This document shows, piece after piece, positions 1 to 64,000 of a stretch of DNA of 64,000 nucleotides. Within the stretch, counting starts at the first letter, position 1. Each line of letters starts with the position of its first letter. The translations under genes were made by a program, and so were the position numbers. The notes beneath the pieces are model-generated. The model worked only from the letters and a program-made list of their open reading frames with translations. It did no database searches and had not been told where the DNA came from. Source of the DNA: Sinomonas sp. R1AF57 (GTDB taxonomy: Bacteria; Actinomycetota; Actinomycetes; Actinomycetales; Micrococcaceae); the NCBI RefSeq assembly GCF_002224485.1, contig NZ_CP022463.1, positions 1,138,644 through 1,202,643 of the forward strand, in the 5' to 3' direction.

Positions 1-502
1 CGACGCTCACCTCGCCCACCACCGAGCCCTCGCCCTGGGGAGCGCCGGCCGGCGCGTAGACGGGGACCTTCGCGCCCACCGACGGGCCGAGGGTCCCGGT
101 GTTCCTGGTGGTCTCCTCGCGCCCGGACAGCGCCACATCCGGGGGCGTGCTCACCCGCTCGCCGAGCCGCGCCGGGTCGGGGTGGGCCAGCCGCAGCCCC
201 TCCTCGTCGGTCACGACGACGAACAGCGCCCCCGTGCTGGCCCGTGCCGACTCCGCCGCTGCCATCACCGGCCCCGAAGCGAGTTCGGCGGGCGGGGGAG
301 TGCCGGCGCCGGCGGCGATCTGCGCCGTCGTGCGCCGCAGCACCGGGTCGGAGGCCACGGCGCGGCCGAGGGTGAGGGCGTTCTGCTCTGCCTCGGTCCA
401 GAGGCGCTCGTAGGCGAGCCAGAGGTGGGCCCCCGCCGCAAGCACGACGGCGAGCGCGACCGCCCCGACCTGCAGCAGGAGGGTGCGGGTCGAGAAGCGC
501 AT
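1..502 (-). CDS. Sensor histidine kinase, DcuS/CitA family (5' part only)
   Basis: The gene enters from outside the window, and only about the first 167 codons are visible. Residues 1-29 are a short basic start followed by a hydrophobic membrane helix. An extracytoplasmic PAS-like sensor domain follows, with the family-typical stretch LFVVVTDEEGLRLAHPDP at about residues 93-110 and a TTRNTGTLGPSVGAKVPV stretch near residues 131-148. These sensors bind citrate or C4-dicarboxylates outside the cell and phosphorylate a CitB/DcuR response regulator. The ATG at 502 is in frame with this domain; an ATG at 510 is in another frame. It is divergent from a CitMHS citrate symporter, which supports a citrate-sensing role. 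The second helix, PAS and kinase domains lie beyond the window. Confidence 0.85.
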   Translation of the reverse strand, partial: MRFSTRTLLLQVGAVALAVVLAAGAHLWLAYERLWTEAEQNALTLGRAVASDPVLRRTTAQIAAGAGTPPPAELASGPVMAAAESARASTGALFVVVTDEEGLRLAHPDPARLGERVSTPPDVALSGREETTRNTGTLGPSVGAKVPVYAPAGAPQGEGSVVGEVSV

Positions 503-533
503 CTGCCCATCGTAGGCCCGGCCTCACCCCGTG

Positions 534-569
534 AGCAGAATGCGCAGAACCCGTCGAATGAGCAGAACA
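534..569. repeat. Four tandem 9-bp repeats between citrate sensor and citrate symporter
   Basis: Four contiguous 9-mers are seen: AGCAGAATG (534-542), CGCAGAACC (543-551), CGTCGAATG (552-560) and AGCAGAACA (561-569). Their position between the divergent kinase and symporter genes suggests a binding array for the cognate CitB/DcuR-type response regulator. That role is inferred from position only. Confidence 0.55.
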
Positions 570-626
570 TCAGCCAATGCCGGCAAACCCGGAGCGCGTC
601 CTGCCGCCCAGCTACTTTCGTAGCGC

Positions 627-646
627 GCATCACACCGCGGTGATGC
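627..646. promoter_or_regulatory. Palindrome upstream of the citrate symporter gene
   Basis: GCATCAC and GTGATGC form perfect 7-bp arms around a 6-bp spacer, ending 23 bp before the symporter start. It could be an operator or a small hairpin in the 5' leader. Confidence 0.4.
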
Positions 647-669
647 GGTTCACAAGAGAGGAGCCACCG

Positions 670-2124
670 ATGCTGGTAGTGCTCGGCTTCGCGATGATCG
701 CCGTGTTCATGGCGCTCATCATGACGAAGAAGCTCACCCCGGTGCTTGCGCTGATCATCGTCCCGACCATCTTCGGCCTGTTCGCGGGCGCGGGGCTCGG
801 GATCGGCCCGATGGTCATGACGTCCCTGAAGTCCATGGCCCCCACGGCCGCCCTGCTCATGTTCGCGATCGTGTACTTCGGCCTCATGATCGACGTGGGC
901 CTGTTCGACCCGCTCGTGAAGTTCATCCTCCGCAAGCTGGGCAACGACCCGGCGAAGGTGGTGCTCGGCACGGCCATCCTGGCCGCGGCGGTGTCGCTCG
1001 ACGGCGACGGCTCGACCACGTTCATCCTCACCACCGCGGCGATGCTGCCGGTGTACCTGCGCCTGGGGCTGAGCCCGGTGGTGCTGACCTGCGTCGCGGG
1101 CCTCGCGAACGGCACCATGAACATCCTGCCGTGGGGCGGCCCGACCGCCCGCGCCGCGACCGCGCTGAAGATCGACGTCAACGACGTCTTCGTCCCGATG
1201 GTCCCCTCGCTCATCGCCGGCCTCGCGATCGTCATGCTGTTCGCGTGGCGGCTCGGCCTGCGCGAGCGCAAGCGGCTCGCCGTCGAGCGCCCCGAGCTGT
1301 GGGGCCCGGAGGCGGGCGCTGCAGGCTCTGCTGGCGCTGCAGGCGGCGCCTCGCACAGCGGCGGCCTCGGCTCGCCGAAGGGCTCGCGCACGACGCCGGG
1401 TGGCGGGGTTGCGCTGCTCGACGCGCCGGAGCTGGTCGACCAGATGGACTCGGCCATGGCCGACACCGCGCTTGACCCGCACCGCAGGACGCTGCGCCCC
1501 AAGCTGTTCTGGTTCAACCTGGCCCTCACCGTGGGCATCATGGTCCTGCTCGTGGCGGACGTCCTGCCGCTGGCGTACGTGTTCATGGTCGGTGCGGCCG
1601 TCGCGCTCGTGGTCAACTTCCCGCGGGTGAAGGACCAGGCGGCGCAGCTCATCGCCCACGCGCCGAGCGTCGTCGCGGTCGTGTCCATGGTGATGGCCGC
1701 CTCCGTGCTCACCGGCGTGCTGACCGGCAAGATCGGCGAGACGACCATCGTGACGGAGATGTCCAACTGGCTCGTCTCGGTCATCCCGGCGGACGCAGGC
1801 CCGTTCATGGCGGTCATCACGGGCATCCTGTCCATCCCGATGACGTTCTTCATGAGCAACGACGCGTTCTACTTCGGGGTCCTGCCCGTCCTGTCCGAGA
1901 CGGCCGCGCACTACGGGATCGGTGCGGCGGACATGGCCCGCGCCTCCATCACCGGCCAGCCGTTCCACCTGCAGAGCCCGCTCGTCCCGGCGATCCTGCT
2001 GCTCGTCTCGCTCGCGAAGGTCGAGCTCGGCGACCACCACAAGCTGGTCCTGTGGCGGACGGCGGTCATCTCGCTCGTCATGCTCGCGGTCGGAGTCCTC
2101 GTGGGGGCGATCGCGATCGGCTAG
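670..2124 (+). CDS. CitMHS-family citrate:metal/H+ symporter
   Basis: A 484-aa polytopic membrane protein of the CitMHS family, which imports citrate complexed with Mg2+ or Ca2+ with protons. About 11-12 hydrophobic helices are visible. The family-typical stretches are LDGDGSTTFILTTAAMLPVY near residue 115 and ANGTMNILPWGGPTAR near residue 150. A hydrophilic loop of about 60 residues, rich in Ala, Gly and Ser, sits near the middle (about 205-265) and is probably cytoplasmic. The ATG at 670 follows a GAGAGGAG ribosome binding site. An upstream in-frame extension lacks hydrophobic character and was rejected. The divergent sensor kinase suggests induction by citrate. Confidence 0.92.
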   Translation: MLVVLGFAMIAVFMALIMTKKLTPVLALIIVPTIFGLFAGAGLGIGPMVMTSLKSMAPTAALLMFAIVYFGLMIDVGLFDPLVKFILRKLGNDPAKVVLGTAILAAAVSLDGDGSTTFILTTAAMLPVYLRLGLSPVVLTCVAGLANGTMNILPWGGPTARAATALKIDVNDVFVPMVPSLIAGLAIVMLFAWRLGLRERKRLAVERPELWGPEAGAAGSAGAAGGASHSGGLGSPKGSRTTPGGGVALLDAPELVDQMDSAMADTALDPHRRTLRPKLFWFNLALTVGIMVLLVADVLPLAYVFMVGAAVALVVNFPRVKDQAAQLIAHAPSVVAVVSMVMAASVLTGVLTGKIGETTIVTEMSNWLVSVIPADAGPFMAVITGILSIPMTFFMSNDAFYFGVLPVLSETAAHYGIGAADMARASITGQPFHLQSPLVPAILLLVSLAKVELGDHHKLVLWRTAVISLVMLAVGVLVGAIAIG

Positions 2125-2140
2125 CCCGCACCCTCCGTCT

Positions 2141-2169
2141 GGGGGTCACGTCCTGAAGGTCACCTCCTG
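2141..2169 (+). repeat. 29-bp intergenic repeat, copy 1
   Basis: This 29-mer begins GGGGGTCACGTCC and ends GGTCACCTCCTG. It recurs with three mismatches on the opposite strand at 16396-16424. Both copies are intergenic. Its complement contains CAGGAGGTGACC, which resembles a strong ribosome binding site although no gene start follows. Confidence 0.6.
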
Positions 2170-2210
2170 TTGGTCTTTGTCCGCACATTGGCCAACAGGA
2201 GGTGACCTTC
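2155..2210. terminator. Long inverted repeat after the citrate symporter gene
   Basis: Perfect 19-bp arms (2155-2173 and 2192-2210) flank an 18-nt loop. It lies 30 bp after the stop codon and could end the citrate transcript as a hairpin. No T-run follows, so it may instead be a mobile or REP-like element. Its left arm overlaps the 29-bp repeat. Confidence 0.5.
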
Positions 2211-2266
2211 GGGCGTGGGGAGGCTCTGCGCGGGAGCCGTCGCCGTCGTCCGCACCCGCCCGCGAC

Positions 2267-2272
2267 TAGACT
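2267..2272 (+). promoter_or_regulatory. -10 element (TAGACT) for gatCAB
   Basis: TAGACT matches the actinobacterial TAnnnT pattern 39 bp before gatC. Transcription would start near 2279. A GGGAGA ribosome binding site lies just before the gatC ATG. Confidence 0.5.
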
Positions 2273-2311
2273 GGACCGCGAACCTTTGTCACCACCCACC
2301 CAGGGAGATCC

Positions 2312-2608
2312 ATGGCTGAGATCACTCGCGACGACGTTGCGCACCTCGCGCAGCTCGCGCGGATCGAGATGAGCGAGGCGGAACTCGACAAGATGGCGGG
2401 CGAGCTCGCCCACATCGTCGACGCCGTCAAGAGCGTGAGCGAGGCCGCCGGGCCCGACGTCCCGGCCACGAGCCACCCGATCCCGCTGAGCAACGTCTTC
2501 CGCGAGGACGTCGTCGGCCACGTCCTGACCCCCGCCGAGGCGCTCTCAGGCGCCCCCGACTCGGACGAGGACCGCTTCAAGGTCCCGGCCATCCTGGACG
2601 AGGAGTAA
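2312..2608 (+). CDS. gatC: Asp-tRNA(Asn)/Glu-tRNA(Gln) amidotransferase subunit C
   Basis: A 98-aa protein with the normal GatC length and pattern: an N-terminal TRDDVAHLAQLARI helix, ELDKMAGELAHIVDAV in the middle, and a C-terminal RFKVPAIL motif. GatC wraps around GatA and GatB in the heterotrimer that converts misacylated Glu-tRNA(Gln), and possibly Asp-tRNA(Asn), to the correct amide. It is first in gatC-gatA-gatB, with 3 bp to gatA. Confidence 0.97.
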   Translation: MAEITRDDVAHLAQLARIEMSEAELDKMAGELAHIVDAVKSVSEAAGPDVPATSHPIPLSNVFREDVVGHVLTPAEALSGAPDSDEDRFKVPAILDEE

Positions 2609-2611
2609 CCC

Positions 2612-4144
2612 ATGAGCGAGAAGAACCTCAGCGACCTCATCACGTCCAGCGCCTCGGCCCTCGCCGAGAGGCTCGCCGCCAAGGAGGTCTCCTCCGAGGA
2701 GGTCACGCAGGCGCACCTCGACCGCATCGCCGAGGTCGACGGCGGGGAGCGCGGCGTCCACGCGTTCCTGCACGTCAACACGGAGGAGGCGCTCGCCGTC
2801 GCCCGCGAGGTCGACTCGGCCCGCGCCGCCGGCGGGGACGACGCCGCCGCCCTCCACCCGCTCGCGGGTGTGCCGATCGCCATCAAGGACCTCATCGTCA
2901 CAGTGGGCCAGCCCACGACGGCGGGCTCCCGCATCCTCGAGGGCTGGATGAGCCCCTACGACGCGACCGTGATCAGGAAGATCCGGGCTGCGAAGCTGCC
3001 GATCCTCGGCAAGACCAACCTCGACGAGTTCGCCATGGGCTCCTCCACCGAGCACTCGGCGTTCGGGCCGACCCGCAACCCGTGGGACCTGGACCGCATC
3101 CCCGGCGGCTCCGGAGGCGGCTCCGCCGCGGCCGTCGCCGCCTTCGAGGCCCCGCTGGCCCTCGGCACCGACACGGGCGGCTCGATCCGCCAGCCCGGGG
3201 CCGTGACCGGCACTGTCGGCGTCAAGCCCACCTATGGCGCAGTGTCCCGGTACGGCGCGATCGCCATGGCATCGAGCCTGGACCAGATCGGCCCCGTCTC
3301 GCGCACCGTCCTGGACTCGGCGCTTCTCCAGGAGCTCGTCGGCGGCCACGACCCGTTCGACTCGACCTCCCTCACCGACCCGTTCGACACCCTGGTGGCG
3401 GCCGCGAAGGCCGGCAGTGTCGAGGGCGTGCGCATCGGCGTCGTCAAGGAGCTCAGCGGTGAGGGCTTCCAGGCCGGGGTCGAGACCCGCTTCCACGAGG
3501 CGCTCGAGCTGCTCAAGGGCGCCGGCGCGCAGGTCGTCGAGGTCTCCTGCCCGAACTTCAAGTACGCCCTCGGCGCGTACTACCTGATCATGCCGAGCGA
3601 GGTCTCCTCCAACCTCGCCAAGTTCGATGGCGTCCGGTACGGGCTGCGGGTCCTGCCCCAGGACGGCCCCATGACGATCGAGCGCGTCATGGGCGCGACC
3701 CGCGCCGCCGGGTTCGGCGACGAGGCCAAGCGCCGCATCATCCTCGGCACCTACGCCCTCTCGGCCGGCTACTACGACGCCTACTACGGCTCGGCGCAGA
3801 AGGTCCGCACGCTCATCCAGCGCGACTTCGACAACGCCTTCGCCCAGGCGGACGTCCTCATCTCCCCGACGGCGCCCACCACGGCGTTCCCGCTCGGCGA
3901 GAAGCTCGACGACCCGCTGGCCATGTACCTCAACGACGTCGCGACGATCCCGGCCAACCTCGCCGGCGTCCCCGGCCTGTCGCTGCCGGGCGGTCTCGCG
4001 GAGGAGGACGGCCTGCCCGTGGGCATCCAGCTCCTCGCCCCCGCCCGCGAGGACGCGCGCCTGTACCGTGTCGGCGCGGCGCTCGAATCCCTGCTCGAGG
4101 CGCAGTGGGGCGGCCCGCTGCTCGCCCAGGCCCCGGCCCTCTAA
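2612..4144 (+). CDS. gatA: Asp-tRNA(Asn)/Glu-tRNA(Gln) amidotransferase subunit A
   Basis: A 510-aa amidase-signature enzyme that releases ammonia from glutamine for tRNA-bound Glu or Asp. The amidase triad can be read: Lys92 in GVPIAIKDL, Ser167 in the GGSGGGS loop and Ser191 in [11 protein letters not shown]. Length and order match the family. The ATG at 2612 is 3 bp after gatC, so the genes are co-transcribed. gatB begins 14 bp after the stop. Confidence 0.97.
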
Positions 4145-4158
4145 GGAGAGAACGAACG

Positions 4159-5670
4159 ATGGCATCCACTGACGAGATCCTCTCCTTCGAGACGGCCATG
4201 GAGCGCTTCGACCCGGTCCTCGGCTTCGAGGTCCACGTCGAGCTGAACACCAAGACGAAGATGTTCTCCTCGGCCCCGAACGTGTTCGGCGACCAGCCGA
4301 ACTCGAACGTCAACGAGGTGGACCTCGGCATGCCCGGCGTCCTGCCCGTGGTCAACAGGGCCGCCGTCGAGTCGAGCATCAAGATCGGCCTCGCCCTGAA
4401 CTGCGAGATCGCCGAGTCCTGCCGGTTCGCGCGGAAGAACTACTTCTACCCGGATACGCCGAAGAACTTCCAGACGTCGCAGTACGACGAGCCGATCGCC
4501 CACGACGGCTGGATCGACATCGAGCTCGAGGACGGGACTGTGTTCCGCGTCGAGATCGAGCGCGCACACATGGAGGAGGACGCTGGGAAGCTCACCCACA
4601 TGGGCGGTGCCACCGGCCGCATCCACGGTGCCGAGTACTCCCTCGTGGACTACAACCGCGCGGGCGTGCCGCTCGTCGAGATCGTCACGAAGCCCATCGT
4701 CGGCGCCGGATCCCGCGCCCCCGAACTGGCCAAGGCGTACGTGTCGGCGATCCGCGAGATCGTGAAGAACCTCGGCGTCTCCGACGCGCGCATGGAGCGC
4801 GGAAACGTCCGCTGCGACGCGAACGTCTCGCTCATGCCCAAGGGCGCCACCCAGTTCGGCATCCGATCGGAGACGAAGAACGTCAACTCGCTCCGCTCCG
4901 TCGAGCACGCCGTGCGCTTCGAGATCCAGCGCCACGCCGCCGTCCTGTCGGCGGGGGAGAAGGTCACCCAAGAGACGCGCCACTGGCACGAGGACACGCG
5001 CACGACGACGGCTGGCCGCCCCAAGAGCGACGCCGACGACTACCGCTACTTCCCCGAGCCGGATCTCGTGCCCGTGGTCCCGAGCCGCGAGTGGGTCGAG
5101 GAGCTCCGCGCGTCCCTTCCCGAGCCCCCGGCCGAGCGCCGCAAGCGGCTCAAGGAGGCCTGGGGCTACGCGGACGCCGAGTTCCGCGACGTGGTCAACG
5201 CCGGGGTCATGGACTCGATCGAGGAGACCATCGCCGCCGGCGCGACCCCGCAGGCCGCGCGCAAGTGGTGGATGGGCGAGATCGTCGGCCGCGCCAAGGC
5301 CGCCGACGTGGACCCGGCCGAGCTCGGCGTGACGGCCGCGGCGATCGTGGAGCTCAACGGCCTTGTGGAAGGCGGCAAGCTCAACAACAAGATGGCCGGC
5401 CAGGTGCTCGACGGCGTCATCGCCGGCGAGGGCACCCCGACCCAGGTCATGGAGGCCCGCGGCCTCGTGCTCGTCTCCGACGACGGCCCGCTCCTCGAGG
5501 CGATCGACGCCGCGCTCGCCGCCCAGCCCGACGTCGCGGACAAGATCCGCGGCGGCAAGGTTCAGGCCGTCGGCGCGATCGTCGGCGGCGTCATGAAGGC
5601 CACTCGCGGCCAGGCCGACGCCGGCCGCGTCAAGGAGCTGATCCTCGAGAGGCTCGGCGTCAACGCGTAG
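4159..5670 (+). CDS. gatB: Asp-tRNA(Asn)/Glu-tRNA(Gln) amidotransferase subunit B
   Basis: A 503-aa subunit that phosphorylates the tRNA-linked acid and transfers ammonia to it. The N-terminal cradle domain has [14 protein letters not shown] and [17 protein letters not shown], and the C-terminal GatB/Yqey helical domain ends in [10 protein letters not shown]. The ATG at 4159 follows AAGGAGAG. An 18-codon in-frame extension upstream overlaps gatA and lacks conserved residues. This is the last gene of the gatCAB operon and is followed by a long hairpin. Confidence 0.97.
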
Positions 5671-5700
5671 CCAGCCCGCCGCCGTCGTACGGACGGCAGG

Positions 5701-5763
5701 CGCACGACGGCGCCCCGAACCGGAAGGGACCATGGAACCTTCCGGCGCGGGGCGCCTCGTGCG
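5701..5763. terminator. Long hairpin after gatB
   Basis: Arms 5701-5727 and 5738-5763 pair almost throughout, with one bulged C and two mismatches. This gives about 24 base pairs including GGCGCCCCG and CCGGAAGG. It begins with CGCACGACGGC, a string that is frequent in this window. No T-run follows, which is usual in high-GC genomes. Confidence 0.65.
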
Positions 5764-5769
5764 TAGGGT
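5764..5769 (+). promoter_or_regulatory. -10 element (TAGGGT), leaderless start
   Basis: TAGGGT lies exactly 6 bp before the ATG at 5776, so the mRNA probably begins at the start codon. Confidence 0.5.
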
Positions 5770-5775
5770 GGCCCC

Positions 5776-6147
5776 ATGTCGCCGCTCATCCAGTACCACG
5801 CTACCGTCCTCGGCACCCCGGATCCCCAGGCTGCGGCCCGCTTCTACGCCAACCTGCTGGGCTGGGAACTGGGCGACGACGAGAGGGAGTGGGCCACGGT
5901 CCTCAACCCTGCGGGCGGGCCGAAGCTCTCGTTCCAGTTCGAGGAGGGCTTCGAGCGTCCCGTCTGGCCCGAGGAACCGGGGAAGCAGCAGATGATGATG
6001 CACCTCGACCTGTTCGTCGACGACCTCGACAAGGCGGCAGCGCACGCAAAGGAGTGCGGTGCGCGGCGGGCCGACCACCAGCCCCAGGACGACGTCCTCG
6101 TGTTCTTCGACCCGGACGGGCACCCGTTCTGCCTTTTCGAGAACTGA
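5776..6147 (+). CDS. VOC (glyoxalase/bleomycin-resistance fold) family protein
   Basis: A 123-aa single-unit VOC protein. It starts IQYHATVLGTPDPQAAARFY and ends VFFDPDGHPFCLFE, the typical first and last beta-alpha-beta motifs of the fold. MMMHLDLFVDDLDKAAAH in the middle carries the second metal-ligand region. Family members are lyases, dioxygenases or small-molecule binders, and no substrate can be read from the sequence. It stands alone behind the gatB terminator with a leaderless promoter. Confidence 0.88.
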   Translation: MSPLIQYHATVLGTPDPQAAARFYANLLGWELGDDEREWATVLNPAGGPKLSFQFEEGFERPVWPEEPGKQQMMMHLDLFVDDLDKAAAHAKECGARRADHQPQDDVLVFFDPDGHPFCLFEN

Positions 6148-6216
6148 ACCTGTGACGCTCCTAGTGGTTTCCTGTCAGTTGCCACGGGTTCCGCACTGCC
6201 TGCGGCCCCGCGGGCG

Positions 6217-6222
6217 CAAGAT
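6217..6222 (+). promoter_or_regulatory. -10 element (CAAGAT), leaderless start
   Basis: CAAGAT lies 6 bp before the ATG at 6229. It shares the xAxxxT pattern and spacing of other leaderless promoters here. Confidence 0.4.
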
Positions 6223-6228
6223 GGAGTC

Positions 6229-6864
6229 ATGAGTTCTACCACGCCACATCGCGTTCGCCGCGCCATCGTCATCGGAGCCCTCGCCCTCGGGCTGGCAGGC
6301 GGGGGCGGCGCCGCCGTCTGGGCCGCCTCGACGCCGTCGCCTTCTCCATCCGCGCCCTCGCAGGGCTCGGCACCCTCGCAGGGCGGCCAGGGGCAGGGCA
6401 GCCAGGGGAAGGGGCACGCCTTCGGGCGCGGCCTGGCCCTGGGCGGCCTCCACGGCGAGATGACGGTCAAGAAGGGCGACGGGACGTTCGCGACGGTCGT
6501 CTCCCAGCGCGGGACCGTCACCGAGGCCACGGGCACGAAGCTCACGGTCAAGAGCGAGGACGGGTACGAGCACTCCTACACCCTCGGCGGCGACACCAAG
6601 ATCCACGCTGCCGGCCAGAAGGGCGCCGCGCTGACCGCCGGGGACCTCAAGGTCGGAGACGAGGTGGCGGTGCGGGCCCTGCGCTCGGGGAGCACGGACA
6701 CCGCCGAGCAGGTCATGAAGGGGCCGTTCCCGACGCCGGGCAGTCAGAACGGCCAGAACAGCCAGAACGGCAAGGGCCACATGAAGCACCAGAACGGCAG
6801 CAGCCCGGCCCAGCCGCAGTCGCCGTCGCCCAGCCCGTCGGCAACTGGCTCGGTCTCCTCCTGA
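6229..6864 (+). CDS. Secreted or membrane-anchored protein with a DUF5666-like domain
   Basis: A 211-aa protein. Residues 1-10 are basic and 11-34 are hydrophobic, forming a signal peptide or anchor. A Ser/Pro/Gln/Gly-rich linker runs to about residue 65. The central part, about 80-160, has GTVTEATGTKLTVKSEDG and a VGDEVAVRALR strand, the small beta-barrel pattern of DUF5666-like domains. The tail is rich in Asn, Gln, Gly and Pro and is probably disordered. No enzyme motif is seen; a cell-surface role is inferred. It ends just before a promoter carrying TCTTAGA repeats. Confidence 0.75.
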   Translation: MSSTTPHRVRRAIVIGALALGLAGGGGAAVWAASTPSPSPSAPSQGSAPSQGGQGQGSQGKGHAFGRGLALGGLHGEMTVKKGDGTFATVVSQRGTVTEATGTKLTVKSEDGYEHSYTLGGDTKIHAAGQKGAALTAGDLKVGDEVAVRALRSGSTDTAEQVMKGPFPTPGSQNGQNSQNGKGHMKHQNGSSPAQPQSPSPSPSATGSVSS

Positions 6865-6880
6865 AGCCCTGCAGGCCTCT

Positions 6881-6898
6881 TCTTAGAGGCCTCTTAGA
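6881..6898 (+). promoter_or_regulatory. Direct-repeat operator (TCTTAGA x2, 11-bp period)
   Basis: TCTTAGA occurs at 6881-6887 and 6892-6898, one DNA turn apart, the usual layout for an OmpR-family regulator. The second copy ends 10 nt before the -10 hexamer at 6909. The same motif and geometry occur before the PAP2-DedA genes (17849-17866). Confidence 0.65.
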
Positions 6899-6908
6899 AC
6901 CGCGCTCC

Positions 6909-6914
6909 TAGTCT
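6909..6914 (+). promoter_or_regulatory. -10 element (TAGTCT)
   Basis: TAGTCT fits TAnnnT and lies 10 nt after the TCTTAGA repeats. The implied leader is about 30 nt and carries AGGAGG at 6941. Confidence 0.5.
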
Positions 6915-6952
6915 GGGACTGCTTCATCTGAGCCTGTCCCAGGAGGAACCGC

Positions 6953-7477
6953 GTGTCCGAGCAGCACCCCACCGCCCGAGCCCTTCGGAGCTCTCTGGCC
7001 GAGCGCGCCGCGCGCGCCTTCGACCTGGACTTCCCGAAGGGGCGGCGCCAGCCCTCCCTCGCACGCTTCGTCGTCGCGAGCGTGGTCGCGGTTGTCGGGT
7101 CGGTCATGGCCTGCGCAGCGCTCGCTGCCGCTGCCGTCGCCGCGATGCCGGACCTGGCCGGCTACGAGCACTTCCAGTTCGGCGAGTACACGAAGCTGAC
7201 CGTGGTCGGGGTGGTGCTCGCGTGCCTCGCCTGGCCGGCCATGGCGTGGCTCTCCTCCAGGGCGTGGAAGCCCTTCCTGTGGCTTGCCGTGGCGGTGACG
7301 GCGGCCGGCCTCGCGCCCGACGCATGGATCCTCCTGAAGGGCCAGCCCGCGCCGGCCGTCGGCGTGCTCGTGCTTATGCACGTGGCCCTCGCGCTCATCA
7401 CCTACCCGGCACTCGTGCTCATCGCGCCGCAGCGCAGCCCGGGAGTCCGCGCCGCAGGGCGCAACCGGCTCCGCTGA
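6953..7477 (+). CDS. Four-helix membrane protein (DUF6069-like)
   Basis: A 174-aa protein with a GTG start behind a strong AGGAGG. Residues 1-38 are basic and cytoplasmic. Four hydrophobic helices follow at about 39-66, 82-101, 106-125 and 132-156. The pattern resembles the actinobacterial DUF6069 group, whose function is unknown to me. It is probably activated by the regulator that binds the TCTTAGA repeats upstream, which would link it to the PAP2-DedA genes and hence to envelope stress or lipid-carrier turnover. That link is inference. Confidence 0.75.
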   Translation: MSEQHPTARALRSSLAERAARAFDLDFPKGRRQPSLARFVVASVVAVVGSVMACAALAAAAVAAMPDLAGYEHFQFGEYTKLTVVGVVLACLAWPAMAWLSSRAWKPFLWLAVAVTAAGLAPDAWILLKGQPAPAVGVLVLMHVALALITYPALVLIAPQRSPGVRAAGRNRLR

Positions 7478-7525
7478 TCGCGCGCCCCCGTTGTCCTGAC
7501 CCGGCGTCTGGCCTTGAATGGGCCC

Positions 7526-8572
7526 ATGAAGGCCCTCTACAAGCCCGGCCCGCAGCCCGGCCTCGAGCTCACCGACCGACCCGAGCCGCAGGCTGGGCCC
7601 GCGGACGTCAAGATCCGGGTGCTCGCCACCGGGATCTGCGGGACCGACCTCCACATCCAGTCGTGGGATGCGAGCGCCCAGTCGATGCTCGTCACCCCGC
7701 TCGTCCCGGGCCATGAGTTCTACGGCGAGGTGGTCGAGGTCGGCGAGGACGTGCGGGAGGTCCGGGTGGGGGACCGCGTCTCGGGCGAGGGCCACATCGT
7801 GTGCGGGATGTGCCGCAACTGCCGGGCAGGCCGCCGCCAGATGTGCATCAACGTCGTCAGCGTCGGCGTGCAGCGCGACGGGGCCTTCGCCGAGTACGTC
7901 GTGATCCCCGAGGCCAACGCCTGGGTCCACCACGACCCGTCGGTCACGCCCGAACTCGGCGCGATCTTCGACCCGTTCGGCAACGCCGTCCACACGGCGC
8001 TCAGCTTCCCGCTCGTCGGCGAGGATGTGCTCATCACCGGGGCAGGGCCGATCGGGCTCATGGCCATCTCGGTCGCCCGGCACGCGGGGGCTCGGAAGAT
8101 CGCCATCACCGATGTCTCTGCCCAGAGGCTTGACCTTGCACGGCAGATGGGCGCGGACCTCGCGGTCGACGTCTCGCGCATGACCGTCGCCGAGGCTCAG
8201 CGCGAGCTCGGCATGCTCGAGGGGTTCGACGTGGGCTTCGAGATGTCCGGGCGTCCCGCCGCGCTGCAGGGCATGATCGAGAACATGAACCACGGCGGAC
8301 GGATTGCCCTCCTGGGCCTGCCAGCCGAGGCTGCCGAGATCGACTGGGGCAAGGTCGTCACCCACATGCTCACGCTCAAGGGCATCTACGGCCGCGAGAT
8401 GTTCGAGACCTGGTACGCCATGAGCGCCATGCTGTCCTCGAACCCCGTCCTGCGGCGCCACGTCGCCTCGGTGGTGACCGACGTCCTCCCGGCCGAGCGC
8501 TGGGAGGAGGGTTTCGCCGTCGCCCGCTCTGGCACCGGCGGCAAAGTGGTGCTGGACTGGTCCGGCGTCTGA
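7526..8572 (+). CDS. tdh: L-threonine 3-dehydrogenase
   Basis: A 348-aa zinc-dependent medium-chain dehydrogenase that oxidises L-threonine to 2-amino-3-ketobutyrate with NAD+. Catalytic zinc ligands are Cys38 (GICGTDLHI) and His63-Glu64 (PGHEFYGE). Structural zinc cysteines are 93, 96, 99 and 107. The nucleotide loop is [10 protein letters not shown]. The ATG at 7526 gives the family start MKAL; a TTG 12 bp upstream is in frame but looks like part of a -10 (TTGAAT, 6 bp before ATG). It forms an operon with kbl, which uses its product. Confidence 0.95.
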
Positions 8573-8598
8573 GCGGGACGAGGGGACAAGGAGAAGAG

Positions 8599-9831
8599 AT
8601 GTTCGCAGGAATCAGGGAGCAGCTGGCCGCGGAGCTCGACGAGATCCGCGCCGCCGGGACCTTCAAGGAGGAGCGGCACATCGACTCGCCGCAGTCCGCC
8701 CACATCCAGGCCGGCAACCTCGGGCAGCCCGCGGGGGAGGTCCTGAACTTCTGCGCCAACAACTACCTCGGCCTCGCCGACCACCCGGACCTCATCGCGG
8801 CCGCCAAGCAGGCCCTCGATGAGCGCGGGTTCGGCATGGCCTCGGTGCGGTTCATCTGCGGCACCCAGGACGCACACCTCGCCCTCGAGCGCCGTGTCTC
8901 CGAGTTCCTCGGCACCGAGGCGACGATCCTGTTCTCGAGCTGCTTCGACGCCAACGGCGGCGTGTTCGAGGCGCTCCTCGGGCCCGAGGACGCCGTCATC
9001 TCCGACGCCCTCAACCACGCCTCGATCATCGACGGGATCCGCCTCTGCAAGGCCGCCCGGCTGCGCTATGCCAATCGGGACATGGGAGAGCTCGAGGCCC
9101 GCCTCCAGGAGGCCGCGGCGATGCACGACGGCGCCGGGGCGCGTCGGGTGCTCGTCGTCACCGACGGCGTGTTCTCGATGGACGGCTACCTCGCCCCCCT
9201 GGCCGAGATCTGCGACCTCGCCGAGAAGTACGGCGCGATGGTCATGGTCGACGACTCGCACGCTGTGGGCTTCATGGGCGCCACCGGCGCCGGCACCCCC
9301 GAGCATGCGGGCGTCTCGGACCGGGTGGACATCTACACGGGCACGTTCGGCAAGGCCCTCGGCGGCGCCTCCGGCGGGTACGTCTCGGGACGCGCGGAGA
9401 TCGTCGCCATGCTGCGGCAGCGGGCCCGGCCGTACCTGTTCTCCAACTCAGTGGCCCCCGCCATCGTCGCCGCGACCCTGCGCGCCCTCGACCTCGTGGC
9501 CGAGTCCGGCGAGCTGCGCGAGCGGCTCTTCGCCAACGCGGCCCTCTTCCGGCGCCGCATGGGCGAGGAGGGCTTCGACCTGCTTCCAGGCGAGCACGCG
9601 ATCGTGCCCGTCATGTTCGGCGACGCGGCGCTCGCCGGGCGCATCGCGGCCGAGATGCTCGCCCACGGGGTGTACGTGACTGCGTTCTCATACCCGGTGG
9701 TCCCGAAGGGCCTCGCCCGGATCCGCGTCCAGCTCTCCGCCGCCCACACAGCCGACGACGTCGAGACTGCCGTGCACGCGTTCGCCGCGGCCCGCAAGGC
9801 GGTCGCCGGGCAGGCGACAGGGGCTGGCTAG
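8599..9831 (+). CDS. kbl: 2-amino-3-ketobutyrate CoA ligase
   Basis: A 410-aa PLP enzyme that splits 2-amino-3-ketobutyrate with CoA into glycine and acetyl-CoA, completing threonine breakdown. Seen motifs are [14 protein letters not shown] near the N-terminus, the SMDGYLAPL and VDDSHAVGF stretches that bind PLP, and the Schiff-base lysine in [15 protein letters not shown]. It starts 26 bp after tdh with an AAGGAG site. Length matches the family. Confidence 0.96.
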
Positions 9832-9869
9832 AGTCCGCCGGCCCCCTGTGGCCCCCGTCACACGCGGGC

Positions 9870-9875
9870 TACAGT
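9870..9875 (+). promoter_or_regulatory. -10 element (TACAGT), leaderless start
   Basis: TACAGT lies exactly 6 bp before the ATG at 9882, giving the following gene its own start after kbl. Confidence 0.5.
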
Positions 9876-9881
9876 GAGGCC

Positions 9882-11021
9882 ATGAGCGCTACCACGAACA
9901 GCACCCATGACGTCGACGTCCTCATCGTGGGAGGCGGCATCGCCGGCCTCTCCCTCGCCTCCGCGCTCGCCGGCAAGTGCCGCGTCGCGCTGGTCGAGGC
10001 CGAACCCTCCCTCGCGTACCACACGTCAGCACGCTCGGCGCAGCAGCTCATCCCGAGCTACGGCCCCGCGCCCGTCCAGGACCTCACCCGCCGCACCCTC
10101 GCCAAGCTCGCGGGAGCGGCGGACGCAGGCTCTGCGGCCGGGGGCCGCCCGCTCGTGTGGCCCAGCCGCTTCATGCTCGTGGGAACCTGGGCGGACGTGG
10201 GCCAGGCCTCCCATGCCGGTATGCAGCCGCTGAGCCGCGACCAGGCCCGCACCCTCGTACCCCAGCTCCGCGAGGACGCCTTCGAGGCCGCCGCCCTCGA
10301 CCCGGACTCCGTCCGCGTGGACGCTGCCGCGCTGCTGGCCTACCACGAGGAGAGGGCCCGGGCTGGCGGCGTCGAGATCCAGGTCGGCTCGCCCGTCCAC
10401 ACGGCCCAGAGGGTCGGCGAGGGCTGGCTTGTGGGCGCGGGTGCAGAGGGCTTCCACGCGGCCAACGTGGTCAACGCCGCCGGCGCGTGGGCGGACGACC
10501 TCGCCATCCTCTTCGGCGTCGAGCGGCTCGGCCTCCAGCCCTACCGGCGCACCGCAGCGCTCGTCTCGCTCGCCGAGCCGCTCGATCCGGACCTGCCCAT
10601 GGTGGCCGCCGCGGACAACACGTGGTACTTCCGCCCCGACGAGGCCGGAGCCCTGGTCTCCCCGAGCGAGGCCGAGCCGAGCCGGGCCGAGGACGCCGTC
10701 CCGCGCCCCGGCGACATCGAGGCCACGCTGGGGCTCATCCGGTCCGTCGCAGACCTCAAGCCGACCGGCATCGTCAAAGCGTGGACCGGGTTGCGGACCT
10801 CGCCGAAGGACGGCCTGCCAGTGATGGGCTTCGACCCCGAGGGCCCCGGGTTCTTCTGGCTCGCCGGACAGGGCGGCTACGGCTTCCAGACCTCCTCGGC
10901 GCTCGCCGAGGATGCGGCCGCCGCGCTGCTGGCGGGTCCCGATGCCCTCCGCTCGGGGGCGAGTCCGGTATCGGAGACACAGCGGGCCCTGGATCCGCAC
11001 CGCCTCTCGGTCCGGACGTGA
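9882..11021 (+). CDS. FAD-dependent oxidoreductase, DAO family
   Basis: A 379-aa flavoprotein. The Rossmann dinucleotide motif VDVLIVGGGIAGLSLASAL is at residues 11-29. Near the C-terminus KAWTGLRTSPKDGLPVMG and FWLAGQGGYGFQTS match the FAD and active-site loops of D-amino acid dehydrogenases, glycine oxidases and sarcosine oxidases. The exact amine substrate is not readable. It sits between threonine and histidine catabolic genes and ends 10 bp before hutI, so co-transcription with hutI is likely. Confidence 0.85.
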   Translation: MSATTNSTHDVDVLIVGGGIAGLSLASALAGKCRVALVEAEPSLAYHTSARSAQQLIPSYGPAPVQDLTRRTLAKLAGAADAGSAAGGRPLVWPSRFMLVGTWADVGQASHAGMQPLSRDQARTLVPQLREDAFEAAALDPDSVRVDAAALLAYHEERARAGGVEIQVGSPVHTAQRVGEGWLVGAGAEGFHAANVVNAAGAWADDLAILFGVERLGLQPYRRTAALVSLAEPLDPDLPMVAAADNTWYFRPDEAGALVSPSEAEPSRAEDAVPRPGDIEATLGLIRSVADLKPTGIVKAWTGLRTSPKDGLPVMGFDPEGPGFFWLAGQGGYGFQTSSALAEDAAAALLAGPDALRSGASPVSETQRALDPHRLSVRT

Positions 11022-11031
11022 AGATGGAGGC

Positions 11032-12291
11032 ATGACCCTCCTCATCGACAACATCGGCGAGCTGTCCACCCAGCACCTCACGGGCGAGGCGAGCCCCGGC
11101 TCCGGCGAGGCCGCCGGCGTCATCCGCGGCGCCGCCGTCGTGCTCGAGGGGGAGCGGATCGCGTGGGTGGGACGGTCGTCGGCCGCGCCCGCCGCCGACG
11201 ACCGGTACGATGCCGGCGGCCGGGCCGTCCTGCCGGGCTGGGTCGACTCGCACTCGCACCTCGTCTTCGCCGGCGATCGGACCGCCGAGTTCGAGGCGCG
11301 CATGGCCGGCCAGCCCTACGCGGCGGGCGGCATCGGGGTCACGACGGCGGCCACCCGCGCCGCGTCCGACGGCGAGCTGCGGCGCCTGCTCGCCGCCCGC
11401 CTCGCCGAGGCCGTCGCGGGAGGCACGACGTACCTCGAGACCAAGACCGGGTACGGGCTCGACGTCGAGAACGAGCGGCGCAGCGCCGTCCTCGCGGGCG
11501 AGGCCGCCGACGAGGTCACCTATCTCGGGGCGCACCTCGTCCCGGCGGGGGCGCATCCGGACGCGTACACCGAGCTCGTGTGCGGCGAGATGCTCGAGGC
11601 CGTGCGGCCGCACGTGCGCTGGGCCGATGTCTTCTGCGAGCGGGGAGCCTTCACCGAGGAGCAGTCGCGGCGGGTCCTGCTCGCGTGCCGCGACGCTGGG
11701 CTCGGGCTACGGGTGCACGGCAACCAGCTCGGCCACGGGGCGGGGGTGCGGCTCGCCGTCGAGGTCGGCGCCGCGAGCGTGGACCACGTGAACTTCCTCG
11801 ATGAGGCGGACCTCGAGGCGCTCGCCGGGACGTGGGAGGGGTGGGCCCCTGCGGGATCACCGGGCGACGCCGGCATGGTTGCGACAGCGGGCACCGTCGC
11901 GACCGTCCTGCCCGCGTGCGACCTCTCGACCCGCGCCCCCCTCGCCCCGGCCCGGGCCCTCCTCGACGCCGGCGTCCAGATCGCGATCGCCTCGAACTGC
12001 AACCCCGGCACGAGCTACACGAGCTCCATGAACTTCTGCGTCACGACAGCGGTCCTCCAGATGGGGCTCTCCGTCCAGGAGGCCGTGCGGGCGGCCACGT
12101 TCGGCGGCGCGCTCGCCCTGCGCCGTCATGCGGGCCGGGACGAGGACGGGCGGCGGGCGGTGGGCTCGATCGCCGTCGGGCACCGCGCCGACCTGCACGT
12201 GCTCGACGCGCCCTCCGCGACGCACCTCGCCTACCGGCCGGGAATGCCGCTCACCCACGCCGTCTGGCGAGCGGGGCGGCGCGTGCGGTAG
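11032..12291 (+). CDS. hutI: Imidazolonepropionase
   Basis: A 419-aa amidohydrolase that opens imidazolone-5-propionate to N-formimino-L-glutamate in histidine degradation. Metal ligands His74 and His76 are in DSHSHLVFAGDR. Substrate-site motifs YLETKTGYGL and ASNCNPGTSYTSSMNF are present. The ATG at 11032 has GGAGG just before it. An upstream extension of 40 codons overlaps the oxidoreductase and is not conserved. Other hut genes are not in the window. Confidence 0.95.
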   Translation: MTLLIDNIGELSTQHLTGEASPGSGEAAGVIRGAAVVLEGERIAWVGRSSAAPAADDRYDAGGRAVLPGWVDSHSHLVFAGDRTAEFEARMAGQPYAAGGIGVTTAATRAASDGELRRLLAARLAEAVAGGTTYLETKTGYGLDVENERRSAVLAGEAADEVTYLGAHLVPAGAHPDAYTELVCGEMLEAVRPHVRWADVFCERGAFTEEQSRRVLLACRDAGLGLRVHGNQLGHGAGVRLAVEVGAASVDHVNFLDEADLEALAGTWEGWAPAGSPGDAGMVATAGTVATVLPACDLSTRAPLAPARALLDAGVQIAIASNCNPGTSYTSSMNFCVTTAVLQMGLSVQEAVRAATFGGALALRRHAGRDEDGRRAVGSIAVGHRADLHVLDAPSATHLAYRPGMPLTHAVWRAGRRVR

Positions 12292-12297
12292 GCAGCG

Positions 12298-12978
12298 CTA
12301 CAGTTCGTCGAAGGTGGTCTCGACGACGGTGTCCCGGGTGGAGCGCGGCGCCCACTGGCTGAACGGCGGAGAGAGCCGGTACCGCCCGCTGGGCTGGCGG
12401 ACGAGGGTATGGACTCCGGCGTTCTCGGGATTGTTGAGCGACTCGAAGTACTCGACCGTCCAGCGGAACCAGCGCATGCAGAACAGGCGCATGGTCAGCC
12501 CATGCGTCACCAGGAGGGCGTTCGGCGGGTAGGCCGGCCTGGCCCAGTGGCGGTACAGGGTCTCCATGAAGCCGGTCACGCGGTCGTACACGTCGCTGCC
12601 GGACTCGCCGTCGCGGAACCGGTAGAAGAAGTGGCCGTAGGTGTCCCGGAGCCGCTTCTGCTCCTCGATCTCCTCGGGCACCTGGTAGTTCGCCCAGTCC
12701 TGCTCCCGCAGCCGCGGCTCCTCGACGACGCTGTCGGTGAGGTCCTCGATCCCCAGGGCCTCGAGCGTCTGGTAGGCCCTCAGGTACGGCGAGACGTAGA
12801 CGCGGACCCGCTCGCCTTCGAGCTGGCGCCGGATCTGCCGGCCCGCCCGGCGCGCCTCGTCGACGCCCTGCTCGGTCAGGGGGATCCGGTAGTCGGGGAC
12901 GCGCTCGTAGATGCTCGTGTCCAGGTTGGCGGCCGAGTGGCCGTGCCGGACCATGATGATCTGCCGCGGCGCGCTCAT
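12298..12978 (-). CDS. Histidine phosphatase family protein
   Basis: A 226-aa member of the phosphoglycerate-mutase-like superfamily. The phosphohistidine motif is IIMVRHGHSAAN at residues 7-18, and the second catalytic His is in LLVTHGLTMRLF. VYVSPYLRAYQT supplies the conserved Arg. It is a phosphatase of unknown substrate. The start at 12978 is 7 bp after a -10 TACGCT, giving a leaderless mRNA. It converges on hutI with 6 bp between stop codons. Confidence 0.9.
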   Translation of the reverse strand: MSAPRQIIMVRHGHSAANLDTSIYERVPDYRIPLTEQGVDEARRAGRQIRRQLEGERVRVYVSPYLRAYQTLEALGIEDLTDSVVEEPRLREQDWANYQVPEEIEEQKRLRDTYGHFFYRFRDGESGSDVYDRVTGFMETLYRHWARPAYPPNALLVTHGLTMRLFCMRWFRWTVEYFESLNNPENAGVHTLVRQPSGRYRLSPPFSQWAPRSTRDTVVETTFDEL

Positions 12979-12985
12979 GGACCCC

Positions 12986-12991
12986 AGCGTA
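12986..12991 (-). promoter_or_regulatory. -10 element (TACGCT), leaderless start
   Basis: On the minus strand TACGCT lies 7 bp before the start codon at 12978. Confidence 0.45.
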
Positions 12992-13001
12992 GGCCAGCCG
13001 C

Positions 13002-13036
13002 CCTGCAGGAGGCGCCCAACCTGCAGGAGGCGCCCA
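13002..13036. repeat. Direct repeat, 18-bp period, in a divergent promoter region
   Basis: CCTGCAGGAGGCGCCCA occurs at 13002-13018 and 13020-13036. It lies between the back-to-back promoters of the histidine phosphatase and CPBP genes and could be a regulator site for both. Confidence 0.5.
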
Positions 13037-13047
13037 GCGACGGCAGG

Positions 13048-13053
13048 CAAGAT
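13048..13053 (+). promoter_or_regulatory. -10 element (CAAGAT), leaderless start
   Basis: CAAGAT lies 6 bp before the ATG at 13060. Confidence 0.45.
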
Positions 13054-13059
13054 AGGTGC

Positions 13060-13860
13060 ATGCCGGAAGCACCCGCCGTCGTCCGTTCCGCGTCCCGTCC
13101 CCGCTGGCAGGCCCAGCTGCTCATTGTCCTCGGGCTCTCGCTCGGGCAGTCGGCCGTCTACTCGGTCGTGCAGCTGATCGACAAGGCGACCCGCGCGCCG
13201 CTGTCCGAGGGGACCTCCACCCTCAACCGGTCCCTCAACTCGCGCGAGTACTTCGACCTCACCTACCAGCTGCTCGACATCCTGTTCGCGCTCGTGCCGG
13301 TGGCGCTGGTGCTCTACTTCGTGTGGGACGCGGCGGCGCGCCGGGGTGCCGCCGCCGCCAGATGGACGACGCCGTTCGCGCGCCTCGGGCTCGACCTCGC
13401 CCGCCCGGGGCGGGACTGGCTGTGGGGCGCGGGGCTGTTCCTCGCGATCGGGATCCCGTCCCTCGGCCTCTACTGGGCGGGGCGAGTGCTGGGAATCACC
13501 ACGGCCATCATCCCCAGCGGGCTCGACCAGTACTGGTGGACGGTCCCGGTGCTCATCCTCTCGGCCGTGCGGCACGCGCTCGTCGAGGAGGTCATCGTCG
13601 TGGCGTTCATGCTCGGGTGGCTGCGGCGGCTGGGGTGGGGGGTACCGGCGGCGGTCGCTGCGAGCGCGCTCCTCCGCGGCAGCTACCACCTGTACCAGGG
13701 GATCGGGCCGTTCGTGGGGAACGCGGTGATGGGCGTCGTGTTCGCCTTCGTGTACCGCAGGTACGGGAGGGTCATGCCGCTGGTCATCGCGCACGCCCTG
13801 CTGGACATCGTCGCGTTCGTGGGCTTCAGCGTTGCCGGCAAGGCCATGGGCCTGGGGTAG
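13060..13860 (+). CDS. CPBP-family (Abi/CAAX-like) intramembrane protease
   Basis: A 266-aa membrane protein with about seven helices. The three CPBP motifs can be placed: Glu176-Glu177 in HALVEEVIVVAF, His210 in GSYHLYQG and His245 with Asp249 in IAHALLDIVAF. The first motif lacks the Arg usual four residues after the glutamates (EExxxR), so activity or specificity may differ. In other bacteria the family cleaves prenylated or membrane peptides and bacteriocin precursors. Here it stands alone with a leaderless promoter, so its target is unknown. Confidence 0.83.
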   Translation: MPEAPAVVRSASRPRWQAQLLIVLGLSLGQSAVYSVVQLIDKATRAPLSEGTSTLNRSLNSREYFDLTYQLLDILFALVPVALVLYFVWDAAARRGAAAARWTTPFARLGLDLARPGRDWLWGAGLFLAIGIPSLGLYWAGRVLGITTAIIPSGLDQYWWTVPVLILSAVRHALVEEVIVVAFMLGWLRRLGWGVPAAVAASALLRGSYHLYQGIGPFVGNAVMGVVFAFVYRRYGRVMPLVIAHALLDIVAFVGFSVAGKAMGLG

Positions 13861-13936
13861 GGACGGGACCCCGCAACAAGCGGGACCGGACCCGGCAACG
13901 TTGCGGGGTCCCGTCCCGTCGAATGCGGGGTCCCGT
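13860..13936. terminator. GC-rich inverted repeat between convergent genes
   Basis: GGGACGGGACCCCGCAAC (13860-13877) pairs perfectly with 13900-13917 around a 22-nt loop, and part of the arm (TGCGGGGTCCCGT) appears a third time at 13924-13936. It begins at the CPBP stop codon and faces a gene on the other strand, so it may end both transcripts. The third half-copy suggests a repeat-family origin. Confidence 0.6.
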
Positions 13937-13960
13937 GCACCCCGTCGTCCGGTGCTCCGG

Positions 13961-14608
13961 TCAGATCGTGACGGCGCCGTTCGCCGTCTCGAAGGTGACC
14001 GACATGATCCCGGGGGTGCCCTTGGGGGAGACCCACTCGACCTCGACGTCCTCGAGAGGCTTCTCGACCGGCTCGCCGAGCCACTCGGTGACACGCTCCG
14101 CCGAGCCGGCGATCGTGAGCCGACTCATCCGCACCGTGGCCGGGTAGGCGTTCGAGGGGTGGAGGGACGGGTCGCCCTCCCACTTGAGCATGTACGGGAC
14201 CTGCGGGTCGGCGATGAGCCCGAGGATGCCGATCTGCTTCCACACGAGCTCGCGCCCGTCGGGGAACTTCCGGTTGCCGGGAACGGCCTGGCGCCCGAGC
14301 CGCTCCTCGAACGGCGCGAGGTCCTTGACCTCGACGCACCAGCCCATCCAGCCGCCGCCCGCGGCGCTGCGGGCGCGCACCGCCTGACCGAACGGCGCCT
14401 TGTCCGACGCCGGGTGGTCCAGGACCTCGACGACCTCGAGGTAGTGGTGGTCCGTGAGGGGGATGATCATGTTGCGGGTACCGAAACGCGGGTGGACGCC
14501 GCCCTTGACGGCCTCGACACCGAGGGCGTCGGCGATCCGCTCCGTCGTGGCCAGCAGACCGTCCGCTTCGCAGGCATAAGAAACATGGTCCATACGCATG
14601 GAAGTCAT
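13961..14608 (-). CDS. VOC/glyoxalase-like domain protein
   Basis: A 215-aa protein starting MDHVSYACEADGLLATTERI after a few residues. NMIIPLTDHHYLEVVEVLDH follows near residue 50, as in the Glyoxalase_3 group. A second VOC half is less clear. No substrate is readable. The ATG at 14608 and another at 14599 are both possible. A palindrome resembling an iron-regulator box lies about 28 bp upstream. Confidence 0.78.
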   Translation of the reverse strand: MTSMRMDHVSYACEADGLLATTERIADALGVEAVKGGVHPRFGTRNMIIPLTDHHYLEVVEVLDHPASDKAPFGQAVRARSAAGGGWMGWCVEVKDLAPFEERLGRQAVPGNRKFPDGRELVWKQIGILGLIADPQVPYMLKWEGDPSLHPSNAYPATVRMSRLTIAGSAERVTEWLGEPVEKPLEDVEVEWVSPKGTPGIMSVTFETANGAVTI

Positions 14609-14635
14609 GGTGCCACTTTGTGATGGGCGCCTCAG

Positions 14636-14651
14636 CTTAGGTTTGCCTAAG
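14636..14651. promoter_or_regulatory. Palindrome resembling half of a DtxR/IdeR iron box
   Basis: CTTAGGTTTGCCTAAG has perfect 6-bp arms around 4 bp. The TTAGGTTnGCCTAA core resembles the DtxR/IdeR box, but the right-hand half of the 19-bp consensus is poor. It overlaps the stop codon of the adjacent kinase gene and lies in the promoter of the VOC gene. Confidence 0.3.
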
Positions 14652-15681
14652 TAGCGGCGAGGGGCAGGGAGACCTCCATGGTGGTCCCGCCGGACCCCGT
14701 CTGCGCGATGCGCACCGAGCCCCCGTTGCGCACGGCGATGTCCCGTACCAGGGCAAGCCCGAGCCCGAAGCTCCGCCTCCCGCCCGGCGCGGGGACGGCG
14801 CCGCCGGCGTACCGCTCGAACACCCGCTCGGGGGCCGGTCCGGCAATCCCGGGACCGGTGTCCGCCACGGTGAGCACCGCCGTCGCGCCTCCCGGGCCGC
14901 GCCCGCCCTCGGCGACCCGCACGCCCACGGTGACCCGGCCGCCGTCGGGCGTGTATTTGAGCGCATTGTCGGCAAGGGCGACGACGACGCGCCGCAGCGG
15001 TGCGGGGGCAACGGCTACGGGCACGGGGTCGGTCGGGGCCAGGGCCGAGAGCGCGATCCCGCGGTCTCCAGCGACCACGGCAAGGTCGCCGACGACGTCG
15101 CGGGCGAGGTCAGCGAGGTCGGTGGGCGTAGTGGGGACATCAGGGCCGCCGGAGACGCTGTGGAGGAGGTCCTCGATCACCGCGGCGAGCTTCGCCGAGT
15201 CCCCGCGCAGCTCGGCGAGCACCCCAGCGGCCTCGCTGTCCGGACCCAGACGCTTCTGCGCAAGCTGGATGCGCGTGTCGATGACCGTGAGCGGCGTGCG
15301 GAGCTCGTGGCTCGCGTCCTGGACGAACCGGCGCTGGAGCGCCAGGGACTCGCCGAGCGGCCTCACAGCCTGCCGCGCCACCAGGACCCCCACCACTCCG
15401 GCGAGCACGATGCCCGCGACGCCGCCGACGACGAGGGCGAGCAGGACGTCGACGGTGTCGAGGACGACCTGCGGCTGGTCCCGCTCGAGGTGGGCGAGGA
15501 CCTGGCTGGGCTGGGACTTGACGGCGACGTACACCGCCGCTGCGGCGATCATCGCGACGACGACGACGGCGACGGCCGCGGCGATCTGCGTCCCCACCCT
15601 CAGGGCGGCGCGCCGCAGCGCCATCTCGTCCGAGTTCAGGGGCCGCCGCGGCGGTCGAGGGGTCCAGAGGCGGGGGCTCAT
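14647..15681 (-). CDS. Sensor histidine kinase, intramembrane-sensing type
   Basis: A 344-aa kinase with two membrane helices at about 30-54 and 78-102. They are separated by only about 25 residues, too short for a folded external sensor, so the signal is probably read in or at the membrane. A short HAMP-like link leads to the H-box QDASHELRTPLTVID with His125. N, G1 and G2 boxes follow (VALADNALKYT, ADTGPGIAG, FGLGLALV). It overlaps its response regulator gene by 4 bp (ATGA). Its probable targets include the neighbouring PAP2-DedA genes. Confidence 0.9.
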   Translation of the reverse strand: MSPRLWTPRPPRRPLNSDEMALRRAALRVGTQIAAAVAVVVVAMIAAAAVYVAVKSQPSQVLAHLERDQPQVVLDTVDVLLALVVGGVAGIVLAGVVGVLVARQAVRPLGESLALQRRFVQDASHELRTPLTVIDTRIQLAQKRLGPDSEAAGVLAELRGDSAKLAAVIEDLLHSVSGGPDVPTTPTDLADLARDVVGDLAVVAGDRGIALSALAPTDPVPVAVAPAPLRRVVVALADNALKYTPDGGRVTVGVRVAEGGRGPGGATAVLTVADTGPGIAGPAPERVFERYAGGAVPAPGGRRSFGLGLALVRDIAVRNGGSVRIAQTGSGGTTMEVSLPLAAT

Positions 15682-16364
15682 TCGAGGCCGCCGAGCTGGT
15701 AGCCGACCCCGTGCACGGTCCTGATCACGGTCTTGTGCGTCTTCTTCCTGAGGTAGTGGACATATGTGTCGACGACGCCGGGGGTGTCGCCGGCGTCAAA
15801 CACGGCTGCAAGGAGTTCGGCCCGGGAGTGGACCCGCGCTGGCTCCCGGGCGAGGCGCGCGAGGAGGGCGGACTCGGCGGCGGAGAGCTCGACCCGGTCG
15901 CCGTAGGGCGAGGTGAGGACGCGTGCCGCAGCGTCGAGGTCCCAGGCGCCGACGGACAGCAGCGCGGGCGGCGGCGCCTCGTAGGTGCGGGTGAGCGCCC
16001 GCAGCCGGGCTGCGAGCTCCTCCGAGTCGAAGGGCTTGGGCAGGTAGTCGTCGGCTCCGGCGTCGAGCCCCTCGACCTTGTCCCGCACGCCCCCGAGGGC
16101 TGTGAGCATGAGGATCGGGGTCCCGATGCCCTTCGCCCGCAGGGCCTTCACGAGGGAGACGCCGTCCACGAGCGGCAGCCCGCGGTCGACGACGAGGGCA
16201 TCCCACGGTTCCCCGAGCGCGAGGCGGAGGCCCTCGCGGCCATCCGCGGCGAGGGTGACGGCGAACGCATCCCCGAGCAGCTCGGCAACGAGGGGGCCGA
16301 GCTGGCCGTCGTCCTCGACGAGGAGGACGCGGGGCGGCCCCGTCCGCGGATGTCTGGGCTCCAT
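15678..16364 (-). CDS. OmpR/PhoB-family response regulator
   Basis: A 228-aa regulator with a receiver domain (acidic pocket VEDD at residues 16-19, phospho-acceptor Asp60 in VVDRGLP, KPF near residue 112) and a C-terminal winged helix ending VIRTVHGVGYQL. I place the start at the ATG at 16364 because a -10 CACAAT lies 7 bp before it. An ATG 9 bp upstream, at 16373, would sit inside that hexamer. The kinase gene follows with a 4-bp overlap. It is the best candidate to bind the TCTTAGA direct repeats before PAP2-DedA and before the gene at 6953. Confidence 0.92.
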   Translation of the reverse strand: MEPRHPRTGPPRVLLVEDDGQLGPLVAELLGDAFAVTLAADGREGLRLALGEPWDALVVDRGLPLVDGVSLVKALRAKGIGTPILMLTALGGVRDKVEGLDAGADDYLPKPFDSEELAARLRALTRTYEAPPPALLSVGAWDLDAAARVLTSPYGDRVELSAAESALLARLAREPARVHSRAELLAAVFDAGDTPGVVDTYVHYLRKKTHKTVIRTVHGVGYQLGGLE

Positions 16365-16371
16365 GGCTGCC

Positions 16372-16377
16372 ATTGTG
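16372..16377 (-). promoter_or_regulatory. -10 element (CACAAT) of the two-component operon
   Basis: On the minus strand CACAAT lies 7 bp before the chosen start at 16364. Confidence 0.45.
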
Positions 16378-16395
16378 CCAAGCGGACCTGACTCG

Positions 16396-16424
16396 CAGGA
16401 GGTGACCCCCAGGACGTTACCCCC
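16396..16424 (-). repeat. 29-bp intergenic repeat, copy 2
   Basis: This is the opposite-strand copy of 2141-2169 with three differences. It lies between the DedA stop and the response regulator start. The plus strand reads CAGGAGGTGACC, like a ribosome binding site, but both flanking genes are on the minus strand. Confidence 0.6.
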
Positions 16425-16440
16425 AGAGCGAAGGGGGGTG

Positions 16441-17076
16441 TCAGTCCTCGTCGGCGCGGACGCGGACGGGCTCCGGCTCGGGCTGGCCGGCCTTGCGCCG
16501 CCGTCGGACGATCTCGATGGTGATCGGGATGACGGACGCCGCGACGATCAGCACGGACAGGACGTCGATGTTCTTGGCGATGAACTCGACGTGTCCGAGC
16601 CAGACGCCCAGCAGGGTGATGGACACGGCCCACGCGACGCCCCCGAGCACGTTCCAGCCGAGGAACTTCCGGTACGGGTAGTGCGCCATGCCGGCCACGA
16701 GCGGGACGTACGTGCGCACGATCGGGACGAAGCGGGCCAGGACGAGCGCCCTCCCGCCGTAGCGTCCGAAGAACTCCTCGGCGCTGTCGAGGTAGGAGAG
16801 CTTGAGGACCTTCGCGTCCGCGCGGAACCACCTCTTCCCCACGAACTTGCCGAGGAGGTACCCCGCTTGGTCCCCGGCGACGGCCGCCCCCGCCACGACC
16901 AGCATGAGGAGGGGCAGGCTCAGTCCGAGCTGGGCGTGCAGGAGGCCCACCGTGAACAGCAGTGAGTCGCCGGGCAGGAACGGGAACAGGAGCCCCGACT
17001 CGATGAAGACCAGCAGGGCCACGACGCCGAGGACCCAGGGGCCGGCGTCGAACAGGAGGGATGTGGGATCAAGCAT
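16441..17076 (-). CDS. DedA-family membrane protein
   Basis: A 211-aa DedA/SNARE-associated protein with the family motifs FLPGDSLLFTVGLL (about 34-47) and FARFVPIVRTYVPLVAGMA (about 114-132). It has re-entrant and membrane helices and a basic C-terminal tail. Some DedA proteins (UptA type) have been shown to return undecaprenyl phosphate across the membrane. It starts 6 bp after a PAP2 phosphatase gene, a pairing that fits lipid-carrier recycling. The tail RRRRKAGQPEPEPVRV is probably cytoplasmic. Confidence 0.92.
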   Translation of the reverse strand: MLDPTSLLFDAGPWVLGVVALLVFIESGLLFPFLPGDSLLFTVGLLHAQLGLSLPLLMLVVAGAAVAGDQAGYLLGKFVGKRWFRADAKVLKLSYLDSAEEFFGRYGGRALVLARFVPIVRTYVPLVAGMAHYPYRKFLGWNVLGGVAWAVSITLLGVWLGHVEFIAKNIDVLSVLIVAASVIPITIEIVRRRRKAGQPEPEPVRVRADED

Positions 17077-17082
17077 GGGGCA

Positions 17083-17826
17083 TCAGCGGCTCTCGAGACG
17101 GGCAATGAAGGGGAGTTTCCCGAGGACCGGCGGGGCCAAACGGTTCCAGATCCCGGAGAAGAGCAGGATCCCCGCGATCGAGGCGGGGAACGAGGCGAGG
17201 ACGTCCATGGGGTAGTGCACGCCGACGTACACGCGGGTCCATGCCGCGAAGGCCGAGACCGCGAAGCCGGCCACGAGGATCCACGGGCTCCACCGCCGGT
17301 GGCGGAGCAGGAAGTACAGCGCGATGGTGAGCGAGACGGCGAAGCACACGTGGCCGCTCGGGAAGCTGTTGGGATCCATCTCGGGGGAGAGCGGGTCGGC
17401 GAGCAGGCCCGGATCCGGGCGGTGCCGATGGATCGCGTACTTGAAGATCAGGCTGAAGACCCAGCCGAAGGCCGTCACGCCCACGACGGCGATCGCGTCC
17501 ACCGGCGTCCGGCGCACCACCCACAGGCCGATGAGGAGGAGCACGAGGATCGCGATCGCCCCGCGCGGGCCGAGGATCTGCTCGATCGCGAGCGAGACGG
17601 CGTTGAGCCAGGCCACGTGCTCGGTGCTGAGCCGCTGGTCGATCGCGAGCTCGGAGGACTGGTACGCCGGGGTCATGGCGGCGAGGCCGAGCGCGAACAC
17701 GACGATGCTCATCGCGAAAGGCACCGCGATCCAGTGACGGAGCTCGGGAAGCTGCAGGAGCCGGCTGCGGGCAGGGCGCTCGCGCGCCGGCTCGACGCTG
17801 AGCCTTGCGTCGTTCTGTGGAGTCAT
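17083..17826 (-). CDS. PAP2-family lipid phosphatase
   Basis: A 247-aa membrane phosphatase. The PAP2 motifs are KYAIHRHRPDP (motif 1, about 119-129), PSGHVCFAV (motif 2, about 149-157) and RVYVGVHYPMDVLAS (motif 3, about 203-217). Likely substrates are undecaprenyl pyrophosphate or phosphatidic acid. It heads a PAP2-DedA pair with a leaderless start (CACGAT, 6 bp before the ATG) and TCTTAGA direct repeats that imply control by an OmpR-type regulator. Confidence 0.92.
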   Translation of the reverse strand: MTPQNDARLSVEPARERPARSRLLQLPELRHWIAVPFAMSIVVFALGLAAMTPAYQSSELAIDQRLSTEHVAWLNAVSLAIEQILGPRGAIAILVLLLIGLWVVRRTPVDAIAVVGVTAFGWVFSLIFKYAIHRHRPDPGLLADPLSPEMDPNSFPSGHVCFAVSLTIALYFLLRHRRWSPWILVAGFAVSAFAAWTRVYVGVHYPMDVLASFPASIAGILLFSGIWNRLAPPVLGKLPFIARLESR

Positions 17827-17832
17827 GGGTCC

Positions 17833-17838
17833 ATCGTG
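17833..17838 (-). promoter_or_regulatory. -10 element (CACGAT) of PAP2-DedA, leaderless
   Basis: On the minus strand CACGAT lies 6 bp before the start at 17826 and 10 nt after the TCTTAGA repeats. Confidence 0.5.
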
Positions 17839-17848
17839 CGCCGGGCGG

Positions 17849-17866
17849 TCTAAGACGGTTCTAAGA
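17849..17866 (-). promoter_or_regulatory. Direct-repeat operator (TCTTAGA x2, 11-bp period)
   Basis: On the minus strand TCTTAGA occurs at 17866-17860 and 17855-17849. It has the same sequence, 11-bp period and 10-nt distance to the -10 as the site at 6881-6898. Confidence 0.65.
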
Positions 17867-17972
17867 ACCGGGAAGCGCGTTCCGGGTCGGAGAGAGCGGA
17901 ACGATCGTGCCGATCCGTCCGCTGGTGTGTGGCTTGACTCACAGCCTTCCGGTGCTCACGCTAGAAAACGGA

Positions 17973-18203
17973 ATGAACGTGCCGGTCCCCTCACCTGACG
18001 TGAGCCTCGCCCTCGCCGCAGAGGTGCGGGGGCGGCGTCGTGCGCTCGGGCTGAGCCAGCAGGACCTCGCCGACCTCGCGGGGGTGAGCGAGCGGTTCGT
18101 GCGCTTCGTCGAGCAGGGCAAGCCCAGCATCCAGCTCGACGCGCTCCTCGCCGTCCTCGACGCGCTCGGACTCGAGCTCGTGGTCCGCAGGAGGGGCACA
18201 TGA
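17973..18203 (+). CDS. hipB: HipB-like antitoxin, XRE-family DNA-binding protein
   Basis: A 76-aa helix-turn-helix protein with RRALGLSQQDLADLAGVSER in the recognition region. HipB binds its own promoter and masks the HipA kinase. The ATG at 17973 starts just before the HTH; 22 further codons upstream have no conserved content. It overlaps hipA by 4 bp (ATGA), so the two are translationally coupled. A TTGACT at 17934 may be its -35. Confidence 0.9.
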   Translation: MNVPVPSPDVSLALAAEVRGRRRALGLSQQDLADLAGVSERFVRFVEQGKPSIQLDALLAVLDALGLELVVRRRGT

Positions 18204-19471
18204 CGCGCCACCGCATCGCGGACGTCTACAAGGCCGGCGTCCTCGCGGCACGGCTCGAGCGCTTCGAGGGCGGGACGCGCTTCTCCTACCTCCCGGCCTA
18301 CCTCGCCTCCCGCGGCGAGCCGGTCGCGACGACGCTGCCCCTCACCGACCGCCCCGTGGACACCGGATCCGGCGCGGTCCCGCCGTTCTTCACCGGCCTC
18401 CTCCCGGAGGGCCGCCGCCTCGCATCCCTGCGGCGCGCCGTCAAGACCAGCGCGGACGACGAGCTGGGGCTCCTCATGGCCGCCGGATCGGACCCGGTGG
18501 GCGACGTGCAGATCGTCCCCCACGGCGAGCCCCTGCCCGCCGACGCGGGCACCGGCGTCCCGGCGGAGGGCCCGGAGCACGCCCTCGAGCTCGACCCCCG
18601 CCGGCCGCCGGATTTCGCGGCCCTCGTCGACGACCCGTCGCTCGTGGACCCGAAGGCCCTCGCGGGGGTCCAGGACAAGGTCAGCGCGGGGATGATCTCG
18701 GTTCCGGCCGCCCAGTCCGGCCGGCGCTACATCCTCAAGCTCAACGCCCCCGAGTTCCCCCATGTCGTGGAGAACGAGCACCTCATGTACCGACACGCGG
18801 CCAGGCTGCGCATCCCGGTGAGCACGGCCAGGATCGTCCACGACGTCGCCGGCCGCGCCGGGCTCCTCGTGGAGCGCTTCGACCGCCCGCCCCAGCCTGC
18901 CGGCAGCGCGCCCGGGGCGGCGACCGTGCGGCTCGCGGTCGAGGACGGCTCCCAGCTGTTCGGCCTCTATCCGGCGGACAAGTACAACGTGGGCTATGGC
19001 GAGCTCATCTCGGAGATGGCGCGCCGGTGCGCGGCGCCGCTCCCGGCCCTGCGCAACCTCGTGCTGCAGGGGGCGTTCGCCTGGCTCACGGGCAACGGGG
19101 ACCTCCACGCCAAGAACGTCTCCCTCGTCAGGACCGCGCCCGGTCCCGCCACGGCCGAGGCGCCGGGGGAGTGGCGTGTCGCACCGGTGTACGACATCCC
19201 CTCGACCGTCCCCTACGGCGACCGGACCCTCGCCCTCCCCCTGGGCGGGAAGCGCTCCGGGATCTCCCGCCGCCACTTCCTCGCGTGGTCGGGGGAACTG
19301 GGGCTGCCGGCCCGCGCCGCCGAGGGGGTGCTCGCCGTGGCGCTCCGGGCGGCGGGCCCGCTGCTGGCCTCCCTCGAGGCGGACGACGGCGGCCCCTCGC
19401 CCTTCGCCCCCGCGCAGACTCGGGCGTGGGTCAGGGAGCTGCGGCACCGGCGGAGGCTCATGGAGGGGTGA
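18200..19471 (+). CDS. hipA: HipA-family serine/threonine kinase toxin
   Basis: A 423-aa protein with an N-terminal HipA N1-type domain (about 1-110) and a kinase core. The Ser-containing P-loop is LAGVQDKVSAGM (about 154-165). Lys180 is in ILKLN, the catalytic loop is GNGDLHAKN (Asp301, Asn306) and the Mg site is YDIPS (Asp332). In E. coli HipA phosphorylates glutamyl-tRNA synthetase and induces persistence; other HipA proteins hit other tRNA synthetases. All key residues are present, so it looks active. It has no mobile-element neighbours. Confidence 0.92.
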   Translation: MTRHRIADVYKAGVLAARLERFEGGTRFSYLPAYLASRGEPVATTLPLTDRPVDTGSGAVPPFFTGLLPEGRRLASLRRAVKTSADDELGLLMAAGSDPVGDVQIVPHGEPLPADAGTGVPAEGPEHALELDPRRPPDFAALVDDPSLVDPKALAGVQDKVSAGMISVPAAQSGRRYILKLNAPEFPHVVENEHLMYRHAARLRIPVSTARIVHDVAGRAGLLVERFDRPPQPAGSAPGAATVRLAVEDGSQLFGLYPADKYNVGYGELISEMARRCAAPLPALRNLVLQGAFAWLTGNGDLHAKNVSLVRTAPGPATAEAPGEWRVAPVYDIPSTVPYGDRTLALPLGGKRSGISRRHFLAWSGELGLPARAAEGVLAVALRAAGPLLASLEADDGGPSPFAPAQTRAWVRELRHRRRLMEG

Positions 19472-19493
19472 GGGGTCACAGACCGTCACAGAG

Positions 19494-19524
19494 TTGCCTG
19501 CCCCTTCGCAGCGTTCCCTAGACT
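19494..19524 (+). promoter_or_regulatory. Promoter of the SAM-IV/metY/metX operon
   Basis: TTGCCT (19494-19499) and TAGACT (19519-19524) are a plausible -35/-10 pair with a 19-bp spacer. They place the transcription start near 19531, where the riboswitch begins. TCACAGA is repeated at 19476 and 19486, just upstream. Confidence 0.45.
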
Positions 19525-19530
19525 CTTGAA

Positions 19531-19640
19531 AAGGTCATGAGTGCCAGCGCGAAACCCCGGTTTGCTGGCCGGCAACCCTCCTGATGCGGTGGGGTGCCCC
19601 GGGTGAAGACCTGGTCCGGCGAGAGCCGCCGGTCAAGCGC
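19531..19640 (+). ncRNA. SAM-IV riboswitch
   Basis: The leader of metY-metX folds as an S-adenosylmethionine-sensing SAM-IV aptamer. P1 is closed by AGGTC (19532-19536) and GACCT (19608-19612). Inside are GTGCCAGCG, a CCCCGG helix, CTGGCCGGCAACCCTCC and GCGGTGGGGTGCCCCGGGTG, the hallmark core of the class. A following hairpin (GTCCGGCGAGAGCCGCCGG) is the extra 3' element typical of SAM-IV. High SAM should turn off the operon, probably by hiding the AAGGAG at 19646. Confidence 0.93.
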
Positions 19641-19658
19641 AGCGCAAAGGAGCTTGCT

Positions 19659-21086
19659 ATGTCCAGCAACCCCGAGTGGTCCTTCGAGACCCGCCAGATC
19701 CACGTCGGCCAGACCCCGGACTCCGAGACGGGCGCCCGCGCCCTCCCGATCTACCAGACGACCTCGTTCGTGTTCCCGAGCGCCGAGAGCGCCGCGAAGC
19801 GGTTCGCGCTCGCCGAGCTGGCCCCGATCTACACCCGCATCGGCAACCCGACCCAGGACGCGGTCGAACAGCGCATCGCGAGCCTCGAGGGCGGCCTCGC
19901 GGCCCTCCTGCTCTCCTCGGGACAGGCCGCGACCACCTACTCGCTCCTGAACGTCGCCGAGTCCGGGGACCACGTCGTCGCGAGCGCGAGCCTCTACGGC
20001 GGCACCTACAACCTCCTCAAGCACACCTTCCGGAAGTTCGGCATCGAGGTCACGTTCGTCACGGACCCCGACAGTGTCGAGGAGTGGAAGGCCGCGGTGC
20101 GGCCGAACACCAAGGCGTTCTTCGCCGAGTCGATCTCCAACCCGCGCCAGAACGTCCTGGACATCGAGACGGTCGCGGACATCGCCCACGCGGCCGGCGT
20201 CCCCCTGATCATCGACAACACTGTCGCGACCCCGTACCTCGTCCGCCCGCTCGACCACGGGGCAGACATCGTGGTGCACTCCGCGACGAAGTACCTCGGC
20301 GGGCACGGCTCCGCGATCGCCGGGGTGATCGTGGACGGCGGCTCCTTCGACTTCGCCCGTGACCCCGAGCGCTTCCCGGGCTTCAACACGCCGGACGAGA
20401 GCTACAACGGGCTCGTTTTCGCGCGCGACCTCGGCGCGGACGGGCTCCTCGGGGCCAACCTCGCGTACATCCTCAAGGCCCGGGTCCAGCTCCTGCGCGA
20501 CCTCGGCTCCGCGGTCGCGCCGTTCAACGCGTTCCTCATCGCCCAGGGCCTCGAGACCCTCTCGCTCCGCGTCGAGCGTCACGTCGAGAACGCCCAGAAG
20601 GTGGCCCGCTGGCTCGAGGCGCGCGCCGACGTCGCGTCGGTGGCCTACGCCGGGCTCGAGTCCAGCCGGTGGTACGGGCTGGGCCAGAAGTACGCCCCCA
20701 AGGGCGCCGGCGCGATCGTCTCCTTCGAGCTGGCCCTGGAGGATGCCCGTGGCGTTTCCCCCGCCGCTGCCGGCGCCGCCTTCGTCGACGCCCTCGAGCT
20801 GCACTCCCACGTGGCCAACATCGGCGACGTGCGCTCCCTCGTGATCCACCCGGCGTCGACCACCCATGCCCAGCTGTCCGAGGAGCAGCAGCGAGCGGCC
20901 GGCGTCACGCCGGGCCTCGTGCGCCTCGCGGTGGGGATCGAGCACATCGACGACATCCTGGCCGACCTCGAGAAGGGCTTCGCCGCCGCGGCCTCCGCCG
21001 CCCAGGACAGCGCGCCCGGGGAGAGCGCGGCCGACGCCTCGGCCGCGGAGGCTGGGGCCGACCCGGTCGCGGAGCCCGTCGCGTGA
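19659..21086 (+). CDS. metY: O-acetylhomoserine sulfhydrylase
   Basis: A 475-aa PLP enzyme of the Cys/Met metabolism family that makes homocysteine from O-acetylhomoserine and sulfide. PLP-phosphate and ring contacts are seen in YTRIGNPTQDAVEQRIA and LLLSSGQAATTYS, and the Schiff-base lysine is Lys211 in VVHSATKYLGGHG. The last 35 residues are an Ala/Glu/Ser-rich tail beyond the usual end. The ATG at 19659 follows AAAGGAG. The SAM-IV riboswitch upstream and metX downstream (GTGA overlap) confirm the methionine pathway. Confidence 0.96.
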   Translation: MSSNPEWSFETRQIHVGQTPDSETGARALPIYQTTSFVFPSAESAAKRFALAELAPIYTRIGNPTQDAVEQRIASLEGGLAALLLSSGQAATTYSLLNVAESGDHVVASASLYGGTYNLLKHTFRKFGIEVTFVTDPDSVEEWKAAVRPNTKAFFAESISNPRQNVLDIETVADIAHAAGVPLIIDNTVATPYLVRPLDHGADIVVHSATKYLGGHGSAIAGVIVDGGSFDFARDPERFPGFNTPDESYNGLVFARDLGADGLLGANLAYILKARVQLLRDLGSAVAPFNAFLIAQGLETLSLRVERHVENAQKVARWLEARADVASVAYAGLESSRWYGLGQKYAPKGAGAIVSFELALEDARGVSPAAAGAAFVDALELHSHVANIGDVRSLVIHPASTTHAQLSEEQQRAAGVTPGLVRLAVGIEHIDDILADLEKGFAAAASAAQDSAPGESAADASAAEAGADPVAEPVA

Positions 21087-22261
21087 CGATCCTCGACCGG
21101 TCGGCCATCGACGGCGCCGCCCCCGGCGGGAGCAGCGAGCGCACGACGGCGACGCCTCCGAGCGGGACCAGGCAGGACGGCGTCGTGCGCACCACGGCCG
21201 TGGGCGCCCTCCAGCTCGAGGCTGGCGGCGCCCTCCCCGAGGTCGAGCTGGCCTACGAGACGTGGGGAACGCTCAACGCCGACGGGACCAACGCGGTCCT
21301 CATCCAGCACGCGCTCACCGGGGACACGCACGTGGCCCAGGGCGAGGGCGACGAGCCGGGCTGGTGGGAGGCCCTCGTCGGCCCGGGGAAGCCGGTGGAC
21401 ACCGAGAAGTACTTCGTGGTCGCGGCCAACATGCTCGGCGGGTGCTACGGCTCGACCGGGCCGAGCAGCCTCGACCCCGAGGGCGTGCCGTGGGGCTCGC
21501 GGTTCCCGTTCGTGACCATCCGCGATTCGGTCCGCGCCGAGGCCCGGCTGGCTGACCGGCTGGGAGTCCGTGCCTGGCACGCGGTCCTCGGCGGGTCCAT
21601 GGGCGGCGCCAGGGCGCTCGAGTGGGCGGCAACGTACCCGGAGCGGGTGCGGCACTGCGTCGTCGTCGCCATCGGCGCCTACTCGACCGCCGAGCAGATC
21701 GCCCTCGCGCAGGCGCAGGTCCTCGCCATCCGGCAGGACCCCCACTTCAACGGCGGCGACTACTATGGCGGCCCGACTCCCGTGGCCGGGCTCGGGCTGG
21801 CACGCCGGATCGCCCACATCTCCTATCGCTCCGAGCCGGAGCTGAACTTCCGCTTCGGCCGCCGCGGCCAGGGCGCCGAGAACCCGATCGAGGCCCCCGG
21901 CCCCGCCGCTGAGCGCGGCCGCTACCAGGTGGAGAGCTACCTCGACCACCAGGCCGCCAAGCTCGTGAACCGGTTCGACGCCAACAGCTACATCGCCATC
22001 ACGGAGGCGCTCATGAGCCACGACGTGGGCCGCGGCCGCGGCGGCCTCGTGAGGGCACTGGCGAAGACCAAGGCGGAGTTCTTCCTCGCCTCCGTCAACT
22101 CGGACCGGCTCTACTTCCCCGAGCAGAGCGACGAGCTCGCGCGCGCCCTCCCCGGCGAGGTCCCCGTGCATTCGATCGATGCCAAGATCGGCCACGACGG
22201 GTTCCTCACCGAGATCGGCCAGCTCGGCGGCGAGCTGCGGCGGAAGGTCTTCACGCTCTGA
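21083..22261 (+). CDS. metX: Homoserine O-acetyltransferase
   Basis: A 392-aa alpha/beta-hydrolase-fold enzyme that acetylates homoserine with acetyl-CoA, supplying the substrate of MetY. The nucleophile is Ser172 in the GGSMGG elbow. Asp in NSDRLYFP and His in IGHDGF complete the triad. The GTG at 21083 overlaps the metY stop. A poorly conserved stretch of about 35 residues precedes the core (VRTTAVGALQLEAGG). The operon is under SAM-IV control. Confidence 0.95.
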   Translation: MTILDRSAIDGAAPGGSSERTTATPPSGTRQDGVVRTTAVGALQLEAGGALPEVELAYETWGTLNADGTNAVLIQHALTGDTHVAQGEGDEPGWWEALVGPGKPVDTEKYFVVAANMLGGCYGSTGPSSLDPEGVPWGSRFPFVTIRDSVRAEARLADRLGVRAWHAVLGGSMGGARALEWAATYPERVRHCVVVAIGAYSTAEQIALAQAQVLAIRQDPHFNGGDYYGGPTPVAGLGLARRIAHISYRSEPELNFRFGRRGQGAENPIEAPGPAAERGRYQVESYLDHQAAKLVNRFDANSYIAITEALMSHDVGRGRGGLVRALAKTKAEFFLASVNSDRLYFPEQSDELARALPGEVPVHSIDAKIGHDGFLTEIGQLGGELRRKVFTL

Positions 22262-22351
22262 CCGGTGCGAAAGCACAGCCTGCACACAGCTTTCTCCCTT
22301 TGAAGGCATAACTCGCGCGTCCATGCTGGAACCAGACCAGAGGAGGACGCG

Positions 22352-22687
22352 ATGGGTGAGGGCATCCGTGAGACGGGACGGCGGCGGGCGCGCCTGACGG
22401 CCATGGCGGTCGGCGCGGCAAGTGCCGTCGCCGCGGGCGCCGTCGCGGCAGCCGTGTACATTCCGGCCGCGCAGGCAGCATCGACGACCGTGGGCAGCAC
22501 GACCGGTTCGGACGACGGAAGCGGGTCCGGCGGGTACTCGGAGGAGGGGCCCCAGGAGCATTCGGGCCCGGGAACCCAGAGCCACCGGTCGCCGGGCTCG
22601 AGCTCCAGCTCCGGAAGCCAGCAGTCCCAGCAGGGGCTCCGCCCCTCGCGCGGCGGCGGCGCCGTCGGCCATTCCATGGGGTCCTGA
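22352..22687 (+). CDS. Small Ser/Gly-rich secreted or anchored protein
   Basis: A 111-aa protein that I do not recognise. Residues 1-15 are basic and 16-42 are hydrophobic with an AQA-like signal peptidase site. The rest is a low-complexity Ser/Gly/Gln tail. It has AGAGGAGG before the ATG and ends 1 bp before the ApbE gene, so it heads the redox operon. In comparable actinobacterial operons this place is often taken by an FMN-binding protein that ApbE flavinylates. No SGAT-type flavinylation motif or FMN-binding domain is visible here. Confidence 0.7.
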   Translation: MGEGIRETGRRRARLTAMAVGAASAVAAGAVAAAVYIPAAQAASTTVGSTTGSDDGSGSGGYSEEGPQEHSGPGTQSHRSPGSSSSSGSQQSQQGLRPSRGGGAVGHSMGS

Positions 22688-22688
22688 C

Positions 22689-23615
22689 GTGGCAGCTGTC
22701 GCGGACTTCGAGGCGTTCACCTGTGCGTGCCGCCTGGCCGTCACGGACCCCGCCGCTCTCGGCCCCGCCCTCGCCCACGTCCAGGAGTTCCTGGGCCGGG
22801 TCGACCAGGCCGCCAGCAGCTTCCGCCCCGACTCGGAGCTCAGCCGGGTGCAGCGCGCCGGGGGAGGGGCGGTGACGCCGCTGCTGGCGAGCCTGATCCG
22901 CACTGCGCTCGACGCCGCTGACCGCTCCGGGGGCGCCGTCGTCCCGACACTGGGCTGCGAGCTGATCGATCTGGGCTTCGGGCCGCCACGGGAGGACGCT
23001 CGCGCGGCGGCCGGCCCGACGGTGTCCACCCGCCCGCTCCCCGCGGAGAGCTGGCGGCAGGTCACGCTCGACGCCGGCGTGCTCGCCATCCCGCCGGGCG
23101 TCCGCCTCGACCTCGGCGCCACGGCGAAGGCGGCGGCGGCCGACCGGGCGGCGGCGGAAGTGCACGCCCGCTTCGGCACGTCCGTCCTCGTCTCCCTCGG
23201 CGGGGACCTCGCCACGGCGGGCGACGCCGCGTGGGAGGTGCTCGTGCAGGACCTTCCCGCCGACCCCGCATGCCAGGTGAGCCTGGCCGGCGGCTGGGCG
23301 ATCGCGACGTCGAGCACGCAGAAGCGACGGCGGCGCTCGGGGACGCTCGAGGCGCACCACATCCTCGACCCCATGACGGCCCTTCCCGCCCCAGAGGCCT
23401 GGCGCAGCGTCACGGTGGCGGCCCCCGACTGCGTCAGCGCGAACACGGCGAGCACCGCCGCCGTCGTGCGCGGGACTGCTGCTGTCGCATGGCTCCGCGG
23501 CCTGGGATACCCCGCGCGCCTCGTGCGGGCAGACGGCGACGTGGTGGAGCTCAACGGCTGGCCCGCCGACTCCGCGGACCACCGGCCGTCCCTCGCGGCA
23601 GGGGCGCGGCGATGA
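22689..23615 (+). CDS. apbE: FAD:protein FMN transferase, ApbE family
   Basis: A 308-aa flavin transferase that links FMN to Thr or Ser of extracytoplasmic proteins. Motifs present are SSFRPDSELSRVQ (about 37-49), the DLGATAKAAAADRA stretch, VSLGGDLATAG, HHILDPMTALP and a final VTVAAPDCVSANTASTA, which carries the Mg/flavin residues. No lipobox or signal peptide is seen, so it may act in the cytoplasm or be exported with a partner. The GTG start is 1 bp after the preceding stop, and the gene overlaps the next by 4 bp. Confidence 0.9.
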   Translation: MAAVADFEAFTCACRLAVTDPAALGPALAHVQEFLGRVDQAASSFRPDSELSRVQRAGGGAVTPLLASLIRTALDAADRSGGAVVPTLGCELIDLGFGPPREDARAAAGPTVSTRPLPAESWRQVTLDAGVLAIPPGVRLDLGATAKAAAADRAAAEVHARFGTSVLVSLGGDLATAGDAAWEVLVQDLPADPACQVSLAGGWAIATSSTQKRRRRSGTLEAHHILDPMTALPAPEAWRSVTVAAPDCVSANTASTAAVVRGTAAVAWLRGLGYPARLVRADGDVVELNGWPADSADHRPSLAAGARR

Positions 23616-24166
23616 ACGAAGTCCTGTGGGCCTTCGGCCGGGCGAGCGGGATCGTCTCCCTCGCGCTGCTCACCGCCGTGCTCGTCCTGGGCATCGTGAG
23701 CCGCTCGGGGCGTCCGCTCGCCGGGCTTCCGCGCTTCTCGGTGGCGCTCGTCCACCGCAGCACCGCCCTGACCGCCGTCACGTTCCTGGTGCTGCACGTT
23801 GGCACCCTCATGCTCGACCCGCATGCGAAGCTCGGCCTGGGCGACGCCGTCGTGCCCTTCCTGGCGGGCTGGAACCCGTTCTGGGTGGGACTCGGCACGA
23901 CGGCGTTCGACCTCGTGGTGGCCCTCGTGGTGACGGGACTGCTGCGCCACCGGTTCGGGCAGCGGGCCTTCCGGGCCATCCACTGGGCCGCCTACGCCCT
24001 CTGGCCGGTCGCGTTCGCCCACGCGCTGGGCTCGGGGACCGACGCGGGGTCGCTGTGGTTCCAGGCCTACGCGTGGGCCTGCGCCGGGGCCGCGGCATCC
24101 GCCGTGCTCTGGCGCCTCAGCGCGGGATTCGCGGAGACTGCCGCTGCACGGTTCGGGCGGGTGTGA
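23612..24166 (+). CDS. Ferric-reductase-like di-heme membrane protein
   Basis: A 184-aa protein with five to six hydrophobic helices. Four histidines, His48, His62, His124 and His137, form two pairs 14 and 13 residues apart. This is the spacing that holds two b hemes in ferric reductases, NOX enzymes and MsrQ. No FAD/NAD domain is attached, so electrons must come from a partner, probably the NuoF-like and ferredoxin proteins encoded next. The ATG overlaps the ApbE stop. Confidence 0.88.
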   Translation: MNEVLWAFGRASGIVSLALLTAVLVLGIVSRSGRPLAGLPRFSVALVHRSTALTAVTFLVLHVGTLMLDPHAKLGLGDAVVPFLAGWNPFWVGLGTTAFDLVVALVVTGLLRHRFGQRAFRAIHWAAYALWPVAFAHALGSGTDAGSLWFQAYAWACAGAAASAVLWRLSAGFAETAAARFGRV

Positions 24167-24172
24167 GCGTGC

Positions 24173-25387
24173 ATGACTGAGACGGCTCTCGGACTGCCGG
24201 CCCTGGGCACCGGACGGCTCTTCGCGTCCGCCGGCCCGGACCTGGCAGCCCATGAGGCAGCCTACGGCCCGCGGAGGACCGGCTGGACCCGCGAGGCGCT
24301 GCTCGCGGAGCTCGAGGCATCGGGTCTCGCCGGGCGCGGAGGCGCCGGATTCCCCGCCTGGCGCAAGCTGTCCTCGCTCGGAGCGCGGCGCGCCGTCGTC
24401 GTGGCCAACGGCGCCGAGGGCGAGCCGCTGAGCCGCAAGGACGCCGCGCTCCTGACGGGGGCGCCCCACCTCGTCCTCGATGGTCTCCTCACAGCGGCCG
24501 AGGCGCTGAACGCGTCGCAGCTCTTCGTCTACGCGCCCGCGGCATCGCTCGCGGGCGTGGCCGCCGCCCTGGCCGAACGCCGCGACGGACGGCGCATCTC
24601 GCTCGTCGAATCGCCGGGGACGTTCGTCTCCGGCGAGGCCAGCGCGGTCGTCTCGGCGCTCGAGACGGGGCTCGCCCTGCCGCGGGACAGCGCGGCGCGC
24701 CTGACCACCGCGGGGTACCGGGGACTGCCGACCCTCGTGCACAACGTCGAGACGCTCGCCCAGCTCGCCCTCGTGGCCCGGTACGGCGCCGACTGGTTCC
24801 GCACCGCAGGGACCGACGACGATCCGGGCACCCGTCTCGTCAGCGTCTCGGGGGACGTGCCGACGCCCCGCGTCGCGGAGGTTCCCGGCGGCACATCGCT
24901 CCGCGACATCCTCCTCGGCGCCGGGGCCGACCCGGGCTCCCTGGCCGCCGTCCTCGTCGGAGGCTTCCACGGCGCCTGGGTGCCGGCGAAGGCCCTGGAC
25001 CGGCGCGCGAGCGCCGCGGGCCTCGCGGACTACGGCGCCCGGCCCGGCGCCGGGGTGCTCCTCGCCCTCGCCGCGGGGCGCTGCGGCCTGGCGGCGGCCG
25101 CACCCATCGCCCGCTACCTCGCCGACGGCTCGGCGCGCCAGTGCGGGCCGTGCACGTTCGGGCTGCCCGCCATGGCGGCCGTCCTCGAACGGATCGCCGG
25201 CGGGGAGCGGAGCCCCTGGCTCGCGGCCGAGGCCGAGCGACTGGCGGGCCTTATCACGGGCAGGGGAGCGTGCCACCACCCCGACGCGACGGCAGGGTTC
25301 GTCCGCAGCACGCTGACGGTGTTCCGGCAGGAGGTGCGTGCCCATCTGAACGGGGACTGCACGGGCACCCGGGGGTGGCAGCCATGA
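24173..25387 (+). CDS. NuoF-like NADH/FMN/Fe-S oxidoreductase subunit
   Basis: A 404-aa relative of the NADH-binding subunit of complex I. GRGGAGFPAWRKL (54-66) is the FMN/NADH glycine loop, NGAEGEPLSRKD (79-90) is the second FMN contact, and a SLBB-like domain lies near 220-300. The Fe-S region has Cys324 and Cys327 (QCGPCTFG) and Cys367 (GACHH). The third cysteine of the NuoF CxxCxxC motif is Gly here, so three ligands remain. It probably takes electrons from NAD(P)H, or gives them to it, in partnership with the ferredoxin that overlaps its 3' end. Confidence 0.85.
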   Translation: MTETALGLPALGTGRLFASAGPDLAAHEAAYGPRRTGWTREALLAELEASGLAGRGGAGFPAWRKLSSLGARRAVVVANGAEGEPLSRKDAALLTGAPHLVLDGLLTAAEALNASQLFVYAPAASLAGVAAALAERRDGRRISLVESPGTFVSGEASAVVSALETGLALPRDSAARLTTAGYRGLPTLVHNVETLAQLALVARYGADWFRTAGTDDDPGTRLVSVSGDVPTPRVAEVPGGTSLRDILLGAGADPGSLAAVLVGGFHGAWVPAKALDRRASAAGLADYGARPGAGVLLALAAGRCGLAAAAPIARYLADGSARQCGPCTFGLPAMAAVLERIAGGERSPWLAAEAERLAGLITGRGACHHPDATAGFVRSTLTVFRQEVRAHLNGDCTGTRGWQP

Positions 25388-25611
25388 GCCGGGAACGCCT
25401 CGCGCTGCACATCGACTTCACGCGGTGCGACGGGCGTGGCCTCTGCACCGAGCTGCTGCCCGAACTCCTCGTCCGCGACGACTGGGGCTACCCGCTCGGA
25501 CGCGGCGGCCGGGACGTGCCGGTTCCCTCCGGGCTCGCCGGGGCGGCGCAGGACGCCGTCTCACTGTGCCCGGTGCAGGCCCTGAGGCTGCGGTCGGCCG
25601 GACGGGACTGA
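25384..25611 (+). CDS. 3Fe-4S-type ferredoxin
   Basis: A 75-aa ferredoxin. Cys15, Cys21 and Cys62-Pro give the CX5C...CP pattern of small actinobacterial 3Fe-4S ferredoxins, with the residue at the missing fourth ligand being Gly. The ATG overlaps the upstream stop (ATGA). It ends the redox operon and converges on the SGNH hydrolase with 12 bp between them. It is likely the soluble shuttle between the NuoF-like protein and the membrane di-heme protein. Confidence 0.9.
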   Translation: MSRERLALHIDFTRCDGRGLCTELLPELLVRDDWGYPLGRGGRDVPVPSGLAGAAQDAVSLCPVQALRLRSAGRD

Positions 25612-25623
25612 CCCGCGAGTGCC

Positions 25624-26487
25624 TCAGCTGGCGCTGGCCTCCCCGGACCCGAGGGGGGCGCCCGCGCCGAAGACGGGCTGCGCCGTCGGGCGCTTGGCCA
25701 GGATGCCGTCGCCGCTCGACTTGTGCCGGAGCCGTCGGACCACCCACGGGACGAAGTACTCGCGCGCCCACACGAGGTCCTCGCTGCGGGCCGCGCGCCA
25801 GCTGCGCGCGGGCATCGGGCGGGGTTCCATCGGTTCGAGGCTGTGCCTCACGTTGAGGGCCTCGAGGGCCATGATCGCGATCGTGTGGTGGCCCAGCGGG
25901 GAGAAGTGGAGCCGGTCGCTGTCCCACATGCGCGGGTCGGAGAGCTTGCGCAGCGCCCACATGTCGGCGATGACGGCATCGTGGCGCGCGGCGATGACCC
26001 GCAGGTTCTCGTTGTAGATCGCGACCTTGCCGCGGATCGCCGAGAGCACGGGCGTCGAGCCGATGTCCGGTCCGTTGAACAGGAGCACCGTCGCACCCGA
26101 GTCCGCCAGGCGGCCGACGGCGCCGTCGAGCCTGAGCGCGAGGGCGTCCGGGTCGCTGCCGGGCCGGAGGAGGTCGTTGCCGCCCGCGGAGAGCGAGACA
26201 AGGTCCGGGCGCAGCTCGAGCGCGGGCTCGAGCTGCTCGTCGAGGATGCGTCCCAGCAGCCTTCCGCGGATCGCCAGGTTGGCGTAGGCGAAGTCGGGGG
26301 TGCCGTGGGAGAGCTCCTCCGCGAGGCGGTCGGCCCAGCCGCGGTGGCGTCCGGGATTGTTCTGGTCGGGGTCGCCGATTCCCTCCGTGAAGGAGTCGCC
26401 GAGGGCAACGTAGCGGTGCCACGGGTGGTGGTAGCCGTCGGGTCCGTCCTCGACGCCCGGGGAGAGCCGGTCAGAGATCGTACTCAC
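25624..26487 (-). CDS. SGNH/GDSL hydrolase
   Basis: A 287-aa esterase-like protein. Block I is YVALGDSFTEGIGDP with the catalytic Ser, block III is SLSAGGNDLLRPG and block V is DRLHFSPLGHHTI with Asp and His. No signal peptide is seen, so it is probably cytoplasmic. The GTG at 26487 lies 6 bp after a -10 CACAAT, giving a leaderless mRNA. An in-frame extension upstream overlaps the divergent promoter and was rejected. Substrate unknown. Confidence 0.9.
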   Translation of the reverse strand: MSTISDRLSPGVEDGPDGYHHPWHRYVALGDSFTEGIGDPDQNNPGRHRGWADRLAEELSHGTPDFAYANLAIRGRLLGRILDEQLEPALELRPDLVSLSAGGNDLLRPGSDPDALALRLDGAVGRLADSGATVLLFNGPDIGSTPVLSAIRGKVAIYNENLRVIAARHDAVIADMWALRKLSDPRMWDSDRLHFSPLGHHTIAIMALEALNVRHSLEPMEPRPMPARSWRAARSEDLVWAREYFVPWVVRRLRHKSSGDGILAKRPTAQPVFGAGAPLGSGEASAS

Positions 26488-26493
26488 GGGTAC

Positions 26494-26499
26494 ATTGTG
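26494..26499 (-). promoter_or_regulatory. -10 element (CACAAT), leaderless start
   Basis: On the minus strand CACAAT lies 6 bp before the GTG at 26487. Confidence 0.45.
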
Positions 26500-26535
26500 C
26501 GCCGGGGGAGCGTGGAGTCCAAGACGGCCGCTATT

Positions 26536-26553
26536 TAGTTGACAGTTCAACTA
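26536..26553. promoter_or_regulatory. Operator-like palindrome TAGTTGA-CAGT-TCAACTA
   Basis: Perfect 7-bp arms around 4 bp resemble MarR-family operators. It covers the -35 zone of the downstream hydrolase: a -10 AAGAAT at 26559-26564 lies 6 bp before its ATG. Binding should repress that gene. No regulator gene is adjacent. Confidence 0.5.
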
Positions 26554-26570
26554 TGTGCAAGAATGGACCC

Positions 26571-27272
26571 ATGACTGATGCCGTTGCCGATGCCCAGCGT
26601 CCCGAGGCCTACCCCGCCGACTACCCCGACCACCAGATCCTGTGGAGCCGGCCGGAGGCCGAGCGTGCCGGCACACCGCTCATCGTGATGTTCCACGGGT
26701 ACGGCTCGAACGAGGCCGACCTCATGGGACTCGCGGGCTACCTTCCCGAGGACTTCACCGTCGCCGCGCTGCGCGCTCCCCAGACGCTCGCGCCGGGTGC
26801 CTACCAGTGGTTCCCCCTCATGGCCGCCCAGGACTTCACGATGGACTCCGTCGAGGCCGCCGTCGAGTACGCCCTCGCATGGCTCGACGAGGTCCGCTCC
26901 CAGCACTCCTCCGTGACCCTCCTCGGATTCTCGATGGGCATGGCCATGGCCACCTCCCTCCTGCGCCGGCGCCCGGCGGACTTCGCCGCCGTCGTGGGCC
27001 TCTCCGGCTTCGCCGTCGACCCCGCCGCCGCTGGGGCAGCGGACTACTCCTACTTCCGCGACGCAGAGCTCACCGGCACCGTGCCCCTGTTCTGGGGCCG
27101 CGACCAGGCCGATCCCGTCATCACGGCCGACAAGGTCGAGTACACGATGGGCTGGGTGCGCGGCCACGTCGCGCTGACCAAGATCACCTACCCCGGCATC
27201 GGCCACAGCGTCAGCGGGCCGGAGATCGCCCACGTCAAGGAGTTCCTCGAGCAGGCCGTCCTCAAGCCCTGA
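26571..27272 (+). CDS. Alpha/beta hydrolase, phospholipase/carboxylesterase family
   Basis: A 233-aa hydrolase. The fold starts with LIVMFHGYGSNEAD (oxyanion region), the nucleophile elbow is GFSMGMAMA, and Asp in WGRDQADPVI with His in PGIGHSVS complete the triad. MhqD-type quinone-response hydrolases belong to this family and are often under MarR control, which fits the palindrome upstream; that match is inference. I prefer the ATG at 26571, since the ATG at 26553 lies inside the palindrome. Confidence 0.88.
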   Translation: MTDAVADAQRPEAYPADYPDHQILWSRPEAERAGTPLIVMFHGYGSNEADLMGLAGYLPEDFTVAALRAPQTLAPGAYQWFPLMAAQDFTMDSVEAAVEYALAWLDEVRSQHSSVTLLGFSMGMAMATSLLRRRPADFAAVVGLSGFAVDPAAAGAADYSYFRDAELTGTVPLFWGRDQADPVITADKVEYTMGWVRGHVALTKITYPGIGHSVSGPEIAHVKEFLEQAVLKP

Positions 27273-27384
27273 CGTCTCGGGTACGCGAAACCGCGCCCCT
27301 GAGCGTCTCGGGTGCGCGAAACCGCGCCCCTGAGCGTCTCGGGTACGCGAAATCGCGCCCCTGAGCGTCTCGGGTACGCACGAC
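27273..27384. repeat. Tandem 31-bp repeat after the hydrolase gene
   Basis: The unit begins GTCTCGGGTACGCGAAACCG and runs on through CGCCCCTGAGC. It starts at 27274, 27305, 27336 and 27367. Three copies are nearly identical and the fourth diverges after about 13 bp into CGCACGACGGC. The array begins at the stop codon of the hydrolase gene. Each unit holds a CGCG-AAAC-CGCG mini-hairpin. It may act as a terminator, or be a small variable-number repeat. Confidence 0.85.
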
Positions 27385-27405
27385 GGCGCCCGGCCGCCCG
27401 AGCGG

Positions 27406-27666
27406 TCAGCCCCGCGACACGAGCCGCACCCGCGCGCCATTGACCTCGACCACGTCCCCGGCGCTGAGCTGGCGCCCCCGGCGCTCCTCAATCTCGCCGT
27501 TTACCTTGACGAGCCCGTTGCGGATCAGCTCTGCGGCCTCGACCCCGTCCTCGACCAGGGAGGCGAGCTTGAGGACCTGTCCGAGGCGGATCGTCCCCTC
27601 GCGGATCTCGACCGTGTCGAGGCCGTCGTCGGGGGCGGGCGTGCTGCGCGGTTCGCTGGGGGGCAT
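27406..27666 (-). CDS. S4-domain RNA-binding protein (YaaA/RlbA-like)
   Basis: An 86-aa protein made almost wholly of an S4 domain, with IRLGQVLKLASLVEDGVEAA followed by LIRNGLVKVNGEIEERRGRQL. These small proteins bind structured RNA, often at the ribosome. The start at 27666 is 6 bp after a -10 TACAGT (27673-27678, minus strand), giving a leaderless mRNA. It is divergent from a DMT transporter gene. Confidence 0.9.
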   Translation of the reverse strand: MPPSEPRSTPAPDDGLDTVEIREGTIRLGQVLKLASLVEDGVEAAELIRNGLVKVNGEIEERRGRQLSAGDVVEVNGARVRLVSRG

Positions 27667-27672
27667 GGTGCA

Positions 27673-27698
27673 ACTGTAGGCCGTGCAGCCCCTAGGCT
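27673..27698. promoter_or_regulatory. Divergent pair of leaderless promoters
   Basis: TACAGT on the minus strand (27673-27678) serves the S4 gene 6 bp away. TAGGCT on the plus strand (27693-27698) serves the transporter GTG 7 bp away. Confidence 0.5.
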
Positions 27699-27705
27699 GT
27701 CTCCA

Positions 27706-28686
27706 GTGACCGCGCCCCGACCCTTTCCCCTTCCGCTCGGCCTCGCCGCGGCCGTGGCGGCCGGCGTCGCCGTTCCTGCGCAGGGCCGCATCAACGGGGC
27801 GCTCGGCGCTCGCCTCGGCGATGGCGTCGCCGCGGCGCTGACCAGCTTCGGCACCGGGCTCGCAGTCCTCGCGGTCCTGGCGGCGGTCCTGCCCTCGGGC
27901 CGCGCAGGGGTGCGGGGCATCGGGTCGGCCGTGCGGTCGGGCACGATCCCGTGGTGGTACCTCGGGGCGGGCCTGTGCGGGGCACTCTTCGTCGTCGCGC
28001 AGGCTGTCACCGTCGGCGTCCTCGGGATCGCGGTCTTCACCATCGCCGCCGTCACCGGGCAGACCATGAGCGGCCTGCTCGTGGACCGGGTGGGCTTCGC
28101 GCAGGGCCGGCAGCGTCCGCTCACGGGCATGCGCGTCTTCGCGACCGTCCTCACCCTCGCCTCGGTCGCCTATGCCGTGGCGCCGAAGTTCGGAGCAGCG
28201 CAGGACCTCGCCGCGCTGACCGCCCTCGTGGTCCTGCCCTTCGCGGCAGGGTTCGCGCAGAGCTTCCAGTCCGCCATGAACGGGGCCAGCGCGGTGGCCT
28301 ACAGCAGCCTCCTCGCGGCCACGCTCATGAACTTCGTCTCGGGCATCGTAGGGCTCACGGTCGCGTGGGCGGTCAAGGTCGCCGTGGCAGGCCCCGGCAG
28401 GCCCCTTCCGGCCGACTTCCCGGCGGACTGGTGGTACTACACGGGCGGCCCCCTCGGCGTCGTGTTCATCGCCGTCGCCACCGTGCTCGTCCGTCGCCTC
28501 GGAGTGCTCCTGACGGGCCTCGGCATGATCGCCGGCCAGCTGCTCGGCTCCCTCGCGCTCGACGCGTTCGCGCCCGCGCCGGGCACCGTCGTCGCGCTCC
28601 CCACTGTCGTCGGCACCGTGGCGACCCTCGTCGCGATGGTCCTGGCGACCCTGCCGTGGAACCGGCGCATGATCCGCACGAGGTGA
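27706..28686 (+). CDS. DMT-superfamily permease, YdcZ/DUF606 type
   Basis: A 326-aa membrane protein with about ten helices made of two repeated five-helix halves. The first half carries [20 protein letters not shown] and the second [20 protein letters not shown], the paired motif of the YdcZ family. The substrate is unknown. The GTG start is placed 7 bp after a -10, leaderless. It is monocistronic, and glyS follows after 115 bp with its own promoter region. Confidence 0.85.
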
Positions 28687-28801
28687 CCGGCCGGCGTCGT
28701 GCGCCGGTAGGCTTGTCACTGCACGCTCGTCTGTGCGCCTGACTCACTGGTGCACACCGCCGGACCGCACCCAGCGGCCTGAGAAGTACGGAGGAACCCC
28801 C

Positions 28802-30187
28802 TTGGCACCGAAGACCCCACTGGACTCGATCGTCTCCCTGGCCAAGCGCCGCGGATTCGTCTTCCAGGCGGGTGAGATCTACGGAGGCTCCCGCTCGGCC
28901 TGGGACTACGGCCCCCTCGGCGTCGAGCTCAAGGAGAACATCAAGGAGCAGTGGTGGCAGACGTTCGTCCGCGGCCGCGAGGACATGGTGGGCCTCGACT
29001 CCTCCGTGATCCTGCCCAAGCAGGTGTGGGAGGCCTCCGGCCACGTCGCCACGTTCACCGACCCCCTCGTCGAGTGCCTCCAGTGCCACCACCGCTTCCG
29101 CCAGGACCACCTCATCGAGGCGTACGAGGCGAAGAAGGGCCGCGCGCCTGAGGGCGGCATGGACTCCATCGTCTGCCCGAACTGCGGGACCACCGGCAAG
29201 TGGACCGAGCCGCAGATGTTCTCGGGCCTCATGAAGACGTTCCTCGGCCCCGTGGACAACGCCGAGGGCCTGCACTACATGCGCCCCGAGACCGCCCAGG
29301 GCATCTTCGTGAACTTCAACAACGTCGTTACCACGAGCCGCAAGAAGCCGCCGTTCGGCATCGGCCAGATCGGCAAGGCGTTCCGCAACGAGATCACCCC
29401 CGGCAACTTCATCTTCCGCACCCGCGAGTTCGAGCAGATGGAGATCGAGTACTTCACGGCGCCCGGCGAGGCCGACGAGTGGTTCAAGCACTGGGTCGAG
29501 GAGTGCTGGAACTGGTTCGTGGACCTGGGCATCAGCCCGGAGAACATGCGCCGCTTCGACGTCCCCGAGGACGAGCGCGCCCACTACTCCGCGGGCACGA
29601 TCGACATCGAGTACCGCTTCGGCTTCCAGGGCAACGAGTGGGGCGAGCTCATGGGCATCGCCAACCGCACCGACTACGACCTGGGCAGCCACTCGAAGGC
29701 CTCCGGCCACGAGCTCGCCTACTTCAACCAGGCCACGAACGAGCGCTACATCCCCTACGTGATCGAGCCCTCGTTCGGCCTCACACGTTCGATGATGGCC
29801 TTCCTCGTCGACGCGTACACCGAGGACGAGGCCCCCAACACGAAGGGCGGCGTCGACAAGCGCACGGTGCTCAAGCTCGACCCGCGCCTCGCGCCGGTCA
29901 AGGCCGCGGTGCTGCCGCTGAGCCGCAACGAGGACCTCTCGCCCAAGGCCCGCGACCTCGCGGCCCAGCTGCGCAAGCACTGGAACATCGAGTTCGACGA
30001 TGCCGGCGCCATCGGCCGTCGCTACCGCCGCCAGGACGAGATCGGCACTCCGTTCTGCATCACGGTGGACTTCGACACCCTCGAGGACCAGGCGGTGACC
30101 ATCCGCGAGCGCGACACGATGGGCCAGGACCGCGTCTCCCTCGACAAGGTGGCGGGGTACCTCTTCGAGCGCCTCGAGAAGAACTGA
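28802..30187 (+). CDS. glyS: Glycyl-tRNA synthetase (alpha2 type)
   Basis: A 461-aa class II synthetase. Motif 2 is in [20 protein letters not shown] and motif 3 in [14 protein letters not shown] zinc-binding insert is visible: CLQCHHRF near 100 and CPNCGTTG near 125. The TTG at 28802 follows GGAGGA at 28791 and gives [19 protein letters not shown]. Upstream codons in frame are not conserved. The GNAT gene begins 4 bp after the stop. I saw no T-box in the 115-bp leader. Confidence 0.95.
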
Positions 30188-30191
30188 GCCC

Positions 30192-31220
30192 ATGGCCCAG
30201 CTGACGTACCGCCCCTGGCGCGACGGCGACGACCACGTCCTCCTGCAGCTCTGGGGTGACGCTGAGGGCGCCGCCGCGGAGCAGTTCCGCGGCGCCTTCG
30301 GTCCAGACTCCGACGGCGCCCAGCAGGGTGCCGCCGCCGGTGACGGGGACGCGCACGACGGCGCCGGCTCGGCACCGGGGGCGTGGCGGCGCTGCGTCGT
30401 GGCCGAGGACCAGGGCATCCCTGTTGCCGCGGGCGTGGTGTACGCCTCGGCGCTGCATCCCCAGCGGCACTGGGCGTACGTCGAGGTGGCCCGGGACCAC
30501 CGGCGGCAGGGCGTCGGCACGGAGCTCCTGCGCCGGCTGCGCGAGGCGGCGGAAGCCTCGCCGTCGGGCGTCGCGGCCCTGCGCTCACGGGTGACTGCCG
30601 GCACGCCGGGGGCGGACTTCGCCGCAGCGCGCGGGTTCGGCGCCCTGCAGCGGTCGCGCCACGTGGTGGTGCGGCCGGGCTCGCTCAAGCTGCCGGTCTT
30701 CGGCGACGGCGAGGACTCCGGCGACTCCCCGCTCGTCGAGGACCTCGCGACCGGCTCGGTCGAGCTCTCGGACGCCGTGGCGCGCTACTACACCGAGATC
30801 AACGACTGGGACCCGCCTGCGCCGATCAGCGTCGGGCGCGCCCAGCAGCTCTTCCTCTCGGACGCGGCCGGCGCCCACGGCGCCGTCGTGCTGCGCGCTC
30901 CGGCGGAGAGCGCTTTCGGCTCCGCCGTCGCCCCGTCGAAGCGGAAGGGGCGCCTGCGCGCGTTCGCCGTCAGCTATGCCGCGCCGGGCGGCGCGGCGGC
31001 GGACGACCCGAGCGAGGTGCTCCTCGGCCATGAGGTCCGGCTCGACGCGGAGGACGCCCGGGACGCCGTCCGCGGTCTCCTGGCGCTCATCGCGTACCAG
31101 CACCCCGTGAGCCTCGAGCTGGACGATTCGATGGCGGCGCTCCGCGCGACCGTCGAGCCGCTGCTCGCTGCCGGCGCCGCCGAACAGGTCGGCGCGGACA
31201 CGCTGACCGTCGGGGACTGA
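30192..31220 (+). CDS. GNAT-family N-acetyltransferase
   Basis: A 342-aa protein. The acetyl-CoA loop VEVARDHRRQGVGTELLRRL (about 97-116) marks an N-terminal GNAT domain. A second half (about 180-340) has a weaker GNAT-like pattern without an intact loop, so this may be a tandem protein with one active site. Mycothiol acetyltransferase (MshD) also has two GNAT halves, but I cannot confirm that identity. It is coupled to glyS (4-bp gap), and the YibE/F gene follows after 2 bp. Confidence 0.82.
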   Translation: MAQLTYRPWRDGDDHVLLQLWGDAEGAAAEQFRGAFGPDSDGAQQGAAAGDGDAHDGAGSAPGAWRRCVVAEDQGIPVAAGVVYASALHPQRHWAYVEVARDHRRQGVGTELLRRLREAAEASPSGVAALRSRVTAGTPGADFAAARGFGALQRSRHVVVRPGSLKLPVFGDGEDSGDSPLVEDLATGSVELSDAVARYYTEINDWDPPAPISVGRAQQLFLSDAAGAHGAVVLRAPAESAFGSAVAPSKRKGRLRAFAVSYAAPGGAAADDPSEVLLGHEVRLDAEDARDAVRGLLALIAYQHPVSLELDDSMAALRATVEPLLAAGAAEQVGADTLTVGD

Positions 31221-31222
31221 GC

Positions 31223-32845
31223 GTGGGCGCGGGACACGGGACCGGGCACGGGTCCGCGGGGCACGGGCACGCCGGTCATGGGCACAGCCATGGGGGCCCG
31301 CCCGCCGGCCCCGCCGCGGCGGCGGCCCGCCGGCGTGCCACGTGGATCCTGGCGGCGGTCCTCGTCCCCCTCGGCCTCCTCACCCTCGTCGGGATGGTCT
31401 CGCTCTGGCCCTCGGGCGACCGTTCGGGGCTCCAGCTCTCCAACCCCTACTCCGTCGCGCAGGGCGTCACGATGGACACTGGCACGGTCAGGACGGTGAC
31501 GTCCGAGGCCTGCCCGGGCGCGTCGTCGTCCGCTGCCTCCTCCGGGACGTCCGCCAGCACGTGCAGCTTCGCGTCGACCCAGCCTGACGCCGGCGGGGCC
31601 GAGGTGCGCGTGGCACTCAACCCGGACATCGTGAAGTCGCACGGGGTCAAGCCCGGGGACCGGATCCGGTACCTCAACCTCTCGCGCATCCAGCACCAGC
31701 CCCAGGGCAGCTCGGCCCAGGGCAGCTCGGCCCAGGGCGGCGCGGCCCAGCAGGCGAGCGGCGCTCCGGCCTACGTCTTCACGGACTTCGTCCGGACGGT
31801 CCCGATCCTGCTCCTCGCGGCGCTGTACGCCGTCGTGGTCGTGGCCGTCGCCCGATGGCGGGGGCTGCGCGCCCTGCTCGGACTCGGGGGCGCGTACGCA
31901 GTGCTGGTCGCCTTCGTCCTGCCCGGCCTCGTCGAGGGGAAGCCTCCGCTCCTGCTGGCCCTCGTGGGGTCGACGGTCATCATGATGGGCGTCCTGTACT
32001 TCGCCCACGGGCTCTCGGCCCGCACCTCGACGGCGCTGCTGGGGACGATCTTCGGCCTGGGCGTGACTGCCCTGCTCGCCGCCTGGTCGACCGACGCCGC
32101 CTACCTCACCGGTGTGGGCAGCCACGACGCGGCGAGTCTGGTCAACGTCGGCGGGAACATCTCGATCTCGGGCATCATCCTCTGCGGGCTGATCATCTCG
32201 GGACTCGGAGCGCTCAACGACGTCACGATCACCCAGTCCTCGGCGGTGTGGGAGCTCTACGAGCTCGCCCCGCACACCCCCGCCCGCAAGCTGTTCACCT
32301 CCGCCCTGAGGATCGGGCGGGACCACATCGCCTCGACCGTGTACACGATCGCGTTCGCCTACGCAGGGGCCGCGCTGCCCCTGCTCATCATCGTCTCGCT
32401 CTACGACCGGCCCTTCCTCGAGGCCATTACGAGCTCGGAGCTCGCCGAGGAAGTCGTGCGCACCCTCGTCGGCTCCGTGGGCCTCGTGCTCGCGATTCCG
32501 ATGACCACCGCTGTCGCGGTCGCCGTCGTCAAGGCCACAGGTGCCTCCCGGTTCGAGGGCCGGCCGTCCGAGGCAGCCCTGCTCGCGGGCGAGGAGACGG
32601 ACCGCCTCGCCGCCGGCCGGTCACCGCGCACGACGGCGGGCACGCGCCGCGGCGAGGCCGGCTCGGCTTCCGGCCCGGACGACGGCGGCGCTCACGCCGT
32701 CGCCACCGGCATTGCCACAGCCACCGGCGCCTCCGGAGTCGGGGCAGGCGCCCGGGCCGATGCTGATGGGGCCGATGATGACGGAGTCGCGCAGGACGAC
32801 GGAGCAGGGGAGTACCCGACCCGGAGGTCCCGCCGCGGCCGCTGA
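31223..32845 (+). CDS. YibE/F-family membrane protein with a His-rich N-terminus
   Basis: A 540-aa protein. The first 30 residues are a Gly/His string (HGHAGHGHSHGG) likely to bind metal. A helix at about 39-59 and an external domain of about 110 residues follow. The C-terminal half has seven to eight helices with the YibE/F motifs GLGGAYAVLVAFVLPGL and ISGLGALNDVTITQSS. The last 100 residues are polar and low complexity. The family's transported substrate is unknown. It starts with GTG 2 bp after the GNAT gene. Confidence 0.85.
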   Translation: MGAGHGTGHGSAGHGHAGHGHSHGGPPAGPAAAAARRRATWILAAVLVPLGLLTLVGMVSLWPSGDRSGLQLSNPYSVAQGVTMDTGTVRTVTSEACPGASSSAASSGTSASTCSFASTQPDAGGAEVRVALNPDIVKSHGVKPGDRIRYLNLSRIQHQPQGSSAQGSSAQGGAAQQASGAPAYVFTDFVRTVPILLLAALYAVVVVAVARWRGLRALLGLGGAYAVLVAFVLPGLVEGKPPLLLALVGSTVIMMGVLYFAHGLSARTSTALLGTIFGLGVTALLAAWSTDAAYLTGVGSHDAASLVNVGGNISISGIILCGLIISGLGALNDVTITQSSAVWELYELAPHTPARKLFTSALRIGRDHIASTVYTIAFAYAGAALPLLIIVSLYDRPFLEAITSSELAEEVVRTLVGSVGLVLAIPMTTAVAVAVVKATGASRFEGRPSEAALLAGEETDRLAAGRSPRTTAGTRRGEAGSASGPDDGGAHAVATGIATATGASGVGAGARADADGADDDGVAQDDGAGEYPTRRSRRGR

Positions 32846-32854
32846 CGCGGGCCC

Positions 32855-33694
32855 TCACATCTTGTCGCGGTCCGGCCGCAGGCCGTGCGAGGCGTCGAAG
32901 GCGTCCCAGATGTCCCTCTCGGCCTCGGTGGGCGCCCCGCCCCCGTCCTTGGCAGCGACCCACCATGCACCTCGGGGGCGCCCGAGCGGGAAGTCCCCGG
33001 CCGCGACGTCGACCGCCTCCTGGAGGGCCCGCTGCAGCCGTCGGGCCGACTGTTCGGGCGGCTCGCCCTCGCCGAAGGCGACCGGTGGACCGAAGTGCAC
33101 GCGGACGGGTGCCATCCAGGCGTCGCGGACCGAGCCGCGGTGCGTCCGGTTCCGCGGGCCGTGGCCGCGCGTCGTGATGCGGTGTCCGCCCCACACCCCG
33201 ACGGGGATGAGGGGAACGCCCGTGGCAAGGGCCATGCGGACGGCACCGGTGTGGCAGCGGCGCACCGTGAAGCTCCTGCTCACGCCCGCCTCGGGGAAGA
33301 GGGCGATGCTCCAGCCGGCGTCGAGGGCGCGCATCGCCGCGGACAGGCTCGCGTGGTCGGCCCCGCCCAGCACGGCCACGCCGCCGCAGGCGGTGATCGC
33401 AGCGCCGAGCAGCCGGCTCCGGTACGGCCGTGGCCCGACCAGGAAGCGCAGCCGGTCGTGCCTGTCCGCCCACCAGGCGAGGGCAACCGGCGCGAAGTCG
33501 CCGTAGCCGAAGTGGGTGACGGCGAGGACCACCTGCCCTTGGGGCACCTCAGAGAGCCCCGTGGGGATGATCCGGAGTCGGAGGGCACGGACAAGCCAGC
33601 CGGCCACGCGCCGTGCAGTGTCGTAGAGCCAGAGGTTCCCGCGCCGGGCGGCGCGGACGCCGACGCCTGCGTCAACGCCTGCGGAGCTGCTCAT
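32855..33694 (-). CDS. Lysophospholipid acyltransferase (PlsC family)
   Basis: A 279-aa enzyme that adds a fatty acyl chain to 1-acyl-glycerol-3-phosphate or a related lysolipid. The HX4D motif is His61-Asp66 in THFGYGDF. Motif III is ALFPEAGVSRSF near 162, and a proline-containing motif IV is VPLIPVGVWG. It has no clear membrane helix besides a hydrophobic N-terminal region. It starts at 33694, 6 bp after TACGCT, leaderless. It converges on the YibE/F gene. Confidence 0.88.
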   Translation of the reverse strand: MSSSAGVDAGVGVRAARRGNLWLYDTARRVAGWLVRALRLRIIPTGLSEVPQGQVVLAVTHFGYGDFAPVALAWWADRHDRLRFLVGPRPYRSRLLGAAITACGGVAVLGGADHASLSAAMRALDAGWSIALFPEAGVSRSFTVRRCHTGAVRMALATGVPLIPVGVWGGHRITTRGHGPRNRTHRGSVRDAWMAPVRVHFGPPVAFGEGEPPEQSARRLQRALQEAVDVAAGDFPLGRPRGAWWVAAKDGGGAPTEAERDIWDAFDASHGLRPDRDKM

Positions 33695-33700
33695 GGGGCT

Positions 33701-33706
33701 AGCGTA
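33701..33706 (-). promoter_or_regulatory. -10 element (TACGCT), leaderless start
   Basis: On the minus strand TACGCT lies 6 bp before the start at 33694. Confidence 0.45.
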
Positions 33707-33951
33707 GGCCCGCCCGCGCTGGCGCGGGCCGCGGGCGCCGTGGTCCTGCACAGGCGCCTGCGAGGGTGGCCTGAACAGGTTGCCGATTGGTCCTCCACAG
33801 GCAGAGGTCCGGAGGAGCCCTGGGCTGTGTTCCTCGGTGTTCCTTGGCGTTGTCCACATAGGGGCCCGAGGTGCTGCCCGCCGGCGGATCGCTGCATAGC
33901 GTCGATGGCGAGGCGCCGGCACGGCGCCCAGCAGAGCGAAGGGGAACCGGG

Positions 33952-34998
33952 ATGGGCAAGGCACAGCGGAACCGGGCAGCGCGGGCAGACGCCATGAGGA
34001 CGTCGGCCTCGGAGACGGTCCAATCCGTCGCGGGCGAGGACCTCTCGGGGCCGGACCGGTTCATCCCCGGATTCACCGGCCGGCAGGCCGACCTGCTCAG
34101 GGGACACTGCGCCGAGGCGGTACGGGCGCTGGGCTTGCGGGCGCGTGACTTCGGGAGCCATCTGGCCGTCACGGGAGGCCCCTTCCGCGGATCCGGGGCC
34201 CAGCTGGGGCTGACCTCCATCGCGCGTGCCGCAGCGCGTGTGCCCGAGGAGGCGTGGGGCGAGGTGGCGAGCAGCATCGTGGGACAGCTCGTCGGGGGCG
34301 CGCTCGAGGCGGCGCAGGCCGGAGGCGGCCGGCCCGGAAGCGGGCTCGGCTACGCAGGGAAGGCCCTGCGGGAGCGGCTGTTCCCGAGGTTCTCGGCCCC
34401 TGGACGGATCCCTGACGAGGTACTGGGGGAGGACTACACGTACGCGCGCAGGATCGCCGGGCTCCCGCTCCTCCTCGCTTTGCGCAGGGAGGAGACGTCC
34501 CTCCTGCTTGCCGACGTCCATCTGGCCAAGGCCGGCGGGCTCGAGGCAGCGTGGGAAGCTGCCGAGGCGAATCTCTTCTCCGCGGGCTTCGATGAGGTGC
34601 AGGCCTACGCCAAGGACGGCGTCACGGTTCTCCACCTCGAGGGCGACCATCCGCGCATGGCCTCCTGGCTCGCCTATCCCGACCGGCTCATGGCCGAGCT
34701 GGGCCTTGAGCCGGGCAGGCTCGGCGTCTTCTTCGGGGTTCCGGCACTGCGGATGATCACCCTCCACCTCGTGGACGAGGAAACGACGGTCGAGGGACTC
34801 GAAGGGATGCTCGGCCTCAACGCGATCCTCGGGAAGGAGGAGATCGCGCCACTGAGCGGCCACCTGTACTGGTGGCGTCCCGGCGAACAGGTCCAGGCGG
34901 CGACCTCGAACGAGGACGGCGCCCTGGCGCTGACGCTCCCGGCGAGCGTCATGCGTGCCGTCGCTGGCCCAGACGGCGACTACTGGGAGGTCGCATGA
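33952..34998 (+). CDS. Unrecognised 348-aa soluble protein
   Basis: I do not recognise this gene. No signal peptide, membrane helix or catalytic motif is visible. Residues 1-20 are basic. The middle holds Ala/Leu-rich helices, and the C-terminal half alternates strands and helices (DGVTVLHLEGDHPRMASWLA, FFGVPALRMITLHLVDEETT). Codon use is like the neighbours, so it looks native. The ATG at 33952 follows AAGGGG; a TAGCGT at about 33898 may be its -10. The 257-bp gap before it also holds TTGTCCACA, a single DnaA-box match. Confidence 0.65.
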   Translation: MGKAQRNRAARADAMRTSASETVQSVAGEDLSGPDRFIPGFTGRQADLLRGHCAEAVRALGLRARDFGSHLAVTGGPFRGSGAQLGLTSIARAAARVPEEAWGEVASSIVGQLVGGALEAAQAGGGRPGSGLGYAGKALRERLFPRFSAPGRIPDEVLGEDYTYARRIAGLPLLLALRREETSLLLADVHLAKAGGLEAAWEAAEANLFSAGFDEVQAYAKDGVTVLHLEGDHPRMASWLAYPDRLMAELGLEPGRLGVFFGVPALRMITLHLVDEETTVEGLEGMLGLNAILGKEEIAPLSGHLYWWRPGEQVQAATSNEDGALALTLPASVMRAVAGPDGDYWEVA

Positions 34999-35043
34999 TG
35001 GCGGCCTCAGGGCGGCGCGCCGCTGGAATTTGCCCCGCTTTGA

Positions 35044-35049
35044 CACAAT
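35044..35049 (+). promoter_or_regulatory. -10 element (CACAAT), leaderless dusB-dgt start
   Basis: CACAAT lies exactly 6 bp before the GTG at 35056. Confidence 0.5.
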
Positions 35050-35055
35050 AGACGG

Positions 35056-36291
35056 GTGACTGCAGTGCCAACCGCCCTTCCCTCCGCCCCTGCGGGCCCA
35101 GACCAGGCCCGTCGGGAGGCCAGCCAGGACGCCCAGCCGGTGCGCCTCGAGCTGCCGCCCCTGAGTCTCGGCAGGCTGACGATCGACACCCCGGTCGTGC
35201 TCGCGCCGATGGCCGGTATCACCAATACCGCCTTCCGGCGACTGTGCCGCGAGTACGGCGGCGGCCTGTACGTGTCCGAGATGGTCACCTCGCGTGCCCT
35301 CGTCGAGAGGCACCCGGAGTCGCTGCGCATCATCAAGCACGACGGCGACGAGCAGGTGCGCTCGGTGCAGCTGTACGGGGTGGATCCGGTCACGGTGGGG
35401 CAGGCGGTCCGGATGCTCGTCGACGAGGACCGGGCAGACCACATCGACCTCAACTTCGGCTGCCCGGTGCCCAAGGTCACCAAGCGCGGCGGCGGGTCCG
35501 CGCTTCCCTGGAAGACGGACCTCTTCACCCAGATCGTCCAGACCGCCGTGCGCGAGGCGGATCGGGGAGGGGTCCCCCTCACCATCAAGATGCGCAAGGG
35601 CATCGACGACGACCACCTGACCTACATCGAGGCCGGGAAGATTGCCCGGGACGCCGGCGTCGCCGCCGTGGCCCTCCATGGCCGGACGGCGGCCCAGTTC
35701 TATTCCGGGACAGCGGACTGGAGCGCCATCGCCCGGCTGCGCGAGGCGCTTCCGGACATCCCGGTCCTCGGCAACGGGGACATCTGGAGCGCCGAGGACG
35801 CCGTCCGGATGGTCCACGAGACGGGAGTGGACGGCGTCGTCGTCGGGCGCGGGTGCCAGGGCAGGCCGTGGCTCTTCGGCGACCTCCAGGCCGCCTTCGA
35901 GGGACGTGCCGAGCGTATCCAGCCGGGGCTGGCAGACGTGGGGGAGGCCTTCTACCGGCACGCGCAGCTCCTCGTCGAGTACTTCGAGGACGAGGGCAAG
36001 GCGCTGCGGGACATCCGCAAGCACGTCGCGTGGTACTTCAAGGGCTACGCGGTCGGAGGTGAGCTGCGGGCCCGGCTCGCCCAGGTGAACACCCTGGACG
36101 AGCTTCGTGGACTGCTCGACACCCTTGACCCTGAGGCCCCCTACCCCGGCACTGACGCCGAGGGCCCGCGGGGCCGCGCTGGGTCGCCCAAGCGCCCGGC
36201 GCTGCCCCACAGGTGGCTCGAGAGCCGCACCATGGACGACGCGCAGACCCGTGACATCGCCGCGGCGGAACTGGACGTGTCCGGTGGCTGA
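35056..36291 (+). CDS. dusB: tRNA-dihydrouridine synthase
   Basis: A 411-aa flavoenzyme that reduces uridines in the D-loop of tRNA. The TIM barrel starts with VLAPMAGITNTAFRRLCRE. The catalytic acid is Cys136 in DLNFGCPVPKV. KMRKGIDDDHLTY, LHGRTAAQFYSG and GNGDIWSAEDA are FMN and tRNA contacts. About 30 extra residues precede the barrel. It starts with GTG and is probably leaderless. dgt starts inside its 3' end. Confidence 0.95.
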   Translation: MTAVPTALPSAPAGPDQARREASQDAQPVRLELPPLSLGRLTIDTPVVLAPMAGITNTAFRRLCREYGGGLYVSEMVTSRALVERHPESLRIIKHDGDEQVRSVQLYGVDPVTVGQAVRMLVDEDRADHIDLNFGCPVPKVTKRGGGSALPWKTDLFTQIVQTAVREADRGGVPLTIKMRKGIDDDHLTYIEAGKIARDAGVAAVALHGRTAAQFYSGTADWSAIARLREALPDIPVLGNGDIWSAEDAVRMVHETGVDGVVVGRGCQGRPWLFGDLQAAFEGRAERIQPGLADVGEAFYRHAQLLVEYFEDEGKALRDIRKHVAWYFKGYAVGGELRARLAQVNTLDELRGLLDTLDPEAPYPGTDAEGPRGRAGSPKRPALPHRWLESRTMDDAQTRDIAAAELDVSGG

Positions 36292-37567
36292 GACAGTGGC
36301 CGAGGACACCCGCGGCTATTCGGTCCAGGACTCCACCCGCTGGGTCGTCGAGCCCCCGAAGAAGGGCTACCGGAGCGACTTCGAGCGGGACCGCGCGCGG
36401 GTCCTCCACTCCTCGGCGCTCCGCCGGCTCGGCGCCAAGACACAGGTCGTCGCCCCGGACACCGACGACTTCGTCCGCACCCGGCTCACGCACTCCCTCG
36501 AGGTGGCGCAGGTGGGCCGCGAACTGGGACGGGTCCTGGGCTGCGACCCGGACGTGGTCGACGCCGCGTGCCTGAGCCACGACCTAGGCCACCCACCCTT
36601 CGGTCACAACGGCGAGAGCGCCCTGAACGACATCGCCCACGCCATCGGCGGCTTCGAGGGCAACGCGCAGACACTCCGGCTCCTGACGCGGCTGGAGCCC
36701 AAGGTCCTCGATGCCGAAGGCCGGCCCGCAGGGCTCAATCTCACGCGGGCAAGCCTCGACGCCGCCTGCAAGTACCCGTGGACCGCGGTGGACGCGCCGA
36801 TCATCCACGGGCACCGGACGAGCAAGTTCGGCGCCTACGAGGACGACCTCAGGATCTTCGCCTGGGTCCGCGAGGGTGCCCCATCCGGCAGGTCATGCAT
36901 CGAGGCCCAGGTCATGGACCTCTCCGATGACATCGCCTACTCGGTGCACGATGTCGAGGACGCCATCGTCGCCGGCAAGTTCCAGCTGCGCTGGATGGAG
37001 AACCCCGACCACCGGGCCCGTGTCATCGGCTACACGCAGCAGTGGTACCTCCCGCACAGCGACCCGGCCGAGATCGACGCCGCCCTTGCCAGGCTCGAGT
37101 CCACACCGGTGTGGGTGCGCGAGGCCGACGGGTCACGCCGCTCGATGGCGGCGCTCAAGAACATGACGAGCCAGCTCATAGGTCGCTTCTGCGACAGCGC
37201 CCTGTCGCTCACGCGCGCAGCCTACGGCGAGGCCCCGCTCACGAGGTACGCGGGCGAGGTCATGGTGCCCCAGGAGACGGTCCAGGAGATCGCGGTGATG
37301 AAGGGCCTCGCGACGACGTTCGTGATGACCACGGACCACCGCCAGCCCATCTACGAGCGCCAGCGCGAGGTCCTCCACGCCCTCGTCACTGCACTGAGCG
37401 CCTCGGGCGACCGGCATCTGGAGCCGATGTTCGCGGCCGACTGGAGGGCGGCGGACGACGACGCCGCACGGCTGCGTGTCATCGTGGACCAGGTGGCCTC
37501 GCTCACCGACGGGTCGGCCCTGGCCTGGTACGAGCGGCTGGTGGGCAGCCTTCCGAGCCTCTGGTGA
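36284..37567 (+). CDS. dgt: Deoxyguanosinetriphosphate triphosphohydrolase-like protein
   Basis: A 427-aa HD-domain enzyme that removes triphosphate from dNTPs. The metal site is seen in TRLTHSLEVAQVGRELG (first His) and LSHDLGHPPFGHNGE (HD pair). A later DLSDDIAYSVHDVEDAI supplies the last metal Asp. The GTG at 36284 overlaps the dusB stop (8 bp). Placement between dusB and dnaG is common in actinobacteria and fits a dNTP-pool or replication role. Confidence 0.93.
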   Translation: MAETVAEDTRGYSVQDSTRWVVEPPKKGYRSDFERDRARVLHSSALRRLGAKTQVVAPDTDDFVRTRLTHSLEVAQVGRELGRVLGCDPDVVDAACLSHDLGHPPFGHNGESALNDIAHAIGGFEGNAQTLRLLTRLEPKVLDAEGRPAGLNLTRASLDAACKYPWTAVDAPIIHGHRTSKFGAYEDDLRIFAWVREGAPSGRSCIEAQVMDLSDDIAYSVHDVEDAIVAGKFQLRWMENPDHRARVIGYTQQWYLPHSDPAEIDAALARLESTPVWVREADGSRRSMAALKNMTSQLIGRFCDSALSLTRAAYGEAPLTRYAGEVMVPQETVQEIAVMKGLATTFVMTTDHRQPIYERQREVLHALVTALSASGDRHLEPMFAADWRAADDDAARLRVIVDQVASLTDGSALAWYERLVGSLPSLW

Positions 37568-37568
37568 C

Positions 37569-37574
37569 TAAGGT
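37569..37574 (+). promoter_or_regulatory. -10 element (TAAGGT), possible leaderless dnaG start
   Basis: TAAGGT lies 6 bp before the dnaG GTG, immediately after the dgt stop codon. It may give dnaG its own leaderless transcript in addition to read-through. Confidence 0.4.
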
Positions 37575-37580
37575 GGTCCA

Positions 37581-39479
37581 GTGGCAGGCCTGATCAAACC
37601 CGAGGACATCGCGGAAGTCCGCTCGCGCACGGACATCAGGGAGGTCGCCGAGGGATACGTGACCCTCAGGAGCGCAGGGATCGGGTCGTGGAAGGGCCTG
37701 TGCCCGTTCCACGACGAGCGCACGCCGTCCTTCCATGTGCGACCCCAGGTCGGCACGTACCACTGCTTCGGCTGCGGCGAGAGCGGCGACGTCATCAGCT
37801 TCGTCATGAAGATGGACCACACCGCGTTCGCGGAGACTGTCGAGAAGCTCGCCGCAAGGATCGGCTACGAGCTCCACTACGAGGACGGTGCCGGGCCGCG
37901 GCGGGAAGAGGTCGGTCGGCGGCAGCGGCTGCTCGACGCGCACAAGGTCGCCGCCGAGTACTTCCAGGCCCAGCTCCTGACCCCGGGTGCGGCCGCGGCG
38001 CGGCAGTTCCTCTTCGAGCGCGGCTTCGAGCGGGACGTCGCGGAGCAGTTCGGGGTCGGCTTCGCCCCCCAGGGATGGGACAGCCTGCTCAAGCACCTGC
38101 GCACGAAGGGCTTCCGTGACGAGGAGCTCAAGCTCACCGGAATGTTCTCCGAGGGCTCGCGGGGCCTGTACGACCGGTTCCGGGGACGCCTCATCTGGCC
38201 GATCCGGGACATCGCCGGAGACGTGATCGGCTTCGGAGCGCGGAGGCTGTTCGAAGACGACCAGGGCCCGAAATACCTCAACACCCCGGAGACAGCGCTC
38301 TACAAGAAGTCCCAGGTGCTGTACGGGATCGACATGGCCAAGCGGAACATCGCCAGGAAGCGCCAGTTTGTCGTCGTAGAGGGCTACACCGACGTCATGG
38401 CGTGCCATCTGGCGGGCGTGGACACCGCTGTTGCGTCCTGTGGAACGGCCTTCGGGACCGAGCACATCAAGATCGCGCGCAGGCTCCTGACCGATGACGG
38501 CACCGGAGGGGAGGTCATCTTCACCTTCGACGGTGATGAGGCCGGCCAGAAGGCTGCTCTGAAGGCCTTCGACGAGGACCAGCGCTTCGTCGCCCAGACC
38601 TATGTGGCCGTCGAGCCGCACGGCATGGACCCGTGCGACCTCCGCCAGCACCGGGGGGACGCCGCCGTCCAGCAGCTCATTGAGAGCCGTCGTCCGCTCT
38701 TCGAGTTCGCCATCCAGGCCTCGCTCCGCCGCCACAATCTCGAGACCGTCGAGGGCCGTGTCGCCGCACTGCGCGAGGCGGCCCCGGTCGTTGCGCGCAT
38801 CCGCGACCACGCCATCCGGCCCGCCTATGCCCGGGAGCTGGCCAAGTGGATCGGGGTGCCCCTCGACGACGTGACGCGCGCGGTGGCCTCCGCGGCACGC
38901 CGGCCATCGTCCGAACCGCACGGAGGCCCCGGTCCCGAGGCGGGCCGCCGCCCGGCACAGGGGGCACCTCCAGGTGAGGCGATGCCGTCGCCCGCGGCGT
39001 GGCGGCCGGATCCGCGCGACCCCGTGGCCGTCATGGAACGCCAGGCGCTCGAGGTTGTCCTCCAGCAGCCGGCCATGCTCGACGCGGCCGCGTGGGATGA
39101 GTTCGCGGCGGCCCGGTTCGTGGCACCGGCCCACGCCGCCCTGCATTCCGCCATCGCGGCAGCCGGCAGACAGGGGGAGCAGGAGGCGGTCTCGGCGTGG
39201 ATAGAACGGGTCCGCCACGAGCTGCCCGAGGGGCTCCGCCCGCTCCTGGCCGAGCTCGCCGTGACGCCGCTGCCGGCGACCACGGAGGAGTCGCTCGAGC
39301 GCTACTGCCGGGACATCCTCGCCGGGCTCGCCGAACTGCAGATCACCGCGCAGAAGGCCGAGCTGATGGGACGCCTCCAGAGGCTCGACGCCGCCGCCTC
39401 ACCTGAGGAGTTCCAGCAGCTCAACCGGAGGCTGATGGAACTCGAGCTGCGGCGCCGCGCGCTCCGCTCCCGGGACTGA
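37581..39479 (+). CDS. dnaG: DNA primase
   Basis: A 632-aa primase. The CHC2 zinc finger uses Cys41, His44, Cys62 and Cys65 (LCPFHDERTPSF, YHCFGCGESGD). The Toprim core has VVVEGYTDVMACHLAGV with its Glu and FTFDGDEAGQKA with two Asp. A Pro/Gly/Arg-rich linker near 440-470 joins the core to a C-terminal helicase-binding domain (about 475-632). Length is normal. It makes RNA primers at the replication fork. It is followed by tRNA-Asn genes. Confidence 0.97.
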   Translation: MAGLIKPEDIAEVRSRTDIREVAEGYVTLRSAGIGSWKGLCPFHDERTPSFHVRPQVGTYHCFGCGESGDVISFVMKMDHTAFAETVEKLAARIGYELHYEDGAGPRREEVGRRQRLLDAHKVAAEYFQAQLLTPGAAAARQFLFERGFERDVAEQFGVGFAPQGWDSLLKHLRTKGFRDEELKLTGMFSEGSRGLYDRFRGRLIWPIRDIAGDVIGFGARRLFEDDQGPKYLNTPETALYKKSQVLYGIDMAKRNIARKRQFVVVEGYTDVMACHLAGVDTAVASCGTAFGTEHIKIARRLLTDDGTGGEVIFTFDGDEAGQKAALKAFDEDQRFVAQTYVAVEPHGMDPCDLRQHRGDAAVQQLIESRRPLFEFAIQASLRRHNLETVEGRVAALREAAPVVARIRDHAIRPAYARELAKWIGVPLDDVTRAVASAARRPSSEPHGGPGPEAGRRPAQGAPPGEAMPSPAAWRPDPRDPVAVMERQALEVVLQQPAMLDAAAWDEFAAARFVAPAHAALHSAIAAAGRQGEQEAVSAWIERVRHELPEGLRPLLAELAVTPLPATTEESLERYCRDILAGLAELQITAQKAELMGRLQRLDAAASPEEFQQLNRRLMELELRRRALRSRD

Positions 39480-39512
39480 AGCGCCGATTTCGCCTCAGCG
39501 GCACAGCCCTGC

Positions 39513-39518
39513 TAGGGT
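39513..39518 (+). promoter_or_regulatory. -10 element (TAGGGT) of the tRNA-Asn pair
   Basis: TAGGGT lies 14 bp before the first tRNA-Asn, a normal distance for a tRNA promoter. Confidence 0.5.
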
Positions 39519-39532
39519 AGATCCCGCTGCAA

Positions 39533-39605
39533 TCCCCCGTAGCTCAATTGGCAGAGCATTCGACTGTTAATCGAAGGGTTACTGGTTCGAGTCCAGTCGG
39601 GGGAG
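39533..39605 (+). tRNA. tRNA-Asn (GTT), copy 1
   Basis: A 73-nt cloverleaf. The acceptor TCCCCCG pairs with CGGGGGA, with discriminator G. The anticodon is GTT in CGACTGTTAATCG, and the T-arm is CTGGTTCGAGTCCAG. CCA is not encoded. Confidence 0.97.
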
Positions 39606-39618
39606 CAATTGCAGCCAT

Positions 39619-39691
39619 TCCCCCGTAGCTCAATTGGCAGAGCATTCGACTGTTAATCGAAGGGTTACTGGTTCGAGTCCAGTCGGGGGAG
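39619..39691 (+). tRNA. tRNA-Asn (GTT), copy 2
   Basis: Identical in sequence to the first copy and placed 86 bp downstream, so the two form a tandem duplication transcribed together. Confidence 0.97.
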
Positions 39692-39719
39692 CTTGCCTCC
39701 CGGTCGCCCCGGAAGGCTG

Positions 39720-39743
39720 AAGGCCCCGCCACGGCGGGGCCTT
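39720..39743 (+). terminator. Intrinsic terminator of the tRNA-Asn operon
   Basis: AAGGCCCCGC and GCGGGGCCTT form a 10-bp stem with a CACG loop, followed by CGGCATTT. Confidence 0.85.
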
Positions 39744-39750
39744 CGGCATT

Positions 39751-39756
39751 TATGAT
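39751..39756 (+). promoter_or_regulatory. -10 element (TATGAT), leaderless start
   Basis: TATGAT lies 6 bp before the ATG at 39763. Confidence 0.5.
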
Positions 39757-39762
39757 GAAGCT

Positions 39763-40173
39763 ATGTCCGCGCCGTCGCGACCCCTTCCGCCCGGATGGAC
39801 CCGCTACGACGGACCGCTGCTGACCATCTGGCGGTCCAGGTACGAGGCGGTCTACGGCGAGGCGGCGGCCAACTCCTTCGCCGACGGAATGCTCGTGCGG
39901 GACCACCGCCGGCCCATCGCCCAGTGGATCAACTACGGCCTCCGTTCCGCAGTGCTCGTGGCGCCGGCGTCTCCGGCCGCCTGGCCCGTGCAGCGGTTCG
40001 CGATCTACTACGCGCCGCCCCGTGAGGGCTTCCAGACCGTCGAGACCGCCCGCCACGAGTGGATGCCCCGCGGGCCGCGTGGCTCGACGACCGACGCCGA
40101 CGCCTTCACGGGCGCGGTCGAGGCCGCCGAGCAGTTCCTCCAGGTCGAGGCGACGTTCGGTGCCCTCGGCTGA
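39763..40173 (+). CDS. Unrecognised 136-aa protein
   Basis: I do not recognise a family. It is a soluble protein with many aromatic residues (WTRYDGPLLTIWRSRYEAVY) and several His and Arg. It has no signal peptide or membrane helix. It stands alone between the tRNA terminator and the holin-like gene with a leaderless promoter. Codon use is like its neighbours. Confidence 0.7.
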   Translation: MSAPSRPLPPGWTRYDGPLLTIWRSRYEAVYGEAAANSFADGMLVRDHRRPIAQWINYGLRSAVLVAPASPAAWPVQRFAIYYAPPREGFQTVETARHEWMPRGPRGSTTDADAFTGAVEAAEQFLQVEATFGALG

Positions 40174-40325
40174 CAAGTCCCCGCACCGCCGCATCCGGCG
40201 CCGCGCGGGGTGAAACGCCCGACTGTGGCGAATGGGCCCTTCGCCCCCGCCTCTGGGGGCCCAGATGATAGTTTGGTCGAGGATTGCGCCTCACGCGTTC
40301 CGGACCGACAGGAAGGGGCCCGACG

Positions 40326-41186
40326 ATGAGTGGACGCCACAGTATGCCCGTGGACCGGCGGCCGCGGCTCGCCGCACTGCCGGATCTCGTCGGGCTTGCG
40401 GCCCGCCTTGCGCCGCGGCAGCTCAGCGACGAGATCGCGCTCGCCCGGATCGAGCTGAAGAAGAAGGGCGTCAACGCCGGCATCGGCGCCGCGCTGTTCG
40501 TCGTGGCCCTCGTCTTCCTCGGCCTGCTGGTCATCGCGCTCGTCGTCGCGGCGATCCTCGGGCTTGCCACCATCATGCCCGGATGGCTTGCAGCCCTGCT
40601 CGTGGGCGCTGCGTTCCTCGTCATTCTCGCGATCGCGGCGCTCATCGGCTTCGGCAACGTCAAGAAGGCCATGCCGCTGATGCCCGAGGACGCGATCCGC
40701 GGGCTGCGCTACGACGTCGGGATCGTGACGGAGGGGCGCACCTTCGACCCGCGGCTCCTCGACCCGACGACGATCCAGTACAAGAGGGCCCAGGCCACGA
40801 AGGAGGCCGAGAAGGCGCGCGCCAAGGCCGAGAAGGAAGCCCAGGACCGGGCCCACGGCAAGGTGCACCTCCCGCCGCCCACGGAGACCGAGCTGCGGGA
40901 CCGCCTCGACAAGCGCCGCGCGCACCTCCTGGATGTCAGGGAAGACCTCGTCAAGGAGTTCGACGTCAAGCGCCAGGCGGGCCACCTCGCCGAGGACGTC
41001 AGGGCCCGCTTCGCCTCAGGCACTTCTGCCCGCACGACGGCGAGCGGCCTCTCGGCGAAGCTGCAGGCCGGGTCCAAGGGCTCCGATGCCGCGGAGATGA
41101 TCAGAGAACGCTGGGCACCGCTCACCGTGTTCGCCGTCTCGACCACCGCCTTCGTCGTGTTCCTGCGCAAGCTGGTGAAGAGCTGA
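40326..41186 (+). CDS. Phage-holin-family (DUF1469-like) membrane protein with DUF3618-like tail
   Basis: A 286-aa protein. Residues 1-50 are a basic amphipathic region with LSDEIALARIELKKKG. Two long hydrophobic helices lie at about 55-80 and 84-108. After them come a charged coiled-coil stretch (about 150-220), a flexible part, and a last helix near the C-terminus ending FVVFLRKLVKS. Despite the name, such chromosomal proteins are not phage genes. A stress or membrane-organising role is inferred. The ATG at 40326 is preferred; 14 upstream codons are possible. Confidence 0.8.
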   Translation: MSGRHSMPVDRRPRLAALPDLVGLAARLAPRQLSDEIALARIELKKKGVNAGIGAALFVVALVFLGLLVIALVVAAILGLATIMPGWLAALLVGAAFLVILAIAALIGFGNVKKAMPLMPEDAIRGLRYDVGIVTEGRTFDPRLLDPTTIQYKRAQATKEAEKARAKAEKEAQDRAHGKVHLPPPTETELRDRLDKRRAHLLDVREDLVKEFDVKRQAGHLAEDVRARFASGTSARTTASGLSAKLQAGSKGSDAAEMIRERWAPLTVFAVSTTAFVVFLRKLVKS

Positions 41187-41214
41187 CCGGCCCAGGTCCT
41201 GTGGCGCACTCGGC

Positions 41215-41859
41215 ATGATGAGGATCTTCGGGGCGGGCGCCAGGCCCGGCCAGGAGCAGATCGACCACGACAGGGTCGTGACCGTCCCCAACGTGCTCAC
41301 GGTGGTCCGCTTCCTGGGCGTTCCGCTGTTCATGTGGCTTGTCCTGGCGCAGAAGGAGTACGGCTGGGCAGTCGTCGTGCTCGCCGTCATGGGCAGCACC
41401 GACTGGGTCGACGGCTATGTCGCCCGACGATTCGACCAGACGTCCAAGCTGGGCCGAGTGCTGGACCCCGCTGCCGACCGCCTCGCGCTGATCGCGGTGG
41501 CGGTCACGCTGGTGCTCGCCGGCGTCGTCCTGTGGTGGTACCTGGCCGCTCTGCTCGTCCCGGACCTCGTGCTGGGCATCTCGTCGCTGTTCTACTTCCG
41601 CAGCCACCCCGACCTCCCTGTCTCGCGCGTGGGCAAGGTCCGGACCGCCCTGCTGCTCGCGGGGACACCGCTGCTGGTCCTGTCCAAGCTCGCCATTCCC
41701 GGCGCAGCGGCGTATGCCGTGATCGCGTGGATCCTCCTGGCCCTCGGGCTGGTGGGGCACTGGATCGCGGCCGTGAACTACTTCCGCGCCATCGTCCGGA
41801 AGGGGCGCCCCGTCCGCACGGGACGCCTTGAGGACCGCGACGGCGAGGCGGGCCGCTGA
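41215..41859 (+). CDS. CDP-alcohol phosphatidyltransferase (PgsA-like)
   Basis: A 214-aa membrane enzyme. The signature D-x2-DG-x2-AR-x8-G-x3-D-x3-D is complete in DWVDGYVARRFDQTSKLGRV and the following LDPAADR. Five or six helices are visible. It joins CDP-diacylglycerol to an alcohol such as glycerol-3-phosphate, inositol phosphate or phosphatidylglycerol; which one is not readable. TGATG coupling to the next gene shows an operon with a transporter and a glycosyltransferase, suggesting phospholipid or glycolipid synthesis. Confidence 0.88.
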   Translation: MMRIFGAGARPGQEQIDHDRVVTVPNVLTVVRFLGVPLFMWLVLAQKEYGWAVVVLAVMGSTDWVDGYVARRFDQTSKLGRVLDPAADRLALIAVAVTLVLAGVVLWWYLAALLVPDLVLGISSLFYFRSHPDLPVSRVGKVRTALLLAGTPLLVLSKLAIPGAAAYAVIAWILLALGLVGHWIAAVNYFRAIVRKGRPVRTGRLEDRDGEAGR

Positions 41860-42794
41860 TGGTGTGGCTCGCCGTCTTCCTCGCCGTCCTGGGCGCGTTC
41901 TTCCTCGCGTTCGGTGCCCAACGCCAGGGCAGTGCCGTGAAGGCCGACATGGGCGGCCTCGCACTCAGCTCCCGCAGTGCCCTCAGGCTGGTCCGCAACC
42001 CGCGATGGATCTTCGGCCTGCTGCTCCTGGCGACGGGAATGGTGTGCAACATGATCGCCCTCGTCTCCGCGCCGCTCACCGTCGTCCAGCCGATCGGGGC
42101 GATCGCCCTCGTGATCACGACGGTTGTGAACTCCAAGGACCAGGGCATCACGCTCAATCGGCCGACCATCGTCGCGATCTCGTCCTGCGTGACCGGGTCC
42201 GCGCTCTTCGTGCTCCTCGCAGTCAACGCCACGGTCGAGAACCACAATGTCGAACCGGACGAGGAACTGGCGATCGTACTCCTCCTCGCCCTCGCCGTCG
42301 GCATCTTCGGCAGCCTCGCGGCCATGTTCCGGCACCGCATGAGCGCGTTCGTCTACATCATCGGCGCGGGAGTCCTCTTCGGATTCGTCGCGGTGCTCAC
42401 CCGGATCATCGGCCGCGACCTCCTGGACCCCAACGGGCAGTTCCTGCTGAACGTCCAGTGGTACTCCGTCCTCGCCATCGCCGCCGCGGGCGGCCTCGGG
42501 TCGTGGTTCGTCCAGAGCGCGTACTCGTCTGGGCCCCCCGATCTCGTGATCGCGGGGCTGACGGTGGTGGACCCCATTGTCGGCATCGCGATCGGCATCA
42601 CGATCCTGGGTGAGCTGCGACCCGATGTCCCCGCCGTGCTGGCCGTGGCCATGGCCGCCGCCGCCGTCGTTGCTATCGTGGGGGTCATTGCCCTGTCCCG
42701 GCACCACCCGGAGGTCGCGAAGCGGAGGAAGGACGCCGCGCGCGAGCTCCGCGGGGGCGGCGGGCCGGAGGCGCGATCCCACACCGGCGGCTGA
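41859..42794 (+). CDS. DMT-family transporter (NIPA/EamA-like)
   Basis: A 311-aa protein with nine to ten helices. The N-terminal motif LGAFFLAFGAQRQGSAVK and the later VQPIGAIALVITTVVNSK resemble the NIPA-like branch of DMT transporters. The substrate is unknown. Its ATG overlaps the stop of the phosphatidyltransferase, and its own stop overlaps the glycosyltransferase start, so all three are translationally coupled. Confidence 0.82.
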   Translation: MVWLAVFLAVLGAFFLAFGAQRQGSAVKADMGGLALSSRSALRLVRNPRWIFGLLLLATGMVCNMIALVSAPLTVVQPIGAIALVITTVVNSKDQGITLNRPTIVAISSCVTGSALFVLLAVNATVENHNVEPDEELAIVLLLALAVGIFGSLAAMFRHRMSAFVYIIGAGVLFGFVAVLTRIIGRDLLDPNGQFLLNVQWYSVLAIAAAGGLGSWFVQSAYSSGPPDLVIAGLTVVDPIVGIAIGITILGELRPDVPAVLAVAMAAAAVVAIVGVIALSRHHPEVAKRRKDAARELRGGGGPEARSHTGG

Positions 42795-44089
42795 TGTCCA
42801 GCGTGCCGCCGGGCACGCGGACCGGAACCGCCGGACCGCCCGACCAGGAGACCATCGTGACGATGCCTGACCCCGAGACGGAACCGACCCAGAACCCCCG
42901 TAGCAACGGCACCAGGCCCCTGACGATCCTCATCGGCGCAGACACGTATCCGCCGCACGTCAACGGGGCGGCCCAGTTCGGCTACCGGCTCGCGAAGGGC
43001 ATGACGGCGCGCGGCCACACCGTGCACGTGGTGGCGAGCCGTTCGGAGAAGGGCAGGAGCTTCACCGAGACCCGTCCTGAAGCCGTGGTCCACCGGCTGC
43101 GCTCCCATTCGGTGCCGACGCACGAGTACTTCCGGATCGTCTTCCCCTGGGAGGTCAAGAAGGAGATCTCCCTCCTGTTCGACCACGTGCAGCCCGATGT
43201 CGTCCACATCCAGAGCCACTACATGATCGGCGAGCACGTCCTCTACGAGGCGGTCAAGCGCGGCATCCGTGTCATTGCGACAAACCACTTCATGCCCGAG
43301 AATCTGAACCCGTTCCTTCCGTTCCCCCAGTGGTTCCTGAACATCGTGGGGCGGATCTCCTGGAAGGACATGGGCAAGGTCATGGGGCAGGCGGATGTCG
43401 TCACGACACCGACTCCGCTGGCGGCGAAGGCCATGCACGACCATGCGTTCCTGCGCGAGGTGATGCCCCTCTCCAACGGGATCGACGTCTCCGCCTACGA
43501 GCCCAGACCGGGCGAGACGGTCGAGAAGAACCCCTACCCCACGGTCCTCTTCGCGGGCCGGCTCGCCGAGGAGAAGCACGTCGACGTGCTGATCCAGGCC
43601 ATCGCGAAGACCCCCGCCGAACTGGATGTCCACCTCGAGATCGTCGGCGGGGGAGAGGTGCGCCCGGCCCTTGAGCAGCTGGTGGACCGACTCGGCGTCC
43701 GCTCCCGCGTCAGGTTCCTGGGCCTCGCGCCCGACGACGAGCTGCGGCTCGCCTACCTCAGGGCCGACGTCTTCTGCATGCCCGGGACAGCCGAGCTCCA
43801 GTCGCTCGTGACGCTGGAAGCGATGAGCGCGTCGACGCCGGTGGTCCTCGCGGACGCCATGGCGCTCCCGCACCTGGTCGAGGACGGCGTGAACGGCTAC
43901 CTCTTCCGCCCGAACGACAGCGACGATCTGGCGGAGAAGCTCACCGCCGTGCTTGCCCAGCCTGCCGAGGACCTCCGCCGGATGGGAGCGGAGAGCCACC
44001 GGATGGTGCAGAAGCACGGCATCAAGGCCACCATGGACACGTTCGAGGCGCTCTACCGCGGGGCCGACACCGCGAAGGACCTCGGCTGA
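42794..44089 (+). CDS. GT4-family glycosyltransferase
   Basis: A 431-aa GT-B enzyme. The N-terminal domain begins TILIGADTYPPHVNGAAQFG. The C-terminal nucleotide-sugar domain has VLFAGRLAEEKHVDVLIQAI, VRFLGLAPDDELRLAYLRAD and the E-x7-E motif near PGTAELQSLVTLEAMSAS. Family members in actinobacteria mannosylate or glucosylate lipids (PimB/MgtA type). Its coupling to a CDP-alcohol phosphatidyltransferase favours a lipid acceptor. The first 40 residues are polar and not conserved. Confidence 0.88.
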   Translation: MSSVPPGTRTGTAGPPDQETIVTMPDPETEPTQNPRSNGTRPLTILIGADTYPPHVNGAAQFGYRLAKGMTARGHTVHVVASRSEKGRSFTETRPEAVVHRLRSHSVPTHEYFRIVFPWEVKKEISLLFDHVQPDVVHIQSHYMIGEHVLYEAVKRGIRVIATNHFMPENLNPFLPFPQWFLNIVGRISWKDMGKVMGQADVVTTPTPLAAKAMHDHAFLREVMPLSNGIDVSAYEPRPGETVEKNPYPTVLFAGRLAEEKHVDVLIQAIAKTPAELDVHLEIVGGGEVRPALEQLVDRLGVRSRVRFLGLAPDDELRLAYLRADVFCMPGTAELQSLVTLEAMSASTPVVLADAMALPHLVEDGVNGYLFRPNDSDDLAEKLTAVLAQPAEDLRRMGAESHRMVQKHGIKATMDTFEALYRGADTAKDLG

Positions 44090-44143
44090 GCCGAGTGCCG
44101 ATTCCACTCGCGCTACTCCGCAGAGGGGTGGCCGCCGGGGCAC

Positions 44144-44149
44144 TAGGAT
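44144..44149 (+). promoter_or_regulatory. -10 element (TAGGAT) of the CAU tRNA
   Basis: TAGGAT lies 25 bp before the mature tRNA. Confidence 0.45.
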
Positions 44150-44174
44150 GGAGAAGTCCCGGACGCCGGGACGG

Positions 44175-44248
<74 letters not shown>

Positions 44249-44325
44249 CCTCGAGGGGCTCGGAACCACAGCGTTCCGAGCCCCTTCTGCGTCTTACGGC
44301 TTGTCAGCGCGGGGGATCGGGGATA

Positions 44326-44343
44326 AGTTACTGGTCAGTAACT
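44326..44343. promoter_or_regulatory. 18-bp palindromic operator AGTTA-N8-TAACT
   Basis: AGTTACTG and CAGTAACT are perfect 8-bp arms around GT, 28 bp before the acyl-CoA dehydrogenase start. It shares the AGTTA-N8-TAACT frame with two sites before the acyl-CoA carboxylase gene (63254 and 63280). It is a likely TetR-family site. Confidence 0.65.
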
Positions 44344-44370
44344 ATTCGTGGTAGCCCCCTGGAGGATCTC

Positions 44371-45555
44371 GTGGCGCACACCGGCCCTGCTTCCCTGCCC
44401 TATGCGGACGGCGACTTCTACTCGTTCGAGGCCCTCCTGTCGCAGAAGGAGCGCGACCGGCTGCACGAGGTGCGGGAGTGGCTCGGGCGAGAGGTCCGTC
44501 CCATTGCCGTCGACTGCTGGAACCGAGCCGAGTTTCCCCACCACATCGTCCCGAAGATCGCCGAGCTCGACGTCGTGAGCCCGATCCGCCGCCAGGGCCA
44601 CTCCCAGCTCCTCGCAGGCCTCGCGCATGCGGAGTTCACGCGCGCAGATGCCTCCATCGCCACGTTCATGGGCGTCCACGACGGCCTCTTCACCGGCACG
44701 CTCGAGCTCCTCGCCTCTGCCGAGCAGCAGGCGGAGTGGCTGCCCGACGCCTACTCGCTCGAGAAGATCGGCGCGTTCGGGCTCACCGAGCCCCTCGGTG
44801 GCTCGGACGTCGCCCGCGGCATCCGCACCACCGCACGGCGCGAGGGCGACGTCTGGGTTCTCAACGGGGCCAAGCGGTGGATCGGAAACGCAACCTTCGC
44901 CGACTGGGTCGTGGTGTTCGCCCGCGACGAGGCGGACCACGAGGTCAAGGGCTTCCTGGTCGACACGACCCTGCCGGGATTCCGCGCCACCCGGATCGAG
45001 AACAAGATCTCCCTCCGGACCGTCCAGAACGCCGATATCGCACTCGAGGGCGTCCGCGTCCCCGCCGACTTCCGGCTCGCACATGCCAACAGCTTCCGGG
45101 ACGTCAACAAGGTCCTCAAGGTCACGCGGCTCGCTGTGGCCTGGCAGGCTGTCGGCCTCCAGATGGCGGCCTTCGACGTGGCCCGCCGCTACACGCTCGG
45201 CCGCGAGCAGTTCGGTCGCCCCCTCGCCTCCTTCCAGCTGGTGCAGGACCAGCTGGTCACGATCCTCGGCAACACCGTGGCCTCACTCGGCATGATGGTT
45301 CGCCTCGCCCAGCTTGAGGAGGCCGGCCAGGCCCGGGACGAGCAGTCGGCTCTGGCAAAGGCGTTCACGACCTCACGCATGCGTGAGTCGGTGGCCCTTG
45401 GGCGCGGGCTCCTCGGCGGGAACGGCATCGTCACCGACTACGAGATGGCCAAGGTCTTCGCCGACGCCGAGGCGATCTACTCCTACGAGGGCACGCACGA
45501 GGTGAACACGCTGGTCGCGGGACGGGCCATCACCGGTCACTCCGCCATCGTGTGA
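44371..45555 (+). CDS. Acyl-CoA dehydrogenase (glutaryl-CoA dehydrogenase-like)
   Basis: A 394-aa flavoenzyme. FGLTEPLGGSDVARGIRTTA and GAKRWIGNATFADW are FAD/substrate contacts. VAWQAVGLQMAAFDVARRY precedes GREQFGRPLASFQLVQ, and the catalytic Glu is in YSYEGTHEVNTLVAGR. The GGSDVA and EGT patterns are like the glutaryl-CoA dehydrogenase group. The GTG at 44371 follows GGAGG at 44361; upstream codons run into the tRNA. A TetR-type palindrome lies in its promoter. Confidence 0.92.
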   Translation: MAHTGPASLPYADGDFYSFEALLSQKERDRLHEVREWLGREVRPIAVDCWNRAEFPHHIVPKIAELDVVSPIRRQGHSQLLAGLAHAEFTRADASIATFMGVHDGLFTGTLELLASAEQQAEWLPDAYSLEKIGAFGLTEPLGGSDVARGIRTTARREGDVWVLNGAKRWIGNATFADWVVVFARDEADHEVKGFLVDTTLPGFRATRIENKISLRTVQNADIALEGVRVPADFRLAHANSFRDVNKVLKVTRLAVAWQAVGLQMAAFDVARRYTLGREQFGRPLASFQLVQDQLVTILGNTVASLGMMVRLAQLEEAGQARDEQSALAKAFTTSRMRESVALGRGLLGGNGIVTDYEMAKVFADAEAIYSYEGTHEVNTLVAGRAITGHSAIV

Positions 45556-45626
45556 GGCCTCGCGGCGCCTTCCGCCAGCAGGGGCCATCCGGCGATCAGG
45601 TCGCGCCTCGGGCGGCACTAACGCGC

Positions 45627-46154
45627 TCACGGTGGACCGGCCCACGGCAGGAGGACCGAAGGCCTGCGGTCCTCGATGAACTGAAGCGGGTCGACGTACT
45701 CGTCTCCGCGCCTGACGCCCCAGTGGAGGCAGGCAGCGGGGGCGCAGTGGCCAGCATCTGCCGACCCCAGAGTCCCGAGAGGCGCCTCCTTCTCAACCTC
45801 AACCCCGACCGCCAATGGGCTGTCTACCGGCTCGAAGCTGCTCCTGAGGCCGTCGCCGTGGTCGATGGTCACCACCGGCCGGTCCACCACCCAGCCGACG
45901 AACACGACGGTCCCCGGGGCCGGAGCACCTACGGTGGTGCCAGCGGAAGCCGCCAGGTCCACGCCGCGGTGGCCGCTCAGCCAGGGGCGCTCCGGAGGGT
46001 CGAAGGGATGCGCGACGGCGGGTCGCGGCTCGAGCGGCCACGACCAGGCCGCGTGGGGAACCGGCGCCTCGACCGGGCGCGGCGCCGCGGGGGCGGCGCC
46101 GAGGAGTGCTGCGGCGAGCAGCAGCAGCGGCGTGATGCGGCGGATCGGCTTCAT
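45627..46154 (-). CDS. Secreted M23-family peptidase-like protein
   Basis: A 175-aa protein with a signal peptide at about 1-25 (MKPIRRITPLLLLAAALLGA). The LytM domain has HRGVDLAAS (His and Asp metal ligands) and ends CLHWGVRRGDEYVDPLQFI. The usual HxH pair is CxH here, so the first His is replaced by Cys. It probably acts on peptidoglycan, or has lost activity if that His is essential. The start at 46154 is chosen for the signal peptide. Confidence 0.85.
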   Translation of the reverse strand: MKPIRRITPLLLLAAALLGAAPAAPRPVEAPVPHAAWSWPLEPRPAVAHPFDPPERPWLSGHRGVDLAASAGTTVGAPAPGTVVFVGWVVDRPVVTIDHGDGLRSSFEPVDSPLAVGVEVEKEAPLGTLGSADAGHCAPAACLHWGVRRGDEYVDPLQFIEDRRPSVLLPWAGPP

Positions 46155-46655
46155 GGCCCCAGCCTTTCCTGCCGCAGGCCTTCCCGCCGGCGCCGCGTAG
46201 GCCATGTGGACGACGCGCCGGTGCCGCGTCCTGTGGAGGGCGAATGACCTCCTCGGCGCATCGTTCCACAAGGGGGGGCGGGCCGGGGAGGATGGCGGAG
46301 CGGGCCGGGGAGCGGCGGGCCGGAGGGCACAACCCCTGTAGTACACTGGGGACCGCGGCTTTTCGCGCCTCCTTTGCTGTGCCACGATCCCCACGGGGTG
46401 AGTATCCCGGCGGTGGCGCGAGGGCCGACTCCGCGCATCCAGCGCGCTTCCCCATGTGTCACGTGCTCTTCGGCCAGAGCATGGGGGTGCGCACTGCACG
46501 TCTGACGGTCCGTCTCGGCGGCTCGGGCGGGCAGGGGGTGCCAGGGGCGCGCGGCCAACCAGGCCGAACGTCGTCAACAACCGTCAACTATGGCAGGGGC
46601 AAGGGCCGCCGCGAGGCGCCCTCGTACAAGAAGACCTGCCGGAAGGAGCGTCGGC
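46155..46655 (+). other. Long leader region of rpsB (501 bp, no gene seen)
   Basis: A TACACT at 46342-46347 fits a -10 and would give rpsB an mRNA leader of about 300 nt. The leader is GC-rich with several short inverted repeats. It may hold an S2-responsive control element, but I recognise no known RNA class. GGAAGGAG at 46641 is the rpsB ribosome binding site. I saw no convincing small ORF. Confidence 0.4.
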
Positions 46656-47522
46656 ATGCCCGTCGTTACCATGCGCCAGCTGCTCGACAGCGGCGTCCAC
46701 TTCGGTCACCAGACCCGCCGTTGGAACCCGAAGATGAAGCGCTTCATCTTCACCGAGCGCAACGGCATCTACATCATCGACCTCCAGCAGTCGCTGTCCT
46801 ACATCGACCGCGCCTACGAGTTCGTCAAGGCCACGGTTGCCCACGGCGGCACTGTGCTCTTCGTCGGCACCAAGAAGCAGGCCCAGGAGGCCATCGCCGA
46901 GCAGGCCACGCGAGTCGGCCAGCCGTTCGTCAACCAGCGCTGGCTGGGCGGCATGCTCACCAACTTCTCCACGGTCGCCAAGCGCATCCAGCGCCTCAAG
47001 GAGCTCGAGGAGATCGACTTCGAGGACGTGGCCGGTTCGGGCCGCACCAAGAAGGAACTCCTCATCCTCGAGCGCGAGAAGGACAAGCTCGAGAAGACCC
47101 TTGGCGGCATCCGCAACCTCACCCGCACCCCGTCGGTGCTGTGGATCGTGGACACCAAGAAGGAGCACCTCGCGGTCGACGAGGCCAAGAAGCTGGGCAT
47201 CCCGGTCGTGGCGATCCTCGACACGAACTGCGATCCCGACGAGGTCGACTTCCCGATCCCGGGCAACGACGACGCCATCCGCTCCGTGAACCTGCTCACC
47301 CGTGTCGTCGCCGACGCCGTCGCTGAGGGCCTCATCGCCCGCACGAACCGCGCCGCCGGCAACGAGGGCGCCCAGGCCGAGCCGCTCGCCGAGTGGGAGC
47401 GCGAGCTCCTCGAGGGGCAGAAGGCCGAGGCCGCTGCAGCCGAGGCCCCCGCCGAGGCTGCTGCTCCCGCCGAGGCCGCTGCTGAGGCTCCTGCCGAGGC
47501 TGCCGGCGAGTCCGCCGAGTAA
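46656..47522 (+). CDS. rpsB: 30S ribosomal protein S2
   Basis: A 288-aa S2 protein with [20 protein letters not shown] and [18 protein letters not shown] at the start and [19 protein letters not shown] near residue 192. About 35 extra Ala/Glu/Pro-rich residues form the tail, as in other actinobacteria. It is followed by a 21-bp hairpin and then tsf. Confidence 0.98.
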
Positions 47523-47565
47523 CTCGATCCACGAATTCTCCGTGACTCCCGGGACACGGAGGCCG

Positions 47566-47610
47566 CCGCGAGGATGGCGCCCCCTGCGTCAGGGGGTGCC
47601 ATCCTCGCGG
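47566..47610 (+). terminator. 21-bp hairpin between rpsB and tsf
   Basis: The left arm starting CCGCGAGGATGGC pairs with the right arm along 21 positions with a single G-T wobble and a 3-nt loop. No T-run follows. It may be a partial terminator or processing site that sets the S2 to EF-Ts ratio. Confidence 0.7.
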
Positions 47611-47650
47611 CCGGAAGAGAACTGCAGAACAACTGACGTAAGGGGTTCAC

Positions 47651-48487
<837 letters not shown>

Positions 48488-48499
48488 CACTCCCGTAGA

Positions 48500-48525
48500 G
48501 GGGCGGCCACTTCGGTGGCCGCCCC
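48500..48525 (+). terminator. Intrinsic terminator after tsf
   Basis: GGGGCGGCCAC and GTGGCCGCCCC form an 11-bp stem around a TTCG tetraloop, followed by TTTGCTG. Confidence 0.88.
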
Positions 48526-48617
48526 TTTGCTGTGCCGACCATCGCGTGTCACGCCCAGCCCGTGCCGCTACTCTAGACCAAGGCCTTTCGCCCACGTTCG
48601 CCCGAGGGGACTCACTC

Positions 48618-49406
48618 ATGGATACCGTTCAGACCACCGACGCCGACCTCGCCCCCTCCGCCTTCCCCGAGCCGGATGCCCGGGACAGCGATCCCCGCCC
48701 GCAGCGGCGCCGACGCGTGCTGCTCAAGCTCTCCGGGGAGGTGTTCGGCGGCGGCAAGCTCGGCGTCGACCCGGCCACCGTCCGGGGGATCGCAGACCAG
48801 ATCGCCGCGGCGGTCGACGACGTCGAGATCGCCATCGTGGTCGGGGGCGGCAACTTCTTCCGCGGCGCCGAGCTCTCCCTGTCCGGGATGGACCGCTCGC
48901 GCGCGGACTACATGGGCATGCTCGGCACGGTGATGAACTGCCTCGCCCTCCAGGACTTCCTCGAGCAGGCGGGCGTCGAGACCCGCGTCCAGAGCGCCAT
49001 CACGATGGGCCAGGTCGCGGAGGCCTACATCCCCCGCCGGGCCATCCGCCACATGGAGAAGGGGCGGGTCGTGATCTTCGGCGCCGGGGCCGGCCTGCCG
49101 TACTTCTCCACTGACACGGTCGCGGCCCAGCGCGCGCTCGAGGTGCACGCCGACGTCGTGCTCATGGCCAAGAGCGGGGTCGACGGCGTCTACACCGCCG
49201 ATCCGAAGAAGGACCCCACTGCCGAGAAGCTCGACCGGCTCACCTACGACGACGCCCTGCGCCGCGACATCCGTGTCATGGACCAGACCGCCATGACCAT
49301 GTGCAAGGACAACAAGCTGGACATGGTCGTCTTCGGCATGGAGGGCGAGGGCAACGTCACGAAGGCCATCCGCGGCGACAGCCTCGGCACGCTCGTGACC
49401 GTCTAA
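48618..49406 (+). CDS. pyrH: UMP kinase
   Basis: A 262-aa bacterial UMP kinase. [15 protein letters not shown] binds phosphate, [11 protein letters not shown] the nucleotide, and [20 protein letters not shown] the acceptor. About 30 variable residues precede the core. A TACTCT near 48569 may be its -10. It makes UDP for RNA and DNA synthesis and lies between tsf and frr as in most actinobacteria. Confidence 0.97.
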
Positions 49407-49424
49407 GCAGGACCCCTTCCTCGC

Positions 49425-49443
49425 GGCTAGGATGTTCCTAGCC
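49425..49443 (+). promoter_or_regulatory. Palindrome with -10 (TAGGAT) before frr
   Basis: GGCTAGGA and TCCTAGCC form an 8-bp hairpin with a TGT loop. TAGGAT at 49428-49433 lies inside it and could be the frr promoter. Confidence 0.35.
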
Positions 49444-49506
49444 CAGCGACCGGGCACCGTACCGGCCGCACCCTGAGCTGCAACGATTCCCTTCTAGGAG
49501 ACAGAC

Positions 49507-50064
49507 GTGATCGAAGAGACCCTGCTCGAAGCCACCGACAAGATGGAGAAGGCCGTCGAGGTGGCCAAGGAGGACTTCGCGTCGATCCGCACCGGCCGTG
49601 CCAACCCCGCCCTCTACGCGAAGGTGATGGTGGACTACTACGGCACTCCCACGCCGCTCCAGCAGCTCGCCTCCTTCCAGGTCTCCGATGCCCGCACGAT
49701 CCTCATCACGCCCTACGACAAGAGCGCCCTGCGCGAGGTCGAGAAGGCGCTGAGCGACTCGGAGGTCGGCGCCAACCCGTCCAACGACGGCAACGTGATC
49801 CGCGTGGTGCTTCCGGAGCTCACCCAGGAGCGCCGCAAGGAGTACGTCAAGATCGTCAAGGGCAAGGGCGAGGACGCGAAGGTCTCCATCCGCAGCATCC
49901 GCCGCAAGGCCAAGGAGTCGCTCGACAAGCTCGTCAAGGACGGCGAGGTCGGCGAGGACGACGGCGTGCGCGGTGAGAAGGAGCTCGACGTCCTGACCAA
50001 GAAGCACGTCGACGCGGTCGACGAGCTCGTCAAGCGCAAGGAATCGGAACTCCTCGAGGTCTGA
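49507..50064 (+). CDS. frr: Ribosome recycling factor
   Basis: A 185-aa RRF that, with EF-G, splits ribosomes after termination. Typical motifs are [18 protein letters not shown] and the ending [10 protein letters not shown]. It has a GTG start after CTAGGAGA. The next gene starts inside its stop (TGATG). Confidence 0.97.
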
Positions 50065-51020
50065 TGAGCACCCCGCATCCCGAGGTGCCGGCGTCCGGAC
50101 CTCCCGCACAGGGCGGCCCGGACCTTGGCGACCCCCGGGCGCGGAAGGCTTTGCGCGCCGCAAGGGTCTCGCGCGCCGGACGCAACCTGCCGGCCGCAGT
50201 CGCCGTCGGTCTGGTGCTCCTGGCCGCGCTCCTCGCGGGCCTGTTCCTGTGGCCCCTGGGCTTCCTGCTCATCGCCCTGACGGCGGTGCTGCTCGGCTCG
50301 TGGGAGGTATCCCGGGCCCTCGAGGCACACGGCACGCACGTGCCGATCGTCCCTGTCATGGCCGCGACCTTCGCCATTCCCGTGGCGGCGTACTTCGGCG
50401 GTCAGGAGGCGCAGCTCTTCACCCTCGTGCTCGGCTGCGCGGCGGTGCTCCTGTGGCAGAGCCTCGAACACCCGGAGGGAGCCGCCAAGAGCGTCTTCGC
50501 CGGCGTGTTCGTGATCCTGTGGGTCCCGTTCCTCGTGGGGTACGCGGTCCTGCCGCTGCATGACGCGCCGGTCCCGCCGGGCTTCGGCCTGTGGCCGGGC
50601 GGTGTGGTCCCCGCCGGCACGCTCCAGCTCGTGCTCACGCTCCTGCTGGTGGTGGCCAACGACACCTTCGGCTACATCGTGGGCGCCAGCATCGGGAAGC
50701 ATCCGATGGCGCCGAAGATCAGTCCGAAGAAGTCCTGGGAGGGGTTCGCCGGCTCGGCCGGCGGGGCGATCGTGGTGGGGGTCCTCGGGGTCATGCTGCT
50801 CCTGGGCAGGCCGTGGTGGTTCGGCGTCGTCCTCGCAGTCGTCATGGTCGCCGCCTCCACGGCGGGCGACCTCGCGGAGTCCATGGTCAAGCGGGAGCTG
50901 GGGATCAAGGACATGAGCAGCATCCTCCCGGGCCATGGCGGCATGATGGACAGGCTCGATTCGATCCTGTTCGCGACGCCGGCGGCGTACCTCGTGTTCG
51001 CGCTGGTGCCGGGTTCCTAG
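50064..51020 (+). CDS. cdsA: Phosphatidate cytidylyltransferase
   Basis: A 318-aa membrane enzyme that makes CDP-diacylglycerol. About eight helices follow a polar N-terminus of 45 residues. The signature S-x3-KR-x4-KD-x6-PGHGG-x2-DR-x-D is seen in SMVKRELGIKDMSSILPGHG and the following GMMDRLDS. It is coupled to frr and supplies the CDP-alcohol enzymes such as the one at 41215. Confidence 0.96.
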   Translation: MSTPHPEVPASGPPAQGGPDLGDPRARKALRAARVSRAGRNLPAAVAVGLVLLAALLAGLFLWPLGFLLIALTAVLLGSWEVSRALEAHGTHVPIVPVMAATFAIPVAAYFGGQEAQLFTLVLGCAAVLLWQSLEHPEGAAKSVFAGVFVILWVPFLVGYAVLPLHDAPVPPGFGLWPGGVVPAGTLQLVLTLLLVVANDTFGYIVGASIGKHPMAPKISPKKSWEGFAGSAGGAIVVGVLGVMLLLGRPWWFGVVLAVVMVAASTAGDLAESMVKRELGIKDMSSILPGHGGMMDRLDSILFATPAAYLVFALVPGS

Positions 51021-51075
51021 TGGGCGAGCAGGAGGCATGATGGAGCTAGTCAACAGAAGGGGAGGACGCGGCACC

Positions 51076-51651
51076 GTGGCGCACACCGACGACAGCGCTG
51101 CTGCAGGCTTCGACCGGGTGGGGCGCGGCGACCTCGGGTACAGCCCGAAGCAGGTGGAGAAGTTCATGGCCGCCGCGCGCGCCTACCTGGAGGACTCCTC
51201 GGCACCCGCCGTGACAAGCCACCAAGTACGCATGGTGTCCTTCGACGCCGTCCGGGGCGGCTTCGACGCGAGCGAGGTCGACGCGGCGCTCGACCGCCTC
51301 GAGGACGCCTTCGCGCGGCGAGAGCGCGAGGAGCTCATCGAGCGCTCGGGCGAGGAGGCCTGGCTCAGGGAGATCGGCCAGCTCGCGGGGGTCCTGCGGG
51401 GCCGGCTGGCGAGGCACGACGGCGAGCGCTTCCGCCGTCCGAGCAGCCAGAAGGCGCCGTCGTACCAGGTCCAGGACGTCGACGCCCTGTGCGTGCGGCT
51501 CCTCGACTACCTCGAGAACGGCTCCCCGATGAGCGCCGACGAGGTGCGCACCGCCGTCTTCCGCACGGTGACGGGGCAGGAAGGCTACGAAGAGACCCAG
51601 GTCGACGCGTTCCTCGACCGCGTGGTCGAGCTCATGGCCGCCATCGACTGA
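51076..51651 (+). CDS. DivIVA-domain-like protein
   Basis: A 191-aa protein with two related halves. Each holds the DivIVA-like pattern of a GY or GF turn before a Q/E-VD-x-F/A-L helix: LGYSPKQVEKFMAAAR, GFDASEVDAALDRLEDAF and GYEETQVDAFLDRVVELM. Such proteins bind curved membrane at poles or septa. I prefer the GTG at 51076 behind AAGGGGAGG. An ATG at 51037 or 51040 just after cdsA would add 12-13 residues of doubtful value. Confidence 0.75.
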   Translation: MAHTDDSAAAGFDRVGRGDLGYSPKQVEKFMAAARAYLEDSSAPAVTSHQVRMVSFDAVRGGFDASEVDAALDRLEDAFARREREELIERSGEEAWLREIGQLAGVLRGRLARHDGERFRRPSSQKAPSYQVQDVDALCVRLLDYLENGSPMSADEVRTAVFRTVTGQEGYEETQVDAFLDRVVELMAAID

Positions 51652-51728
51652 CGCCGGGACCGGCTGACGCCCGTGCAGTGCGGGCGCGAAGCAGCCCGGC
51701 GTGGGCGCAGCCCAGCCGGGCTGCGCGG

Positions 51729-53225
51729 TCAGTCGGTCGGTTCGGGCGAGTGGATCCGCACGAGGAAGCGGTCCGCCCCGCGGGGGACGCGCCGCCGGCT
51801 GGCCCGCGACACGATCGCCATGACGGCGAACGCGAGGGGAACGGTCCACGCCGCGGGCTGGGCACACATCGCGGCGGCGACCTTCACGGCGGGATCGACG
51901 GGACCGCTGGCGGCCGCCGCGGCGCCGAGCACCCCGGAGGCGACGAGGGCGCCCCCGCACGCGAGGGCGCCCGTCACCATCCCGGCGACCGCGCCGACGG
52001 TCGTGAGCCGGCGCCACCAGATCCCGAGGACGAGCAGGGGGCAGATCGTCGAGGCGGTGAAGGCGAAGACGAGCCCCACGCTGCCGGCGAGGGCCTGCGG
52101 GCCCGCGCTGAGCGCCGCGACGAGCGGGACGAGCGCGGACAGCGCCGCAGCCGCGCGGAACCCCCGCACGTTGCCCCCGAAGAACTCCTGGCTGATGACG
52201 CCGGCGACGGACACGAGCAGGCCCGACGTGGTCGACAGGAACGCCGCCATGGCCCCGGCCAGCACGAGCGCCGAGAGGGCCGTCCCGAGCGGCCCCGGCA
52301 CGAGGCGCTGCGGCAGCAGGATGGCGAGGGCGTCCCCCTCGCCGGCCAGCTCCGGCGCCGCGAGGCGGCCCAGGACCCCGAACATGGTCGGGAACACGTA
52401 GAACACCGACAGCAGCCCGAGCACGATCACGGTGGTCCTGCGCGCGGTGCGCCCGTCGGGATTGGTGTAGAAGCGCACGAGGACGTGGGGGAGCCCGAGG
52501 GTCCCGAAGAGCAGGGCGACCATGAGCGAGACGGTGCGGTAGCCGCCGTCGGGCGTGCCGAGCTGGTACGGGATGGCCTCGAGCGAGGAGGGGGCCGACG
52601 ACGGCTCCACGCCCTGGCCCGCGAAGTGCAGCGCGAGGAACACCGCCGGGACGGCGATGGCCGCGAGCTTGAGCCAGAACTGGAACGCCTGGACGAAGGT
52701 GATGGAGCGCATCCCGCCCAGCATGACGGCAAGCACGACGACCGCGACCACCGCCGCGGAGCCGGTCCAGCCTGGCAGGCCCGTGGTGATGCGCACCGCG
52801 AGCGCGGCGCCCTGGAGCTGGGGCACGATGTACAGCCAGCCGATGAGCACGACCAGGACGCTGGTGGTGCGCCGCGCCGCGAGCGACCCGAGGCGCGCGG
52901 CGGCGAAGTCCGGCACGGTGTAGGCGCCGGACCGGCGCAGGGGGGCCGCGACGAAGAGGAGCAGCATGAGGAACCCGGCGGTGTACCCGACCGGGTACCA
53001 GAGCCCGGTCGCGCCGGTGACCATGATGAGGCCGGCGACGCCGAGGAAGCTCGCCGCCGAGAGGTACTCGCCCCCGATGGCCGAGGCGTTCCACCACGGC
53101 CGGACGGTCCGGGAGGCGACATAGAAGTCCCCCGTGGTGCGGGAGATCCTGAGCCCGTAGAAGCCCACGAGCACCGTCGCCGCGGCGACGAGCCCGATCG
53201 CGGAGAGGCCGATCGCGGGGGTCAC
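51729..53225 (-). CDS. SSS-family sodium:solute symporter (acetate permease-like)
   Basis: A 498-aa membrane protein with about 13 helices. SRTVRPWWNASAIGGEYLSA and LPHVLVRFYTNPDGRTARRT match ActP-like cation/organic-acid symporters. It is related to, but clearly different from, the ActP at 56160. The GTG overlaps the stop of the small membrane protein before it. It is last in a four-gene minus-strand run of sensor kinase, regulator, small protein and permease. The substrate is probably a short carboxylate. Confidence 0.88.
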   Translation of the reverse strand: MTPAIGLSAIGLVAAATVLVGFYGLRISRTTGDFYVASRTVRPWWNASAIGGEYLSAASFLGVAGLIMVTGATGLWYPVGYTAGFLMLLLFVAAPLRRSGAYTVPDFAAARLGSLAARRTTSVLVVLIGWLYIVPQLQGAALAVRITTGLPGWTGSAAVVAVVVLAVMLGGMRSITFVQAFQFWLKLAAIAVPAVFLALHFAGQGVEPSSAPSSLEAIPYQLGTPDGGYRTVSLMVALLFGTLGLPHVLVRFYTNPDGRTARRTTVIVLGLLSVFYVFPTMFGVLGRLAAPELAGEGDALAILLPQRLVPGPLGTALSALVLAGAMAAFLSTTSGLLVSVAGVISQEFFGGNVRGFRAAAALSALVPLVAALSAGPQALAGSVGLVFAFTASTICPLLVLGIWWRRLTTVGAVAGMVTGALACGGALVASGVLGAAAAASGPVDPAVKVAAAMCAQPAAWTVPLAFAVMAIVSRASRRRVPRGADRFLVRIHSPEPTD

Positions 53226-53635
53226 GGCCGGTCCTCGAGCAGCTCGGCGTAGCGCTGCTCGTTCCGCGTGGCGGCGCGGTAGTAGGCGATGCCGCAGACA
53301 ACCGCGGCCGGGTACGGCAGGCCGCCGATGAGCAGCCACACGAGCGGCAGCCCGGGGAGCCACGGCAGCTGCGCGGCGAGCTCGGAGACCGCCCACACCG
53401 AACCGATCGCCGCGAGGAACGCGCCCGCGACCACGAGCGCGAGCCGCAGCTGCGAGCGCATCAGGGACCGCAGGACGACGCCGCCCACGTCCGACTGCTC
53501 GGCGACCTCGCGGGAGAGCGAGGGGGAGCGCGGGGCCGGCGCGGCGCTCGAGACCGGCGCCGTGACCCGGACCCGCTTGGAGCGGTCGACGGCGCGCATC
53601 GCCTCCGGGTCCTCGCCGCCCGGTGCGGTGCTCAC
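53222..53635 (-). CDS. Small two-helix membrane protein, permease partner
   Basis: A 137-aa protein. Residues 1-65 are polar. Helices lie at about 69-88 and 98-119, and the tail is charged. It resembles the position and layout of DUF485/YjcH partners of ActP, though its sequence is divergent. It overlaps the permease (GTGA) and the response regulator (GTGA) genes, so all three are coupled. Confidence 0.7.
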   Translation of the reverse strand: MSTAPGGEDPEAMRAVDRSKRVRVTAPVSSAAPAPRSPSLSREVAEQSDVGGVVLRSLMRSQLRLALVVAGAFLAAIGSVWAVSELAAQLPWLPGLPLVWLLIGGLPYPAAVVCGIAYYRAATRNEQRYAELLEDRP

Positions 53636-54363
53636 GTCAGCGGCCTGATCCTGGTCGCCGCGAGCCGCTCGCGGAGCCCCGGCAGGAGCCGGCGGCTCAC
53701 GGGCAGCTCTGCGCCGCCGGCGACCACGAACGGCTGCGGGCCCCCGAGCCTCAGCTGCTGGACCGCGTCCATGGCGACGAGGTAGGAGCGGTGGATGCGC
53801 ACGAACCCGGCCGGGCCCCACTGCCGCTCGAGGTCGGTCAGCGGGACGCGCACGAGGTACGAGCCCTCCGGCGTGTGGAGGCGCGCGTAGTCGCCCTGTG
53901 CCTGGACGAACGCGACGTCGTCCCGCCTGATCATCCGGGTCACCCCTCCCTGCTCCACGGTGATGACCTCCGGCGCGGCGTCGGGGTGGGAGCGCGCGCC
54001 GTCGTGCTGGTCCACGATCCGCCCCACGCAGCGCTCGAGCCGCTCGGGCCGGACCGGCTTGAGGAGGTAGTCGACGGCCGCGAGGTCGAAGGCCTCGAGG
54101 GCATGGTCATCGTCGGCAGTGACGAAGACGACCGCCGGGGGAGAGGCGAAGCGGGCGATGACGCGGGCGAGCTCGAGGCCTGTGAGGCCGGGCATGTGGA
54201 TGTCGAGGAAGATCGCGTCCACGTCCTCGCGCTCGAGGACCTTGAGCGCCTCCGTCCCCGAGGTCGCCGTGTGGACCGTCGAGACGCGCTCGTCGCGGCC
54301 GAGGAGGTAGGAGAGCTCCTGGACGGCGGGCAGCTCGTCGTCGACGACGAGGGCGGTGATCAT
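53632..54363 (-). CDS. LytTR-family response regulator
   Basis: A 243-aa regulator. The receiver domain has VVDDE at residues 7-11, the phospho-acceptor Asp54 in FLDIHMPGLTG and KPVRPER. The C-terminal LytTR DNA-binding domain has FVQAQGDYARLHTPEGSYLV and FVRIHRSYLVAMDAV. It lies 5 bp after the LytS-type kinase gene. It probably controls the SSS permease genes in response to extracellular carboxylate. Confidence 0.93.
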   Translation of the reverse strand: MITALVVDDELPAVQELSYLLGRDERVSTVHTATSGTEALKVLEREDVDAIFLDIHMPGLTGLELARVIARFASPPAVVFVTADDDHALEAFDLAAVDYLLKPVRPERLERCVGRIVDQHDGARSHPDAAPEVITVEQGGVTRMIRRDDVAFVQAQGDYARLHTPEGSYLVRVPLTDLERQWGPAGFVRIHRSYLVAMDAVQQLRLGGPQPFVVAGGAELPVSRRLLPGLRERLAATRIRPLT

Positions 54364-54368
54364 GCGCC

Positions 54369-55595
54369 TCAGTCTAGTGGCGGCCGCACGTCGTGCTGGG
54401 GCTGAGACTTGGGGATGCGCAGCGTGATGAGCGTGCCCTCCCCGGGCGCCGTCTCGACGACGAGGCCGTGGTCGTCGCCGTACACCTGGCGCAGGCGGGC
54501 ATCCACGTTCCGCAGCCCCACGTGCACCCCGCCGGCGTGCCCCGCGAGGACCTCGCGGAGCCGCTCGGGGTCCATGCCGGCGCCGTCGTCCTCGATCCGC
54601 ACGATGGCCTCGTTCGGCGAGTCCTCGGCCGTGATCGAGATGTGCCCGACGCCCTCGCGGGCCTCGAGCCCGTGGCGGACGGCGTTCTCGACGAGGGGCT
54701 GGAGGCTCAGGAACGGCACGACGGTGCCGAGCACCTCGGGCGCGATGCGCAGGCTCACCTGGAGCCGCTCGCCGAACCGGGCCCGCTCGAGAAGGAGGTA
54801 CCGGTCGATGCTCTTCAGCTCCTCGGCGAGGGTGGTGAATTCCCCGTGGCGGCGGAACGAGTAGCGGGTGAAGTCGGCGAACTCGACGACGAGCTCCCGC
54901 GCGCGCGCGGGGTCGGTGAGGATGTAGGAGGCGATGGCGTTGAGCGAGTTGTAGATGAAGTGCGGACTGATCTGGGCCCGCAGCGCCCGCACCTCGGCCT
55001 CCATCAGAAGCGTCCTGGACCGGTCCAGCTCGGCGAGCTCGGCCTGGGTCGCGACCCAGTCCGCGACCTCGCCCGTGGCCCGCACCAGCCCGGCCCCTGC
55101 CCCCGGCGACGCCGAGAACGCCACGACGGTGCCGATCACGCGGTTCGCGGCACGCACCGGGGCGACCACCGCGCCGCGCACCGGGCAGTCGCGCTCGGTG
55201 CAGCCTGCGGCGGCGCAGTCCAGCTCGGCGTCGTCCACGACGCGCGTGCGGCCGGCGGCAAGGGTCTGCTGCGCGAGGGCCATGACGGTGCCCTGGTGGG
55301 CGCTCCCGGCGCCGTCCCAGGCGATGAGCCGCGACTCGTCGGTGAGCGCCAGTGCGGGAGCGCCCAGCATCGAGCGCAGGTGTCCCGCGGCCTTCGCGGC
55401 GCCGTCCGGGTCGAGGCCGCCCCGCAGGTACCGGCCGGCCTGGGCGGCCGAGTGGAGGATCGTGTAGCTGGCGCGCTCCGCGTCGCTGCCGAAGTCCCTC
55501 CGCGAGCGCCCCACGCGCCAGGCGACGAGGGCCACGACGGCGCCCGCCACCAGCACGAGCGCGATGACCGCGAGCGAGAGCGCATCCTGGGACAT
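54369..55595 (-). CDS. LytS-type sensor histidine kinase
   Basis: A 408-aa kinase with one membrane helix at about 8-26. A GAF-like domain (about 40-185) holds Cys127, Cys132 and Cys137, which may bind a metal or a redox group. The His_kinase core has His212 in RAQISPHFIYNSLNAIASYI, followed by LVENAVRHGLEAREGVG and DDGAGMDP. The ATG at 55595 is chosen because it gives the helix at the N-terminus. Upstream codons are not conserved. Confidence 0.9.
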   Translation of the reverse strand: MSQDALSLAVIALVLVAGAVVALVAWRVGRSRRDFGSDAERASYTILHSAAQAGRYLRGGLDPDGAAKAAGHLRSMLGAPALALTDESRLIAWDGAGSAHQGTVMALAQQTLAAGRTRVVDDAELDCAAAGCTERDCPVRGAVVAPVRAANRVIGTVVAFSASPGAGAGLVRATGEVADWVATQAELAELDRSRTLLMEAEVRALRAQISPHFIYNSLNAIASYILTDPARARELVVEFADFTRYSFRRHGEFTTLAEELKSIDRYLLLERARFGERLQVSLRIAPEVLGTVVPFLSLQPLVENAVRHGLEAREGVGHISITAEDSPNEAIVRIEDDGAGMDPERLREVLAGHAGGVHVGLRNVDARLRQVYGDDHGLVVETAPGEGTLITLRIPKSQPQHDVRPPLD

Positions 55596-55709
55596 GGAGC
55601 CAAGGCTATCCGCCGCTCGCCGTCGAGGGTGCGCCGTTCGGCGCACGCCCGCCTCCGCTGGGCGATGGAGGCGCGAAACCTCTGGAACGGCACTCCGGGC
55701 GCACGCGAG

Positions 55710-55725
55710 AGTGATGTGCATCACC
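55710..55725. promoter_or_regulatory. CRP/GlxR-type box upstream of the acetate permease operon
   Basis: AGTGATGTGCATCACC keeps the GTGA-N6-TCAC core of the cAMP-receptor-protein family site. It lies about 43 bp before the DUF485 gene. Confidence 0.55.
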
Positions 55726-55767
55726 CACATGCCGGGGCCGTGATCCCGGCCTCCCGAGGAGGATCCA

Positions 55768-56163
55768 TTGGGCAATGACGCCTCGCGGGACGCGACGGCA
55801 CAGGCCGCGCATCCCGACTTCCAGCTGGTCCAGTCCAGCGGAGAGTTCCGCGAACTGCGCAGGAGCCACCGCAGCTTCGTCTTCCCCCTCGCCGGAGCGT
55901 TCCTGCTCTGGTACTTCCTGTACGTGCTGCTGGCCGACTACGCGCACGACTTCATGTCCATCAAGGTCGGCGGGAACATCACCCTCGGACTCGTGCTGGG
56001 CCTGCTCCAGTTCGTGAGCACCTTCGGCATCACCGCGTGGTACGTCCACCACGCCAACAAGAAGCTCGACCCGGCCGCGGAGGCGATCCGCAGCGAGATC
56101 GAGCACCACGACTTCGACGCCACGGCCCGTACCGCCTCGGCCGGAGAGGAGACCGCGCGATGA
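55768..56163 (+). CDS. DUF485-family membrane protein (YjcH-like)
   Basis: A 131-aa partner of ActP. RRSHRSFVFPLAGAFLLWYF is the DUF485 signature, and the second helix is at about 69-92, ending ITAWYVHHANKKLDP. The TTG at 55768 follows GAGGAGG; no ATG or GTG fits. The gene overlaps actP by 4 bp (ATGA). Confidence 0.9.
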   Translation: MGNDASRDATAQAAHPDFQLVQSSGEFRELRRSHRSFVFPLAGAFLLWYFLYVLLADYAHDFMSIKVGGNITLGLVLGLLQFVSTFGITAWYVHHANKKLDPAAEAIRSEIEHHDFDATARTASAGEETAR

Positions 56164-57764
56164 ACCTCGCAGCCAACCTGCAGGAGAGCTCCTGGCTCAA
56201 CATGGCGATCTTCGCGCTCTTCGTCGCGGTGACGATCGTGATCGTGCTGCGCGCCAGCAAGAACAACAAGACCGCCGCCGACTACTACGCCGGCGGCCGC
56301 TCCTTCACCGGAGGCCAGAACGGCACCGCCATCGCCGGCGACTACCTCTCGGCCGCCTCGTTCCTGGGCATCACAGGCGCGATCGCCGTCAACGGCTACG
56401 ACGGCTTCCTGTACTCGATCGGGTTCCTCGTGGCGTGGCTCGTCGCGCTCCTGCTCGTCGCCGAGCTCCTGCGGAACACCGGCAAGTTCACCATGGCGGA
56501 CGTCCTCTCGTTCCGCCTCCGCGAGAAGCCGGTCCGCATCGCCGCGGCCATCTCCACGCTCGCCGTGTGCTTCTTCTACCTCCTGGCCCAGATGGCCGGC
56601 GCGGGCGGGCTCATCGCCCTCCTCCTGGGCATCTCGGACTGGGCCGGCCAGTCGGTCGTGATCACAGTGGTCGGCGCCCTCATGATCATGTACGTGCTGC
56701 TCGGCGGCATGAAGGGCACCACCTGGGTGCAGATCATCAAGGCCGTCCTGCTCATCATCGGCGCCTTCGCCATGACCATCTGGGTCCTCGCGATCAACGG
56801 CTTCAACCTCTCCACCCTCCTCGGCAGCGCGGTCGAGGCGGCCGGCGCAGGCGGCGAGAAGATCCTCAACCCGGGGCTGCAGTACGGCAAGTCCGACACG
56901 TCCAAGCTCGACTTCATCTCGCTCGGCCTCGCCCTCGTGCTCGGCACCGCCGCCCTCCCGCACGTGCTCATGCGCTTCTACACCGTGCCCACCTCCAAGG
57001 AGGCCCGCAAGTCGGTCGTGTGGGCGATCTGGCTCATCGGCGCGTTCTACCTCTTCACCCTCGTCCTCGGCTACGGCGCCGCAGCCCTCATCGGCGCGGA
57101 CGCGATCAAGGCCGCCCCGGGCGGGGTGAACTCGGCGGCCCCGCTGCTCGCGTTCCAGCTCGGCGGACCGCTCCTGCTGGGCTTCATCTCGGCGGTCGCG
57201 TTCGCGACGATCCTCGCCGTCGTCGCCGGCCTGACCATCACGGCGGCGGCGTCGTTCGCCCACGACATCTACGCCAACGTCCTCGCCAAGGGCAAGACCA
57301 CGCCCGCCTCCGAGGTGAAGGTGGCCCGCCGTACCGTGATCGTGATCGGCATCTTCGCGATCATCGGCGGCATCTTCGCCAACGGCCAGAACGTGGCGTT
57401 CCTCGTGGCCCTCGCGTTCGCGGTCGCGGCGTCGGCCAACCTGCCCACGATCCTCTACTCGCTCTTCTGGAAGAAGTTCACCACCCAGGGCGCCCTGTGG
57501 AGCATCTACGGCGGCCTCGGCTCGGCGATCCTGCTCATCGCCTTCTCGCCGGTCGTCTCCGGCACGAAGACCTCGATGATCGCCGGCGCCAACTTCGCGT
57601 GGTTCCCGCTGAGCAACCCGGGCATCGTCTCGATCCCGCTCGCATTCCTGCTCGGCTGGCTCGGCACCGTGCTCGACAAGCGGCGCGAGGACCCGGCCAA
57701 GCAGGCCGAGATGGAGGTCCGCTCCCTCACCGGCATCGGCGCGGAGAAGGCGGTCTCGCACTAG
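56160..57764 (+). CDS. actP: Cation/acetate symporter
   Basis: A 534-aa SSS-family permease with about 13-14 helices. ADYYAGGRSFTGGQNGTAIA and GDYLSAASFLGITGAIA are ActP-type motifs, with LPHVLMRFYTVPTSKEARKS in the middle and a charged C-terminal tail. It imports acetate and similar short acids with sodium or protons. It is coupled to the DUF485 gene, has a CRP-type box upstream, and a strong hairpin follows its stop. Confidence 0.94.
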   Translation: MNLAANLQESSWLNMAIFALFVAVTIVIVLRASKNNKTAADYYAGGRSFTGGQNGTAIAGDYLSAASFLGITGAIAVNGYDGFLYSIGFLVAWLVALLLVAELLRNTGKFTMADVLSFRLREKPVRIAAAISTLAVCFFYLLAQMAGAGGLIALLLGISDWAGQSVVITVVGALMIMYVLLGGMKGTTWVQIIKAVLLIIGAFAMTIWVLAINGFNLSTLLGSAVEAAGAGGEKILNPGLQYGKSDTSKLDFISLGLALVLGTAALPHVLMRFYTVPTSKEARKSVVWAIWLIGAFYLFTLVLGYGAAALIGADAIKAAPGGVNSAAPLLAFQLGGPLLLGFISAVAFATILAVVAGLTITAAASFAHDIYANVLAKGKTTPASEVKVARRTVIVIGIFAIIGGIFANGQNVAFLVALAFAVAASANLPTILYSLFWKKFTTQGALWSIYGGLGSAILLIAFSPVVSGTKTSMIAGANFAWFPLSNPGIVSIPLAFLLGWLGTVLDKRREDPAKQAEMEVRSLTGIGAEKAVSH

Positions 57765-57798
57765 CGGTCCGCGCTCGCACCGCCCCGGAGGGGCGCAC

Positions 57799-57836
57799 GA
57801 CGGCGGCCGGCCCACCCAGGTGGGCCGGCCGCCGTC
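57799..57836 (+). terminator. Hairpin terminator after actP
   Basis: GACGGCGGCCGGCCCACC (57799-57816) pairs perfectly with 57819-57836. Like the gatB hairpin, it is preceded by CGCACGACGGC. Confidence 0.8.
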
Positions 57837-57862
57837 GCGCGTGCCGGCCAGCTCCCGCGGTG

Positions 57863-58387
57863 TCACCGCGGCTGGATCTTGAGCCCGTCGAGGAGGAGCG
57901 GGTCGCCCTCCCACACGTAGGAGAGGTCGAACGCGCGGCTTCCGCACACGAGGACACCCGAGGCGGTGCCGCGCGGCCGCTGCCCCGCCCGGGCAAGCGA
58001 CTCGGCCTGCTGGATGTCGGCCGAGCAGGAACCGTCCAGGGCGAGCTCGGTGAGCCTGCTCCTGAGATCCGTGACGGAGAGGTTCTGCTTCAGGGCCGGG
58101 GTGAACTGGGCGTGCGCGGCGTCGAGCCGACCCGCAGCGAGGTCCTCGATCATCTGCTCCGAGGCGCGCTTGACCCCCGCGCCGGGGCTGAACACGACCA
58201 GAGCGAGCACGACGGCGGCGGCCACGGCGACTGCCACCGCCCCGCCGCCCACCCCGAGGCCGATCCAGAGCCAGCGCCGGTCCCGTGGCGCCCGGCCACC
58301 CGGGCTGTTCCACAGCTCCTGCTGGGTGGGCTGCCGCGGCCGGGAAGGGCTGGCGTGGCTCTGGTTCGGCAGGGACGGGAAGGTCAT
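57863..58387 (-). CDS. Single-helix membrane protein of unknown function
   Basis: A 174-aa protein. Residues 1-38 are Pro/Gln/Arg-rich and cytoplasmic, and a helix lies at about 40-68. The external part (about 70-174) has IEDLAAGRLDAAHAQFTPAL, a DUF4878-like start, and two cysteines (SCSADIQ, VLVCGS) that could form a disulfide. No enzyme motif is seen. It ends before the actP terminator and follows the Lrp gene by 16 bp. Confidence 0.75.
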   Translation of the reverse strand: MTFPSLPNQSHASPSRPRQPTQQELWNSPGGRAPRDRRWLWIGLGVGGGAVAVAVAAAVVLALVVFSPGAGVKRASEQMIEDLAAGRLDAAHAQFTPALKQNLSVTDLRSRLTELALDGSCSADIQQAESLARAGQRPRGTASGVLVCGSRAFDLSYVWEGDPLLLDGLKIQPR

Positions 58388-58403
58388 GGCGGTGTCCTGG
58401 GCG

Positions 58404-58880
58404 CTAGGCGGGCGGTCGCGGGCCCCGCTCGAGCAGCGGGTCCATCCTGAATGGTATGAGGTCGCCCATCGCCAAGGCGGTGTCGGTGCGCTCGACCCCG
58501 TCGCACGCGAGGATCTTGCCGTTGATGCGGAAGAGGTCCTCGGCGTCGACCGCGACCACCCGCAGGAGCAAGTCCGCCGTGCCGGTGAGCCCGTGCCCCT
58601 CGAGCACTTCCGGGATCCGTGCGATCTCCGCTGTGAGGGAGGCGAGCTTGCGCTGCTGGACGTGGACCGTGATGAAGGCGAGCAGCGGATACCCGAGCGA
58701 GGACGGATTGATCCGTCGGTCGAAGCCAAGGAACACATGGCCGGCGTCGAGGCGGGAGAGCCTGGCCTGGACGGTATTGCGGGACAGTCCGAGCTGTTGG
58801 GCGAGGGCCACCACGGTGCGGCGCGGGTCCTCGGCGAGGGCCCGCAGAATACGGGCGTCGGTGGCGTCGACGACGTGCAT
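58404..58880 (-). CDS. Lrp/AsnC-family transcriptional regulator
   Basis: A 158-aa regulator. The N-terminal HTH is DARILRALAEDPRRTVVALA with QQLGLSRNTVQARLSRL. The C-terminal RAM domain senses an amino acid. It is divergent from a branched-chain 2-oxoacid dehydrogenase operon, the usual place of BkdR-type Lrp regulators, so it probably responds to Leu, Ile or Val. The ATG at 58880 is preferred; a GTG at 58898 is possible and a TAGCGT -10 lies 8 bp before the ATG. Confidence 0.9.
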   Translation of the reverse strand: MHVVDATDARILRALAEDPRRTVVALAQQLGLSRNTVQARLSRLDAGHVFLGFDRRINPSSLGYPLLAFITVHVQQRKLASLTAEIARIPEVLEGHGLTGTADLLLRVVAVDAEDLFRINGKILACDGVERTDTALAMGDLIPFRMDPLLERGPRPPA

Positions 58881-58964
58881 GCTGCGCAACGCTAGCACGG
58901 CGTCTCACCCCCGGATTGTGCATCCTGCCCATGTTTGGCTCATTCAGTTGTGCCCCCTGTGCCT

Positions 58965-58980
58965 TGTGAGTATGGTCACA
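58965..58980. promoter_or_regulatory. Perfect CRP/GlxR-type box before the 2-oxoacid dehydrogenase operon
   Basis: TGTGA-GTATGG-TCACA is an exact match to the TGTGA-N6-TCACA consensus. A TATGGT inside it may be the -10 of the operon, in which case binding would block transcription. Confidence 0.6.
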
Positions 58981-59047
58981 GTAATTCGAGGCGGACGCGC
59001 CCCGACGGCGATGTGTACCGGCAGTGGCGAGCAGTGGAGAAGAGAAC

Positions 59048-60184
59048 GTGTCGATGTACCAGATGACCGCGGGAGCCGACGGCCAACCCGTCCAGCTCCT
59101 GGCAGCGGACGGCAGGCGCGCCCACGACGCGCGCTTCGACAAGTACCTGGCCGACGTCGACGGCCCGGACGGCGAGGAGGTCCTCGCAGGGCTGTACGAG
59201 GACCTGGTGGTGGTTCGGCGCATCGACGCCGAGGCGACGTCCCTCCAACGGCAGGGCGAGCTCGCGCTCTGGCCGCCGTTCCTGGGGCAGGAGGCCGCGC
59301 AGATCGGCTCGGGCCGCGCGCTGCGGCCGGACGACTTCGTCTTCTCGAGCTACCGCGAGACCGCGGTCGCATACTGCCGCGGGGTCGAGGTTGGGGACAT
59401 GATGCGCGTCTGGCGGGGCAACGCGAACGCGGGCTGGGACCCCTTCGCCGTCAACATGGCTCCCACCCAGGTGATCATCGGCGCCCAGACCCTCCACGCG
59501 ACCGGGTACGCGATGGGCATCCAGTTCGACGGCGGGGAGTCCGCGGCCATCACGTACTTCGGCGACGGCGCCACTAGCCAGGGCGACGTCAACGAGTCCA
59601 TGGTCTTCGCCGCCAGCTTCCAGGCGCCGGTGGTGTTCTTCTGCCAGAACAACCAGTGGGCCATCTCGGAGCCCGTGGCCCTGCAGGCCCACGTGCCGAT
59701 CGCCCACCGCGCCCCGGGGTTCGGCATCCCCAGCGTCAGGGTGGACGGCAACGACGTGCTCGTGTGCCTCGCCGCGACGCGGGAGGCCCTCGAGCGGGCC
59801 CGCAGCGGCAATGGCCCCTCCTTCATCGAGGCGGTCACCTACCGCATGGGCCCCCACACGACGGCGGACGACCCGACCCGCTACCGCGACGCGAACGAGC
59901 TCGAGGACTGGAGGGAACGCGACCCGATCGCCCGCTTCGAGTCCTACCTCGCGGCGCGGGGGATCCTCGACGACGCGCTCCGCGCGCGCGTGGCCGCGAA
60001 GGCCGACGACGTCGCCGCGCGCCTCCGCGACGAGACCATCCATATGCCCGATCCGCCCCACGAGGCGGTGTTCGAGCACGTCTACGCCGAGCCGAACTCC
60101 TGGCTGGACCGCCAGCGTGACCACTACGAGCGCTACCTCGCGGGGCTCGACGCCGGTCACGGCCCCGCCGCGGAAGGAGCCTGA
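59048..60184 (+). CDS. 2-oxoacid dehydrogenase E1 alpha subunit
   Basis: A 378-aa thiamine-diphosphate subunit, probably of branched-chain 2-oxoacid dehydrogenase. The TPP motif is YFGDGATSQGDVNESMVFAA with FFCQNNQWAIS. The phosphorylation-loop region YRMGPHTTADDPTRYRD follows. The GTG at 59048 has GGAG 8 bp before it; an ATG at 59054 is also possible. The E1 beta gene begins 2 bp after the stop. Pyruvate dehydrogenase of the alpha/beta type is the alternative. Confidence 0.9.
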   Translation: MSMYQMTAGADGQPVQLLAADGRRAHDARFDKYLADVDGPDGEEVLAGLYEDLVVVRRIDAEATSLQRQGELALWPPFLGQEAAQIGSGRALRPDDFVFSSYRETAVAYCRGVEVGDMMRVWRGNANAGWDPFAVNMAPTQVIIGAQTLHATGYAMGIQFDGGESAAITYFGDGATSQGDVNESMVFAASFQAPVVFFCQNNQWAISEPVALQAHVPIAHRAPGFGIPSVRVDGNDVLVCLAATREALERARSGNGPSFIEAVTYRMGPHTTADDPTRYRDANELEDWRERDPIARFESYLAARGILDDALRARVAAKADDVAARLRDETIHMPDPPHEAVFEHVYAEPNSWLDRQRDHYERYLAGLDAGHGPAAEGA

Positions 60185-60186
60185 CC

Positions 60187-61209
60187 ATGGCCGAGATGAC
60201 ATTCGGCAAGGCCCTCAACGCCGGCCTCCGACGCGCCCTCGAGCGCGACCCGAAGGTCGTCCTCATGGGCGAGGACATCGGCAGGCTCGGAGGAGTCTTC
60301 CGCATCACCGACGGGCTGCAGAAGGACTTCGGCGCGCACCGCGTCATCGACACGCCGCTGGCCGAGGCCGGCATCATGGGCACGGCGATCGGCATGGCGT
60401 ATCGCGGCTACCGGCCCGTCGTGGAGATCCAGTTCGACGGCTTCGTGTACCCCGCGTTCGACCAGATCGTGTCCCAGGTCGCCAAGCTGCACTACCGGAC
60501 GCGGGGGATGGTCAGGATGCCCCTGACGATCCGCATCCCCTTCGGCGGAGGCATCGGCTCCCCGGAGCACCATTCGGAGTCGCCGGAGGCGTACTTCACG
60601 CACACGTCGGGCCTGCGGGTCGTCGCCGTGTCCAATCCCCAGGACGCGTACTCGATGGTCCAGCAGGCCATCGCCTCCGACGACCCTGTGGTGTTCTTCG
60701 AGCCCAAGCGGCGGTACCACGACCGGGGCGAGGTCGACGAGTCGGTCGGGCTCGAGGGGCCGGGTGGACTGTCCATGGGCCAGGCCCGGGTCGCGGCCGA
60801 GGGGGGCGACGTCACGCTCGTCGCCTACGGGCCCCTCGTCAAGACCTGCCTCGATGCCGCCGTGGCCGCCTCCGACGAGGGGGTGTCCGTGGAGGTGATC
60901 GACCTGCGCTCGCTCTCGCCCGTGGACTACCCGACGCTCGAGGCGTCGGTGCGGCGCACGGGCCGGCTCGTCGTCGCCCATGAGGCAGGCGAGTCCGGCG
61001 GGCTCGGCGCGGAGATCGCCGCGAGCATCACCGAGCGCTGCTTCTACCACCTCGAACACGCACCCGTCCGCGTGACCGGCTTCGACATCCCGTACCCCTA
61101 CTCGAAGATCGAGCACCACCATCTGCCGGACCTCGACCGGATCCTCGACGGGGTCGACCGCGCCCTCGGCCGGCCGAACTCACTCAGCGGGCTGGAGGAG
61201 GGCCAGTGA
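60187..61209 (+). CDS. 2-oxoacid dehydrogenase E1 beta subunit
   Basis: A 340-aa partner of E1 alpha. VLMGEDIGRLGGVFRITDGL starts the TPP-binding half, and FGGGIGSPEHHSESPEAYFT and VIDLRSLSPVDYPTLEASV follow. Length and order match BkdB/PdhB. It overlaps the E2 gene by 4 bp (GTGA). Confidence 0.93.
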   Translation: MAEMTFGKALNAGLRRALERDPKVVLMGEDIGRLGGVFRITDGLQKDFGAHRVIDTPLAEAGIMGTAIGMAYRGYRPVVEIQFDGFVYPAFDQIVSQVAKLHYRTRGMVRMPLTIRIPFGGGIGSPEHHSESPEAYFTHTSGLRVVAVSNPQDAYSMVQQAIASDDPVVFFEPKRRYHDRGEVDESVGLEGPGGLSMGQARVAAEGGDVTLVAYGPLVKTCLDAAVAASDEGVSVEVIDLRSLSPVDYPTLEASVRRTGRLVVAHEAGESGGLGAEIAASITERCFYHLEHAPVRVTGFDIPYPYSKIEHHHLPDLDRILDGVDRALGRPNSLSGLEEGQ

Positions 61210-62606
61210 CCGTGGCCGAGACGGTGATCCGCGAGTTCCGCCTCCCCGACCTGGGGGAGGGGCTGACCGAGTCCGAGATCGTGGCCTGGCGAGTCTCCCC
61301 GGGCGACACGGTGTCGCTCAACCAGGTCATCGCAGAGGTCGAGACGGCCAAGGCCGTGGTCGAGCTCCCGAGCCCGTACTCGGGGCGAGTGGCTCGGCTG
61401 CTGGCCGAGCCCGGCACGATCGTCGCGGTGGGAACGCCGATCGTCGCCTTCGAGGTCGCCGCGGAGGCGGCGCGGCCCCCCGCCGAGGGCTCTCGGGGAG
61501 CGGCGGCGAAGCCTAAGCGCGAGCCCAACCTGGTCGGGTACGGCGCCGCGATCGAGGGCACCGGCCGCCCGGCCCGGAAGACGAGGGCCTGGGCCGGGGT
61601 GCGACCAGCGCCAGCCGAGCCCGGCGGAACGGAGCAGGCGCACGCACCGGAGCCGGAGGCGGCGCATGAGCCGAACCCGGAGCCGAACCCGGAGGCGAAG
61701 CCGGAGCCTCGGGCTGAGCGCCCCCGCTCCACCCCGCCGGTGAGGAAGCTCGCCAAAGACCTCGGCATCGACCTCGAATCGCTGACCGGCACCGGAACCC
61801 ACGGGCTGATCACCCGCGACGACGTCCTTGCTGCTGTCGGAACCCCCGACGCCGGTGCGGGGTCCGCTCAGGAGGCGGCCGGCGTCGTGCGCCCGAGCCG
61901 GGGCGAGCGCGAGACCCGGACCCCGATCAAGGGCGTGCGGAAGCTCACGGCGGCTGCGATGGTCGCGAGCGCGTTCACTGCGCCGCACGCGAGCGAGTTC
62001 CTGACGGTCGACGTCACGGCGTCGATGGAGCTGCTCGCGCGGCTGCGGGAGAACCGCGCGTACTCCGGCCTGAAGGTCACGCCGCTCACGCTCGTGGCGA
62101 AGGCCGTGCTCGTGGCGCTGAGGCGGAATCCGTCGCTCAACTCGCACTGGGACGAGGCGGCTCAGGAGATCGTCCAGTACCACTACGTCAATCTGGGAAT
62201 TGCGGCTGCGACGCCGCGCGGGCTCGTCGTGCCGAACGTCAAGGACGCGCAGGACCTCACGCTGCCGGAACTCGCCGAGGCCATTGCCGTGCTCGCGCAG
62301 AACGCCAGGGACGGCCGCCCCACGCCCGAGGAGCTCTCCGGGGGAACGATCTCGATCACCAACATCGGCGTGTTCGGGATCGACGCCGGAACGCCGATCC
62401 TCAACCCGGGCGAGGCGGCGATCGTCGCCATGGGCCAGGTGCGCCGGCTGCCGTGGGAGTTCCACGGCGAGGTCGCGCTGCGCGAGGTCATGACGCTCTC
62501 GCTGTCGTTCGACCACCGGCTGGTCGACGGCGAACAGGCGTCCCGCTTCCTCGCCGACCTCGGCGCGATCCTCGCGGACCCGGGCCTGGTCATCACCATG
62601 GTCTGA
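61206..62606 (+). CDS. 2-oxoacid dehydrogenase E2 (dihydrolipoyl acyltransferase)
   Basis: A 466-aa E2 with one lipoyl domain (Lys49 in VETAKAVVELPSPY) and a Pro/Glu/Ala linker with repeated PNPEP units (about 140-175). A peripheral subunit-binding domain (PPVRKLAKDLGIDLESLTG, about 178-196) and the catalytic domain with SFDHRLVDGEQASRF (HxxxDG) complete it. A single lipoyl domain fits branched-chain or acetoin complexes. No E3 gene follows, so lipoamide dehydrogenase must come from elsewhere. Confidence 0.93.
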   Translation: MTVAETVIREFRLPDLGEGLTESEIVAWRVSPGDTVSLNQVIAEVETAKAVVELPSPYSGRVARLLAEPGTIVAVGTPIVAFEVAAEAARPPAEGSRGAAAKPKREPNLVGYGAAIEGTGRPARKTRAWAGVRPAPAEPGGTEQAHAPEPEAAHEPNPEPNPEAKPEPRAERPRSTPPVRKLAKDLGIDLESLTGTGTHGLITRDDVLAAVGTPDAGAGSAQEAAGVVRPSRGERETRTPIKGVRKLTAAAMVASAFTAPHASEFLTVDVTASMELLARLRENRAYSGLKVTPLTLVAKAVLVALRRNPSLNSHWDEAAQEIVQYHYVNLGIAAATPRGLVVPNVKDAQDLTLPELAEAIAVLAQNARDGRPTPEELSGGTISITNIGVFGIDAGTPILNPGEAAIVAMGQVRRLPWEFHGEVALREVMTLSLSFDHRLVDGEQASRFLADLGAILADPGLVITMV

Positions 62607-62609
62607 CCG

Positions 62610-63212
62610 TCACGCGGGGGCTGTGAGGGCCGCCGTGGCCATCGCCTCGAGGAGCCGGCGGGCGGACGACGCCGGGACGCGCCCCCCGTGCCGGCGCACC
62701 GAGTGCGGGGTCGAGTTGATGAGCCCGAACACCGCCAAGGCGCGCATGCGCAGCCGCGCGGGGTCCTCGTCGGGGTGGAGCGGAGCGAGGGCCGCCCGCC
62801 AGACGTCCACGTACGCGAGCTGGAGGGACCGCACGCGCTCGCGGTCGCCCTCGGCGAGGGAGGCCAGGTCCCGGTCCTGCACCCGGATCACGTCGGGCCG
62901 CGTGAGCGCGAAGTCCACGTGGAAGGCGACCAGCGCACCGAGCCGCGCGGCGTCGTCGTGCTCCGCCCCCGCCACGCGCCGGCCCCCCGCGAGGAGCTCC
63001 TCGCTGACCCCCACGAGCAGCGCACCGAGCACCGCCTGCTTGCCGGGGAAGTGCCGGTAGATGGCCGGCCCGCTCACGCCGGCAGCGGCGCCGAGGTCCT
63101 CGAGGGAGGCCCCCGCGTACCCCTGCGCGGAGAACGGGCCGGCCGCGGCGTCGAGGATGGCCCGGCGGCGCTCGGCCTTCGCCTGGATGCGCGGGCTGGC
63201 TGCCTCTCCCAT
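62610..63212 (-). CDS. TetR-family regulator of acyl-CoA catabolism (candidate)
   Basis: A 200-aa regulator. The N-terminal HTH is RRRAILDAAAGPFSAQGYAG followed by VSGPAIYRHFPGKQAVLGAL. The C-terminal ligand domain is typical of acyl-CoA-responsive members. It is divergent from an acyl-CoA carboxylase gene, the layout of leucine-degradation regulators. The ATG at 63212 is chosen so that both palindromes lie outside the gene. The protein would bind AGTTA-N8-TAACT. It converges on the E2 gene with 3 bp between stops. Confidence 0.9.
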   Translation of the reverse strand: MGEAASPRIQAKAERRRAILDAAAGPFSAQGYAGASLEDLGAAAGVSGPAIYRHFPGKQAVLGALLVGVSEELLAGGRRVAGAEHDDAARLGALVAFHVDFALTRPDVIRVQDRDLASLAEGDRERVRSLQLAYVDVWRAALAPLHPDEDPARLRMRALAVFGLINSTPHSVRRHGGRVPASSARRLLEAMATAALTAPA

Positions 63213-63253
63213 GTCACTCCTGCGGTTCAGGGGAACCCTGTGCTGGACATCAC

Positions 63254-63271
63254 AGTTAATCCACATTAACT
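63254..63271. promoter_or_regulatory. Operator AGTTA-N8-TAACT, site 1
   Basis: AGTTAATCCACATTAACT has perfect 7-bp arms (AGTTAAT/ATTAACT). It lies between the TetR and carboxylase genes. Confidence 0.65.
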
Positions 63272-63279
63272 TAGAATCC

Positions 63280-63297
63280 AGTTAGCCGTCACTAACC
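63280..63297. promoter_or_regulatory. Operator AGTTA-N8-TAACC, site 2
   Basis: AGTTAGCCGTCACTAACC repeats the site 1 frame 26 bp further on with one end mismatch, covering the carboxylase promoter. Confidence 0.55.
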
Positions 63298-63320
63298 GAG
63301 TTCGTCGGACCGGAGGTTCA

Positions 63321-64000
63321 ATGGAGACCCTGCTCAGCCGGGTGGACCCCGCAGCGGCCGCCTTCGCCGAGAACGACGCCGCCCAGCGGGCCCTCGCCGC
63401 CGAGCTGCACGAGCGGCTCGCGGCGGCCGCGCTCGGCGGCCCGGAGAGGTCGCGCGAGCGGCACGTCGCGCGCGGCAAGCTGCTCCCGCGCGAGCGCATC
63501 GACGTCCTGCTCGACGACGGCTCGCCCTTCCTGGAGATCGCCCCCCTCGCGGCGGACGGCATGTACGACGGCGAGTGCCCGGCAGCGGGAGTCATCGCCG
63601 GCATCGGCCTCGTACGCGGCCGCCACGTGATGGTCGTCTCGAACGACGCGACGGTCAAGGGCGGCACGTACTACCCGATGACGGTCAAGAAGCACCTGCG
63701 CGCCCAGGAGATCGCACTCGAGAACCGCCTCCCGTGCATCTACCTCGTCGACTCGGGGGGCGCCTTCCTCCCGAAGCAGGACGAGGTGTTCCCGGACCGC
63801 GAGCACTTCGGCCGCATCTTCTACAACCAGGCCCGCCTCTCGGCGGCGAAGGTCCCGCAGATCGCCGCCGTCCTCGGCTCCTGCACCGCCGGCGGGGCGT
63901 ACGTGCCTGCCATGAGCGACGAGACCGTGATCGTGCGCAACCAGGGCACGATCTTCCTGGGCGGGCCGCCGCTCGTGAAGGCCGCGATCGGGGAGATCGT
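63321..64000 (+). CDS. Acyl-CoA carboxylase beta (carboxyltransferase) subunit, 5' part
   Basis: The first 226 codons of a carboxyltransferase, probably the beta subunit of methylcrotonyl-CoA carboxylase (AccD1-like). [20 protein letters not shown] is the usual N-terminal box. [20 protein letters not shown] and [19 protein letters not shown] form the acyl-CoA pocket of the methylcrotonyl type. The ATG at 63321 follows GGAGG. The gene continues beyond the window. Divergent TetR control suggests leucine degradation. Confidence 0.92.

Follow-up and report, generated by a model that had tools for sequence, protein, structure and literature searches.

The 64,000-nucleotide stretch of Sinomonas sp. 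R1AF57 analysed here (the window) carries a five-gene operon in which an ApbE-type FMN transferase is encoded together with electron-transfer proteins and with no FMN-binding domain for it to modify, and the question is what, if anything, this ApbE flavinylates. All five genes named in the preliminary description were found on the + strand, and its idea of an electron-transfer function is judged to be right. The features are as follows.

22352-25611, + strand: operon of five genes (open reading frame list and Pfam)
22352-22687, + strand: small protein of 111 aa, anchored in the membrane at its N-terminus, linker rich in Ser and Gly; candidate flavin carrier (open reading frame, no Pfam family)
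22664-22684, + strand: C-terminal heptad VGHSMGS of the small protein; proposed ApbE recognition site (tail comparison)
22682-22684, + strand: Ser111 codon of the small protein; proposed FMN acceptor (tail comparison)
22689-23615, + strand: ApbE-type FAD:protein FMN transferase, 308 aa, Asn subtype, without signal peptide, GTG start (Pfam, alignment, model)
23442-23444, + strand: Asn252 codon of ApbE, at the catalytic/metal Asp position of known ApbEs (alignment to T. pallidum chains, column counts)
23612-24166, + strand: ferric-reductase/MsrQ-like di-heme membrane protein, 184 aa (Pfam, four invariant His)
24173-25387, + strand: NuoF-like NAD(P)H/FMN/Fe-S protein, 404 aa (Pfam; conserved glycine-rich motif and five conserved Cys)
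25384-25611, + strand: small ferredoxin, 75 aa, three invariant Cys (Fer4_15)

The Pfam matches of the operon proteins were ApbE (4.5e-43), Ferric_reduct (1.3e-9), Fer4_15 (1.5e-11) and, for the NuoF-like protein, Complex1_51K (3.2e-28) and NADH_4Fe-4S (1.5e-16). Among 15 aligned ferric-reductase-like proteins His48, 62, 124 and 137 were invariant, and four invariant His are what two bis-His hemes require; this PF01794 protein adjoins apbE, as in MsrQ-like clusters. Three Cys of the ferredoxin were invariant in 68 relatives. The gene set is not due to chance: of 15 genomes of the genus 10 had the ferric-reductase-like protein, as did 95 of 394 sampled Actinomycetes genomes (some of these without an adjacent apbE), and most of its relatives had the same neighbour genes. 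The module loci counted below are those read among the matches listed and omit 13 partial or weak ferric-reductase-like matches. In Sinomonas cellulolyticus the operon has the same flanking genes, and on two plasmids a VIT1 iron transporter gene adjoins the module. No recurrent terminal acceptor was found among the ten flanking proteins scanned.

The small protein had no Pfam match at E<=1, which bears out the earlier claim that it lacks an FMN-binding domain. AlphaFold predicted one helix (residues 5-28) at low confidence and otherwise no structure. Within the genus (ten homologues), conservation covered the N-terminus and the final approximately 17 residues but not the linker. A global alignment of 30 small proteins was of little use because they are too divergent, with a mean column identity of 20% and the last Ser as the sole invariant residue. 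No recurrent FMN-binding domain was found with Pfam in 30 homologues, eight families being matched by one member each (best E 0.0029). In NCBIfam, 17 families were matched weakly by at most 5 of the 30, the most-matched being CU044_5270 (5/30, best E 0.0041); one protein matched the flavoprotein PplA (0.031), which was taken for an effect of linker composition. A frameshifted FMN_bind gene was also considered and rejected. Across 138 module loci an FMN_bind profile built from the genus gave 0 matches at E<=1e-4, so that no FMN-binding-domain protein was seen in the cluster, nor any homologous operon whose small gene is evidently an FMN-binding protein with a frameshift, the case named in advance as contrary evidence. 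With the cutoff at E<=1e-3, the same profile detected FMN_bind adjacent to ApbEs of other kinds in 45 cases. In two annotated records the small gene is labelled 'hypothetical' or is missing from the gene table.

The conserved C-terminus of the small protein, GHSMGS directly before the stop codon, fits [S/T]-x-G-S-COOH, a degenerate form of the ApbE motif. In its published form this motif reads D-x-x-[S/T]-G-A-[S/T]; its Asp is reported to matter little, flavinylation to drop by half when Gly is changed to Ala or Ala to Val, and Thr to be a better acceptor than Ser (PMC12052999). The window protein has Ser111 as the candidate acceptor and Ser108 three residues before it, and its heptad VGHSMGS is without the Asp, Gly and Ala of the full motif. 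Judging from the sequences, we think that the earlier statement of 'no SGAT-type motif' was wrong for this protein, as a degenerate one is present and is widely conserved in the phylum.

When upstream membrane-anchored ORFs were chosen without regard to their tails, [ST]x[GA]S at the extreme end of these unalignable linkers was found in 82 of 111 (84 if read by hand, the rule having picked an out-of-frame ORF in L097 and L110 though the tail is present), against an expectation of 3.4 based on the tetrapeptides within these linkers. The same end occurred in 45 of 6902 other ORFs of at least 60 aa in the fetched DNA, and the two controls rule out chance ends of low-complexity sequence. At least one module had the strict tail in 29 of 42 families, a count that omits L017-L025 (families without code). 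Among unique tails position -1 was Ser in 92/110 and position -4 Ser or Thr in 93/110. Likeness to the ApbE motif was exact in few members: relative L117 ends in the published heptad, DSNTGAS, and L128 (HGMSGAS) and L134 (DASSNAS) come near it. [ST]GA[ST] followed by 0-1 residue closed 4 of the 111 tails versus 7 of 7925 internal positions, and the full heptad was found at 0/7925 internal positions. His occupied position -7, the Asp place of the heptad, in 26/82 strict tails versus 1.1% in linkers.

The strict tail was missing in 29 of the 111 chosen ORFs, two of them wrong picks of the rule; L120 and L126, whose tail ORFs lie downstream of the ferredoxin gene, were scored as failures. Four f93 members have Cys-containing tails, those of f44 members are YGYVLTQV-like, f40 often has residues after the Ser, and the Asn-type loci L113 and L114 do not fit the pattern. 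A further 31 anchors had no chosen ORF: seven truncated at the end of a contig (L015 ferric, L076, L084, L089, L121, L130, L187), six of the genus with reordered or split operons (L006 and L015, which are one gene twice, L012, L016, L028, L029), seven without adjacent apbE (L147, L150, L151, L152, L155, L156, L157), and L070 (no small ORF in view), L093, L125, L129, L143, L154, L189, L190, L197, L201 and L203. L093, L125 and L203 have strict tails, but fell below the hydrophobicity cut. The genomes with split operons, G007 and G014 (small gene beside the ferric-reductase gene, apbE elsewhere in the genome) and G013 (small gene beside apbE), still have one or more intact small genes each; in L012 and L028 only end remnants are left.

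The window ApbE fits the PF02424 profile, and its model (pLDDT 88.3) had ApbEs as all of its 39 best PDB matches, at TM of about 0.7-0.8. Ser208 and His224 are kept and Asn252 stands in place of the active-site/metal Asp (Asp285 of V. cholerae ApbE, Asp284 of T. pallidum Ftp), so that activity could be changed or lost. Among 110 module ApbEs the active-site Ser was kept in 109, His in 110 and Lys in 110, and the catalytic-Asp column held Asn in 83, Glu in 24 and Asp in 3, the comparison frames for this column being 19, all from the genus of the window and one gene twice. As the window ApbE is without a signal peptide, flavinylation would have to take place in the cytosol and precede export of the small protein, or ApbE itself would have to leave the cytosol by some other route.

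In an ApbE-centred survey of 30 ApbE loci and 60 fetched ones (a subset of the ApbE matches, overlapping the module set), Asp-types had FMN_bind neighbours in 45/58 and a tail ORF in 0/58, and Asn/Glu-types had a tail in 20/32 and an FMN_bind neighbour in 0/32; no tail was in view for 5/20 Asn-type and 7/12 Glu-type ApbEs. The tail segregates with the Asn/Glu subtype, and the P values for this association are uncorrected for kinship and overstate it. The switch between D and N/E took place about four times on the tree, and the association therefore rests on few independent events. The ApbE frame of L294, which has a tail ORF, shows Leu at the Asp column, probably a misalignment.

Based on these results, it is likely that the operon is a transmembrane electron wire whose carrier, disordered and tethered to the membrane, bears FMN on its C-terminal Ser; the earlier suggestion that the small protein is a reduced or new kind of acceptor is judged to be right. 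We infer flavinylation, topology, order of electron flow and acceptor as follows. Electrons would pass from NAD(P)H through the NuoF-like protein to ferredoxin, and then across the membrane via the two hemes of the ferric-reductase-like protein to FMN on the outside, the wire being one-way. The ApbE of the operon would attach this FMN through a phosphoester bond to the last residue, a Ser, of the small protein. The N-terminal helix of the small protein would anchor it in the membrane, and its disordered linker would allow the flavin to move back and forth between the heme protein and an external acceptor, possibly Fe(III).

The tail could also be the signal of some other role, such as docking to the ferric-reductase-like protein, protease recognition or another modification, its likeness to the ApbE motif being coincidental. 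The small gene adjoins the ferric-reductase gene and not apbE in G007 and G014, and likewise in L071 and L072, and the window tail fits the ApbE consensus only loosely. Such a role is unlikely, however, in view of the exact [ST]GA[ST] ends and the one exact full heptad, the frequent His at the first heptad place and the segregation of the tail with ApbE subtype. Moreover, in the seven module-like loci without adjacent apbE the ferric-reductase gene was not preceded by a small ORF with the tail, and six of them showed no membrane-segment ORF with the tail anywhere; L157 has one that overlaps the ferredoxin gene, probably by chance.

A second explanation, raised in the preliminary description as the option of a target encoded elsewhere, is that the operon ApbE flavinylates a conventional FMN_bind protein and that the small protein is an unmodified anchor or assembly factor. 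This was followed with PF04205 searches of the genome itself, of 15 genomes from the genus and of 75 that have the ferric-reductase-like protein. The own genome does have one FMN_bind gene with a canonical VSGAT site, 2 Mb from the operon, and at least one such gene was present in 30 of 54 strict-tail genomes. However, the sole FMN_bind gene that the proposed genome search turned up adjoins a second ApbE of its own, of Asp-type, and the other 24 of the 54 strict-tail genomes were free of FMN_bind, among them four single-contig ones (G244, G040, G052, G247), so that a target elsewhere fails as a general rule. FMN_bind proteins were missing from many carriers: G319, the genome of L117 with its exact heptad, was without the gene, as were 35 of the 75 genomes, or 32 of 68 after removal of seven Streptomyces-like-type genomes without adjacent apbE (G071, G109, G145, G205, G210, G237, G329; G109 locus unread). 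With no Asn/Glu-type ApbE of the survey beside an FMN_bind gene and the conserved C-terminal motif left unexplained, we regard this explanation as improbable. It is equally doubtful that the Asn/Glu-type ApbE is no FMN transferase (e.g., an FAD hydrolase or flavin delivery protein) and the tail a non-covalent flavin binder or docking peptide: although the Asp of the Asp-Ser-His triad proposed for ApbE (PMC12052999) is gone in 107/110 module ApbEs, their Ser, His and Lys are kept, and no position of the substrate is as well conserved as the acceptor hydroxyl.

If FMN is joined to the tail as we prefer, it is possible, though tentative, that the Asn-type ApbE flavinylates the last residue and that the free carboxylate of the acceptor Ser stands in for the missing Asp, in the role of metal ligand or of base partner. 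Where an upstream ORF had been chosen, 65 of 73 Asn-type ApbEs were accompanied by the strict tail with Ser last and 0 by a tail with 1-3 residues past the motif Ser, and Glu-type partners had extra residues after it in 6/20 and a C-terminal Ser in 12/20. The extra residues in Glu-type partners and their absence from the counted Asn-type ones fit the carboxylate reading, which is weakened by the existence of Glu-type ApbEs with C-terminal-Ser partners; L104 and L129, Asn-type loci outside the count with one residue after the motif Ser/Thr, also speak against it. If true, it would mean substrate-assisted flavinylation, a 'flavin on a string' without a flavin-binding domain.

The MsrQ-like frame of the operon is already known, and no prior report of a tail carrier or of the Asn/Glu ApbE subtype was found in the open-access literature searched. 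As in the operon described here, MsrQ-like systems combine a PF01794 six-helix di-heme protein with apbE, are found mostly in Actinobacteria, include 31 clusters with a NuoF-like protein, which may be of the present kind, and have VIT1 iron transporters near some, as near the module; they typically include an FMN-binding-domain gene, in contrast to the present operon, where the candidate carrier is a disordered protein ending in the tail (Meheust et al. 2021, PMC8238504). The same study describes 4% of its genomes as having an 'orphan apbE' with substrates left unidentified, a stated gap for part of which the tail carrier offers a substrate. It would predict a flavin in transmembrane electron transfer tethered like a swinging arm, without a binding domain, and one ApbE residue (Asp versus Asn/Glu) would predict the kind of substrate. 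Canonical PF02424 enzymes (T. pallidum Ftp, V. cholerae ApbE, L. monocytogenes FmnB) share the fold and the active-site Ser and His with the present ApbE, which differs in the change of the triad Asp to Asn/Glu, in having no signal peptide and in a proposed substrate with a free C-terminal carboxylate. Described ApbE substrate domains are FMN_bind, DUF2271, DUF3570, Flavodoxin_4, FMN_red and NqrB/RnfD; there, as in the present tails, the acceptor Ser/Thr closes an [S/T]GA[S/T]-like motif, which in flavinylated FMN_red proteins likewise lies on an unstructured C-terminal extension, but the flavin serves a folded domain, whereas the present carrier has none and its proposed acceptor is the last residue (PMC8238504; PMC11334425). 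Seven residues are reported to be enough for ApbE, and flavin-tags to work best at termini (PMC12052999). Paired with a matching transferase, short C-terminal tags could become a tool, and the present tails would be the natural counterpart of flavin-tagging with short peptides, which is engineered (PMC12052999).

The five-gene operon reported in the preliminary description is present in full, with all genes on one strand and in the order given there:

22352-25611 (+), operon encoding a small protein (111 aa), ApbE, a ferric-reductase-like di-heme protein, a NuoF-like protein and a three-Cys ferredoxin
24173-25387 (+), the NuoF-like protein within it

The source genome is one 3.94-Mb contig, and the genes flanking the operon are common to Sinomonas cellulolyticus, the closest named relative. 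Genes 2-5 matched the Pfam families ApbE, Ferric_reduct, Complex1_51K with NADH_4Fe-4S, and Fer4_15, respectively; the small protein had no Pfam match. Four His were invariant across 15 sequences of the ferric-reductase-like family, as were three Cys in 68 ferredoxins and a glycine-rich stretch, accompanied by five conserved Cys, in 82 NuoF-like proteins. The usual NuoF motif is CxxCxxC; in the 82 aligned proteins the CxxC was kept, with two more Cys near the C-terminus and one upstream, and an invariant Gly stood where the third Cys of the motif would be expected. The module, as we call the homologous gene sets, is real and widespread.

In ten Sinomonas homologues of the small protein, the first ~39 and last ~17 residues were conserved, while the linker varied in length and letters; beyond the genus the linker was unalignable and the C-terminal end alignable (e.g., HARSFGS, HAQSNGS, HGSSGGS, HGQSRGS, HATTGGS, HGQTGGS). 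The rule for choosing ORFs took no account of the tail: it picked the ORF with a membrane anchor whose end lay directly upstream of apbE or, where no apbE was adjacent, of the ferric-reductase gene. The 142 anchors in 138 loci gave a chosen ORF in 111, and 82 of these ended in [ST]-x-[GA]-S (hereafter the strict tail), with 3.4 expected from tetrapeptides inside the same linkers. In the remaining fetched DNA such an end was found in 45 of 6902 ORFs, and in 10 of 1013 ORFs with a membrane segment. At least one strict tail occurred in 29 of 42 families, and two loci without a fitting upstream ORF (L120, L126) had tail ORFs downstream of the ferredoxin gene. Four small proteins of family f93 (L182, L184, L186, L188), adjoining Asn-type ApbEs, carried Cys-containing tails (e.g., PSGNVRCY), a possible third tail type. 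In four members of family f44 (L141, L143, L145, L154), adjoining Glu-type ApbEs, a Cys was followed by a YGYVLTQV-like end.

ApbE recognizes the motif D-x-x-[S/T]-G-A-[S/T] and attaches FMN to its last residue; seven residues are enough, and short tags perform best when placed at a protein terminus (PMC12052999). The tails are in register with this motif, the acceptor position being the last residue: Ser at -1, Gly/Ala at -2, often Gly at -3, Ser/Thr at -4. At -7, the place of the Asp, His was found in 26 of 82 strict tails vs 1.1% in linkers. One small protein (L117) ended in the exact heptad DSNTGAS, its host genome being without FMN_bind, and [ST]GA[ST] also occurred in L104, L128 and L195; among 7925 internal linker positions, the full heptad was found at none and the four-residue core at seven. 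The window tail, VGHSMGS, keeps Ser108 and Ser111. It lacks the Asp, Gly and Ala and is a degenerate version of the ApbE motif; the earlier statement that an SGAT-type motif is absent is probably wrong.

The structure model of the window ApbE gave a confident ApbE fold. Ser208 and His224 are kept, and Asn252 aligns with an Asp of T. pallidum Ftp, the Asp of a proposed Asp-Ser-His triad (PMC12052999). At this position, 110 module ApbEs had Asn (83), Glu (24) or Asp (3), the three Asp-types (L189, L190, L201) lacking the strict tail, and 19 further ApbE frames from the genus, belonging to the FMN_bind-linked kind, had Asp without exception. In an ApbE-centred survey (91 frames, 90 loci), Asp-types had FMN_bind nearby in 45 of 58 cases and a tail ORF in 0 of 58, and Asn/Glu-types a tail ORF in 20 of 32 and FMN_bind in 0 of 32; one further frame read Leu and was probably misaligned. 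Fisher P values were 4e-12 and 6e-14, ignoring kinship. The Asp or Asn/Glu identity switches only about four times on the tree, so the association of ApbE subtype with substrate type is strong but built on few events. A more distant Glu-type branch (AEVWSK[AS]; L223, L224, L226, L229, L232, L263) showed weak ferric-reductase and NuoF matches, with tail ORFs in three of the six loci (e.g., one ending HTKTGAS).

It had also been proposed that the flavin target is encoded elsewhere. A genome search found one FMN_bind gene, 2 Mb from the operon and with a VSGAT site. It is part of a classical cluster that has a ferric reductase and a second ApbE of its own. In that cluster (L001, C1:3164451) the ferric reductase has an NAD-binding domain and the FMN_bind protein a long Ser/Gly/Thr linker. 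Within the genus, 14 of 15 genomes had an FMN_bind gene with an ApbE match at most ~0.5 kb away, with or without the present module. No FMN_bind gene was found in 35 of 75 tested genomes with the ferric-reductase-like protein, in 32 of 68 once seven genomes of the kind lacking a neighbouring apbE were left out, or in 24 of 54 with a strict tail; a distant FMN_bind target is therefore refuted as a general rule. The other proposal, that the small protein is a reduced or new kind of acceptor, is the likeliest reading, given the conserved ApbE-like tail and the ApbE subtype association: the 111-aa protein is probably a flavin carrier, with FMN attachment predicted at its C-terminal Ser.

In three Sinomonas genomes apbE was separated from the ferric-reductase, NuoF-like and ferredoxin genes; the small gene stayed beside apbE in one split operon (G013) and beside the ferric-reductase gene in two (G007, G014). 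At L012 and L028 the otherwise-missing small gene was reduced after the split to the end remnants PSGS and SSGS before the stop. In G017 it lay upstream of the ferric-reductase gene, an Asn-type apbE and a ferredoxin gene being at another locus. In G005 (L006/L015) apbE stood between two ferric-reductase-like genes, with the small gene before the first. No small tail ORF preceded the ferric-reductase gene at seven Streptomyces-like ferric-reductase/NuoF/ferredoxin loci without adjacent apbE (L147, L150, L151, L152, L155, L156, L157). Two of these genomes (G237, G321) had no ApbE match anywhere, so this electron chain can apparently operate where a flavin carrier is missing; the remaining five had ApbEs elsewhere.

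With the small protein as carrier, electrons would pass from NAD(P)H through the NuoF-like protein to ferredoxin, and then through two hemes to an extracytoplasmic FMN carried by the C-terminal Ser; the cofactors are assigned from protein families, and the order of flow is one we infer. In 62 of the 82 small proteins with a strict tail, Arg-Arg stood ahead of the membrane segment, and the small-gene stop lay at most 75 nt from the ApbE model's start in 67 of 72 cases, leaving little or no room for an ApbE signal peptide; FMN may therefore be attached in the cytosol, before the carrier crosses the membrane, possibly through the Tat pathway. In Rhodococcus qingshengii and Cnuibacter physcomitrellae the module is carried on plasmids (L205, L206), where it adjoins a VIT-family iron transporter gene, and a VIT1 association is reported for MsrQ-like systems (PMC8238504), which points to a possible link of the acceptor side with iron. 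The small proteins there end HARSAGS and HATTKGS and are annotated as 'hypothetical' or missing from the gene table; a two-component system also adjoins this module.

In a search of open-access literature, neither a C-terminal acceptor lacking a domain nor an Asn/Glu subtype of ApbE was found described, which does not in itself prove their absence. The frame of an MsrQ-like protein, apbE and a NuoF-like protein has already been described, in a source that also notes that some ApbE substrates are still unidentified (PMC8238504). Further substrates, Flavodoxin_4 and FMN_red, are given in PMC11334425. In the FMN_red substrates the site is on a C-terminal extension adjoining the flavin-binding site, whereas the present small protein is domain-free.
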